From assembly GCF_020804225.1 (NCBI RefSeq), contig NZ_WJBI01000009.1:13083-57064 (forward strand): a stretch of 43,982 bases of DNA. Reading direction: 5' to 3'. Every line of letters starts with the position of its first letter. The first letter of the stretch is position 1. The notes under the pieces were generated by a model. The model worked only from the letters and a program-made list of their open reading frames with translations, was not told the DNA's origin and ran no database searches. Of this stretch, positions 1 to 43,982 are shown one piece after another. Both the position numbers and the translations under genes were made by a program. The stretch comes from Methanosarcina sp. DH2. GTDB lineage: Archaea; Halobacteriota; Methanosarcinia; Methanosarcinales; Methanosarcinaceae.

Positions 1-120
1 AGAACTCATAATTGTCCTTTCTGCGGTCTATCTATCAACCGTGATCTTAATGCTTCTATTAACATTCTCAGACTGGGATTGCAGTCTGTTCGTAAAACCG
101 ATAGATGCCCCTCATTTTAA
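1..120 (+). CDS. tnpB: TnpB, IS200/IS605 family, C-terminal end (partial)
   Basis: The reading frame is open from the first base to TAA at 118-120 and gives 39 residues. It contains a CPFCG half of the TnpB zinc ribbon followed by NRDLNASINIL, which is the RuvC-III segment with its catalytic Asp. TnpB is the RNA-guided nuclease of IS200/IS605 elements. Its 5' part lies outside the window, so completeness and activity cannot be judged. A perfect hairpin overlaps the stop codon, as expected at the right end of these elements. The C-terminal sequence differs clearly from the second TnpB at the far end of the window, so these are two different elements. Confidence 0.85.
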   Translation, partial: RTHNCPFCGLSINRDLNASINILRLGLQSVRKTDRCPSF

Positions 121-136
121 TGAGGGGAGCAGTCAC
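108..136 (+). mobile_element. IS200/IS605 right end with subterminal hairpin
   Basis: CCCCTCAT and ATGAGGGG (108-127) form a near-perfect palindrome around TTTA, overlapping the tnpB stop. It is followed by AGCAGTCAC ending at 136. This resembles the other element end in this window (hairpin region, then TAGTTCAC). In the family, the right-end hairpin is recognised by TnpA and is also the 3' scaffold of the omega/reRNA. The exact boundary at 136 is an inference. Confidence 0.65.
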
Positions 137-140
137 CTGG

Positions 141-188
141 ACTGATCTGTTAACTGATTTGTTGGCTGATCTGTTGACTGATCTGGTA
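141..188. repeat. 12-bp tandem repeat, 4 units
   Basis: Four imperfect 12-bp units of the type ACTGATCTGTTG lie immediately after the transposon end. No function is apparent. Confidence 0.7.
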
Positions 189-280
189 TCTTATAAAAGA
201 ATTAATAGTAAAAGTGTTTATAGCGGATAACTCTGAAAGGAGTAGATTTTCACGTATTTTTTCCATACTTTACAGATACC

Positions 281-297
281 TTTATATATTATATTTG
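281..297 (+). promoter_or_regulatory. TATA box of the zinc-protein gene
   Basis: TTTATATATT followed by ATATTTG is a good archaeal TATA element. Transcription would start near 308-312, giving a leader of about 120 nt before the ATG at 432. The leader contains two hairpins: a 9-bp AU-rich stem at 339-364 and CCGCT-ATA-AGCGG at 406-418. Confidence 0.45.
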
Positions 298-405
298 TCT
301 GGTAGGTCTATTAAAAATAAAGAGACGTATAATCTGTTATTAAAAACTCATTTTTGTTTTTAATCAAAGAGCTCTATACAATCTTATTTTTAAACTATTG
401 ACTAT

Positions 406-425
406 CCGCTATAAGCGGAGGTGAA
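406..425 (+). promoter_or_regulatory. Hairpin overlapping the Shine-Dalgarno sequence
   Basis: CCGCT (406-410) pairs with AGCGG (414-418) around an ATA loop, and the 3' arm runs directly into GGAGGTGA, the ribosome-binding site of the ATG at 432. Folding would partly hide the site. A translational switch is plausible but is only an inference. Confidence 0.45.
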
Positions 426-431
426 ACGAAA

Positions 432-629
432 ATGGCTTTTAATGACAGAAATTTCAGAGGAAATTCCGGAGGTTTCCGCGGTAACAGCGGTCCCAGGGAA
501 ATGCACACCGCAGTTTGTTCTGACTGTAACGTCGAGACTCAGGTACCTTTCAAACCTGACCCCGAAAGACCGGTCTACTGCAGAGACTGCCTTCCTAACC
601 ACAGGACTCCCAGAGAGAACCGCTATTAA
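432..629 (+). CDS. Small CxxC-x17-CxxC zinc protein
   Basis: The product has 65 aa. An N-terminal FRGNSGGFRGNSG tract rich in Gly, Arg and Asn is followed by CSDC, a 17-residue spacer (with VPFKP and RPVYC) and CRDC. This is the CxxC-x17-CxxC zinc-binding domain common in methanogens, with its usual VPFKP...RPVYCRDC core. The Arg/Gly tail suggests nucleic-acid contact, which is not shown. The start is set by GGAGGTGA seven bases before the ATG. The upstream leader is long and structured, so expression may be controlled at translation. The exact role of the family is unknown to me. Confidence 0.85.
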   Translation: MAFNDRNFRGNSGGFRGNSGPREMHTAVCSDCNVETQVPFKPDPERPVYCRDCLPNHRTPRENRY

Positions 630-886
630 GTGTTATCCGTGTAACTGAGTTACATTAACGCTTTACTAATAATTATTCACTTTCCTTTTTTTATATGTCG
701 CTTTTTTAAGTAGATGCAAGCTTCCAGTAATCACTTTAAGTAAAACTTTTTCTTCATTTTATTTTATGTATTTTCAAATTTACATTTAAATAAAAACCTT
801 TTTCTATCTATGTAAAGTTTATATCGAGTTTTGGCTAATTCTACTATAGTTACAACAACTGAAAGGCAATAAATAATTTTATCTCT

Positions 887-1207
887 TTGCAATCTGAAAA
901 CTCTGCCGAATGGGTCAATAAGGGCAATGTACTCTGCGAAATCGGGGAAGAAGATGAGGCAATAAAAGCTTATGAGCAGGCAATAAAGTTAAAACCTGAT
1001 TATGCCGAAGCCTGGTATAACAAAAGTGTTGTTCTTGCTTCCATTGACAAAGTTGATGATTCTATCAAAGCCAGGCAGAGAGCACTGGAATTAAATCCTG
1101 AATTGAAAACTGCTATGGATTGCAAAATTGATAATATTCCGTTGTCACTAAATTCTGTAAAAGTTTTCTGGAAACAGGTTGCTTTTTGGATTTCCTTTTC
1201 TGTATGA
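887..1207 (+). pseudogene. TPR-protein fragment
   Basis: Residues 5 to about 65 match the tetratricopeptide consensus: AEWVNKGNVL, then EAIKAYEQAIKLKPDYAEAW, then a second, weaker unit ending RALELNPELK. TPR units mediate protein-protein binding and are abundant in Methanosarcina. The frame has no ATG. The only possible start is TTG at 887 with no ribosome-binding site, and the frame is closed by TGA at 860-862. The last 35 residues (SLNSVKVFWKQVAFW) no longer look like TPR. I read it as a decayed remnant of a longer TPR gene. A short expressed protein cannot be excluded. Confidence 0.55.
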
Positions 1208-1512
1208 TTGACTATCAAATTACAAATGGCAGAATTTTTAGAACCCACTTTCTTTTCTAAGAAAAGCTTGTTGAGCAATCTCTAAAGTTTTTCCCTCTTC
1301 TTCATTTTGCCCTTAATTTATTATTTTTTACCGGATTTTCCGAGCTCTCAGGTTCAACCCGGCTGCAAAAATTGTGCTTCTCTTTTATCTTTCAAGCATT
1401 GTCTCAAAAGCAACTTTGGGCACATTGATACCTTCTTATTCAAAATATCTATGCAGAGCTTTGAGGATTTTATCAAAAAATTCCGAATATTCACTTTCTT
1501 TTTAAGAAAAGA

Positions 1513-1712
1513 TTGCGTTCCCACCTAGATCTTGGAAGTTCCGAATACTTATAAGAGATGCTTTTGTTTTGGGAAGAGGTTTGAGGTACTTGACTCATAG
1601 GCTGTGAGTTTTTGTATTATCTCTTTACTTGTGGGGTAGTTTTTCGGAGTGGATGTTGAAGTAGGTCTTTTGGAATAGGTGTTTGCTAGTTGGTGTTGTA
1701 GTGAGAACGCAA
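1513..1712. repeat. TTGCGTTC/GAACGCAA element, copy 1
   Basis: About 200 bp bounded by TTGCGTTC (1513-1520) and its exact inverse complement GAACGCAA (1705-1712). Copy 2 lies at 2982-3152. Shared blocks include TCTGGAAGTTCC-like, GGGAAGAGGTTTGAG, ATCTCTTTACT and GAGAACGCAAATTATACTA. Similarity continues some 50 bp beyond the right end into a TATATAATATTTT stretch. No open frame is conserved between the copies. The unit could be a MITE or a structured RNA. Confidence 0.75.
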
Positions 1713-1993
1713 ATTATACTATGCACCCACTGTATATAATATTTTCAACAACTAATATTGTTCTATCTTTATATCGGTTAGTGCATTCATATAACATTTC
1801 ATTACTGGTATAACGCCTTACTTTATATATGTCATATGCAGTTTCTCCTCCCGTCTGAAGCGTCATTAGAATTATATTTATTTGGATTTTTAAAAAACAA
1901 TATATAGTACTTGACCCAATTCTTCTTTAAGATTTGATGTCAAATGATTTTTTTTAATTTTGATGTCGTTCCAAAAGCTGAGGAGGAAGAGGT

Positions 1994-2428
1994 ATAAAAA
2001 AACTTAATTTAACTTTGGTGCTGATTATTGGGATATTGATCACAGCTAACTCTGCTCATGCCATACCACATGGGACTATAATAAAGGAAGGTGCACTGCT
2101 ATATCCAGCAGGTCCCTATTTCATAGAGGATCCTCTTCTATTAAGTTCTGAAAATTACGGAGATAATAATACGTCGCAAATATCAAACGAATCTTTTGAA
2201 ATAACCTCTCCTGAAAAGGAACGCCTGTTTTCCTATAACAATAGTTACAACGTTACTTCAGGGAATCTGAATACTGGAGATCTCTGGATCTGCCCATTAA
2301 ATCTTTTTTCTATCTATTATGGCCGTAATACGGAAATGCTATATCCGGATTTTTCTCTTCTTTGCTGCTCTACTTCTTCTTTCAGCCTGATGGCTTTATC
2401 CACTCCACTCAATGCTACTTCTCGCTAG
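1994..2428 (+). pseudogene. Secreted-protein gene remnant with ATA at the start position
   Basis: The frame encodes KKLNLTLVLIIGILITANSAHA, a clear signal peptide with cleavage after AHA, then a mature part beginning IPHGTIIKEGALLYPAGPY. A strong AGGAGGAAG ribosome site (1981-1989) ends 4 bases before an ATA codon at 1994, exactly where a start codon is expected. The next usable starts, TTG at 2015 and GTG at 2018, would cut into the signal peptide. Past about 2290 the composition changes (LWICPLNLFSIYYG..., Cys/Ser-rich) and looks like out-of-frame reading. The simplest view is an exported Methanosarcina protein truncated or frameshifted at its C-terminus, and possibly at its start. The family is not identified. 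Confidence 0.5.
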
Positions 2429-2479
2429 CCGTCATAATTTCTGTCTATAAAATTGTGTAAATTCAAATTACACCAAAAT

Positions 2480-2925
2480 ACTCAAATGAAGAAAAAGAAG
2501 CTTGAAAAAGCAGAAAAAGCAGAAAAAACGATAAAAATAGGCATAGAAAAAAGTATTTTTCAGGTAGAATCCAATTCTATTTTGTTTATACTCTGTCAGT
2601 TTTTCTAACGTCTCTAATTTTTATCCGTTTTCTATCGTTCTTATTTCTGGGAACTCTTTTCTCTTCTTCTCTCTTATATCTTTTTTGGAAAGACTATCTA
2701 CTTTGTCGAGAGTGACAAAAACGGCATAGAATGGATAATAATGTTCCACGGGTCAGAGATACTGTAGTTTAATCCTCCGGAGTGAATTCCACTACTAATA
2801 TCCATAAATTAGTCCTCTTGAGCGAAGCGAAGCGGAGCGAAAAGGACGCGTACTCCCGAGACGCAATTCGGGCGAGACGCAATTCGGGCGAGACGCAATT
2901 CGGGCGAGACAAATTGAGGCAGCGA
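2480..2925. repeat. Dispersed hairpin repeat, long copy 1
   Basis: About 430 bp that aligns in the same orientation with 32195-32620. Landmarks in order: GATAAAAATAGGC, AAAAGTATTTTT, TTTTTGGAA, GTCGAG(A/C)GTGACAAAAACGGC, GGTCAGAGATA, and ATAAATTAGTCCTCTTGAGCG followed by AGCG-rich sequence and GAAAAGGAC. It ends in three 16-bp units of GACGCAATTCGGGCGA (2869-2917). GTCCT...AGGAC and CCCGA...TCGGG can pair as hairpins. No coding potential is seen. Confidence 0.75.
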
Positions 2926-2981
2926 TTTCGAGCCACTATCCATGAAAAAATCTTACAGATCGGTTTTATTTTTAAAAGAGG

Positions 2982-3152
2982 TTGCGTTCCCATCAAAGTA
3001 TCTGGAAGTTCCTAACTGTAATAAGAGATTTTTGTTTGGGAAGAGGTTTGAGATATTTGTGGGTTGAGAGGTTTATTTCATCTCTTTACTGTGGAGTAGG
3101 TTTTGGAGTAGGTGTTTGTTTGCTAGTGGAGTGTTCAGAGATGAGAACGCAA
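2982..3152. repeat. TTGCGTTC/GAACGCAA element, copy 2
   Basis: Second, shorter (171 bp) copy of the element at 1513-1712, in the same orientation. It has the identical 8-bp inverted ends (2982-2989 and 3145-3152). Inside the ends, CATC pairs with GATG where copy 1 has CAC with GTG, so one base pair changed on both sides. It begins 57 bp after the end of the long hairpin repeat. Confidence 0.75.
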
Positions 3153-3550
3153 ATTATACTATGCAGTTATCATATATAATATTTTTAACACCTAATGTTA
3201 GTTTATTATGATATTCTTTATCTTATCCTTGTAATTTTAGTTTATTAGTTTAATATTATATCATTAAACTAATGCAATTGCATATATCTCAGAATCTATC
3301 TAAATACATGAGGTCTCTAGCTACGGGTTACCCTTATTTTTGAGTTTACCTTATTCTATGGACGGGGTATAGATTTGCTGGTGTATAGATTTATCATACT
3401 TACTTAAATTTTTGTACTTTATGACTTTGCAGATCCCTTACGTTGCAGGTCCCCCATTTCACAGTTTCCTTACTTCGCAGTTTCCTCACTTCGCAGACTT
3501 CAGACTATACAGCCTGCTGGATTTTAGATCGATTTATTCCGGATACATCT
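3153..3550. other. Intergenic, no gene seen
   Basis: AT-rich spacer downstream of the vWA gene (minus strand). It contains a short direct repeat, CAGTTTCCTTACTTCG / CAGTTTCCTCACTTCG, at about 3461-3496. No coding sequence is supported. Confidence 0.5.
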
Positions 3551-6130
3551 TCATTTAATGCGTGTGTTATACGTGTGGTGGAGAGTATATAGAAGGTATA
3601 TCAGGAAAGCAAAGACAAGGAAGTATTTCGTATAGAAGACTTTTGTCATGATTTTTTTCTTTGTGCTGGTTGAGGCGTCATCTATTATCCTTGAGTAGAT
3701 ATCTCCTTTAGTGTAGATTTTCCCTCCGTTTTCAAGTATTGCTGTCCTGAAAAGAGGATTCTCACCAACGTAAGTATATTCGTCCGGGCGGTTTACGGCA
3801 GCAGGCCTCCAGGACAAATTCTTGATTCCGGAAGTTTCAGGTATTAACTCCTCGGTCAGGTTTGCTTCAAGAGGGGTTTCGGAGATCTTGTGGAGCCCAA
3901 AGGCATTGGCTGTAACATATGATTCGTACATGTTGTTTCCGATGGATGTGATTTCCATTGGTTTTTTGTCAAAATAAAGCTCAGGTGCGCCTTCTTTTCC
4001 GGTTGTTATCAGTATTCTGCCCGGCTGGTTCATTTTTAGGTCAGGTATCTTTAGCTGGATACTTTCGGACATTTCAGTATCTGCAACTGCCCAGTTCAGA
4101 GTTCTTGTAATTATCAGGCTGTCGTTTCCAGAGTACAGGGGAGCTGCCCAGGGGATCCCGTTACCATTCCCATTGTCGGTCGTAACTGCAACAACCCTGC
4201 CTAACCCCAACCTCCAGACTGTGATTACCGGTTTGCCCAGCCTTGTTATAACAAGACGACTTGCTTCGGGTTTCGGGGTAACCTCATTATACCCCAGAAT
4301 ATTGTGGTTTATGTCGGAAATGTTACGGGTAATGAAATGCTTCGGGTCGTAAACTACAATTGATCCGCTAGAATATTCGTCTTCCCGGTCTACGGATTCC
4401 TCAGGGTCTTCGGAGAAGCTTAATTTTATTCTCTCTCCAGGCTCTATTCTATTGTAGTTTTCGGATAGGCCTATTTTGTTCATGAAGAGCTCGGCATAGT
4501 ACTGCCCTTTAGGAGTGACCTGGCGGGTGGTCTTCGGAGCATGTATGTGAACAAAATGGATGCCAATGCCACTGTTTTCGTGAAGGTTTTCTGCACACTG
4601 GACTGCTCGCTCGAACCTTAGATCCCCTTCAGCTATGTTACCTATTCCTCCATCAGACACAATTATTATTTCAGCTTCTGCACTGTTATTCTGCTCTTTA
4701 AGCAGTGTTCGTGAAGTCATGAGCCCCCTTTCAAGAGATGTGGAATCCCCTGTAGGCGATATTTTACGGATTTCGGCATCAAGCCAGAGTCTGTTTGACT
4801 CTTTTGACATATCCACAAACCCGTTTGTGATATCCTGCCCCTTACTCCCGAAGGTGATCACATCTACTCTTGCATCTTTGAGGAGATCACTTTCAAGAAG
4901 GACAATGGCGTTTGACAGAATATCGTCAAGAACTCTCCCTCCCTCGCCATTGCTCTGCAAGGTACTGGGTGAAACATCAAGCATCAGGACAATGTTTCTG
5001 CCCCCTCTCCAGTTCGAGGGCTTTGAGGTAACAGGAAGGAGTTCCTCAAACTTTGTATCCTGGTAAGTGTCTTCTGCAGGGTAATCAAAAGAAGAGCCAC
5101 CTCCTATCACTATCATGCCACCTCCGTTAATGATATAATTTTTGAGGGCTCTGGCTTCCATATCCGAGATTGTTGATGCCGCCTGATTGTCAATTATTAC
5201 GGCATCTGTATTGTTAAGAGAACTGAATGATCCGGCTACTCTTACATCATAGATTTCTTTCATGGTGTTTGCAAGAGGAGAGTCAGGCTCATTTGTAACG
5301 AGCAGGACTTTTGGCTTGGGAGTTACGTATACACTTTTCATGTACTGGTTATTGTTCTCAAAATAATCCAGGTTTTTAACACTAATGCCTGCCGGATGCA
5401 GGGTTGCCTTTACGGTGTGAGGTCCCAGAGTCTCAAACGTGTGGTTGAAATCTATACTTTCTATTCTCCCGGTCTGGGTAATTTCCCTCTCAATTACTTT
5501 CTTGTGGTCGATTGTAATCCTTACCTGGTAGCTCATTTTTTCTTCAGTTGATTTCCGGATATTCACTCTAAAAAATGCCTCATTATCGACTATAGCCTCG
5601 TTTTCTCCTTCGAGCTCCACACTCAGGTCCTCTTTAATAGTCTCAGGAATAAGGGCTGCAACAGGAAAATTATTTTTATAGCAATAAGAGAGGGCTTCCT
5701 CGACTGGCGTCCCTGAATTGCTCTGCCCGTCCGATACTACAAGCACGTAGTTTTCAGGCGAAGCCTGCTGGATGATAGCATCCCCAAGGGAGGTATGTAT
5801 CCCTGAAACCGTTGTAACTGTAACAGGGACTCTTGTATTGAGCTTCTCTGCGACCTCTTCGGAGACCCCTTTTTTCAGCAGTTCCATGCTCGCGCTTTCG
5901 TCGGAGATTATGGTTATACTGGACTGGTTGGTTCCTGGAGAACTCATCTCTACAGAGTAGGGTGCAGCCAGAGCCAGAATAAGGAGAAAGACCACAAGGG
6001 CATGGAAGAACAGATGTCTTTTATCGATCTTCTTCCAGAGCCCGAGAAGCACAAGAAGTGCCAGAGGGACCAGTAACATCAGTTCGCTCATATGTAAAAA
6101 ATTAAAGCCGTAAGGCAAGTTAAAGGTCAT
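3551..6130 (-). CDS. Membrane protein with two vWA-like domains
   Basis: The product has 859 aa. Membrane segments are at about 15-32 and 41-58, with one more near 832-850, so most of the chain sits on one side of the membrane. Residues 70-165 form a vWA-like fold with a DESAS MIDAS motif (77-81) and VVSDGQS. Residues 272-370 look like a Rossmann/amidotransferase-like domain (PKVLLVTNEPDS, NGGGMIVIGGG). A second vWA domain starts at 379 with a canonical DVSPS motif (385-389), then GDSTS and IIIVSDGG. vWA domains bind a divalent metal and partner proteins. It is the last gene of the MoxR cluster. The ATG has GGAGGAG seven bases upstream and overlaps the previous stop by 4 bp, so translation is coupled. 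The function is unknown; envelope or complex maturation is an inference from MoxR operons. Confidence 0.85.
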   Translation of the reverse strand: MTFNLPYGFNFLHMSELMLLVPLALLVLLGLWKKIDKRHLFFHALVVFLLILALAAPYSVEMSSPGTNQSSITIISDESASMELLKKGVSEEVAEKLNTRVPVTVTTVSGIHTSLGDAIIQQASPENYVLVVSDGQSNSGTPVEEALSYCYKNNFPVAALIPETIKEDLSVELEGENEAIVDNEAFFRVNIRKSTEEKMSYQVRITIDHKKVIEREITQTGRIESIDFNHTFETLGPHTVKATLHPAGISVKNLDYFENNNQYMKSVYVTPKPKVLLVTNEPDSPLANTMKEIYDVRVAGSFSSLNNTDAVIIDNQAASTISDMEARALKNYIINGGGMIVIGGGSSFDYPAEDTYQDTKFEELLPVTSKPSNWRGGRNIVLMLDVSPSTLQSNGEGGRVLDDILSNAIVLLESDLLKDARVDVITFGSKGQDITNGFVDMSKESNRLWLDAEIRKISPTGDSTSLERGLMTSRTLLKEQNNSAEAEIIIVSDGGIGNIAEGDLRFERAVQCAENLHENSGIGIHFVHIHAPKTTRQVTPKGQYYAELFMNKIGLSENYNRIEPGERIKLSFSEDPEESVDREDEYSSGSIVVYDPKHFITRNISDINHNILGYNEVTPKPEASRLVITRLGKPVITVWRLGLGRVVAVTTDNGNGNGIPWAAPLYSGNDSLIITRTLNWAVADTEMSESIQLKIPDLKMNQPGRILITTGKEGAPELYFDKKPMEITSIGNNMYESYVTANAFGLHKISETPLEANLTEELIPETSGIKNLSWRPAAVNRPDEYTYVGENPLFRTAILENGGKIYTKGDIYSRIIDDASTSTKKKIMTKVFYTKYFLVFAFLIYLLYTLHHTYNTRIK

Positions 6131-8013
6131 ATGATTCTCCTCCTTAACATAACTGCGTTTTCGACCAAGAGGAGTAGCAGTAAAGCGTAAATGAGGTACT
6201 TTCGGAGTTTGTCCGGTGACTTTGTACGGAGTTCGTGCTTCTGGATTTCTCCATTCTCACCTGCCAGGGTTAACCTTTTTTCCGTAAAAGTATTTGATTC
6301 ACTTGAGTCATACAGATTGGCAGCAACAATCTTCTGGTCCAGGCTGTACAGTCCGCATTCATCATAATAGACAAACTCACTGTTTATGGTTTCTGTTGGA
6401 GTTTTCACTATAAGATTCTGGTCAAATGCCTGGTATCTTCCTGTGTTCACATTTGTCTCACTTATGTCCCCAACTCCCCACATGTACTTGAGAAGCTTTG
6501 ACCAGAATACCGGATAAGTTGGAGTAGTGGCGAAATTGTTCCACGCGTCGGTCCCGGCAATATCACTGAACCCTACATAGGTTACTGTCCCGTTGTTTAT
6601 GTTCCGCATGCAGACTAAAGGCCCGGCTCCTCTGACCTCTACAAGGACTGAAGCATCTTCTTTTGGGACAGCGCCCAGAAATCTGCGCAGATAGACCTCG
6701 CTGAACGAAACATCTTCAAAGATATTTTTGCCGCTTCCTGCAGTCTCTATCGTGTAACTGCCTTTTTCTTCTACTGAAATTAGATCTACCGGAAGGATGG
6801 GATAGAGTCCTTGCATCTGTAAAGAATCATACAGGCACTCATTTCCTATGACCAGCAGGTCTTTTCCATTTTTTGCGTAAGCTGCAATTTTCAGGGCATT
6901 GTGGGTCGAAAGAGGCTTATGTTTTGAGTTTACGATTATGGTATCATATTCTGTAACCTCATCCGGAAGCTCCTTTCGTACATCAACATCAACATTAGGC
7001 AACAGGGATATTGCTGTTATCAAGGGAGACTTGCTGACAGCCTGATCGACATCCGTTAACACCAGGATTTTTTTGGGTTTGATCTCAGGGATCGAAATAT
7101 AGGCAACATTATCGCAGGGTATTGCATCCTCATTCAGGATTTCTACGGTTGATATTCCCTGAGGGATGTTTGAAAACTTTATCTGCTGTGATCCGTACTC
7201 TGCAAGCTGTATATAGCTGCTCACCTTTGTGCCGGGTGAAGAGTTAGAGTTGCTCTCCAGCTGGACCTCAAGATCTGCGCTTCTGTCATTAAAGTTTCTA
7301 ACAGTACATGTGTATTCATATGTCCCGTCATTGCTGTCTTTCAAATATCCGTCCACAATTGCATAATTGACAGTTTTATTGCCTACCTGCCTGAACTCAA
7401 TCTCCATGTCTTTGGTGTTTGCAATTCTGATGTATGTTTCAGGTGCCCTTCCTTCCCAGTTTTCGAAGTCCGATATGACCACAATTTTCCCGTTCTCATT
7501 CTCCTTTTCGTTTATGGCGGTCAAAATGGCTTTGGGCATATCTGAGGGAGTATTTCTCGCCTCAAGGTGGTCAATTACCTCTTTCGCATCCTTTGCATCC
7601 AGCGATTTTGCAAGTACCACAGGAATGCTTTCTGCAGCAATAATGGTATTTTCCTGGCCCAGACTGTCTATTGCTATTGACCTTGCTTCATCGGTACGGT
7701 CAGGTGCTGTCATGCTTGCAGACGAGTCCATTATGATTATTACCTTTTCAGCACCTGCTTTTACATCATCTATAAGGGGGCCTGCAATTGCTGTTGATAT
7801 GATAATGAGAGCCAGCAGCTGTAAGTAGAATAGAGGGTCTGTTATTCTTTTATTGATAGTGCGCCGGGAATCAAGCACATTCTGGCTTATCCTTCTAACG
7901 AACATAAGGGAAGGCAGAATAATGTTTTTCGGGCGGGGTTTAAACAGGTATATTATTATAAGGGGAATTATCCCTGCAAGTGCAGCCAGACCCTGGGAAA
8001 ATTCAAAGTCCAT
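6127..8013 (-). CDS. BatA-like membrane protein with vWA domain
   Basis: The product has 628 aa. It begins with the aerotolerance-regulator (BatA) N-terminal module: a membrane helix, the KPRPKNIILPSLMFVR motif, and a second helix near 62-80. A vWA domain follows with DSSAS at 96-100 and VVISDF. The middle is a Rossmann-like region, and a C-terminal helix with a basic tail (MLRRRII) closes the chain. I chose the ATG at 8013 because GGGTGA lies eight bases upstream. A GTG at 8025 would add four residues and overlap the DUF58 stop. It lies between DUF58 and the second vWA gene. In bacteria, Bat proteins work with MoxR ATPases; the substrate here is unknown. Confidence 0.85.
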   Translation of the reverse strand: MDFEFSQGLAALAGIIPLIIIYLFKPRPKNIILPSLMFVRRISQNVLDSRRTINKRITDPLFYLQLLALIIISTAIAGPLIDDVKAGAEKVIIIMDSSASMTAPDRTDEARSIAIDSLGQENTIIAAESIPVVLAKSLDAKDAKEVIDHLEARNTPSDMPKAILTAINEKENENGKIVVISDFENWEGRAPETYIRIANTKDMEIEFRQVGNKTVNYAIVDGYLKDSNDGTYEYTCTVRNFNDRSADLEVQLESNSNSSPGTKVSSYIQLAEYGSQQIKFSNIPQGISTVEILNEDAIPCDNVAYISIPEIKPKKILVLTDVDQAVSKSPLITAISLLPNVDVDVRKELPDEVTEYDTIIVNSKHKPLSTHNALKIAAYAKNGKDLLVIGNECLYDSLQMQGLYPILPVDLISVEEKGSYTIETAGSGKNIFEDVSFSEVYLRRFLGAVPKEDASVLVEVRGAGPLVCMRNINNGTVTYVGFSDIAGTDAWNNFATTPTYPVFWSKLLKYMWGVGDISETNVNTGRYQAFDQNLIVKTPTETINSEFVYYDECGLYSLDQKIVAANLYDSSESNTFTEKRLTLAGENGEIQKHELRTKSPDKLRKYLIYALLLLLLVENAVMLRRRII

Positions 8014-8021
8014 AGGCAGGA

Positions 8022-8903
8022 TCACCCTTCACCTATGATTCTAAGAACAGTATCAAATGGCTGGTTTTTTATGCTGACACGGAAATAAGGGATTTTAAAA
8101 TCGTATGCAATTGTCTCCAGTTCAGCCGTATGCTTTGCATATTCTGCAGCATACTCTTTTTTAAAGTTAGGGCCCACTGTAAAACTGATTTCTTCATTTG
8201 TTTCACTGTCAATGAATTTTACTGTTCCATCCACACTTTCAGGCAGGTTCATTTCGGTCTCATCATAAATGTGTACGAGAACAAGCTCGTGCCTGGACAA
8301 CCTGTTAACGGCATTGCGGATCGAATCGATACTGTCCAGATAATCTGAAATTATAAGCACCATTGATTTCGATTTTATTCTCGGGTATATGGATTCGGCA
8401 CAATCTGCAAGTTTTGTGTTTCCTCTGACCGAAATCCGGGTCAGGGAATCTATTGTCCGCAGGAAATCGTCCCTTCCTTTTCGGGTTTTTGTGTAATCCA
8501 CATCATCTGCAAATGTTGCAATCGTATACACATCATTGTGTTTCATTACGATGTAAGAAACTCCTGCAGCTATTGTTGACGCATATTCGAACTTGTCTGG
8601 CGTACTGTCAGGAAAAAGCATGCTGCTGCTGGCGTCAAGAAGTATCACCATGTTAAGGTTTTTGTCTTCCTCGAACCTGCGTATGTAGAGTTTTTCCGTG
8701 CGAGCGTAAAGGTTCCAGTCGATTTTTTTAAATGAGTCGCCCTGATTGTATTTTCTGTGGTCTATGAGGTCAAGCCCTGCCCCTGTCCTGTTTGACCGGT
8801 GACTGCCTGTGTGAATCGCCGTAACTCTCCTGCTGAGCGGGAGTGCATACCTGTCTAGTTGAGTCAGGAATGACGTATCGATTGTGTGTTTTGCGCCAGC
8901 CAT
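8022..8903 (-). CDS. DUF58 domain protein
   Basis: The product has 293 aa and appears soluble. The DUF58 signature is seen at 48-82: DHRKYNQGDSFKKIDW, then ARTEKLYIRRFEED. It continues into a vWA-like core with the DASSS motif at 90-94 and LIISDY further on. DUF58 proteins are constant partners of MoxR ATPases. GGAGG stands 12 bases before the ATG, a rather long spacing. It lies 39 bp downstream of the MoxR gene and just upstream of the BatA-like gene. Length and motifs are normal for the family. Confidence 0.9.
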   Translation of the reverse strand: MAGAKHTIDTSFLTQLDRYALPLSRRVTAIHTGSHRSNRTGAGLDLIDHRKYNQGDSFKKIDWNLYARTEKLYIRRFEEDKNLNMVILLDASSSMLFPDSTPDKFEYASTIAAGVSYIVMKHNDVYTIATFADDVDYTKTRKGRDDFLRTIDSLTRISVRGNTKLADCAESIYPRIKSKSMVLIISDYLDSIDSIRNAVNRLSRHELVLVHIYDETEMNLPESVDGTVKFIDSETNEEISFTVGPNFKKEYAAEYAKHTAELETIAYDFKIPYFRVSIKNQPFDTVLRIIGEG

Positions 8904-8942
8904 GTCTGATCGTTGCCTCCAGCCTTTTTCCCGCCGGCTGAA

Positions 8943-9944
8943 TCAGATAATTGTCTTTCTATCCTCCAGAATTTTTTGTATGATTTTATCGCTCGTAATG
9001 TTGTTTCTAGCAGCATCAAAAGATAGAATTATCCTGTGGCGAAGAACAGGAAGAGCCATGGAGTCAATGTCCTCTTTATCGACATATCCCCTGCCGTCGA
9101 GGAATGCATTTGCTTTTGCACAGAGGATGATTGCAATTGAAGCGCGTGGCGATGCGCCTGCTTCTATCATCTCAGGCATGTTTCGTGTCTGATTTACGAC
9201 ATCAATTGCGTACTTTTTGAGTTTATTTGAGATCGGAATCCTGCGGGTTATCTGCTGCAGCTCGATAAAGGTCTGTTTGTCTATGCATTTTCGTACAGAC
9301 GGTCTGAAGGCTTCTGCGTAACGGTTTACAATCTCAAACTCTTCTTCGGGGTCAGGGTAATCCAGGCGAATTTTCAGTAAAAACCTGTCAAGCTGGGCTT
9401 CGGGCAGGGTATAGGTCCCTTCCATTTCGATAGGGTTCTGCGTTGCAAGGATAAAGAAAGGCCTGTCAAGCAAATATGTCGTACTTGCCACAGTGACCTG
9501 TTTTTCCTGCATTGCTTCGAGAAGGGCAGACTGGGTCTTCGGAGAAGCACGGTTGATTTCATCCGCAAGCACTATGTTTGCAAAAACGGGCCCCTGCTTG
9601 AATTTAAAGTGTTTTGAGCCCCTTTCGTCTTCTTCGATAATGTCGGTTCCTGTGATATCTGCAGGCATAAGGTCAGGCGTACATTGTATCCTGCTGAATC
9701 TCATACTCATAATCTGGGAAATAGTGGATATGGTCAGGGTTTTACCGAGTCCGGGATTGCTTTCAACCAGGACATGCCCTTCACACAGCATGGCTATGAG
9801 GATCTGCCGGATCATTTCTTTCTGGCCGACAATAGAATTGCCAATTTCTCTAATAATAACTTCAAAAATTTTGGGGGCTTTTTCATAAGTAGGTTTTAAG
9901 TTAAGTTCTGAATCTTCAAGCTGGATTTCCTGTAATTCTCTCAT
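8943..9944 (-). CDS. MoxR-family AAA+ ATPase
   Basis: The product has 333 aa. Walker A is ESNPGLGKT (61-69) and Walker B is VLADEINR (125-132). The MoxR-typical KTQSALLEAMQE and FFILATQNPIEMEGTYTLPEAQLDRF follow, with the C-terminal lid domain ending SFDAARNN. MoxR ATPases are chaperone-like and act with vWA-domain proteins to assemble or activate complexes. A GGAG precedes the ATG. It is the second gene of a five-gene minus-strand cluster, 76 bp after the upstream membrane protein. The identification is firm; the client protein is not known. Confidence 0.95.
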   Translation of the reverse strand: MRELQEIQLEDSELNLKPTYEKAPKIFEVIIREIGNSIVGQKEMIRQILIAMLCEGHVLVESNPGLGKTLTISTISQIMSMRFSRIQCTPDLMPADITGTDIIEEDERGSKHFKFKQGPVFANIVLADEINRASPKTQSALLEAMQEKQVTVASTTYLLDRPFFILATQNPIEMEGTYTLPEAQLDRFLLKIRLDYPDPEEEFEIVNRYAEAFRPSVRKCIDKQTFIELQQITRRIPISNKLKKYAIDVVNQTRNMPEMIEAGASPRASIAIILCAKANAFLDGRGYVDKEDIDSMALPVLRHRIILSFDAARNNITSDKIIQKILEDRKTII

Positions 9945-10020
9945 ATTGCAACTCCACTATTTTTTAAGTAAATGGTGCATTGACTGCAAATTCGGGCGCT
10001 TATATTTTTTTGCGGATGTT

Positions 10021-10887
10021 TCACTTGGATGAAAGCGCTTCAAAGTATTGTTTAATCAGAGGCTCGTACTCTTCCGGCAGGCTCTCAGAGTAAGTCTGGC
10101 TATACTTGAATTCTTCATTAAAGTTGCCTGAGTTTTCGTTGAATTTTTTTTCCGTATCCGCATCTATCTGGCTTGTGAACCCGAGTCCCAGGGTCGGGTT
10201 GATTTTCATTTCAACCTGATCTCCATTTTTTATAATGACAGCTTCTATCTTATACCTGGAATCCAGAGGAACTTCTTCATTTTCTTCGTAAGCTGCTCTG
10301 GCATTCAGGTTTGGAACATTATCCCGGATATTATCGATTAGCTGGCTGGGAGATATGTCAAAGCTGAAACCCTCATATATGCAGAAAGTGACACCTCCTG
10401 AAACCAGCAAAAATATCAAAAATGACCTGAAAATCTGGTTTTTTGGGACTATTTTTCCTATTTTGATGCCTGTAAGCTGACTGTGCACATCCTCAAGCAG
10501 TTTCTTTGTAACTATGTTGATATTCTGCCTGTTATCGTATGCAGTACTCAGTCTTGTCCTGAGTTCCGGAAAGCTGGTTTCAAGGAGATTTATCAGGTTA
10601 AACTTACTTCCTCTGCCAGACAACCTGCAAATTAGACTGACAAAAAGAGTTAACATGAGCGCCTCTGCAGCCATTAACCCGAGATTAAACCAGTAAGTAT
10701 TAAGGTATATCTGGGACCTGAGCAGTTTATCCATGCCGGGAATATAGTAAGCAAGTTCATACAGGTTAAATAAAATCATTAATAAAAATAAAAAGGCAAA
10801 TTTTCCGGCTGTTTGTAAGAATCCCAGGGTACGATAGGACCACATCAGGTATTTTTTATATTTATCCAGTAGAGGCACTACAAACAT
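10021..10887 (-). CDS. Membrane protein, first gene of the MoxR cluster
   Basis: The product has 288 aa. Predicted membrane helices are at about 28-50, 66-88 and 153-171, followed by a C-terminal region outside the membrane. LLETSFPELRTRLSTAYDN (101-119) and the terminal LPEEYEPLIKQYFEAL resemble pieces of the large membrane proteins seen beside MoxR/DUF58 genes in bacteria (DUF4175-like). That is a memory-based resemblance, not a search result. The ATG has no good ribosome site. An AT-rich TATA-like stretch lies near 10910-10930. It probably forms part of the membrane complex served by MoxR. Confidence 0.65.
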   Translation of the reverse strand: MFVVPLLDKYKKYLMWSYRTLGFLQTAGKFAFLFLLMILFNLYELAYYIPGMDKLLRSQIYLNTYWFNLGLMAAEALMLTLFVSLICRLSGRGSKFNLINLLETSFPELRTRLSTAYDNRQNINIVTKKLLEDVHSQLTGIKIGKIVPKNQIFRSFLIFLLVSGGVTFCIYEGFSFDISPSQLIDNIRDNVPNLNARAAYEENEEVPLDSRYKIEAVIIKNGDQVEMKINPTLGLGFTSQIDADTEKKFNENSGNFNEEFKYSQTYSESLPEEYEPLIKQYFEALSSK

Positions 10888-11758
10888 ATAATCTCAGACC
10901 ACAGTTGCAATTTTTATTAATTATATTGTGGATGTTACTTAAAAAACTTTTCTAATATTTTAATTTTCAATCCAACAAATACTCCAGTAATAAAGTGACC
11001 ACTACCTGGCTAATACAATAACAAATAATCCGGTAATGTCCCCACAAATCCCCTTTTAATCTCCTTTTATATCCTGTATAATCAAAAAACTATATAATTC
11101 TATAAGAAGCATATTTTTCATTCTGTCTTTTCCATTACATATCTAAGAAATAATATCTGATCTCTGCACTGTAAAGTCTGAGAATACTTTCCCTGATTCT
11201 GCAAACCATTCTTTAACTCTGGGAGCGCGAATTACATCGGGAAAATCACCTTCCTCGAAGGGTATCAACCAGGCAGGTGGGGCAGTTCGCGCTCAGATCT
11301 TACGCATTCCTCCGCCAGCCTGTCCGGAAGCCCGTCGAAAAAGTCTAGAAGAGAAGAAGGAAAAACGACCTGAAAATGAAAATTAAAAAATATTTTCAAG
11401 AAAATTATTTCTGAGGCAATATTCAACTTTCTTTTGTTTGCGCCTGCCGGTTCTTCGGTTATTTTAAAATTAGTCCTCTTGAGCGCAGCGAAAAGGACGC
11501 GCACTCCCGACGCGCAATTCGGGCGACGCGCAATTTGGAAGGTAAAAGCTGTGGTATTATAAGTTGGTCTGCTTGAGCGAGCGAAGCGAGTGAAACGGAC
11601 CTCGTGCTGTTGCACTTGCAGTGCAACTCCCAGAAAATCTTCGATTTCCTGTGATCCTGACGCGAAATTCGGGCAGCGCAACTCGGGTGTGGAAGCCCTG
11701 AGATTGACGTCTATAGGTAAAGTACGATAAAGGCCGTTTTAATTATTTGATGCCGCTT
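10888..11758. other. Long intergenic region with hairpin repeats
   Basis: 870 bp without a convincing gene. CCTCCGCCAGCCTGTCCGG (11319-11337) belongs to a repeat also seen at 32155 and, inverted, near 36864. A short copy of the TTAGTCCTCTTGAGCG repeat lies at about 11468-11532 (GTCCT...AGGAC hairpin, then CCCGA...TCGGG). A variant (GGTCTGCTTGAGCG...CGGACCTCGTGCTG) lies at 11565-11612. The frame open at 11265-11681 on the minus strand is made largely of these repeats. Confidence 0.65.
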
Positions 11759-12637
11759 TTATTCTAAAATTCCATCTTTTAATCTTATCACCCTGTCAGC
11801 ATATGCAGCATGCCAGTCTTCATGCGTGACCATTACGATTGTCTGCCCCATTTCTTTGTTGAACTTTTTGAAGAGATCCAGGACTTCCTTTGAAGTTTGA
11901 GAATCCAGGTTGGCACATGGTTCGTCTGCGAAAAGGACTCTTGGATTATGGGCAAGAGCGCGAGCGATCGAAACTCTTTGCTGCTGGCCCCCGCTCATTT
12001 TGGAAGGGAGCTGGTGAAGACGGTCCCCTAGTCCAACTGCTGTAAGGATTTCGGCTGCTGCTGATTCGTACTCTTCTTTTGTCTTGCCCTGCATCATGAG
12101 GGAGATATAGACATTTTCTGAGGCGTCCAGTTCCGGAAGGAGGGCATAATCCTGAAAAACATACCCCAGGTTATGAAGGCGGAATTTGCCTTTCTCTCTG
12201 TCAGGCATGCGAGAAGTGTCTGTTTCATCTATAATGACTCTTCCGGAATTTGGGGTATCGAGAAGTCCCAGCTGGTTTAAGAGAGTGGTTTTTCCGGAGC
12301 CGCTTGGACCCATGATCGCAACAAACTCCCCGCGCCGGATTTTCACATTTACGCCTCTAAGAGCTCTAACCTGCACTTCCCCCATTTTAAAGGTACGGAC
12401 TATGTCTATTCCTTCTATAATTATATCGCTATTTTCCCCTGGAGTTGTTTTCATCTCAATTTCTGTCTTGTTTCCATTTTCCTTCTTTTCGGGCTCACCT
12501 TTCATCTCATTTTTTATCTCATTTTTCATCTCACCTTTCATCTCATTTTTCATCTCATCTTTCGCTTCTTTTTTTACTTTATCTTCATGTTCCGTTTTTA
12601 CTTCCTCTTTCACTTTATTTCTTACTTCATTTCCCAT
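11759..12637 (-). CDS. ABC transporter ATPase (LolD/MacB type) with Lys/Glu-rich N-terminus
   Basis: The product has 292 aa from the ATG at 12637, chosen because GGGGTGA lies six bases upstream. The ABC core has Walker A GPSGSGKT (110-117), the Q-loop Gln (162), signature SGGQQ (215-219), Walker B VLFADEP (234-240), the D-loop and the switch His (272). It belongs to the family that powers FtsX-like permeases. Such ATPases are normally about 225-235 aa. The extra ~65 N-terminal residues are a low-complexity run of KNEMKGEMKNEIKNEM-type units from a DNA repeat at about 12497-12570. It follows the permease gene by 14 bp. The transported substrate is unknown. Confidence 0.93.
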   Translation of the reverse strand: MGNEVRNKVKEEVKTEHEDKVKKEAKDEMKNEMKGEMKNEIKNEMKGEPEKKENGNKTEIEMKTTPGENSDIIIEGIDIVRTFKMGEVQVRALRGVNVKIRRGEFVAIMGPSGSGKTTLLNQLGLLDTPNSGRVIIDETDTSRMPDREKGKFRLHNLGYVFQDYALLPELDASENVYISLMMQGKTKEEYESAAAEILTAVGLGDRLHQLPSKMSGGQQQRVSIARALAHNPRVLFADEPCANLDSQTSKEVLDLFKKFNKEMGQTIVMVTHEDWHAAYADRVIRLKDGILE

Positions 12638-12651
12638 TTTTTTCACCCCTT

Positions 12652-13857
12652 TCACTTACCCCAGATAAGGTCGAGGAGGTCTTTTTGAGCCAGTTTGTAG
12701 GCAGGAATTACAGAGCCTATTATGGAAGCAAGAAAAAGAAGGAATGCCCTGTTTATAGCTTCTGCATCATCAAGTCTAAGACTCATAGCACCCAGGGGAA
12801 TTTCTACGGGGTTGGATTCGGTATAAGGGACAAGCCCAAAGCGCATAAAGGCATAGCCAAGTATGATCCCTGTGCCGGCATAGAGCATTGCCTGAAGCAC
12901 GAAAGAAGCAACGATCACATTCTGCTCTATCCCGATTGCTTTCTGGACCCCAATTTGCCGCTTTTTATTTACGATGTTAACGTAAATTACCACGAAGATG
13001 ATCACAAACGCTATCAAAAGCCCGATTGCATTCATAATGTTCCTGACAAGGCCAAGGGTGTTTTCAATCAGGCGGAGGATCCCTGCAAACTCATGCCATG
13101 TGCGGATATTTTCCCTTACGCCCAGGGAAAGGAGGGCATTTCTGGTTTCGTACTCGTCCGTGCCAGCTGTTGTTTTTACAGCTATTTCCTGGGCAAAGTC
13201 CCTGTTTTCTATACCAAGCATTTCTTCCATATCGGCTCTGCTGAGGTAAGCTGAAGCGTCAGCCATGAAGTAACGGGTTGTATAGATGCCTTTTACCCTG
13301 AACTCCCGGGTTTTGCCGCTAACTGTGAGCTCAACAGTATCGCCTACCTCAACGCCTCCCAGAGACCTTGACTCCATCAGGGCTCCGAAACTTCCTGAGA
13401 CCTCCCTTCCCAGAATAATCTCTCCCCTATCAGGTCTGCTCAGGAATTCTCCGCTTATTACGGCATCCTCAAGGCCGGTTACAAAGATCTCGTCCGCAGG
13501 GTCAATCCCGTAAACGGTACCACCCATTTCTTTTTCCTTATAGCGGAAGTTTCCTGTGGTCTTCAGGCGGGCAGAAGTCCCTACCACCTGGGGAAGGCTT
13601 TCTATCTTCTTCTGCAGGGCTGACGCGCTCTCTATATAGCGTTCTTCTTCCGTCGGTTCGACCACGACGTTTCCGGTCTGGAAGTCCACCATAAGCTCAT
13701 TGAACTTGAGCGTAACACCTGCCAGCATACTTGAGAAAAGCACCAGCTGAACAAATATCAGGGTCAGCACGAAGACCGTAAAGATTGTAATCCCTCTATT
13801 GCCCCGTACAATTGAGCGGCTGGCAAGAAAAAAGGAGACTTTGGCCTTTTCAAGCAT
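12652..13857 (-). CDS. FtsX-like ABC permease (MacB type)
   Basis: The product has 401 aa. One membrane helix at 23-48 is followed by a large extracytoplasmic domain (about 50-260, MacB_PCD-like). Three helices near 264-293, 310-335 and 368-390 complete the usual four-helix FtsX layout, with KKRQIGVQKAIGI just after helix 2. AGGAG lies before the ATG. It sits between the COG1361-like secreted protein (42 bp upstream) and the ATPase (downstream). Together they look like an exporter or mechanotransducing envelope complex rather than an importer. Confidence 0.92.
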   Translation of the reverse strand: MLEKAKVSFFLASRSIVRGNRGITIFTVFVLTLIFVQLVLFSSMLAGVTLKFNELMVDFQTGNVVVEPTEEERYIESASALQKKIESLPQVVGTSARLKTTGNFRYKEKEMGGTVYGIDPADEIFVTGLEDAVISGEFLSRPDRGEIILGREVSGSFGALMESRSLGGVEVGDTVELTVSGKTREFRVKGIYTTRYFMADASAYLSRADMEEMLGIENRDFAQEIAVKTTAGTDEYETRNALLSLGVRENIRTWHEFAGILRLIENTLGLVRNIMNAIGLLIAFVIIFVVIYVNIVNKKRQIGVQKAIGIEQNVIVASFVLQAMLYAGTGIILGYAFMRFGLVPYTESNPVEIPLGAMSLRLDDAEAINRAFLLFLASIIGSVIPAYKLAQKDLLDLIWGK

Positions 13858-13899
13858 AATAAAGCTCCTGTATATCTTATCCCTTTTCGTTTCTCCGGC

Positions 13900-15174
13900 T
13901 TAGAGTTTGCCTTTCTTTTTCATATAAAAGATTACAACTGCAAGGACCAGGACTGCACCCAGTACAAACGGAACAATGCTTTCGCGCGTTCTGATTACAT
14001 TGAATGTCAGGACTTCACTGAACCTGTGCTCCCCGAAATCGTCCTCGTACTCTACAAGCAGTGTTACCTCCTGTTCTCCTGTCTTATCAGGAATAAAGGT
14101 AAAGACTGCAGGGGCATCGTCGTCTTTTTCGAGCCTTCCGAGAAAAGCGTCTGTACTGCCGCCTCCTTCAAGCCCTTCGAGCCTGGCTTTTACAAAGCGG
14201 GCTTCCCCTTCCCCTACATTTTCAAGTCTCAGGATCATGGAAGCCTTCTGGCCTCTCTCAGGCATTTCAGGGTCAAATTTGAGGCTTGCAATGTTAATTT
14301 TCGCCCGGTTCAGCACATTCACCCCGATCTCCTGGGACCTGTTGATCTGAAGGGTTTCAGCTTCGTTTGATGCGGTTATCCGGAGAGGAATCCTGTAAGG
14401 CTGCACACCTGTGTTGCTGCCTAAAAGGAGTTTGAACGATACGTTTTCCGAACTTCCGGCACTCAGGTTTTCAAGGAAAAATACATTGTCCTGCATAGGA
14501 ATCATGGGTGAAGAGCCGTTCAGGTCAAGCACGACGCGGACATTTTTTGCATTCCCGTTCCCTGCATTTTTTACTGTAGTTTTAAGATAGAATTCTTCCC
14601 CTGGCACAAGAGCCCCGGAAGAAAAATTTCCTCCATTTGCCGGAAGGATTTCCGTGCCTATAAGTACAAGATCAGGGTTTCCCTCCACCCGGATAGGAAT
14701 CCTTCTTGAAAAGCTTGTCACACCATCATCTTTGATGGTAAACTCAAGCTGGTGGACTCCTGACCTGGCTCCTGAGCTGACACTGAAGTGGAAATTCAAT
14801 TCGACCTTTGAACGCTGCCTTATCTGTTCAATTTGAAAATCGCGTTCTGTATTCGTCCCTGAGCCGTACACCCCTGAGGTGCTGTATTTTAAAATAAAAG
14901 GGTCAAGTTCTTCGATCCCTATTTTCACGTTCTCCGCCGGTTCGTCTCCTGTGTTTTCAATATTGATTTTTATAAGCAGGTCTTCTCCTGGCCTTGCCGG
15001 ATTCGGGGTAATTTCTGCAACCTCAACTCGAAGATGAGTATCTCCGGAGATTACAACCGCAGATGCCGGGGTTGTCAGGAATGCTGTTATTATCAGCGCC
15101 ATAACTACAAAACTGAACTTTGTATTTCCCTTATTTACAGTACCCTGGTCTTTTCCTTGAAAGGTGAACTTCAT
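13900..15174 (-). CDS. Secreted, membrane-anchored COG1361/CARDB-like protein
   Basis: The product has 424 aa from the ATG at 15174. A second ATG at 15219 would add 15 residues before the signal peptide. The signal sequence KFSFVVMALIITAFLTTPASA is followed by repeated Ig-like modules, each with a GE...I.V.N.G...A.NV pattern (for example ENTGDEPAENVKIGI and KNAGNGNAKNVRVVL). A C-terminal helix with a basic tail (FYMKKKGKL) ends the chain. Such COG1361 proteins are S-layer-related adaptors and often precede FtsX/ATPase pairs in methanogens. It is the first gene of that operon and is probably the extracytoplasmic partner. Confidence 0.85.
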   Translation of the reverse strand: MKFTFQGKDQGTVNKGNTKFSFVVMALIITAFLTTPASAVVISGDTHLRVEVAEITPNPARPGEDLLIKINIENTGDEPAENVKIGIEELDPFILKYSTSGVYGSGTNTERDFQIEQIRQRSKVELNFHFSVSSGARSGVHQLEFTIKDDGVTSFSRRIPIRVEGNPDLVLIGTEILPANGGNFSSGALVPGEEFYLKTTVKNAGNGNAKNVRVVLDLNGSSPMIPMQDNVFFLENLSAGSSENVSFKLLLGSNTGVQPYRIPLRITASNEAETLQINRSQEIGVNVLNRAKINIASLKFDPEMPERGQKASMILRLENVGEGEARFVKARLEGLEGGGSTDAFLGRLEKDDDAPAVFTFIPDKTGEQEVTLLVEYEDDFGEHRFSEVLTFNVIRTRESIVPFVLGAVLVLAVVIFYMKKKGKL

Positions 15175-15355
15175 GGGCAACAATCCCCTGTCTGGTCTGG
15201 TGAACATTATAATTAACAATTCTCAGGCCTGTAACTAACAATCTTAGGGCCTGCCTTATAACCGTTGTACTTTGTTTACAACCTGCATCAGGTTGTATTG
15301 TTTATTTTTCAGGCTTTAATCGGAACTCAGTTTTCGGTTCCAAGTTCTTCAACTC

Positions 15356-16732
15356 TCATTCTTCGGCTTTCAGTTCTTCAAAATACTGTATGGTCTCAGT
15401 TTTAATGACCTTTCTCAGCGCCAGGAGAGCTATTAGGTTTGGAATTGCCATGAGCCCATTTACAATGTCTGCCAGGACCCAGATCACGTCAAGAGTCAGA
15501 AAGGCGCCCGAGGCAACGATAAGGATATAGATTATTTTGTAGGGAAGAATTCCCTTTACCCCGAAGAGAAATTCCGTACAGCGTTCGCCATAATAATTCC
15601 ACCCAATAATGGTTGTAAAGGCGAAGAATATGAGTCCGACTGTTACAATATAGCTCCCGACTTCTGCGAGTTCGGTCGAAAAAGCGTAGCTCGTCATGTA
15701 CGCCCCTGAAAGATTTTCTGTCCAGGAACCTGTCATAATGAGCACGGTTCCGGTCATCAGGCAGACGACAATTGTGTCGAAGAAAGTCCCTGTCATGGAA
15801 ATAAGCCCCTGCCTGGCTGGTTCCCTGACCTTTGCAGCTGCAGCTGCTATGGGCGCGCTTCCGAGGCCGGACTCATTTGAAAAGATCCCTCTTGCAATTC
15901 CCATCCTCACTGCAAGCATTACTCCTGCTCCAAGAAAACCACCTCTTGCCGCAGTTCCTGTAAAGGCCGAACTTACTATAAGAGCAAAGGTTTCAGGGAT
16001 CTTTTCAAGGTTCAGTCCGATAATTAAAAGGCAGCCCAGAACATAAGCCACTGCCATAAAAGGCACCATCAACTGAGCAACAGCCGCAATTCTCCTGATC
16101 CCGCCAAGGGTCACAAAAGCTACAAGCAGGCTTATGACAGCTGCACTCAGGATCTCAGGAACGTTAAAGGCAATCCTTGCTGAGTCAACAATAGCATTGA
16201 CCTGCGGGAAGATCCCTATCCCGAAAAGCGCTACGTTTATCCCGAAGAAGGCAAAAAGCGAGGCAAGTATCTTGCTGTACCTTTTATGCCCAAGTCCGTT
16301 TTTGATATAATACATGGGACCCCCTGACATCTGCCCATTTGCATCCACCGTCCTGTATTTGACTGCCAGGAGAGACTCGGAATACATGGTGGCCATCCCG
16401 AAAAAAGCTGCAAGAAACATCCAGAATAGCGCCCCTGGACCTCCCGTTTTTATTGCAGTTGCAACCCCTACTATATTTCCTGTCCCTATGGTTGCCGAAA
16501 GTGCGGTGCTGAGTGCTGCAAAGCTTGAAATATCTCCCTGTACTCCAATCTCGCTTCTTCTTGATTTCAGGACGTACCTAAGGGCAAGGGGCAGACTTAA
16601 AACTTGAATCAATCCCAGGCGCCATGTCAGAAAAACTCCTGTCCCAACAAGCAAAACCAGAAGAGGAGGTCCCCAGATGAACTCATCTATTCTCGTAAGG
16701 GTTTCAAGTAAATCCATGCTCAGCAGTTCCAT
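15356..16732 (-). CDS. AGCS-family Na+/alanine (glycine) symporter
   Basis: The product has 458 aa with about ten hydrophobic segments. Family hallmarks are visible: LSATIGTGNIVGVATAI near residue 80, GPGALFWMFLAAFFGMATMYSE, SGGPMYYIKNGL, and FSNESGLGSAPIAAAAA. AGCS proteins import alanine or glycine with Na+ (or H+). GGAG lies nine bases before the ATG. It appears to be a single-gene transcript between the S-layer operon and the divergent ACT gene. The length is normal and no key motif is missing. Confidence 0.95.
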   Translation of the reverse strand: MELLSMDLLETLTRIDEFIWGPPLLVLLVGTGVFLTWRLGLIQVLSLPLALRYVLKSRRSEIGVQGDISSFAALSTALSATIGTGNIVGVATAIKTGGPGALFWMFLAAFFGMATMYSESLLAVKYRTVDANGQMSGGPMYYIKNGLGHKRYSKILASLFAFFGINVALFGIGIFPQVNAIVDSARIAFNVPEILSAAVISLLVAFVTLGGIRRIAAVAQLMVPFMAVAYVLGCLLIIGLNLEKIPETFALIVSSAFTGTAARGGFLGAGVMLAVRMGIARGIFSNESGLGSAPIAAAAAKVREPARQGLISMTGTFFDTIVVCLMTGTVLIMTGSWTENLSGAYMTSYAFSTELAEVGSYIVTVGLIFFAFTTIIGWNYYGERCTEFLFGVKGILPYKIIYILIVASGAFLTLDVIWVLADIVNGLMAIPNLIALLALRKVIKTETIQYFEELKAEE

Positions 16733-16982
16733 TCAAGCCAGCTCCGGTTAAAGATAAAAATTAAAAGGTAATACCGAAAGATAAAGAAACGGTTTTAACT
16801 AAGTATTTGTTCAAGGCTGGTCTTAAAAGTTGATGTTTGCGCCCCTTGAGTTTAGAAAAGTTGTTCTTGGAGCTTCGGGTGCCAGACGGAGCAGCAATCC
16901 GGACCAGGGCCGGTGTCTGAGATAAAAAATCTGATAATAAAAATTAGCCCGGTATAAATCTAATACAAAAAAGGAGTCCTCT

Positions 16983-17384
16983 ATAAAGCAAAACAAACTT
17001 ACTCTATCCATCCTTGAAGGCAGGTTCAGTATTTTCAGGTTCGAAAAGGAGTCTGAAGTTCCTGCATGGGTGTATGGAGGCAATTTCTTTTCAATTAAGA
17101 GTACTTCTAAAAAACTCTCAGTTGCCTGCCAGGAAAGCAGTATCCCTGCAGATATTCCTGCAGGCACCCGGGCTGAAAAAGGATGGAGCTGCCTGAAAGT
17201 TGAGGGACCTCTGGATTTCGGGCTGACAGGAATTCTTGCAGGAATCAGCAGAACTCTGGCTGAAAACGGTGTCAGCTTATTTGCCATTTCAACTTATGAC
17301 ACTGACTATATTCTGGTAAGGGAAACAGATCTGGAACATGCGGCAGGAACCCTTAAAAAGGAGTACGGCATTCAAAAACCCTGA
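16983..17384 (+). CDS. ACT-domain (CASTOR-like) protein, probable ATA start
   Basis: The conserved protein reads KQNKLTLSILEGRFSIFRFE, then EVPAWVYGG, GWSCLKVEGPLDF and ISTYDTDYILV. This is the two-part ACT/CASTOR layout of small archaeal amino-acid-binding regulators. AAGGAG (16971-16976) sits six bases before an ATA codon at 16983, exactly where this protein should begin. There is no ATG or GTG in frame before GTG at 17070, and that start would delete the first 29 residues, including the first beta strand. The gene either starts at ATA, which is rare, or has lost its ATG. From ATA it is 133 aa. The role is probably ligand sensing by amino acids, as an inference from the family. Confidence 0.75.
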   Translation: MKQNKLTLSILEGRFSIFRFEKESEVPAWVYGGNFFSIKSTSKKLSVACQESSIPADIPAGTRAEKGWSCLKVEGPLDFGLTGILAGISRTLAENGVSLFAISTYDTDYILVRETDLEHAAGTLKKEYGIQKP

Positions 17385-17486
17385 ATTGAGAGGAGAAATC
17401 TGTTTTTTGAATCTTTTTCCCGATGGCTCTTATTAGTATGTTGATAATATGTTGATTTTATCCGATATTTTTTTCGGGGCGGTTTC

Positions 17487-18734
17487 TTATCCGAGACTAA
17501 AGATAAAAACCATGAAGCCGGAGTAGAGGAGAAGGAGGATAAGCCCTTCAAACCTTTTGATTCTCCAGCCTGTCCGGATAAAGAGGAGAAGCAGGAGACT
17601 GATAAATAGCATGAAGGGAGTTATGTAATAGACGCTGATCCCGGTTACCGTGAGGGGGTTGACAAGCCCCGAAAAGCCCAGAATCAAAAGGGTATTTGAA
17701 ATATTTGACCCTATTACGTTTCCAAGAGCTATGCTGGCATAGCCGCTGCGAGCTGCAGAAATAGTAACCATCAGTTCAGGAATGGATGTCCCGATTGCAA
17801 CAAGGCTTATGCCGATAAGAGTCTCCGGAACCTCCAGAAGCAGGGCAAAAAATATTGACTGTTCTACAAAGTATTTGGCTCCAACAATTATAGCAATAAC
17901 GCCTGCAACCAGTTTGATAAACTCTGTTAAAAGGCTGCTTTCAGAAAGATTTTCCGCTTCATTTTTTATTTCGGTTTCGCTTTCGGCTTCAGTCTTGATA
18001 CTGGTTTTGTCGAGTTCTACTGATCCTACTTTATCCTCTGCCCGAATCTCTTTTATTTCTTTTTCTATCTCTTTTATCTCTTTTATCTCTTTTAGCTCTC
18101 CCATCTCTTCTTCCGTTTTTATTTCTCTTTCCGTTTTTTCACGGCTCTTTTTTACGGCTTCCTTTATTCTTTTTTCTTCTATTCGCCCTCCAACTCCTGT
18201 TTCAATCCTTGCTTTTAAATCAAAAATATACTCAAACTTGAAAAAATAATTCATAAAATCTTTGAAATAAATATCTTCCTCATGTTTTTTCACCTTGTCG
18301 AGCAGGAACAGAAGATAAACCAGGTATAACAAGAGAAAAGTGAAGGCTTCGATCCTTGAAATTCTAAAATCCAGAACAAAAAGTAAAAAAAGAAAGGCAG
18401 AAAACAACATTATATATCCGTCTCTTCTAAGCATTAACTCTTCAGTCCTAACATTTGACAGAAGGGCAGCGGTGCTCACGATAAGTCCTATGTTTGCGAT
18501 ATTTGACCCGAGTACATTACCTATGACTATTCCGCTTGCCTGTTCGAAGGATGCCGTAAGGGAGGAGGCAAGCTCAGGTACAGATGTCCCGATAGACACG
18601 AGGGTTAGTCCGATTATAAACTCAGAAACCCCAAACCTCTTTGCAATTAATGATGATGACATTACAAAAAGGTCTGCCCCTTTTACAAGCAGCAGAAGCC
18701 CGCCAACAAAAATAAGAACATTAATTAAGTACAC
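17487..18734 (-). CDS. CaCA-family Ca2+/Na+ antiporter
   Basis: The product has 415 aa with two inverted membrane halves. Both alpha-repeats are present: LVSIGTSVPELASSL...GNVLGSNIANIGLI in the first half and LVAIGTSIPELMVTI...GNVIGSNISNTLLIL in the second, carrying the cation-binding Glu in PEL. The central loop holds about 80 highly charged residues with KEIKEIKEIEKEIKEI runs, from a TTTATCTCTTTTATCTC DNA repeat at about 18050-18100. This loop is longer than in typical YrbG-type proteins. The start is GTG at 18734, about 25 bases after TTTAAATAAAA, so the mRNA is probably leaderless. Confidence 0.92.
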   Translation of the reverse strand: MYLINVLIFVGGLLLLVKGADLFVMSSSLIAKRFGVSEFIIGLTLVSIGTSVPELASSLTASFEQASGIVIGNVLGSNIANIGLIVSTAALLSNVRTEELMLRRDGYIMLFSAFLFLLFVLDFRISRIEAFTFLLLYLVYLLFLLDKVKKHEEDIYFKDFMNYFFKFEYIFDLKARIETGVGGRIEEKRIKEAVKKSREKTEREIKTEEEMGELKEIKEIKEIEKEIKEIRAEDKVGSVELDKTSIKTEAESETEIKNEAENLSESSLLTEFIKLVAGVIAIIVGAKYFVEQSIFFALLLEVPETLIGISLVAIGTSIPELMVTISAARSGYASIALGNVIGSNISNTLLILGFSGLVNPLTVTGISVYYITPFMLFISLLLLLFIRTGWRIKRFEGLILLLLYSGFMVFIFSLG

Positions 18735-18737
18735 ATT

Positions 18738-18776
18738 GAAATGTGAACTCGATTTTTATTTAAACATATCCTTTGA
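18738..18776 (-). promoter_or_regulatory. Promoter of the antiporter gene
   Basis: On the minus strand: TCAAAGGATATG, TTTAAATAAAAAT (TATA region), then AGTTCACATTTC just before the GTG start. About 32 of 39 positions match the block at 19686-19724 in front of the first GNAT gene, including sequence on both sides of the TATA box. Confidence 0.6.
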
Positions 18777-18871
18777 GCTGCAGTACTGGACAAAGCTGCA
18801 ATACTGCATAAAGCTGTAACCGACAGGAAAGAATGAAATCTCATCAGGTAACGCTTTATTTAAATATCTTG

Positions 18872-18948
18872 TCAGATAAATCTTTACTGAAAAATTTCCT
18901 CAGATAAATCTTTACTGAAAAATTTCTTCAGATAAATCTTTACTGAAA
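18872..18948. repeat. 28-bp tandem repeat, 2.7 units
   Basis: TCAGATAAATCTTTACTGAA plus AAATTTC(C/T) is repeated at 18872, 18900 and 18928, the last unit incomplete. It lies between the end of GNAT gene 1 and the antiporter promoter, where it could act in termination. No dyad is evident. Confidence 0.8.
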
Positions 18949-18997
18949 TAGAACGTCTAAAGAAAAATGCCAATTTTAAAAACAATTGGGGAGCTAA

Positions 18998-19630
18998 TCA
19001 GGCAAGTTTTAACTCCATTTTGTAACATTTTTCTTTCTCGCCACATATGTCTTCTATTTTTTTTACTATCTGAAAACCTATTTTTTCGTACAACTTTATC
19101 GCAGGGATATTGTTTACATTTACATATAGGAGAATAGAAGATATTCCGTTCAGCTTCATTTCTTTTATGCTTTCTTCCAGAATCTTCCTGCCATATCCCA
19201 TTCCTCTGAATTTTTTGTCGATTGCAATTGAGTAAACTACGGATTTTTTTTTCAGCCCTTTGAACGAAAGTTCTGGTTTCAGGTAGTATATGCAGTAACC
19301 TGCAACTTTATCCTGATTTTTAATTACGTAAAAGATCTTTCTTAGTTTCTTTGAGTATTTTAAAAGCTTTTCCTGATTCTTACTATCAAACCCTTCTGCC
19401 TGAATTCTAAGAATCTCCTGTAGCATAGTTTCATTTACAGGTACAATATCTTCCTTCTCAGTATATCTCCATTTCTTTAAAATATGGACCCCCATAGTAT
19501 CCCGCAGCAGCTTCTTGAAACTTGTGAAGTATGAAACGAATCTTACATAAATTTGTTTGGGACCCATGGAATTACCTTTAAGCGGAGGGTCATTACTATA
19601 ATTTTCCGTGAGTTTTGTCGCTTCTGCCAT
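18998..19630 (-). CDS. GNAT N-acetyltransferase, paralogue 1
   Basis: The product has 210 aa. The GNAT core occupies about residues 60-210. It has the acetyl-CoA loop KFRGMGYGRKILEES, preceded by SVVYSIAID and followed by LYVNVNNIPAIKLYEKIGF, the motif-B region. This resembles RimI-type acetyltransferases. The substrate cannot be told. Residues 1-45 have no counterpart in paralogue 2. A GGAGAGAG ribosome site precedes the ATG. Paralogue 2 lies immediately upstream in the same orientation with about 60% visible identity, so this is a tandem duplication. Its promoter block (19686-19724) resembles that of the antiporter gene. Confidence 0.88.
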   Translation of the reverse strand: MAEATKLTENYSNDPPLKGNSMGPKQIYVRFVSYFTSFKKLLRDTMGVHILKKWRYTEKEDIVPVNETMLQEILRIQAEGFDSKNQEKLLKYSKKLRKIFYVIKNQDKVAGYCIYYLKPELSFKGLKKKSVVYSIAIDKKFRGMGYGRKILEESIKEMKLNGISSILLYVNVNNIPAIKLYEKIGFQIVKKIEDICGEKEKCYKMELKLA

Positions 19631-19884
19631 TAAAAAAAACTCTCTCCTTTGCTGCTGATATAAAGTTATGGGTCAAAGGCATACTGAACTGTAAACTGCA
19701 TTTTTATTTAAATGTACCCTTTGAATCCTGAACTGACATAGAAGGCGTTTGTAAGGAAGTATGCCGTACAATAGTCTGAAAGTTACTATCGTATAAAAGA
19801 TCTGTTGTATAAAACATTTTCACCGGGAAAGGCCGCAATAACTGCTGGCTGTAAAAAAGTACTGTACTGGAAAACGTACGAAAA

Positions 19885-20454
19885 TTAAAAAAGTTTCAGC
19901 TCCATTTTATAGCATCTTTCATTCTGGCCACATAGGTTTTCTACTTCTTTGACTACGAGGAAGCCTGTTTTTTCATATAATTTTATCGCAGGAGTATTAT
20001 TTACGTTCACGTACAGGAAAACAGTCAATACACTATTTAGCTTCATTTCTCTTATACTCTCTTCCAGTAGCCGCTTGCCAAATCCCTTACTTCTGAATTT
20101 CCTATCAATCGCAATTGAATAAATGACAGCTTTTTTTTCAAATCCCCTTCGAGAAAAAGTCGGTTTCAGGTGGTATATGCAGTAGCCTACAACCTTATTT
20201 TGGCTCTTAATTACATAAAAGATATTCCTAAATTTATTTGAATCTTTTATAATTTCTCCACGTCTTTTTTTTTCAAACCCTTCTGCCTGAATTCTAAGAA
20301 TTTCCGGAAGCACGGTGTCGTCAACGATCTCAACGTTTTCTTTCTCTATTTGCTTCCATCCTCTTAAAAGAAAAGTTCCTGCCGTATCCAGAATTGCCTT
20401 TTCAAGACTTTTTATATATAAATTTGGTTTTGAGTGAATTCTTGCGAGATTCAT
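19885..20454 (-). CDS. GNAT N-acetyltransferase, paralogue 2
   Basis: The product has 189 aa and aligns with paralogue 1 from its residue 45 or so to the end: EILRIQAEGF, IFYVIKSQNKVVGYCIY, YSIAIDRKFRSKGFGKRLLEESI, LYVNVNNTPAIKLYEKTGF and RCYKMELKL. The acetyl-CoA loop here is RSKGFGKR, still fitting the R/Q-x-x-G-x-G/A pattern. GGGAGA precedes the ATG by three bases, a short spacing. The 254 bp between the paralogues is AT-rich and contains the shared promoter block. The substrate is unknown. Confidence 0.88.
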   Translation of the reverse strand: MNLARIHSKPNLYIKSLEKAILDTAGTFLLRGWKQIEKENVEIVDDTVLPEILRIQAEGFEKKRRGEIIKDSNKFRNIFYVIKSQNKVVGYCIYHLKPTFSRRGFEKKAVIYSIAIDRKFRSKGFGKRLLEESIREMKLNSVLTVFLYVNVNNTPAIKLYEKTGFLVVKEVENLCGQNERCYKMELKLF

Positions 20455-20653
20455 AAATCTCCCTTAAATGCAGTATCGACATAAATAAAACAATTACTTT
20501 TATAGAAAGTTCATGTTAAGTAGTATATCGATAACTTGATTTTTTCCAATCCGGATTTCACAAAAAAATCCTGAAAATTTGTCGTGAAAGCTGTGGATAG
20601 ATGAATTTTAAGCCGGGCGTTCAAGCAGATTAATCCTTTTTCTATCCTTTCAA

Positions 20654-21076
20654 TTATTCTGTCCTCTCTTCAGGCACGGTTGTCAGTCTTGAATGTTTGA
20701 CTCCTTTTATACTCAGGAGTCTCTGGGCGAGCTCTACTATTTTTTCTCCTTCTCCTTCCAGAATTATCACTTCAAAACAGAGATTTCCCTCCATATGAAA
20801 ATGTACGGAAGAGTTTATCATATCCATATATTCATGCTGAATTTCTGCCAGGGTACTGGTTACGCCCTTTTTCGAGCAATCATATACAATAGAGATTGTC
20901 GCAGCCCTTGTACCTTTTATCTGTTGCATCCATTCATAGTGCTGGTTATATGTCCTTATAGCATCCCTTATTCCTTCCGAACGAGAGGAGTATCCCCTCT
21001 TCATAAGGGCCTGGTCAAATTTATTCAGAAGTTCCTCTGGAAGGGAAATTCCGATTCTCATAAGTTTTTTTTCCAT
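20654..21076 (-). CDS. nikR: NikR nickel-responsive regulator
   Basis: The product has 140 aa. The N-terminal ribbon-helix-helix domain (MRIGISLPEELLNKFDQAL...GYSSRSEGIRDAIR) is followed by the NikR C-terminal ACT-like tetramer domain. All four high-affinity Ni ligands are in place: His81, His92, His94 and Cys100, equivalent to H76, H87, H89 and C95 of E. coli NikR. It should repress nickel uptake genes when Ni is replete. Nickel is needed here for F430, CODH/ACS and hydrogenases. No nickel transporter is adjacent. The ATG follows AGGAGGGGTAT closely. A TCAGTT-ATTC-AACTGA dyad at 21126-21141 beside the TATA region may be an operator. Confidence 0.95.
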   Translation of the reverse strand: MEKKLMRIGISLPEELLNKFDQALMKRGYSSRSEGIRDAIRTYNQHYEWMQQIKGTRAATISIVYDCSKKGVTSTLAEIQHEYMDMINSSVHFHMEGNLCFEVIILEGEGEKIVELAQRLLSIKGVKHSRLTTVPEERTE

Positions 21077-21125
21077 ATACCCCTCCTGAAAATGAAAAAT
21101 CCTTTCTGTAAGGCTTTTTATGTCT

Positions 21126-21141
21126 TCAGTTATTCAACTGA
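21126..21141. promoter_or_regulatory. Inverted repeat upstream of nikR
   Basis: TCAGTT and AACTGA flank ATTC, about 50 bp before the nikR start and next to an ACATAAAAAG TATA-like sequence on the minus strand. It could be an autoregulatory NikR site. The half-site does not match the E. coli NikR consensus as I recall it. Confidence 0.25.
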
Positions 21142-21284
21142 GTGAAAAACCAAATCAAGCTGCCTAAACATATAAAACCCACTATATTTCCGAATCCCCA
21201 TTAAATATAATATTCAATCTTATATTTAATATTTTATCACATTCGGAGACCTAAATGATATGAAAAATGAAAGTAAGAGGGCGA

Positions 21285-21462
21285 AAATAAGAAGATGAGA
21301 ATAACAAGATGAGAATAACAAGATGAGAATAACAAGATGAGAATCGGAAGATAAGAATAAAGAGGATTATAATCGGAAGATAATAAGAAGATGAGAATAA
21401 AAAGATGAGAATGAAAAGATGAGAATGAAAAGATGAGAATAAGAAGATGAGAATAAGAAGAT
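21285..21462. repeat. AAGATGAGAATAAC-type minisatellite
   Basis: About a dozen imperfect 12-14-bp units (AAGATGAGAATAAC, AAAAGATGAGAATG, GAAGATGAGAATAA) lie in the 840-bp gap between nikR and the FKBP gene. The frames open through it on the minus strand are repeat artefacts rich in Ser, Leu and Phe. The rest of the gap holds no gene I can support. Confidence 0.85.
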
Positions 21463-21919
21463 GACCTGGTTCTAAAAAGGATGTTTCTTTCAAAATCATA
21501 CTGAAATAGATAACTCAATTGATGAAATGACAGCTTGAATAGCAATGTCCGGACAAAAATTCTCCTGCCGGAACTTCTGTTCCTGTCTGGCAAGGCTGCG
21601 AGAAAAGGCATTTTTGCCCTGAAGATTAGTTTCTAAGACAGAAGTCAGAGTGACTTTTCCTCCTGTTTCCAGGTCTGATCTTTTCTATTAGTTCTTTTTA
21701 ATGGCGACGGATACGGGTTTAGAGATAATTTCCAATAAGTTATAATTTTTACAATGACCAGTGAGGTTTCAGATAACCCTGTTTATTCCCAAAAAGCTTA
21801 TTAAAGCCAGAGTTCTATAGCGTGAAACGCGTTTACTCTGAAAGTTCAGGAATTAACTGATTAAGGATGAATTTCCTTACCTATCAAGTTTAATTAATTT
21901 AATATAAGAGTTGAGAATT

Positions 21920-22675
21920 ATGGCAATCCAGAAAGGCGATTTTATAAAGTTAAGCTATACAGGTAAGTTTGAGGACGGCAGGACTTTCGACACAACAGAC
22001 GAAGAGCTTGCCAAAAAAGAAGAGATCTTTAACCCCCGCGGTCTTTACGGCGGAGACGTCGTTATTGTCGGGGCAGGGCACACCATTGAGGGCCTTGATG
22101 AGGATCTTGAAGGAAAGGAAGCTGGCTATTCCGGCACGGTCTCAATCCCTCCGGAAAAGGCATTCGGTCCGAGCAACCCCAAGCTCATAGAAACCGTTTC
22201 CATAACAAAGTTCCAGGACAGAAATGTTCACCCTGGCCTGCCTGTTGAACTGGACGGCAGGAGAGGAATTGTTAGCAGGGTTATCGGCCGCAGGGTCACT
22301 GTAGACTTTAACAGCCCACTTGCAGGCAAGACCGTTACCTACGAGTACACCATTGAAAAGGTCCTTGAAGACGACGTTGAAAAAATCCAGGGTCTTCTTG
22401 CCTTATACACTGGCATGCGCGACACAGAAGTCGAAATCGCTGATGGTATAGCAAAGATCAATGTGTCTACAGGTCTGACCTTTAACCAGCGCTGGCTCAT
22501 GGCTAAGAACAGGGTTGCATCCGAACTCTTCAAGTATGCCGGTCTCAAAGAAGTTCAGTTTATTGAAAAACTGACAGCTGAGTCTGAAGCCGAAGTCCCT
22601 GCACCTGCAGAACTTGAAGTCGAGGCTGAAGCTGAAACCGAAGTTAAAGAAGAGCCTTCAGAATCCCAGGAATAA
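21920..22675 (+). CDS. Long-type archaeal FKBP peptidyl-prolyl isomerase (SlyD-like)
   Basis: The product has 251 aa. The first FKBP segment (KGDFIKLSYTGKFEDGRTFDTT) is split by the insert-in-flap domain, with VGAGHTIEGLDEDLEGKEAG and IPPEKAFGP, as in archaeal 26-kDa FKBPs. A C-terminal domain follows, and the chain ends in a Glu/Ala-rich acidic tail. It speeds prolyl isomerisation and acts as a holdase in the cytosol. I start it at the ATG at 21920 (MAIQKGD); the TTG at 21911 is less likely. A strong terminator hairpin lies 24 bp past the stop. Identification is firm. Confidence 0.95.
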   Translation: MAIQKGDFIKLSYTGKFEDGRTFDTTDEELAKKEEIFNPRGLYGGDVVIVGAGHTIEGLDEDLEGKEAGYSGTVSIPPEKAFGPSNPKLIETVSITKFQDRNVHPGLPVELDGRRGIVSRVIGRRVTVDFNSPLAGKTVTYEYTIEKVLEDDVEKIQGLLALYTGMRDTEVEIADGIAKINVSTGLTFNQRWLMAKNRVASELFKYAGLKEVQFIEKLTAESEAEVPAPAELEVEAEAETEVKEEPSESQE

Positions 22676-22698
22676 ATCTATCTGTACTTTACAAAATA

Positions 22699-22720
22699 GC
22701 GAAGAGTCCTTTCTCTTCGC
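22699..22720 (+). terminator. Terminator hairpin after FKBP gene
   Basis: GCGAAGAG and CTCTTCGC form a perfect 8-bp stem around a TCCTTT loop, followed by AAATTTTATA. Confidence 0.65.
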
Positions 22721-22824
22721 AAATTTTATATATAATAATCAGGTTCTCTGTATACGCTCCCCGGAATATCAGGGCGACTTGCCAGGGTCTACCCGGAAAG
22801 CCAAAAAAATCTATCTTTCAACAT

Positions 22825-22910
22825 GCTGAGGTAGCCCAGCGGACCACGGCGCCGGTCTTGAAAACCGGTAGTGCTCACGCGCTACGGGAGTTCGAATCTC
22901 CCCCTCAGCG
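22825..22910 (+). tRNA. tRNA-Ser (anticodon TGA)
   Basis: The acceptor stem GCTGAGG (22825-22831) pairs perfectly with CCTCAGC (22903-22909), with discriminator G at 22910. The anticodon stem CCGGT/ACCGG encloses CTTGAAA, giving anticodon TGA at 22859-22861. A long variable arm (TAGTGCTCACGCGCTA region) and a GGGAG-TTCGAAT-CTCCC T-arm fit a class II serine tRNA. CCA is not encoded. Confidence 0.96.
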
Positions 22911-23036
22911 TCTCATCCTTTTGGTCTTAATAAATAGTCTTTTTTGTTGCTTCTTTCTAAACATTTTCTCGACGAGTTGCAACATTTTCTTAATACTTAT
23001 AACCACATCAGATTACATTGCTTATAGCTAAATGAT

Positions 23037-23261
23037 TTAAATACCCAATATTAGCATTATTAGTTTCGTTGCAATAGCCAATCCAACTAATGTCACTATT
23101 ACCATACCGACTGAAAATAGCATTCCGAGAATTATTGCCCCGAATACCCCCAAATGGGCTAGAGCAAATGCCTTGGTAAAAAAATCACATTCCTCAATAA
23201 AATTAAGTTCTTGTTCGCCATCTTCAGCTTTTTGCGTACCTTCTTTAGCAGTTGCCACCAT
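23037..23261 (-). CDS. Small membrane protein
   Basis: The product has 74 aa from the ATG at 23261; a GTG at 23276 is possible. A polar, acidic N-terminal half (about 1-30) is followed by a long hydrophobic stretch (about 33-73) that can form two helices with a Gly-containing turn, ending LIMLILGI. GGTGGGCGG lies just upstream and a TATA-like CTTATATACAT lies about 70 bases before the start. I do not recognise the family. It stands alone, convergent with the tRNA. Confidence 0.6.
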   Translation of the reverse strand: MVATAKEGTQKAEDGEQELNFIEECDFFTKAFALAHLGVFGAIILGMLFSVGMVIVTLVGLAIATKLIMLILGI

Positions 23262-23758
23262 ATGTCCGCCCACCACACGCTTAATGTTTAGCCTAGTTAA
23301 ATATAATCAATAAAAATTAGAGTTTGTAATGTATATAAGTCGTTGAACTTGAATGTAATTCATTGGTCATCGGTTAAGATATTTTATCACCTTTATGCTA
23401 TCGATTTTATAGCAGAAATTGGCCTCAAATTTTAATATATTTACCTGAAATCTATATCCTGTTCCAGTTCAAACACCTTTTAAATTTTGGACATTTATCC
23501 TGGGAATGGATACAATCTATCATGATTCCTTACTTAACCGAAGACGCATGGAAAAATTTCTGAACTATTATCGTGACTGGAATTATCGTGACCGGAAGCT
23601 CGATTGATATTCCACATTCGAGATTTAGATAAGTAATTTCGATTATTAGGATCAGTTCGGTACTAACACTTTCTCCCCCACAGTTGCCACATGCCATAAT
23701 CTGAGGTAGCATATTTACATCGGGAGACCGAAAATTTACACCCCGGCAAGCTCTAGTC
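23262..23758. other. Intergenic, no gene seen
   Basis: It contains the promoter of the small membrane protein and a short direct repeat (ATTATCGTGACTGGA / ATTATCGTGACCGGA, about 23568-23598). The minus-strand frame across 23530-23820 overlaps the kinase end and shows no family features. Confidence 0.5.
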
Positions 23759-24988
23759 TCACTTTTCCAGCGTTCTGAAACGGATACTGAATTTTGTCCC
23801 TTTGTCTCTTTTAAGTTCAATAGAACCTTCTATCTGCTCAACAAAAATATTTACAAGCTGCAGGCCCAGGGAATCTGTGTTTCGAAAATCCACCCATTCC
23901 GGGATTCCCTGGCCGTTGTCTTCTACGGTCAGCATAAATGGCAAGTTCTTTTCGTTTAGGTGGCCTGTTGCTGTACCTGAATCTTGAGGTTTTTTGTGTT
24001 CTTTTTCGTAATTTTTCATCCGGGAAAGACTTATGAGGACTTCTCCTTCTTTTCCAGCCGGAAAAGCGTACTTCAGGGCGTTTGAAACCAGTTCGTTGAC
24101 AATAATACCAAGAGGTACTGCAGTATTTGTTTTCACATAAACCTGGTTGAGGTCCAGTTTCAGATTGATTTTTTCATTCCCAACTCTGTATGAACTGAAA
24201 AGGCCTTCAGTAAGTTTTCGAAGATAGTCTGCAAAGTCGATTGTGTCTGTTTCTCCTATGTAGAGTTCCTGATGGATCAGGGACATCGAGGCTATACGGT
24301 TCTGGCTTTCCCTGAGGGCTTCAAGGGTTCCTGGATCAGTAGACCTTTCGGCTTCGAGACTGAGCAGGGATGAGATCACCTGAAGATTATTCTTTATCCT
24401 GTGGTTAATTTCGTTTATACGTGCGTGTTCAATTTTTTCCAGGGAAATTTCTGCCAGTTTATGTCTGGTGATGTCGCGAACAAATCCCTGTATCTCTCCC
24501 GGTTTTCCGGAACCTGCGGGAGTTTTTTGAATAAGCTGCCTGACCCACTTTATTTCCCCATCCCGGTTTCGTATTCGATACTCAAATTCAGTAGAAACAG
24601 CCGGGTTATACATAGCTTTTTCCAGATTTTCAGAAACAAGAGATTGGTCTTCAGATACGACTATTTCTATCCATCTCATCTTACACGATAGAAAATCCTC
24701 TTTGCTGTACCCGGTTACATATTCTACAGCTCCATCAATGAATACCGGCATAAAGTTCTCATCTACCCTGAGTCCTATAAGGCCCTCGATGTTCTGTACA
24801 AGTAAACGGTAGTCGTTATCCTCGGTCTGCAGGTTCTTTGCCGAATATCTGCTTTCGGGCTCATCTCTCCAGAAAAAAGCTGCCTCTTTCCCGGGTTCAG
24901 CATTCATTTCTGCTTTTTCTGCCCCGTGGTCCATTAAAAAAAGAGGAGCTAACAGGAGAACTATGCTTTTCATACGTCTTGCAGCCAT
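23759..24988 (-). CDS. PAS-domain sensor histidine kinase (HisKA_2 type)
   Basis: The product has 409 aa. A PAS domain (about 58-176, ending GFVRDITRHKLAE) leads to a HisKA_2 phosphoacceptor region with His196 in EINHRIKNNLQVISSLL. An HATPase_c domain follows, with N box NELVSNALKYAFP and G box EDNGQGIPEW...LGLQLV. No receiver domain is present. Residues 1-25 are hydrophobic (SIVLLLAPLFLM) without a good ribosome site, so the true start is uncertain and may lie downstream. It is divergent from the RHH gene at 25218, with paired palindromes between them. The C-terminal half closely resembles the kinase at 38335-40836. Confidence 0.88.
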   Translation of the reverse strand: MAARRMKSIVLLLAPLFLMDHGAEKAEMNAEPGKEAAFFWRDEPESRYSAKNLQTEDNDYRLLVQNIEGLIGLRVDENFMPVFIDGAVEYVTGYSKEDFLSCKMRWIEIVVSEDQSLVSENLEKAMYNPAVSTEFEYRIRNRDGEIKWVRQLIQKTPAGSGKPGEIQGFVRDITRHKLAEISLEKIEHARINEINHRIKNNLQVISSLLSLEAERSTDPGTLEALRESQNRIASMSLIHQELYIGETDTIDFADYLRKLTEGLFSSYRVGNEKINLKLDLNQVYVKTNTAVPLGIIVNELVSNALKYAFPAGKEGEVLISLSRMKNYEKEHKKPQDSGTATGHLNEKNLPFMLTVEDNGQGIPEWVDFRNTDSLGLQLVNIFVEQIEGSIELKRDKGTKFSIRFRTLEK

Positions 24989-25125
24989 TCGGGAAATTGT
25001 GGCGCAGCTTCCTGATATTGTATTTGTCTTCTTATTCAGTATTTTCCCTCCTTTTTACAGTCTTTCTTTTTCTGTATTTTTACTCTATTTTTCCTGTACA
25101 TTTCTATATCATTGGTGAATTAATC

Positions 25126-25189
25126 ATACAATTGTATTAACTATTCTCATAAATAGTTTATTATCGGTTCTAATTTCATACAATTGTTT
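25126..25189. promoter_or_regulatory. Paired ATACAATTGTAT palindromes
   Basis: ATACAATTGTAT at 25126-25137 is a perfect 12-bp palindrome. ATACAATTGTTT at 25178-25189 is a near copy whose start is 52 bp away, about five helical turns. Both lie in the divergent promoter region between the kinase and the RHH gene. They are good candidates for sites of the RHH protein. Confidence 0.5.
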
Positions 25190-25217
25190 ATATTATAATC
25201 AACGGTATGATTTAGTG

Positions 25218-25583
25218 ATGAAAGAACGGTTCACTATCTCAATGGATGATGATCTTGCATCATGGCTTGACGGACTATGTGATGAAAAAATATTCAGCAG
25301 CCGAAGCCACGGAATAGAGTTTTGCGTCAAGCAGATCAAAAGAATGGATATCGAAAAAGTCGTGCTTTTACACTGGGGTAAAGAAGAAGTAGAACCGGTT
25401 TTCTTATCAAAAAAGAATGTTCAAATTCTTACCAGAATATCTGAAAAATTAAATCTTAGTCCTGAAGATACCCTTGGCGTTCTTTTATATAAGGGATTGG
25501 AGAATATAAGTAGAAATTCCCACGAATCGGAAAAAGAGAAAGGAATTAAAGAGGATAATCTCAGAAGAGTTTTCTTTGAATAA
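25218..25583 (+). CDS. Ribbon-helix-helix transcription regulator
   Basis: The product has 121 aa from the ATG at 25218, with a GTG directly before it as an alternative. Residues 1-45 (KERFTISMDDDLASWLDGL...FSSRSHGIEFCVKQI) fit the RHH/CopG fold: a beta strand, helix A and helix B with the SRSHGIE turn. The remaining 75 residues (VVLLHWGKEEVEPVFLSKK..., LNLSPEDTLGVLLYKGLE) are not a NikR ligand domain and I do not recognise them. It probably binds DNA as a dimer. It is divergent from a histidine kinase, with two candidate operators between. Confidence 0.78.
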   Translation: MKERFTISMDDDLASWLDGLCDEKIFSSRSHGIEFCVKQIKRMDIEKVVLLHWGKEEVEPVFLSKKNVQILTRISEKLNLSPEDTLGVLLYKGLENISRNSHESEKEKGIKEDNLRRVFFE

Positions 25584-25732
25584 AGCATAAAATCCTTTCA
25601 ATTAAATTAATGAACTACATGTGAGCTCTATTAAAGCATTATAATTTTATTCTCTGCCTGTAAATACAGGTTTAAGATACTATTTTTTAGAGTCTGATTA
25701 TGTATGTATAATTCTGGAAATTCTGTTTTTTC

Positions 25733-25788
25733 GTTTTTCCGTTTTTCCGTTTTTCCGTTTTTCCGTTTTTCCGTTTTTCCGTTTTTCC
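25733..25788. repeat. 8-bp tandem repeat, 7 units
   Basis: Seven units of GTTTTTCC (phase arbitrary), perfect over 56 bp. It is a candidate slippage locus; no gene contains it. Confidence 0.9.
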
Positions 25789-25869
25789 AAGTTTTATATA
25801 ACTTGTTAATTCTTAATTAATTTTATAATATTTAAAATTTTCTCATAAAGTTGGGGGGGCACAAGTTTA

Positions 25870-25987
25870 TAGGACTTACGCGGTTGAAACGAGAAATCAA
25901 TAGCTTTAAACCTTTAACTGTCTAAAAACTGGAGTTAACTACAATGTCTATTGTGTTTGATTTCGGATCCCAAGTGCGTAAGTCCTA
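25870..25987. mobile_element. 118-bp MITE with terminal inverted repeats and 5-bp duplication
   Basis: TAGGACTTACGC (25870-25881) and its exact inverse GCGTAAGTCCTA (25976-25987) bound the element. Imperfect pairing continues inwards (GAAATCAA appears in both arms). GTTTA stands directly outside each end (25865-25869 and 25988-25992), a 5-bp target duplication. No coding capacity. The ends resemble those of IS5-like elements as I recall, so it is probably mobilised in trans. Confidence 0.85.
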
Positions 25988-26154
25988 GTTTATTTACATA
26001 GATGCATTTTTCAGTTAACTGATAGATCTATAATCACCACCCTTACTCTCAATATTGAAACTGATTCTTTATTGAGGTTTTATTTACTTTCAGCACGCTT
26101 GCTCATTTCTTATATAATCAAAGATGGTTTTATTTTCCGGATTTGGGGTTAATA

Positions 26155-26580
26155 ATGTTCATAAAAACACATTGTCCGGTCTGTGGCAACAAAGTGTACC
26201 ATGATATCAGGCTGTCCGCTCTGGAACACCTTCTTTTTGAAGGGGAGAAGCAGGCTTGCAGATATGTGATTGAAAATATCAAGGTGCAGGATTCTTTAAC
26301 TGAAGAAGAGCTGGTCAGGAATATTTTACACAGCCTGCAAAAAATTATCTATGACGGGATTGAGGTGGAAATCCTGATAGGGGTCCTGGAGGAAAATTAT
26401 GGAGTTACGGAGGCCTGCTGCAAGGACCTTATAGAGAAGATTCAACTTGAGCTTCAAATGTACTGTCCTGACAGAAAGAGGCTTTATTTTGCTGACCCTG
26501 AAGAGCTTGGGAGTTACACGAAAAAAACGACTTCTAATTTAGTGTTTGATTCTTTTTCAGTCTACTTTATTTCTTTTTAA
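26155..26580 (+). CDS. Uncharacterised protein with N-terminal CPVCG motif
   Basis: The product has 141 aa from the ATG at 26155; a TTG at 26143 is possible. It begins FIKTHCPVCGNKVYHD, half of a zinc ribbon. A mostly helical, acidic middle (TEEELVRNILHSLQKIIYDGIEVEILIGVLEENYGV) follows, with a CC pair (EACC) and a later Cys (MYC). The last 20 residues (TTSNLVFDSFSVYFISF) look less conserved. A GGGGTT lies a few bases upstream. I do not recognise a family. It is convergent with the ferritin-like gene. Confidence 0.55.
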   Translation: MFIKTHCPVCGNKVYHDIRLSALEHLLFEGEKQACRYVIENIKVQDSLTEEELVRNILHSLQKIIYDGIEVEILIGVLEENYGVTEACCKDLIEKIQLELQMYCPDRKRLYFADPEELGSYTKKTTSNLVFDSFSVYFISF

Positions 26581-26712
26581 TTTCCATCAATAATTTGTTC
26601 AGAGAGCGCAGTAAAAGGTCAAATAGCTAAAAAGTTAAAAAGATTAGGTTAGTAAAATATTTGAAAGCTGGATTTTCCAGAAGAATTCTGGAAAGCCCAA
26701 AATCAGATAAAT

Positions 26713-26997
26713 TTATTTGGATAACTCTTCTTCTACTTCTTCAGCTCCGGCTTCCAGTTCCTCTTTTTGCTGGGGGTCAAACCTGAGGAGGAGTGCCTGA
26801 AACTCTCCGACATGCGTTTTTTCTTCTTTTGCAATATCCAGAAGAATCTTTCTTATATCCTCATTCCTGGCCAGGCTTGCCATCTGCTCATAGAGATTTA
26901 TAGCATCAAGCTCTGCAATAATTCCTGCTCTGAGGATTTCCTTGTCTATATCGTTTTCTGATACGTTTTTAAGGTCTACTGGTATTGTGGATAACAA
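26713..26997 (-). CDS. Encapsulin-type ferritin-like protein, stand-alone
   Basis: The product has 94 aa from the TTG at 26997, chosen because AGGTGA precedes it by five bases; a GTG at 27006 would overlap that site. The two-helix ferritin-like unit reads IIAELDAINLYEQMA...IRKILLDIAKEEKTHVGEFQALL. Glu29, Glu59 and His62 line up with the metal ligands Glu32, Glu62 and His65 of R. rubrum encapsulated ferritin (EncFtn). From memory it is close to the N-terminal ferritin domain fused to the Pyrococcus furiosus encapsulin shell. Here no shell domain or shell gene is seen. EncFtn units assemble as decamers and oxidise Fe(II). A role in iron or oxidative stress is likely. Confidence 0.85.
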   Translation of the reverse strand: MLSTIPVDLKNVSENDIDKEILRAGIIAELDAINLYEQMASLARNEDIRKILLDIAKEEKTHVGEFQALLLRFDPQQKEELEAGAEEVEEELSK

Positions 26998-27097
26998 ATT
27001 TATCACCTTTACTATTATATCACATTTTTACAATTATAAGTGTTTTTATCATATCAAAAAAATTCTTGCATTTTATAACTTTAGCTTCTTATTATTT

Positions 27098-28351
27098 TTA
27101 TTTATTGAAACCTGTGATAAATCTCGTATAAAGCAAGTTTTTTCCAGGGAATTGTCTATTTGAGAAATTATCTTTTAAATTTAGTTCCAGTTTTTGAACG
27201 TGATATGATACAAAAAACAACAGGGGGATAGCTACAAACACCATAGTGATATCGCGCAAAATTGAAGAACCTATAAAGTTTGTTCCCGAGTTCCACAGGT
27301 TAAAAAACGGTCTGTGGAATAAGTAAACACAGTATGAAGATGTAGCAATGTAAGTAAAGAATGAGCTTAAAGAGCTTGAGAATTTATCGTTGATAAACTT
27401 CATAGCAAATAAATACTCGAAAACACAGAACAGAACTATAAAAATATTTAAAAGTAGTGTGTCAATGAGGAACTGTAGTAGAGGTGGGTTAATACTCAGT
27501 AAGCCTGCTATACTGTCCAGCATAGATCTTACCATGGAAGAAGCTATTGTGCCGGTACCTGTATCAATGGTTACCGAAACTCTTGGATCCAGAAGCAGAG
27601 ATTCCCTCAATCCCGTAACGATTGTCAGTACGAAGATAACCGGAAGAACTGCCAGCAGGACCTGAACAAGAGGCGTTTTCACTTGTATCTTTACGGCTTT
27701 TCCAAACTGGCTCTCCTTGCAGGTAAGGATTCCAAAAACGAATATAAGGAAAAACATGAAAAATCGGTGGTCAATAACATTGAAAGCTTTTGAGATCAAA
27801 AAGAATCCGAAATATATAATCAAGGAATAAAGCAAAAGGTGTTTTGTAGTCTTTGAAAACATAATCAGAAGCGGGTAAATTGCATAGAAACTGATAATTA
27901 AACCCACAAAATACAGTGTTAGCATAGGAGAAGCATAAGCGGGAGAAAGCAGGATTTGCAGCCCAAGTCCATGTACAAGTACATTATAAAAACCAAACAC
28001 ATTCTCCGAATTAGGAAATACAAAGCCTGAGTTTAATCGCGGAGCAGATACCGAAAATACCAGTATAAATGTGGCGAGTGCAGCCCAGTAAAGAGGATAG
28101 ATCCTCAGAAGTCTTTTTCTATAGAATCCAAATACATCTTGAAGCGAGTTTATTGAGTGGTTATTGTAATATATAAGGTATCCGCTCATGAATATAAATA
28201 GACCCAAACCCATGTTTGCAAAGTAAGGGTCAAACGCATAGAGTGCTAGCTTACCATAAGAAGAAAATAAATAACTACTCAAATGAGCTGGAATAATCAT
28301 AATTATTGCTAACGCTCTTAAGAAGTCAAACGCAATTATTTTATTGTTCAT
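27098..28351 (-). CDS. Acyltransferase family 3 (OafA-like) membrane protein
   Basis: The product has 417 aa with about ten membrane helices. It starts MNNKIIAFDFLRALAIIMIIPAHLS, the family's conserved first helix with its His. GLFIFMSGYLIYYN, FYRKRLLRIYPLYW and a late SYCVYLFHRPFF follow. These proteins O-acylate sugars of exopolysaccharides or surface glycans at the membrane. No glycan genes are adjacent. A weak AATTTT/AT-rich leader precedes the ATG, with no obvious ribosome site. The C-terminal 30 residues are polar. The acceptor is unknown. Confidence 0.9.
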   Translation of the reverse strand: MNNKIIAFDFLRALAIIMIIPAHLSSYLFSSYGKLALYAFDPYFANMGLGLFIFMSGYLIYYNNHSINSLQDVFGFYRKRLLRIYPLYWAALATFILVFSVSAPRLNSGFVFPNSENVFGFYNVLVHGLGLQILLSPAYASPMLTLYFVGLIISFYAIYPLLIMFSKTTKHLLLYSLIIYFGFFLISKAFNVIDHRFFMFFLIFVFGILTCKESQFGKAVKIQVKTPLVQVLLAVLPVIFVLTIVTGLRESLLLDPRVSVTIDTGTGTIASSMVRSMLDSIAGLLSINPPLLQFLIDTLLLNIFIVLFCVFEYLFAMKFINDKFSSSLSSFFTYIATSSYCVYLFHRPFFNLWNSGTNFIGSSILRDITMVFVAIPLLFFVSYHVQKLELNLKDNFSNRQFPGKNLLYTRFITGFNK

Positions 28352-28955
28352 TCTACCGATTCCTACACGTTTTTTTAAATAGTCCCAGAAGTTTATTTCA
28401 TAATGTTATCTAAGCTAATTCGAATTTTAGCTAACGGTTTCAAGCTTTTGCTTTAAGTGTAGAAATAAAGCTCAAATATATAATTATTGCTAAATGTAAC
28501 GCTATTCACTGCTGCCTAAAAATGATGTTATTCCGGGACATAGTATCTCATTAATTCCAATCAACCAATATCAGCCAATTCAACCAATACCAGCCAATAC
28601 CAGCCAATATCAGCCAATATCAGCCAATTCAACCAATACCAGCCAATATCAGCCAATATCAATTACTCAAAAAGTATTAATGAGAATATCGCCCGGTTTT
28701 AAGATAATAGGGACATTACAGTACCAGCATGCTGATAAGGGACAAAAGCAAAGCTCTTGAGTTCAGGTTTTACAGGATAGAATATAATTAAATAGGCTGT
28801 GTACTTTTTATTAAACAAAAGCCGCTTTAATTTCTTACTAATTTTACCAATTAAGAATAATTTTTTCTGTAAAATTAAAAAAGAGGAAAAAAATATTGAT
28901 TGAATTTTAATGTGTGATCTTTGCGCACCTTTTAATGCACTTATTTGATTTCTGT
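28352..28955. repeat. Intergenic region with 10-bp CAGCCAATAT repeat
   Basis: A tandem array at about 28557-28661 is built from 10-bp units (CAGCCAATAT, CAGCCAATAC, CAACCAATAC), about ten in all. The remaining 500 bp is AT-rich, with no supported gene. Confidence 0.8.
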
Positions 28956-29120
28956 TTAATCTTCTCCCATTTCCTTTCGGAATTCCACATAATCTCTTTC
29001 GACTTCTTCGAGTTCGTATTCCATTTTATGTACCCCCATATTCAAGACATTGACAGTCTTTACTTGTTTTCTTAGTCTATACGTGAAATCATTCTCTTTT
29101 GAATCTGACTTTATCCCCAT
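28956..29120 (-). CDS. 54-aa acidic protein, probably leaderless
   Basis: An open frame from ATG (29120-29118) to TAA (28958-28956) encodes 54 aa: MGIKSDSKENDFTYRLRKQV, then KTVNVLNMGVHKMEYELEEV, then ERDYVEFRKEMGED. The C-terminal half is a charged amphipathic helix. A strong TATA sequence (CTATATATAAGTG on the minus strand, about 29138-29150) is centred 25 bases before the ATG, the spacing expected for a leaderless archaeal mRNA. An internal ATG (29024) with GGGGGT upstream would give a 22-aa product. I do not recognise the family. Codon use resembles neighbouring genes. It stands alone, divergent from the U32 gene. Confidence 0.6.
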   Translation of the reverse strand: MGIKSDSKENDFTYRLRKQVKTVNVLNMGVHKMEYELEEVERDYVEFRKEMGED

Positions 29121-29137
29121 TTTGAAAAATGCAGTAC

Positions 29138-29150
29138 ACTTATATATAGT
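29138..29150 (-). promoter_or_regulatory. TATA box of the 54-aa gene
   Basis: Minus-strand CTATATATAAGTG, centred 25 bases upstream of the ATG at 29120. Confidence 0.5.
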
Positions 29151-29289
29151 TTTCCGTAAACCCGGTTATCCTTTTACTAAATGTCAAAAGTTTACATTTC
29201 TTACTATTATTTATGAGACTGATAAAAGCAAGAGAGTAATAAATGTAATAAGATATTTTTAAATTAAAGTTCGGGTATTTCCCTCTTTC

Positions 29290-30486
29290 ATGTGTAAAAG
29301 TCCAGGACCGGAACTCATCATTGGCATCAGGAATCTTGCAGGGCTTGAAGCCTGTTACAGGTATGCCGATGCTGTCTATTTTTCAACTGATAAACTCAGC
29401 CTGCGGGCAAAGGCAAAAGAGATAACTCTTGAAAGTCTGGAGGATTTTGTCTCCGAAGTCAGGGGAAGGGGTCTAAAGGCTTATCTGGCTGTAAACTCGA
29501 CTGTAGATGAAGCCAGGCTTGACGAAGTAGAGGATGTGGTATCTGCAGCTATAAAAGCCGGAGTGGATGCAATTATTGCCTGGGATCCGGCTGTTATCCT
29601 TAAGGCTCGTAAAGCCGGGCTCAGGGTCCACATCTCTACTCAGGCAAACATTACAAACCACGAAACTGCAGAATTTTATAGAACTCTTGGGGCGGAGCGT
29701 ATCGTTTTTTCAAGGGAACTTTCGTTAAGAGATATCCGGCAAATCAGGCAGCAGACCGAAGTAGAAGTCGAAACTTTTATTCACGGAGCGATGTGTATGG
29801 CAGTTTCAGGAAGGTGCCACCTATCGGCATATGTACTCGGGAAATCCGGAAATTGCGGGGAATGTACTCAGCCCTGCCGCTGGGAGTGGGAGCTTCACGG
29901 GGAAAACGGGCTTGTTATGGAAAGCAGGGGAAAATACCTTCTCAGCGCAAAAGATTTATGCATGATAGGACATGTCCCGGAACTTATTGAAGCCGGGATA
30001 GACGCATTTAAGGTAGAGGGCAGGCTGCGTGACCCCGGGTATCTTGAGACGGTCTCCCGCTGCTACAGGGAAGCAATTGATGCCTGCAAAGAAGGCAGTT
30101 ACACCTGTGAAAAAGCAGATGCTTGGAGAGCCGAACTGGCTTCTGTGTATAACAGGGGCTTTTCAACTGGTTTTTACTTTGGAGTTCCTGGTCTGGAAGG
30201 CTTCTCTCCCGAAAAAGGCATGAACGCCTCGGAAAAGAAGCGCAGGGCTGCAGGGGTTGTAGAAAATTATTACCCCAAACAACAGGCTGCAGCGGTAAGG
30301 CTGCTTGAAGAAGGGCTTGCGGTAGGAGACGAGATCCTGGTCGAAGGAAACACTACCTATCTGAAACAGCAGGTCCGCTCTCTTATGAAAAAAGGCATCA
30401 GCCTGCAAAAAGCTGAAAAAGGGGATGAAATCGGGCTTGCCGTTGATGGGGAGGTCAGAAAAAACGACCGAATATTTATAATCTGA
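29290..30486 (+). CDS. U32 peptidase-family protein (TrhP/RlhA-like)
   Basis: The product has 398 aa. A TIM-barrel-like N-terminal half (YADAVYFSTDKLSLRAKA, GLKAYLAVNSTV, AIIAWDPAVI, VHISTQANITN) leads to the U32 signature ETFIHGAMCMAVSGRCHLSAY and the Cys cluster GNCGECTQPCRW. These cysteines bind an iron-sulfur centre in related enzymes. A C-terminal beta domain follows. U32 proteins, once called collagenases, mostly hydroxylate tRNA or rRNA from prephenate-derived substrates. An RNA-modification role is therefore more likely than proteolysis. No ribosome site is seen; a TATA-like TTTTTAAATT lies about 32 bases upstream. Confidence 0.9.
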   Translation: MCKSPGPELIIGIRNLAGLEACYRYADAVYFSTDKLSLRAKAKEITLESLEDFVSEVRGRGLKAYLAVNSTVDEARLDEVEDVVSAAIKAGVDAIIAWDPAVILKARKAGLRVHISTQANITNHETAEFYRTLGAERIVFSRELSLRDIRQIRQQTEVEVETFIHGAMCMAVSGRCHLSAYVLGKSGNCGECTQPCRWEWELHGENGLVMESRGKYLLSAKDLCMIGHVPELIEAGIDAFKVEGRLRDPGYLETVSRCYREAIDACKEGSYTCEKADAWRAELASVYNRGFSTGFYFGVPGLEGFSPEKGMNASEKKRRAAGVVENYYPKQQAAAVRLLEEGLAVGDEILVEGNTTYLKQQVRSLMKKGISLQKAEKGDEIGLAVDGEVRKNDRIFII

Positions 30487-30542
30487 TTAATGATATTATC
30501 TAAGCAAACTAGTATTATTTCATTAAAATATTATAACAGTAT

Positions 30543-30552
30543 CTATATATTG
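30543..30552 (+). promoter_or_regulatory. Possible TATA box for mch
   Basis: CTATATATTGG lies about 350 bases before the mch start. If used, the leader would be about 320 nt and would include the 13-bp repeat array. A nearer promoter is possible. Confidence 0.3.
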
Positions 30553-30784
30553 GATTCTTCCTTATACGGATAACAGATTACAGAAACAACCAGAAGACTA
30601 CGGAAACAACCAGAATATTAAGGAAAAACCTGAACTAGTTGACCTGGTTATTCAGTACTTATTTATTCAGTAACACTCATCTGGCAGGACAAACTTCCAG
30701 CCGGGGAAATCGACTCGATTGGTAGCCAGCCATCTGATCAATAATAGGTTTACAGCTAAATCCTGGCCTGTAGACGATTTCAAT

Positions 30785-30862
30785 AACTTCGATAAACAAT
30801 TTCGATAAATAATTTCGATAGACAACTTCGATAAACAATTTCGATAAACAATTTCGATAGAC
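30785..30862. repeat. 13-bp tandem repeat, 6 units, in the mch leader
   Basis: Six units of AATTTCGATAAAC or close variants (AACTTCGATAAAC, AATTTCGATAGAC) run without gaps over 78 bp. They end 31 bases before the mch start codon. Each unit carries TTCGATA. Confidence 0.9.
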
Positions 30863-30893
30863 AATCCTCTTACCGATAAGTAAAGGTGATATT

Positions 30894-31859
30894 TTGATAA
30901 GCGTCAACGAAATGGGATCATACGTCATAGAAGAGATGCTCGACTGGAGCGAAGACCTGAAAACGGAAGTAATCAAGCTTGAAAATGGCGCCACAATTAT
31001 TGACTGTGGAGTTAAAGCCGAAGGCGGATACGAAGCCGGAATGTATCTGGCAAGACTCTGCCTTGCTGACCTTGCTGACCTTAAATACAGCACCTTTGAC
31101 CTCAATGGCATCAAATGGCCTGCCATCCAGGTAGCAACTGACAACCCGGTAATTGCCTGCATGGCTTCCCAGTACGCAGGCTGGAGAATCTCCGTAGGAG
31201 GTTACTTCGGGATGGGTTCGGGCCCTGCACGTGCACTCGGTTTAAAACCCAAAGAGCTCTACGAGGAAATCGGTTACGAAGATGATTTCGAAGCTGCGGT
31301 TCTTGTCATGGAATCTGACAAGATCCCTGATGAGAAAGTTGTCGAGTACATTGCAAAACACTGTAGTGTAGACCCCGAAAATGTCATGATCGCGGTTGCG
31401 CCTACAGCTTCAATTGCAGGCTCTGTCCAGATCTCGGCCCGCGTTGTAGAAACAGGTATTCACAAGTTCGAATCCATAGGCTTTGATATCAACTGTATCA
31501 AGAGTGGGTACGGAATTGCCCCGATTGCCCCTATTGTCGGAAACGATGTCCAGTGCATGGGCTCAACCAATGACTGTGTAATCTACTGCGGTGAGACCAA
31601 TTATACTGTCCGTTTCGAAGGCGAACTGGCTGAACTCGAAGACTTCGTAAAGAAAGTCCCCTCAACAACCTCAGGTGATTTCGGAAAGCCCTTCTACCAG
31701 ACATTCAAGGCAGCAAACTTTGATTTCTTCAAAGTTGACGCAGGTATGTTCGCTCCTGCCAGGGTAACCGTAAACGATCTCAAGAGCACAAAAACCATCT
31801 CAAGCGGAGGCCTCTATCCCGACATCCTGCTTGAGTCCTTCGGAATCAGGAACGTTTGA
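30894..31859 (+). CDS. mch: Methenyl-tetrahydromethanopterin cyclohydrolase
   Basis: The product has 321 aa, the usual length. It starts at TTG ([15 protein letters not shown]), with AGGTGA five bases upstream. Conserved stretches include [54 protein letters not shown] and [19 protein letters not shown]. The enzyme interconverts methenyl-H4MPT (H4SPT) and formyl-H4MPT in the cytosol, a core step of CO2-reducing and methyl-oxidising methanogenesis. The long AT-rich leader carries a 13-bp repeat array, and a pyrimidine-rich tract follows the stop. It is apparently monocistronic. Confidence 0.98.
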
Positions 31860-31871
31860 GAGGGCATTTGC

Positions 31872-31935
31872 CTTTTCTTATTTTTCCTTTTACCTTTTCT
31901 TATTTTTCCTTTTAGCTTTTCTTATTTTTCATTTG
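31872..31935 (+). terminator. Repeated U-rich terminator of mch
   Basis: A 22-bp unit (CTTTTCTTATTTTTCCTTTT plus AC/AG) occurs at 31872, 31894 and, incomplete, at 31916. Tandem oligo-U tracts are the normal archaeal termination signal. It starts 13 bases after the mch stop. Confidence 0.6.
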
Positions 31936-32000
31936 TTTTTTCTGCCCTTTTCTTTTGCTTTCTTGCTTTTTTTCTTATTTCTGGTCTTTCCTGAATCTTG

Positions 32001-32188
32001 GAGGACTGAAGCCGGCTCGCCAGCCACGCAAGAAAAAAGATAACAGGCGAGTCCATACTGTTATTAAGAGAAACTGAACCCAAAATGCCTGCCCGGTCTG
32101 AGAAACACTTCCCTTAACCCCGAAAACCGTTTTCAATCTAACTTTCATAGGACGCCTCCGCCAGCTTGCCTGGCGGCTCTTCAAAAAA
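32001..32188. repeat. Short dispersed repeats
   Basis: GAGGACTGAAGCCGGCTCGC (from 32001) recurs near 43562, where GCCAGCCACNCAAGAAAA also follows. CCTCCGCCAGCTTGCCTGGC (from 32155) belongs to the family at 11319 and, inverted, near 36864. The minus-strand frame at 31975-32184 lies over these and is not supported. Confidence 0.55.
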
Positions 32189-32194
32189 ATCAGT

Positions 32195-32620
32195 AAAAAT
32201 CAGTAAAAAGCATTAAAAATCAGTAAGAAGCAGTAAAAAGTGATAAAAATAGGCTTAGTAAAAGTATTTTTTAGTAGTATTCATTTTTGTTTTTCTGCGT
32301 TTCCATGAACTTTTAACTTCACTTTTATTTTCTGGCTATTGTTTTCCCTCTTTTCTTTTTTTGTCTTTTTGGAAGGCCGCTCTCCTTCGTCGAGCGTGAC
32401 AAAAACGGCTTGATACAACGAATAAGTCTGTACTGGTCAGAGATATTATAACTCAGTCCTCTTGAGTGCAACTCACTGCTATAACCTATAAATTAGTCCT
32501 CTTGAGCGGAGCGGAGCGTAGCGAAAAGGACCTCGTGCTCCCGACGCGAAACTCGGGCAGCGAAACTCGGGCAGCGAAACTCGGGCAGCGAAACTCGGGC
32601 GAGGCACAATTTGGGCATGA
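32195..32620. repeat. Dispersed hairpin repeat, long copy 2
   Basis: Aligns with 2480-2925 along its length. It ends with TTAGTCCTCTTGAGCGGAGC...GAAAAGGACCTCGTG and then CGAAACTCGGGCAG repeated four times in 14-bp units (32539-32590). In copy 1 the terminal unit is 16 bp, so the end arrays grew independently. Confidence 0.75.
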
Positions 32621-32834
32621 AAAATACTCAACCTTGAAAAGTTAACAAAACAAATGTAATTGTTACTTCCGATAACTAATTGCGGCTGGATACAATAAAG
32701 CCTGAAATACTTCTTGCTCTAAACTCAACTTATTTATGGGAATGTCTCCAATCTTATTGTAAAAGTAGATGATGCTACAAATAAAGTGGTCAAAAAGCAG
32801 GATTTTTATTAGAGATTAATGGAGAAGAAGTGTC

Positions 32835-33302
32835 ATGCCGATAATAAATACCTCACAGGGAGTAGGAGGCATCCTGAATAGCTTCAAGAGTCTCATGGAC
32901 GGAGTAGATAAAATTACATTTGTAGGGACTCCGGGCTTCTGTACTCCTTTTGCCGAACTTCTGGGTTTTGTGGTCAGGGACAAAAAACTTGTTTTTATCC
33001 CCAATCTGGATTTTGATAAAGCCAGGTCAATCTCAATGACTCCTGAAGGGATGCAGCTTGGAGAACCTGCAGATGCCCATGCTGATGCTGTTGTCTTGCT
33101 CGGTGGGCTTGCTATGCCGAAGATCGGTACAGGCTCCGAAAAAGCTAGAGAAATCGCGGGAAAAGTCCTCGAAGGATCGGAGAAAAGAAAAATTATAGGA
33201 GTCTGTTTCCAATCGATGTTTATGCAGCAGAAATGGGACGAGGTTATCAACTTTGATTATATCATCAATGCCGACCTGGCTGTTGATGTGCTTGAAATCT
33301 GA
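32835..33302 (+). CDS. DUF2124 family protein
   Basis: The product has 155 aa. It has a Rossmann-like alternation: DKITFVGTPGFCTPFAELLGF, DKKLVFIPNLDF, ADAVVLLGGLAMPKIG and RKIIGVCFQSMF. The family is confined to methanogens and relatives and its function is unknown. A conserved Cys sits in each of GFCTP and GVCFQ. GGAG lies 12 bases before the ATG. A 13-bp-stem terminator lies about 90 bp after the stop. Membership is a confident match by eye. Confidence 0.9.
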   Translation: MPIINTSQGVGGILNSFKSLMDGVDKITFVGTPGFCTPFAELLGFVVRDKKLVFIPNLDFDKARSISMTPEGMQLGEPADAHADAVVLLGGLAMPKIGTGSEKAREIAGKVLEGSEKRKIIGVCFQSMFMQQKWDEVINFDYIINADLAVDVLEI

Positions 33303-33391
33303 AACTGGAAACTGGAAACTGGAAACTGCAAAATGAAAAATGAAAAATGCAGGAAATGCGATAATTATACTGTTTAGCGCAATTTAGTTTA

Positions 33392-33431
33392 CTGCTTTAA
33401 GCAGCTTACTTACTGCTTAAAGCGGTTTTTT
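33392..33431 (+). terminator. Long hairpin plus T tract after DUF2124 gene
   Basis: CTGCTTTAAGCAG (33392-33404) pairs with CTGCTTAAAGCGG (33413-33425) over 13 positions with one G-U pair, around an 8-base loop. Six T follow directly. It looks like a bacterial-style intrinsic terminator. Confidence 0.7.
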
Positions 33432-33594
33432 AACAAATTTCTCCCATTCTTTTTTATCGAAGCCAGGTATTTCTGATTTTCAGTCCATCTTTCATTCTTC
33501 AGATAGTCTATCATTTCTTAAAATATTTTGATATAAGTATAGAATAGTTCTTTATGTCTCCGAGAGCAAAGAGAGCTATTCTTTTCAGTTAAAA

Positions 33595-34161
33595 TTATCT
33601 GATGTATGTAATGAGGTTAGGCTTCCTGTCCGGTACATTGACAACTGCAGCTTTCTTATACCCGAGCACAGCCGAAGAGTAAGGCCTGTAGCCCTCGGGT
33701 ATTTTCAGTTCTTTTCGCAATTCGGAGCCCTGTGGTGAATAAAAGGCTAACAGGATAAAGAAAATCCAGCATGTCCCCAGCCCGATTGACTCTGCGGCAA
33801 GCAGCAAATTCTGAGTAGCGGCGGCGCAATCCGCTTCGAGAGGTACGGGCGCATGCTCATTGCCAGAGACTATAATCAGTGTCGGTGCACCGTACAAACA
33901 GTCGAACTTCTCACTATTTGCCAGTTCCCTTAAATGTTCTATATCCAGTTGCTTGGCGGCTTCTTTAGCTGCAAGATTCAGTCTATCCAGCAATTCCTTG
34001 TTTTGAATTACTGTAAAATGCCATGCCTGATCCCCGGCGTTAGGAGCATACAGCCCCGCTTCCAGTACTGCCTGTAATTCTTCCTCCTGGATCTGTTCAT
34101 CTTCAAAACTTCTGATACTCCTGCGCTGTTTAATGATTTTTAAAGTTTCATTGATAATCAT
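33595..34161 (-). CDS. Nitroreductase-family flavoprotein
   Basis: The product has 188 aa from the ATG at 34161 (AGGGAT upstream). The N-terminal FMN-binding RRSIRSFEDEQI motif, then APNAGDQAWHFTVI, DCAAATQNLLLAAESIGLGTCWI and GYRPYSSAVLGYKK are the standard nitroreductase blocks. These enzymes use FMN and NAD(P)H (or F420/ferredoxin in archaea) to reduce nitro compounds, quinones or related substrates. The true substrate is unknown. It is a stand-alone gene, convergent with DUF2124. Confidence 0.92.
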   Translation of the reverse strand: MIINETLKIIKQRRSIRSFEDEQIQEEELQAVLEAGLYAPNAGDQAWHFTVIQNKELLDRLNLAAKEAAKQLDIEHLRELANSEKFDCLYGAPTLIIVSGNEHAPVPLEADCAAATQNLLLAAESIGLGTCWIFFILLAFYSPQGSELRKELKIPEGYRPYSSAVLGYKKAAVVNVPDRKPNLITYIR

Positions 34162-34316
34162 CAAATTATCCCTTCTATAGTTTTGATCCCTAAGAAAAAT
34201 GCATGCACCCTACTATATAAGGGACGCTGGATTTTCTGAGTTTATGTTTCTCTTTGATCTTTAAGACAGCATCTTGGACAATAGTTGTTATTGCGATAAT
34301 GCCAACTTTAACATGT

Positions 34317-34673
34317 TTAAATATATGACTCAGATCCGGATCGAATTTCGTCATCAGGTGCTAAAAAATAAACTACAACTGCAATCAAAAGAGCAGGAGA
34401 TGACATTAACCACAAAAATATACTAACAAAGTTTGCTATGGATATTAAATCTCCAGTAGACTCAGCCCATTCACCAGCAGCTGGCAAAAATGGAAACATA
34501 GCATTAGTCGTTTTTATAAGAGTAGGATCCATGTAATAATAAACGTTAAGCGGAACTCCAAATGTTAGTTCTATAATTAGGATAAATAATTCGGAAATAA
34601 TAAAACTTAAAAAAACAATTTTAGGCTTAGACATATTAAGAAACTTTGCATTCATTCTTAATAAAGTTTTCAA
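34317..34673 (-). CDS. Small membrane protein
   Basis: The product has 118 aa from TTG at 34673, or 112 aa from ATG at 34655; neither has a clear ribosome site. Two hydrophobic helices (about 18-40, IVFLSFIISELFILIIELTFG, and 80-104, FVSIFLWLMSSPALLIAVVVYFL) flank a polar loop with VYYYMDPTLIKTTNAMFPF. The tail is acidic. I do not recognise the family. Confidence 0.55.
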   Translation of the reverse strand: MKTLLRMNAKFLNMSKPKIVFLSFIISELFILIIELTFGVPLNVYYYMDPTLIKTTNAMFPFLPAAGEWAESTGDLISIANFVSIFLWLMSSPALLIAVVVYFLAPDDEIRSGSESYI

Positions 34674-34735
34674 TGTTTGGGTTATGTGTTAGAAAAGCAA
34701 TACTATCTGGTTCTTTTGAATATTATTTTCCCTTT

Positions 34736-34782
34736 CGTTATCCCATACCTTTAATCCTTTTGTTATCCCATACCTTTTAATA
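34736..34782. repeat. Direct repeat upstream of dapL
   Basis: GTTATCCCATACCTTTAAT and GTTATCCCATACCTTTTAAT occur at about 34737 and 34762, 25 bp apart, 60-100 bp before dapL. It could be a duplicated promoter or operator. Confidence 0.6.
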
Positions 34783-34843
34783 TTCCCAACACCGTAACTA
34801 TGCAGACTTACACACCCATAATCATATTCAGGTGACTTTTCCA

Positions 34844-36001
34844 ATGTATTCTGACCGCATAAACGCACTACCCCCATATCTTTTTGCAGCGATTGATGAA
34901 GCTAAGGACGAAATGATTGCAAAAGGAGTGGACGTTATCGACCTTGGAGTGGGAGATCCTGACCTTCCGACCCACCCGCACATTGTTGAGGCCATGCGCG
35001 AGGCTGTCTGCGACCCCAGGACTCACCAGTACCCCTCTTATGCCGGGATGCCAGAGTTTCGGAAGGCTGCGGCTGAATGGTGTAAGAAATATAAGGGAAT
35101 TGAGCTTGACCCTGCAACTGAGGTAATCTCACTTATAGGTTCAAAAGAAGCTGTGGCACATATCCCGCTTGCTTTTGTCAATCCCGGAGATGTCGTGCTT
35201 TATACCGAGCCGGGATATCCGGTTTATAAAATAGGGACTCTTTTTGCGGGTGGAGAGCCGTATCCACTGCCGCTGAAGGCTGAGAACAACTTCCTGCCTG
35301 ACCTGGACTCAATCCCGGCAGATGTCCTGAAAAAGGCAAAGCTCTTCTTCTTCAACTATCCCAACAATCCGACGGCTGCAACCGCGGACATGAAGTTCTT
35401 TGAAAAGGTCGTTGAGTTCTGCAAGAAACACAATATTATTGCCGTGCACGACAATGCTTACTGCCAGATGGCATATGACGGGTACGAGGCTCCTTCTTTC
35501 CTTACAGCGAAAGGGGCAATAGATATCGGTATGGAACTTTATTCCCATTCCAAAACCTATAACATGACCGGCTGGAGACTCGGGTTTGCAGTTGGAAACA
35601 AAGCCCTCATAAAGGGACTTGGGAAGGTCAAATCAAATGTGGATTCAGGCGTTTTTGATGCGATCCAGATTGCAGGCATTGCAGCCCTCTCGTCCCCCCA
35701 GGACTGCGTTGACGAAACAAACAAAGTTTATGAAGAGAGGAGGAATGCTCTTATCGAAGGGCTCACTGCTATGGGACTTGAGGTAAAGCCCCCGAAAGCC
35801 ACTTTCTATATCTGGGCTCCTGTCCCGAAAGGTTTCACTTCAATCAGTTTTGCAAAACTCCTGCTTGAAGAAGCAGGAATAGTTGCAACCCCCGGTGTCG
35901 GCTTCGGAGACGCTGGTGAAGGCTACATCAGGTTTGCCCTCACAAAGCCGGTTGAAAGGATCAAAGAAGCTGTAGAAAGAATGAAGAAACTGCAGTTCTA
36001 A
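34844..36001 (+). CDS. dapL: LL-diaminopimelate aminotransferase
   Basis: The product has 385 aa from the ATG at 34844. AGGTGA (34830-34835) is its ribosome site, which argues against GTG at 34832. Class I/II aminotransferase fold: [40 protein letters not shown], and the PLP lysine Lys237 in [15 protein letters not shown]. DapL converts tetrahydrodipicolinate and glutamate directly to LL-diaminopimelate for lysine synthesis in the cytosol. No other lysine gene is nearby. A GGCGGC...GCCGCC hairpin with a T run follows the stop. Exact specificity by family resemblance is likely but not proven. Confidence 0.92.
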
Positions 36002-36064
36002 CTGGATATTTGATCCGAAAACAACTTGGACCAGGCTCAAAGTAAGTTAAAACAATCCAAAATA

Positions 36065-36107
36065 GGCGGCATACTCGAAAAAGCCGCCAAAAATCTCTTT
36101 TTTGACC
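36065..36107 (+). terminator. Terminator after dapL
   Basis: GGCGGC (36065-36070) and GCCGCC (36083-36088) form a stem around a 12-base loop, followed by AAAAATCTCTTTTTT. Confidence 0.65.
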
Positions 36108-36353
36108 AGAATTTTTTTACCTTCACTTCTCTTTTTCTTTTTTGAGTTTCTATCAAATGAGCTTGGTTTTTAAGAAACTTTTTTTAAATTTACATAACTT
36201 TTTATGAGTATCGAGCAGAAATAGCTCTGTAGTTGGAATTGTGCAAGTACTTAGTAAAATAATTAACACTGTTTTAAAAGATAATTATTAACACAGTTAT
36301 TAACACGCAACCAAATGCAACCTTTCAAAGTCATAATTGTAGCTGGTGATAGA

Positions 36354-36793
36354 ATGAACGACAGGTTAAGGAATTCTGATACTCATATTATTGGAGATAA
36401 GAGAGCAGCGAAAAACTCACTCGACGTAGAGTACAGGCAGAACCTTCAGACCGACAGACTCGATTTCATGAGCCGGTGATAGAGAAGATTACTGGTTTCT
36501 CTGCCCAGGAGATAATCGAGATGGGCAGCATGAGTGTTTCTTCCAGGCTCATTCATCTCGACGACTTCCCTCTCCTTATTGCGGGATTTGCCCATGCAAT
36601 AGATGTTGGTTTCGGAACCCTGGAGTACCGGTTCAAACATAAGGACGGCAAATATAGCTGGTTTGCCGATCACTTTACAATCATCAATGATCAAAATGGC
36701 AAGCCCCTCTTCAGTGAAAGTGTCATGCGTGATATTAACGGGATCAAAAAAGCGAAGAAGAGAAAAAAGGCAGCAAGTAAAAATGGCTGGTGA
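36354..36793 (+). pseudogene. Broken PAS/MEDS sensor-kinase paralogue
   Basis: An ATG at 36354 starts MNDRLRNSDTHII, which parallels the start of the kinase at 38335 (MNGKLRKSGIDII). The frame stops after 41 codons at TGA (36477-36479). An overlapping frame continues as a PAS domain: VIEKITGFSAQEIIEMG, HLDDFPLL, LEYRFKHKDGKYSWF, MRDINGIKKAKKRKK. So one gene has been cut by a deletion and a frameshift; the MEDS domain, further PAS units and the kinase core are missing. The leader sequences of the two genes are also alike over about 60 bp. It is a degenerate duplicate. Confidence 0.7.
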
Positions 36794-37208
36794 CGCCTGT
36801 AAGAAACTAACATGTAAAAGTGACAAAAGAAAAACCATAACTCCTGCTTCTTTTGCTTTTCTGTTTTTGAGGGCTGCCAGACAAGCTGGGGGAAGCGCGA
36901 ATGTTTACCAGTGATTTGAAAACCGGTTTTCGATACGAAAGAAAGTATTCTCTCAGCTTTAAAGACATTTCTTCAATATATTGTTTCTCTTAATTGCGTC
37001 ACTGGCTTGCAAGTTGTTTTTTATCTTGCTGGCAGACCTGCCAGATCCTCACGCTGCACAGGAAGAGTAAAACTCAAAAATCCCTCCCGGATCTGGAATA
37101 GTTCAATCAATTAATTAAAAACCGCCAGTTTTCATATTCCGGTTCAATGCCCGGAGGTCCGCTCAGAAAAGCATTTCTTTTTTAAGCAATAAATCCTAAG
37201 TGGACAGC
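36794..37208. other. Intergenic, inverted copy of a short repeat
   Basis: TTTTTGAGGGCTGCCAGACA (from 36864) reads on the minus strand as CCCCCAGCTTGTCTGGCAGC plus CCTCAAAAA, matching the family at 32155 and 11319. No gene is supported. Confidence 0.5.
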
Positions 37209-37970
37209 ATGCCAGAATCCACGCGAGAACCCACTAAAAAACCTGCCAGAACCCCGATAAAAGAACATTTCCAGCTTAAAGAAACGATAGTTACTCTCGC
37301 AGCTTACGACCCGTCTCATATAGAAGCCGCAAAAAAGGCGATCCGTACCCACAGGGCATTTCTCGAGACCTACATCCTTTCCGACCCTTATTTTCAGCTC
37401 ACCCTGGAACCCTACGAATGCCCGAAAAATGCTCCTGAGGTCGTCAGGAGGATGATAAAAGCAGGAAATACAATGGGAATCGGGCCAATGAGTGCGGTTG
37501 CAGGCACAATCTCTGCCCTTGCAGTGGAAGCTATGGTAAAAGCCGGAGCAAAATATGCTATAGTTGATAACGGCGGGGATATTGCGCTTATAAACGATCG
37601 GCCTGTTGTTGTCGGAATTTATGCAGGGCAGTCACCTATCAAAAACCTGGGGTTAATTTTCGAACCAAGAGACTCGATTACAGGGGTCTGCACCTCAGCA
37701 GGGACAGTAGGTCCTTCAATCAGCTTCGGGATGGCAGATGCAGCTGCAGTTTTTTCGGATGATGTTTCTCTTGCGGATGCAGCTGCAACAGCACTTGGAA
37801 ATGAAGTGGGAACAGGAAAAGAATCAGTAGAAGCTTCCTTTAAGGCTGTGAAAGGGATTCCTGGAATAAAAGGCGCACTCGTTATTCAGGGGGAATATAT
37901 AGGTATGTGGGGAGAACTGCCAAAAATTACGCGGGCGGATGTAAGGCATGAATATATCACCAAAGCGTGA
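37209..37970 (+). CDS. UPF0280 family protein (ApbE-like fold)
   Basis: The product has 253 aa from the ATG at 37209 (AGTGGA upstream); GTG at 37200 would add three residues. Conserved blocks are [62 protein letters not shown] and [15 protein letters not shown]0280 proteins resemble the flavin transferase ApbE and are widespread in methanogens. The enzymatic role is not settled, though FMN transfer or thiamine-related functions have been suggested for the superfamily. It stands alone between the broken kinase and the intact one. Confidence 0.9.
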
Positions 37971-38334
37971 ACGTTCTTACCAGATCGTGAACATTCATCT
38001 GAAATCTGAAGCTTTTTAGAGGCGTTTTATGCTTTCAGGACTTCTTTTCATAATTTTTGTAAAAAAATCTTTCTGGCTTGAGTTTGCAATGGTTTGAGGG
38101 CACAAATATTAATATATCTTTAATTTTTATTTATGGCAAACCATTAAATTAACAAAAAGGTCGATTCTAATTTTTAAAATATCAAAGGATGTATTTTGCT
38201 TAATTTGCAAGGGGTTCCAGAAGAGTTCCGCGACTCAAACCAATAGTCTCAAAAACTACAGTTATTAGTGAAGTTAATAACAGGCAATCAAAATACAATC
38301 TTTCAAACTCACATTCAATAATTGGGGATACTGA
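37971..38334. other. Kinase leader region
   Basis: AT-rich. The part from about 38262 to the ATG (GGCAATCAAAATACAATCTTTCAAACTC...) parallels 36300-36353, before the broken paralogue. A TATA-like TTAATTTTTATTTATGG lies near 38118-38134. No gene is seen. Confidence 0.5.
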
Positions 38335-40836
38335 ATGAATGGAAAGTTAAGGAAGTCTGGTATTGATATTATTGTAGATTTGCCCTGGGGAACTCACTTC
38401 TGTCTATTTTTCCGGACAAAAGAAGATTTGTTAGATATACTTGTCCCCTACTTCAAAGCAGGGCTGGAAAATAACGAATTCTGTATCTGGATCACATCAC
38501 TACCTTCAGAAGTAGAAAACGCAAAAGAAGCTCTAAAAAAGGTTGTTTCTGATTTTGATGTTTACCTTGAGAAGGGGCAAATCGAATTTATCCCTTACAT
38601 AGATTGGTACTTAAAAAATGGTATTTTCGATTCGGAGAAAATCATAAACACCTGGATCAAAAAACTCAATAATGCTCTGGCAAGTGGCTATGACGGGCTA
38701 AGAATAGCAGAGAATACTTCCTGGCTGGATAAAGAAGACTGGAACAATTTTGTTGATTATGAGAAAAAGGTGGACTCCCTTACTGGAAAATACCGTATGA
38801 TAGCTCAGTGCCCGTACTGTCTTGATGCTTATAGTGCAGCTGAGACCGTTGACGTGATTGTTAATCATCAATTCACTTTAACCAGAAGGGAAGGAAAATG
38901 GGAACAGGTAGAAAGTTCCAGACGCAGGCAGGCTGAAGAGACTCTCCATGAGAGCGAAGTAGAATACCACAGGCTTCTTGAATCCATGCGGGAAGCCTTC
39001 TTTGTGGCCGATATCATAACCAATGAGGCAGGAGAGCCAGTTGACTATCTCATTGTTGAAGCAAATCAGGCTCTTGAATCTCAGACAGGGGTTCCACTGG
39101 AACAGTTTATTGGAAATACGGCTCTTAGAATGTACCCGGGTCTGGATAAATTCTGGATTAAGACATATGGTCGCGTAGCCCTTACTGGCAAACCTGAGCA
39201 ATTCGATTATTACGCTGACGTACAGAAGCGTCATTATGAGGTCTCAGCATACCAGATCCGACCAGGCCGATTTGCCGCTATCTTCTTGGACATCACAGAT
39301 CGAAAGCGGGCTGAAGAAGCACTTATTAGAAATGAAAATGAATTTCGTACTCTGGCTGAGAATTCCCCTGATATAATTTCTCGCTTTGACAGGCAAAAGC
39401 GCCACATATATGCTAATCCTGCAGCTGTGGAACCTTATGGCAGGTCTCCAGAAGAAATCATAGGGAAAACTAATAGTGATCTGGGAATGGACCCTCAACA
39501 GGTGAAATTCTGGGAAGAACACTATGAAAATGTTTTTGCTACAGAAAAACCCGAAACAATGGAATTTCATTATAAATCGCCTGAAAGAAAAGAATACTAT
39601 TTTAATACGCGAATAGTACCTGAGTTTGTTGATGGTGAAGTGACTTCTGTTCTTGCTATCTCGCGGGACATTACGGATATAAAGGAAGCAGAAGCTAAGT
39701 CGAAAGAAACGCTTGACAATTTAGAAAAATTAGTAGAAGAACGAACAGCAGAGCTTAAAACGGCATATAAATTGTTGAAAGAAAACGAAAAAGGTCTTGC
39801 TGAAGCCCAGAAAATGGCTCATATGGGAAATTGGGAGTGGGACATTGCAGCTGATAAAGCATACTGGTCTGAGGAAATGTATCGTATTTTCGGACGCGAT
39901 CCCAAAAAAGGAGCACCACCTTACAATGAATATTTAAGTTACATACATCCCGATGATCGAGATTATTTTGATAATGCCACCAAGAAAGCCGTAAATGGAA
40001 GACCTTACAGTATTGAGTACAGGATTGCCCTGGCTAACGGGGAAGAACGCATAGTCCATATGCAGGCCGAAGTTATTTTTGGTGAGAAAAATATCCCCAT
40101 TCGAGTAAAAGGAATAGTCCAGGATATTACTGAACGTAAAAAGGCTGAGAAAGCTCTAATAAATCTCGAGATTGCCCGTAAAAAAGAAATTCACCACAGG
40201 ATTAAGAATAATCTGCAAGTTATCTCTTCTCTCCTGGATCTTCAGGCTGAAAATTTCAGCAACAGAAAATGTGTTAAAGACTCCGATGTTCTCAATGCTT
40301 TCAGGGAAAGCCAGGATAGAGTAATGTCAATTGCCCTGATTCACGAAGAGCTGCACGAAGGAGGAGGAGACAATGCACTCTACTTTTCACCTTACCTTGA
40401 AAAACTCGTTGAGAACCTTTTTCAGACATATAGCCTTGGAAATGCCGATGTTAGCTTAAGCATGGATCTTGAAGATGATGTCTTCTTTGATATGGATACA
40501 GCCGTCCCCTTAGGGATAATTGTCAATGAACTTGTCTCCAATTCCTTAAAACATGCGTTTCCAGGCAGGGACAAAGGGAAAATTCAAATAAAATTATTTA
40601 AAGAAGCAAAAGCAGGAAGTGAATCTAACAATAACAAAGAAAAACTTACTGGAAAAGGTACCGGATATACTCTGATTGTTTCAGATGATGGAACTGGCAT
40701 TCCTGATAAAATTGATTTAAAAAATTCAGACACGCTTGGTCTGCAGCTTGTAAACATTCTGGTAGATCAGTTAGATGGTGAAATCGAGCTAAAAAGGAAT
40801 AAAGGCACAGAGTTCGTTATAAATATAAATATATAA
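38335..40836 (+). CDS. MEDS-PAS-PAS-PAS sensor histidine kinase (HisKA_2 type)
   Basis: The product has 833 aa. The N-terminal MEDS domain (about 10-190: LPWGTHFCLFFRTKEDLLDILVPYFKAGL...) is typical of methanogen/methylotroph sensors. Three PAS units (about 205-325, 335-450 and 490-610) are separated by a coiled coil (LDNLEKLVEERTAELK). The phosphoacceptor His621 lies in EIHHRIKNNLQVISSLL. The HATPase_c domain has NELVSNSLKHAFP and DDGTGIPD. There is no membrane helix, so it is cytosolic. The MEDS signal is possibly a methylated compound or redox state, by analogy with DcmR/MsmS-type proteins. No response regulator is adjacent. A truncated paralogue lies 1.9 kb upstream. Confidence 0.93.
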   Translation: MNGKLRKSGIDIIVDLPWGTHFCLFFRTKEDLLDILVPYFKAGLENNEFCIWITSLPSEVENAKEALKKVVSDFDVYLEKGQIEFIPYIDWYLKNGIFDSEKIINTWIKKLNNALASGYDGLRIAENTSWLDKEDWNNFVDYEKKVDSLTGKYRMIAQCPYCLDAYSAAETVDVIVNHQFTLTRREGKWEQVESSRRRQAEETLHESEVEYHRLLESMREAFFVADIITNEAGEPVDYLIVEANQALESQTGVPLEQFIGNTALRMYPGLDKFWIKTYGRVALTGKPEQFDYYADVQKRHYEVSAYQIRPGRFAAIFLDITDRKRAEEALIRNENEFRTLAENSPDIISRFDRQKRHIYANPAAVEPYGRSPEEIIGKTNSDLGMDPQQVKFWEEHYENVFATEKPETMEFHYKSPERKEYYFNTRIVPEFVDGEVTSVLAISRDITDIKEAEAKSKETLDNLEKLVEERTAELKTAYKLLKENEKGLAEAQKMAHMGNWEWDIAADKAYWSEEMYRIFGRDPKKGAPPYNEYLSYIHPDDRDYFDNATKKAVNGRPYSIEYRIALANGEERIVHMQAEVIFGEKNIPIRVKGIVQDITERKKAEKALINLEIARKKEIHHRIKNNLQVISSLLDLQAENFSNRKCVKDSDVLNAFRESQDRVMSIALIHEELHEGGGDNALYFSPYLEKLVENLFQTYSLGNADVSLSMDLEDDVFFDMDTAVPLGIIVNELVSNSLKHAFPGRDKGKIQIKLFKEAKAGSESNNNKEKLTGKGTGYTLIVSDDGTGIPDKIDLKNSDTLGLQLVNILVDQLDGEIELKRNKGTEFVININI

Positions 40837-41399
40837 CCGGTTCTACAGGCTTCTTGGCTGATGAAACAAAATCAGACGAAATAAGATCAAAATATATCAG
40901 GTATCTCTCCTTAAAACCAAAATTGTACAAAATCATGCTCATTAGCAATGGTCATCCTGCTTTCCTGGACCAGTTTATTATTAACCGAAGAGTCAAAAGA
41001 ATCCGGTTTACTATCTCATTTATAAACTCTCTAGTGCATCGATTCCAAAATAAATCCCTTATTTAGCAGGAAATTCGTTGATCGATAGATTTATTCAAAA
41101 GCCGGAATTGTGAACATACTTTGGAATCGCAGTACTAGTTCCGAGTATAATAAACCCCGGGAGGCAATAAATAGAGGGTGTCTTTTTACTAATTAATTTT
41201 ATGTGATACTTTTATTAAGGAACTTTTGTATAATTAAATATAATTCAAATTCATATTTCATTAAAATTGTATGTCTGACACTTATCCGGCAGGCTCTCGT
41301 TTGAGCTTTGTTCTGAAACTGGCGAGTAAGGGGAATTGCCGGAAACTGGAAGACGAAATTGCTCGGAAACTGAAAACACACTCTTGGAGGAAACTATCT
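40837..41399. other. AOR leader and promoter region
   Basis: A TATA-like TGTATAATTAAATATAATTC lies at 41227-41246, so the aor leader would be about 130 nt. Within it TCCGGCA (41285-41291) pairs with TGCCGGA (41337-41343), enclosing a smaller GCTC-TCGTTT-GAGC hairpin (41293-41306). The 70-aa frame at 40854 has no family features. Confidence 0.45.
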
Positions 41400-43259
41400 A
41401 TGTTAGGGGGCTATGCAGGAAAAATTCTTGATGTTAATCTTGAGACCAGAGAGCTTAAAGATAAACCGCTGGATGAAGAGACGCTGAGGATGTACCTCGG
41501 AGGAAAAGGGCTTGGCCTGAAACTCATATATGACGAGTTCAGGGATGATATGCAGCCCTTTGACCCGGATAACCTCCTTGTTTTTGCCACAGGTCCTGCT
41601 ACCGGGGCAAGAGTGCCAACGAGCGGGCGTTATCATATCCTTACAAGCAAATCCCCGCTGACAGGGGCAGTCGGGAGCGGAAACTCAGGAGGAAAATGGG
41701 GGCCTTATCTGAAGTTTGCAGGCTATGATGCGGTGGTTGTCAGGGGCATCTCGGAGAAACCCGTTTATCTGAGCATTATAAACGGGAAGGCTGAACTTGT
41801 CGAAGCTCCCGATATCTGGGGCATGACCGTAACTGCAGTCACTGGTGAACTTATCGACAGGACAACAGGAAATCCCAGAAAAACATCTGTTGCCTGCATC
41901 GGGCCTGCAGGAGAGAACCTGATCTCTATGGCCTGCATAATGAATGATGAGTACAGGACAGCAGGCAGAACCGGATCCGGGGCTGTTATGGGCAGCAAGA
42001 AATTAAAAGCAATTGTAGTTTCCGGAGACAAGAGGCATGAATCCTCAAACCCGGAAATGCTTGTTGAAAAGGTTGCGGAGTCAATGAACCTTATCAAGGA
42101 AAATCCGGTTACAGGCCCCAAAGGAGGGCTGCATGTTTATGGGACTGCAGTCCTTGTGAATATAGTAAATGCACACGGGGCGTATTCTTCGAGAAATTTC
42201 CAGCAGGGCTACTTCCCTGAAGCCGATGAACAGAGCGGCGAAAGGCTTACTGCAACCTATCTGACAGGCACTACAGGCTGCTGGGGCTGTCCAATTGTCT
42301 GCGGAAGAAAATCCATAGTTCCTGAAGGACCATTCAGTGTGAAGTATACCGAAGGCCCGGAGTATGAGACCATTTTTGCCCTGGGGTCCAACTGCGGAGT
42401 AAAAGAACTTGATGCCGTTGTAAAAGCCAACCATTTCTGCAATGAGTTCGGGATAGATACAATTTCCATGGGAGGGACAATTGCCTGTGCCATGGAGCTT
42501 GTTGAGAAAGGAAAGATTCCTGAAGAAAGCCTACAGGGTCTGAACCTGAAGTTCGGGGACGCCGGAGCAATGGTTGAATGCGTCTGGAGGACAGCATATA
42601 AAGCAGGGTTCGGGGCTGACCTTGCACTTGGCTCGAAAAAGCTCGCGGAAAAATACCAGGCTCCCGAATACTCCATAAACGTTAAAGGCATGGAACTGCC
42701 GGCTTATGATCCGCGTGCGATCCAGGGAATAGGGCTTGAGTATGCAACAGCAAATCGTGGAGGAGACCACGTTTATGGCTATACGATTCCATCCGAAATT
42801 CTCGGAATTCCTAAAAAGCTTGATCCCTATTCAACGGAAGGCAAGCCGGAATGGACTATTTTCATGCAGGATATGGTCTCTGCAATTAACTCGACCGTTA
42901 TCTGCCTCTTTACCAGTTTTGCCCTTGGGCTCCCTCAGTATGCAGGAATGCTTCAAGCTATTACGGGCATGGAACTTGATCCTGATAAACTGCTCAGAAT
43001 AGGGGAGAGGATCACGAACCTTGAACGCCTGATGAATAACAGGTACGGCTTTAACAGGTTACAGGACGTCCTGCCCAGGCGCCTTACAGCAGAACCTACT
43101 CCTGCAGGACCTTCCAAAGGGCAGATCTCTCATGTGCCTGACATGATCGATAAATATTATGAACTCCGAGGATGGGTTGATGGGGTCCCCACGGAAGAAA
43201 AGTTAAGGGAACTCGGGATTGCCTATGGAGAACACCGGAAAAATGAAAGTAAATGTTAA
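41400..43259 (+). CDS. aor: Tungsten aldehyde:ferredoxin oxidoreductase
   Basis: The product has 619 aa from the ATG at 41400, chosen for GGAGG about 8 bases upstream and because AOR proteins start MLGGYAGKILDVNL. An in-frame ATG at 41271 would add 43 unrelated residues. The [4Fe-4S] ligands are Cys294-x2-Cys297-x3-Cys301 (CWGCPIVC) and Cys502, close to their places in Pyrococcus AOR. Pterin-binding blocks such as GRYHILTSKSPLTGAVGSGNSGGKWG are present. The enzyme oxidises aldehydes to acids with ferredoxin as acceptor, using a bis-pterin tungsten centre in the cytosol. The stop overlaps the MoaD-like gene by 17 bp. Confidence 0.95.
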   Translation: MLGGYAGKILDVNLETRELKDKPLDEETLRMYLGGKGLGLKLIYDEFRDDMQPFDPDNLLVFATGPATGARVPTSGRYHILTSKSPLTGAVGSGNSGGKWGPYLKFAGYDAVVVRGISEKPVYLSIINGKAELVEAPDIWGMTVTAVTGELIDRTTGNPRKTSVACIGPAGENLISMACIMNDEYRTAGRTGSGAVMGSKKLKAIVVSGDKRHESSNPEMLVEKVAESMNLIKENPVTGPKGGLHVYGTAVLVNIVNAHGAYSSRNFQQGYFPEADEQSGERLTATYLTGTTGCWGCPIVCGRKSIVPEGPFSVKYTEGPEYETIFALGSNCGVKELDAVVKANHFCNEFGIDTISMGGTIACAMELVEKGKIPEESLQGLNLKFGDAGAMVECVWRTAYKAGFGADLALGSKKLAEKYQAPEYSINVKGMELPAYDPRAIQGIGLEYATANRGGDHVYGYTIPSEILGIPKKLDPYSTEGKPEWTIFMQDMVSAINSTVICLFTSFALGLPQYAGMLQAITGMELDPDKLLRIGERITNLERLMNNRYGFNRLQDVLPRRLTAEPTPAGPSKGQISHVPDMIDKYYELRGWVDGVPTEEKLRELGIAYGEHRKNESKC

Positions 43260-43527
43260 ATTTCTTGCCTCAATCCGCGAAATAGCCGGCGCTCACGAGA
43301 TCCAGTTCGAACTGAGTTCAGGGAATACGGTAAAAGACCTCCTTGAATTCCTGGAATCTCGTTTTGGAATGGAGTTTAAAGAAGCAACGGGAAAACCCTT
43401 CGAAGATGAAAATCCTAGAATAAGGTTTCTTGTTAACGGCAGGGATATTGATTTTCTCCAGGGACCCGGAACCGAACTGAAAGAAGGGGATGTCGTGGTC
43501 CTTATCCCTCCGGTTGGCGGGGGATAA
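43243..43527 (+). CDS. MoaD/ThiS-like sulfur carrier protein
   Basis: The product has 94 aa from the ATG at 43243 (MKVNVKFLAS), with GGAG before it. It has a beta-grasp ubiquitin-like fold: KFLASIREIAGAHEIQFE, TVKDLLEFLESRFG, IRFLVNGRDI and GDVVVLIPPVGGG. The C-terminal Gly-Gly is the site that carries thiocarboxylate sulfur. It overlaps aor by 17 bp, so it is co-translated with it. A role in making the dithiolene sulfur of the tungstopterin for AOR is the obvious inference. No MoaE or MoeB gene is seen here. The extra insert EFKEATGKPFEDENP is typical of archaeal MoaD-like proteins. Confidence 0.93.
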   Translation: MKVNVKFLASIREIAGAHEIQFELSSGNTVKDLLEFLESRFGMEFKEATGKPFEDENPRIRFLVNGRDIDFLQGPGTELKEGDVVVLIPPVGGG

Positions 43528-43715
43528 AACTGGAATACGGAGCTTTTTTCTCCCCCACTTAGAGGACTGAAGCTGTTTTGCCAGCCACTCAAGAAAATAA
43601 CCGGTAATTCATCCTGGTATCATAGTCAATGCAAGAAATATTTATACCGTAAACAAGAACAACAACCTTATATAACATCTTTAAAAGTGAAGTTAATTGT
43701 TGAGATTACTATAAA
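43528..43715. other. Intergenic with repeat copy
   Basis: GAGGACTGAAGC (43562) with GCCAGCCACTCAAGAAAA is the second copy of the repeat at 32001. No gene is supported before the transposon end at 43716. Confidence 0.5.
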
Positions 43716-43751
43716 GTGAACTACCCCTCCCTAAAGCTCTGGCCTAATGGC
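43716..43751 (-). mobile_element. IS200/IS605 right end, second element
   Basis: On the minus strand after the tnpB stop: GCC-ATTA-GGC, AGAGCTTTAGGGAGGGGTAG and a terminal TTCAC ending at 43716. It parallels the end at 108-136 in layout. Confidence 0.6.
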
Positions 43752-43982
43752 TCAAGCTTTTGAGGGAGTTGCTTCCTGCTTCATTCTCCAGAGCAACCTC
43801 TGCGAGTCCACAGGCTCTACCTCTTGTCCCAAGAGTGCAAATTTTTTGATGTTAATAGCGGCATTAATGTCTCTATCGTGGTTAGTTCCGCAATCGGGAC
43901 ACTGCCACTCTCTTATTTCTTCAGTTAGATCTTGATATTTGTATCCACAAACGTTACAGGTCTTTGATGAAGGTTCCCATTG
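43752..43982 (-). CDS. tnpB: TnpB, IS200/IS605 family, C-terminal part (partial)
   Basis: 76 residues from the window edge to TGA (43754-43752): QWEPSSKTCNVCGYKYQDL, WQCPDCGTNHDRDINAAINI, then a basic and acidic tail ending EATPSKA. Both halves of the zinc ribbon (CNVCG and CPDCG) and the RuvC-III DRDINAAINI are intact. The N-terminal part lies beyond the window. It is a different subfamily from the TnpB at 1-120. Confidence 0.92.
   Translation of the reverse strand, partial: QWEPSSKTCNVCGYKYQDLTEEIREWQCPDCGTNHDRDINAAINIKKFALLGQEVEPVDSQRLLWRMKQEATPSKA

Follow-up and report, generated by a model that had tools for sequence, protein, structure and literature searches.

Two repeated elements in a 43,982-nucleotide stretch of the Methanosarcina sp. 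DH2 genome (here called the window) appear, from comparison with related genomes, to be members of a genuine, genus-wide and multicopy family of structured noncoding RNA genes; to the extent checked, this family as such is new. It is highly probable that each copy represents an independently transcribed, structured noncoding RNA gene on the minus strand, most likely for a trans-acting riboregulator. The copies form a gene family with a promoter and terminal pairing, are inherited vertically and are noncoding in character. Archaeal sRNAs of known function are few, and multicopy, genus-wide families of archaeal sRNAs are hardly described in the literature surveyed. All searched species of this methanogen genus, which is genetically tractable and relevant to climate, have the family. 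Its promoters are uniform, and an alignment of 128 copies and a covariance model are available, so that studies of expression, knockouts and pull-downs of partners can be planned now, and the role of the RNA family in these archaea has become directly testable.

Two probable RNA gene copies in the window

The preliminary description of this region had reported an element which occurs twice in the same orientation. Both copies were recovered (1513-1712 and 2982-3152) and are exactly bounded by TTGCGTTC and GAACGCAA. In a pairwise alignment over the whole length, which contains indels, they share interior blocks and differ by about 30 bp in length, in agreement with the description. Including the flanks, the copies are 71% identical (E=1.2e-28), so the match of this pair is far beyond chance. 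The similarity continues about 45-65 nt beyond the right end and takes in a TATA-like tract that had been noticed there and is indeed present outside both right ends (1733-1748 and 3173-3188), and only about 10-15 nt beyond the left end. This asymmetric extension identifies the minus strand as the sense strand. An RNA on the plus strand was rejected, since promoter, U-tract and G-poor bias all point to the minus strand; folding energies by themselves gave no decision between the two strands. No open frame is conserved, as had been claimed: the longest ORF comprises 5-68 aa and differs from copy to copy.

RNA gene copy 1 (locus I-1) was placed at 1503-1712 on the minus strand by the alignment, a match of covariance model R1 (L011:14593-14795) and the promoter and terminator profile. 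Its predicted transcript runs on this strand from a 5' end at about 1711-1713 to a U-rich tract at about 1503-1512. The closing stem P1 is composed of the 5' strand UUUGCGUUCUCACU (1700-1713, minus) and the 3' strand GGUGGGAACGCAA (1513-1525, minus). The promoter contains a conserved initiator-proximal element, CATAGTATAA, assigned by the promoter profile (1714-1723, minus), and the BRE/TATA element TTGAAAATATTATATA (1733-1748, minus), which is the TATA-like tract mentioned above. RNA gene copy 2 (locus I-2) covers 2971-3152 on the minus strand according to the alignment and an R1 match (L011:16062-16235). The predicted transcript, also on the minus strand, has its 5' end at about 3151-3153 and reaches a U-rich tract at about 2971-2981; the two strands of P1 are UUUGCGUUCUCAUC (5' strand, 3140-3153, minus) and GAUGGGAACGCAA (3' strand, 2982-2994, minus). 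The same initiator-proximal element CATAGTATAA was found by the promoter profile at 3154-3163 (minus), with the BRE/TATA element TTAAAAATATTATATA at 3173-3188 (minus). Immediately past the terminator of copy 2, a 16-nt unit, CGAGACGCAATTCGGG, is present in three tandem repeats (2857-2910).

Promoter and predicted transcript ends

The upstream regions of 128 copies align position by position and free of gaps. This profile shows an A/T-rich BRE/TATA element (AAAAATATTATATA) at -33 to -20 with fixed spacing and CATAGTATAA at -10 to -1, and directly after the latter the RNA begins with YUUGCGUUCUCAUC. Archaeal promoters have a usual distance between TATA box and transcription start, which was used for placing the transcript start; by this spacing, the RNA is predicted to start within the first bases of the stem. 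Transcription would accordingly begin on the initial base of P1, about 25 nt past the TATA box. Beyond the stem, positions 0 to +6 are T in 60-89% of the copies, and transcription would end in this U-rich tract beyond P1. We infer these transcript ends from the sequence profile. A transcript that starts at P1 and stops just after it would have both of its ends joined and sealed by P1. With a promoter, a U-tract, covarying structure and noncoding character, the copies have the sequence hallmarks of independently transcribed archaeal sRNAs. Upstream of the BRE, at -47 to -40, the 128 copies also have a conserved dyad, TAANATTA, which resembles a binding site and might be recognised by a common regulator.

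Structure and covariation of the RNA

In P1 (UUGCGUUCUCAUC/GAUG(G/A)GAACGCAA) the 5' end of the RNA pairs with the 3' end over about 12-14 bp; the predicted start on the first stem bases together with the terminal complementarity would bring the RNA ends into pairing. Among 127 distinct copies, P1 is paired in 98.5% of the cells, and two-sided changes affect 5 of the 12 pairs; the covariation of this stem lies above all 500 shuffles and above slid controls. That this covariation is confined to few pairs results from the strong sequence conservation of P1. In thermodynamic ensembles, the predicted mean pairing probability of P1 exceeds 0.8 in 123 of the 128 copies. The overall folding energy of one copy is unremarkable (z -0.30), and the structural case therefore depends on the comparison. 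The change between CAC/GTG in one copy and CATC/GATG in the other, to which attention had been drawn before, is real. The pair is U-A in 87, U-G in 33, C-G in 4 and another combination in 1 of the 125 copies with letters at this position, a wobble-mediated route with pairing maintained.

A second helix, P2 (AUCCCUUU/AAAGGGAU versus AUCUCU/AGAGAU), is paired in 88.8% of the cells in 44 copies and shows 8 double-change cells (C-G to U-A), all at one pair. For P1 and P2 together, the cells with two-sided changes outnumber those of all 500 shuffles. The first three bases of P2 overlap P1, so that the two helices can exchange. In copy 2, AUCUCU of the 5' strand of P1 can alternatively pair with the interior AGAGAU as P2. 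Such a rivalry of P1 and P2 for the AUC(U/C)CU arm might make the RNA a conformational switch. A helix of the middle and 3' part (AAGGGAU with AUCUCUU) was tried as an alternative to P2; it has zero two-sided changes in the 44-copy alignment and is not claimed there. A small hairpin, ACUCGCAACCCGUGAGU (ACUCGC...GUGAGU), occurs in many copies. The preliminary description had explained the matching ends by selection on pairing, in either a structured RNA or a MITE (miniature inverted-repeat transposable element). Its first half stands, given the extent of P1 pairing, the compensatory changes, the covarying P2 and the fixed promoter and terminator, and its second half does not.

The RNAs are about 155-235 nt long. 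Their interior is poor in G (A 39%, C 26%, T 23%, G 11.5%), and in all 128 copies C outnumbers G; in the flanks this bias is slight. CUCUUCC, CUACUCC, UACCUCA and GUUCGGAACUUCCAG are kept far above shuffles, and CUACUCC, CCCCAC, ACACC and UACCUCA are predicted to be mostly unpaired. CUACUCC-like motifs are present up to 4 times per copy, mostly once or twice. In two long copies (L131:3765-4039 and L113:3331-3592) a segment with ACCUCAAACCUCUUCCCAAACUAAAA is duplicated internally, indicating that the loop module can be multiplied.

Distribution in the genus and beyond

By BLAST, the DH2 genome itself contains at least six copies, namely the window pair, a tandem array of three on contig C7 and a single copy on C26. 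A search for further Methanosarcina copies, which had been proposed as a check, gave BLAST matches in 30 of the 31 genomes searched. The covariance model R1, consisting of 38 copies, matches in all 31 Methanosarcina genomes with 1-11 copies each, usually 3-6, and near-complete genomes of the genus in one or two contigs, including G001, contain 3-11 copies each. Over 186 genomes of the order, R1 matched in Methanosarcina and in 4 of 4 genomes of a sister genus (g5), which are MAGs (BL5_bin.6/BM5_bin.6); the rest of the order gave noise-level scores only and nothing convincing. A second model, R2 (99 copies), which was run over 112 genomes of the family, showed identical limits of distribution. 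No match was obtained in plasmid and phage collections, nor in viral contigs, for which the promoter pattern served as the query.

Some weaker candidates were rejected. A marginal covariance-model match in genus g11 lacks the promoter and the full stem, two bacterial MAG contigs with a promoter-pattern match contain no RNA, and at a promoter-like match on C26 (C26:134136) TATA box and closing stem are both absent by eye. The highest copy number belongs to a bog Methanosarcina MAG (G018, loci L157-L164) with 11 copies, which are dispersed and diverged and amount to roughly double the usual number.

Comparison with known RNAs

The copies match no Rfam 15 family at the gathering score, nor at E values up to 10, and over the window Rfam 15 yields one tRNA and nothing else at the gathering threshold. 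The closest described system is the homologous intergenic pair sRNA162/sRNA171 of M. mazei, which has its own promoter and terminator and a length of 191 nt (PMC3510493). M. acetivorans and M. barkeri each have one copy of sRNA162; this RNA lies beside ArsR/MM2442-type genes and folds into three stem-loops in succession, with a linker of 39 nt (PMC3510493). Both systems are restricted to Methanosarcina, intergenic and about 190 nt long, with a homologous pair in one genome, promoter, terminator and compensatory changes between copies; unstructured segments are likewise common to both, and in sRNA162/171 such a segment masks a ribosome binding site. In contrast to sRNA162/171, the family described here is multicopy in nearly every genome checked, occupies other loci and has a single terminal stem that closes the whole RNA. 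It is thus distinct by copy number, locus and architecture as described, a distinction drawn from these features and not from a sequence alignment.

sRNA162/171 is the only homologous Methanosarcina sRNA pair described in the open-access literature searched, in which no description of the family as such was found either; single loci may be contained in the 2009 M. mazei list. We give even weight to the possibility that copies have already been catalogued singly among the about 199 intergenic sRNAs reported for M. mazei Go1 (Jager et al., 2009) and were not recognised as a family. A passage of PMC5867862 gives the count as 199 itsRNAs for this strain. The promoters are uniform and several copies are present in every Methanosarcina genome, and dRNA-seq should detect such transcripts. 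Against prior cataloguing, the one described pair is sRNA162/171 with the single-copy distribution and the three stem-loops given above, and the stem sequence was not found in the text of the open-access Methanosarcina sRNA papers. This question bears on novelty and not on the reading as an RNA.

Multicopy sRNA families also occur in bacteria. Those of the LhrC, Qrr and CsrB/RsmZ type consist of several paralogues per genome with short unpaired motifs on a common scaffold, as found here; the new family differs from them in being archaeal, in the long terminal stem that holds its ends together and in being unrelated in sequence and without a known partner protein. In the Y RNAs of Ro60 RNPs, the RNA ends form a long stem that closes a large pyrimidine-rich loop, an architecture shared by the RNAs described here. 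A TROVE-domain protein (Ro60/TROVE, PF05731), however, is absent from the DH2 genome (G000), while a control genome was positive, and the family has no Rfam match.

Proposed role of the RNA

A promoter of its own, ends that are sealed, loops poor in G, the presence of paralogues and the lack of a constant neighbour fit a trans-acting RNA, and we infer trans action and the type of target from these features. P1 would serve as a stable, nearly invariant handle recognisable by a common protein; the near-invariance of the stem suggests such a shared protein partner. The G-poor interior would expose pyrimidine-rich single strands (ACACC, CCCCAC, CUACUCC, UACCUCA) that are separated by small helices (P2 and ACUCGC...GUGAGU). 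Paralogues at fixed loci with interiors conserved within each subfamily would most likely be trans riboregulators, which would pair with purine-rich mRNA segments, bind an RNA-binding protein, or both.

In a crude test for Shine-Dalgarno masking, pairing of the six copies of the DH2 genome with 292 predicted translation starts did not exceed that of shuffled RNA. Two conserved 20-nt blocks of the interior, compared genome-wide as a search for long antisense targets, are complementary only to the RNA copies themselves. Given the negative result for translation starts and the lack of complementary sites, base pairing with mRNA and binding of protein are about equally likely as target modes.

A protein-binding or sequestering scaffold comparable to CsrB, 6S and Y RNAs, in which P1 and the loop motifs are the sites and mRNA pairing plays no part, is a possible reading, although short of a probable one. 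It would agree with a P1 that is nearly invariant among paralogues (84-92% identity between subfamilies) and interiors that have diverged down to 60-69%, with CUACUCC-like motifs that lie far above shuffles and are mostly unpaired, and with the missing enrichment of pairing at translation starts. However, TROVE/Ro60 is absent in the DH2 genome and a candidate protein was not found, and with mostly one or two CUACUCC motifs per copy there is no dense array of sites. A modular riboregulator system can be proposed only tentatively, in which the constant sealed-end handle would bind protein and the paralogue-specific loops would address different mRNAs or proteins.

Conserved loci and inheritance

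In the tree of the copies, subfamilies are resolved in which a genome is typically represented once. These subfamilies are orthologous and syntenic: the paralogue loci are conserved throughout the genus, one of them also in the sister genus. Locus I, which harbours the window pair, is in most genomes a tandem pair beside VWA/BatA-type genes or genes of the opposite side. In about 25 genomes, those of the sister genus among them, locus II has HTH/CobW genes on one side and a radical-SAM gene on the other, and locus III adjoins an FAD-dependent oxidoreductase. Neither a constant neighbour gene nor a defence partner was found across the loci. The riboregulator reading could be replaced by a cis-acting element of the neighbouring genes, i.e., a leader, a 3' element or an antisense RNA, and at locus II the RNA is always upstream of the HTH/CobW genes on the same strand. 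We regard this as very improbable, since the RNA lies downstream of the VWA gene at locus I and converges with the oxidoreductase at locus III, which leaves no common orientation; in addition, the RNA has its own promoter and U-tract, and the neighbour genes vary by locus.

Orthologous copies are 79-90% identical in their interiors and 69-82% in the promoter, and the 200 bp downstream are at the random (shuffle) baseline (51-53%). Orthology, synteny and conserved interiors indicate inheritance and selection on the gene instead of transposition, and the copies thus appear to constitute a family of noncoding RNA genes that is passed on by vertical descent. The second explanation of the preliminary description, a MITE, or any other nonautonomous mobile element with the inverted ends as transposase sites, shares with this family inverted terminal repeats, several copies (11 of them dispersed in G018) and a noncoding interior, but has a negligible probability, because the unit is asymmetric and not bounded symmetrically by inverted repeats, its conservation extending about 45-65 nt past one inverted end where that stretch is the promoter, the interior is strongly conserved, orthologous copies occupy the same loci and no variable sites in the genus and the sister genus, and viral, plasmid and phage collections have no match.

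The RNA array at locus III often abuts type I restriction-modification genes (L009 8584-12491; L113, L124, L131 and L152), and this locus may mark an integration hotspot. The neighbourhood of locus I in the window comprises at its left edge (1-130) the 3' end of an IS200/IS605-type TnpB-like ORF, which lies upstream of the RNA locus and continues at L011:12200-13200. Between the RNA copies, an ORF on the plus strand (2015-2428) has a signal-peptide-like start and no Pfam family; it recurs in 11 genomes with variable length. At 432-626 on the plus strand, a 65-aa treble-clef zinc-finger protein is encoded (PF23477, E=6.8e-18), which adjoins the RNA pair in several species, where it was seen in a shifted frame.
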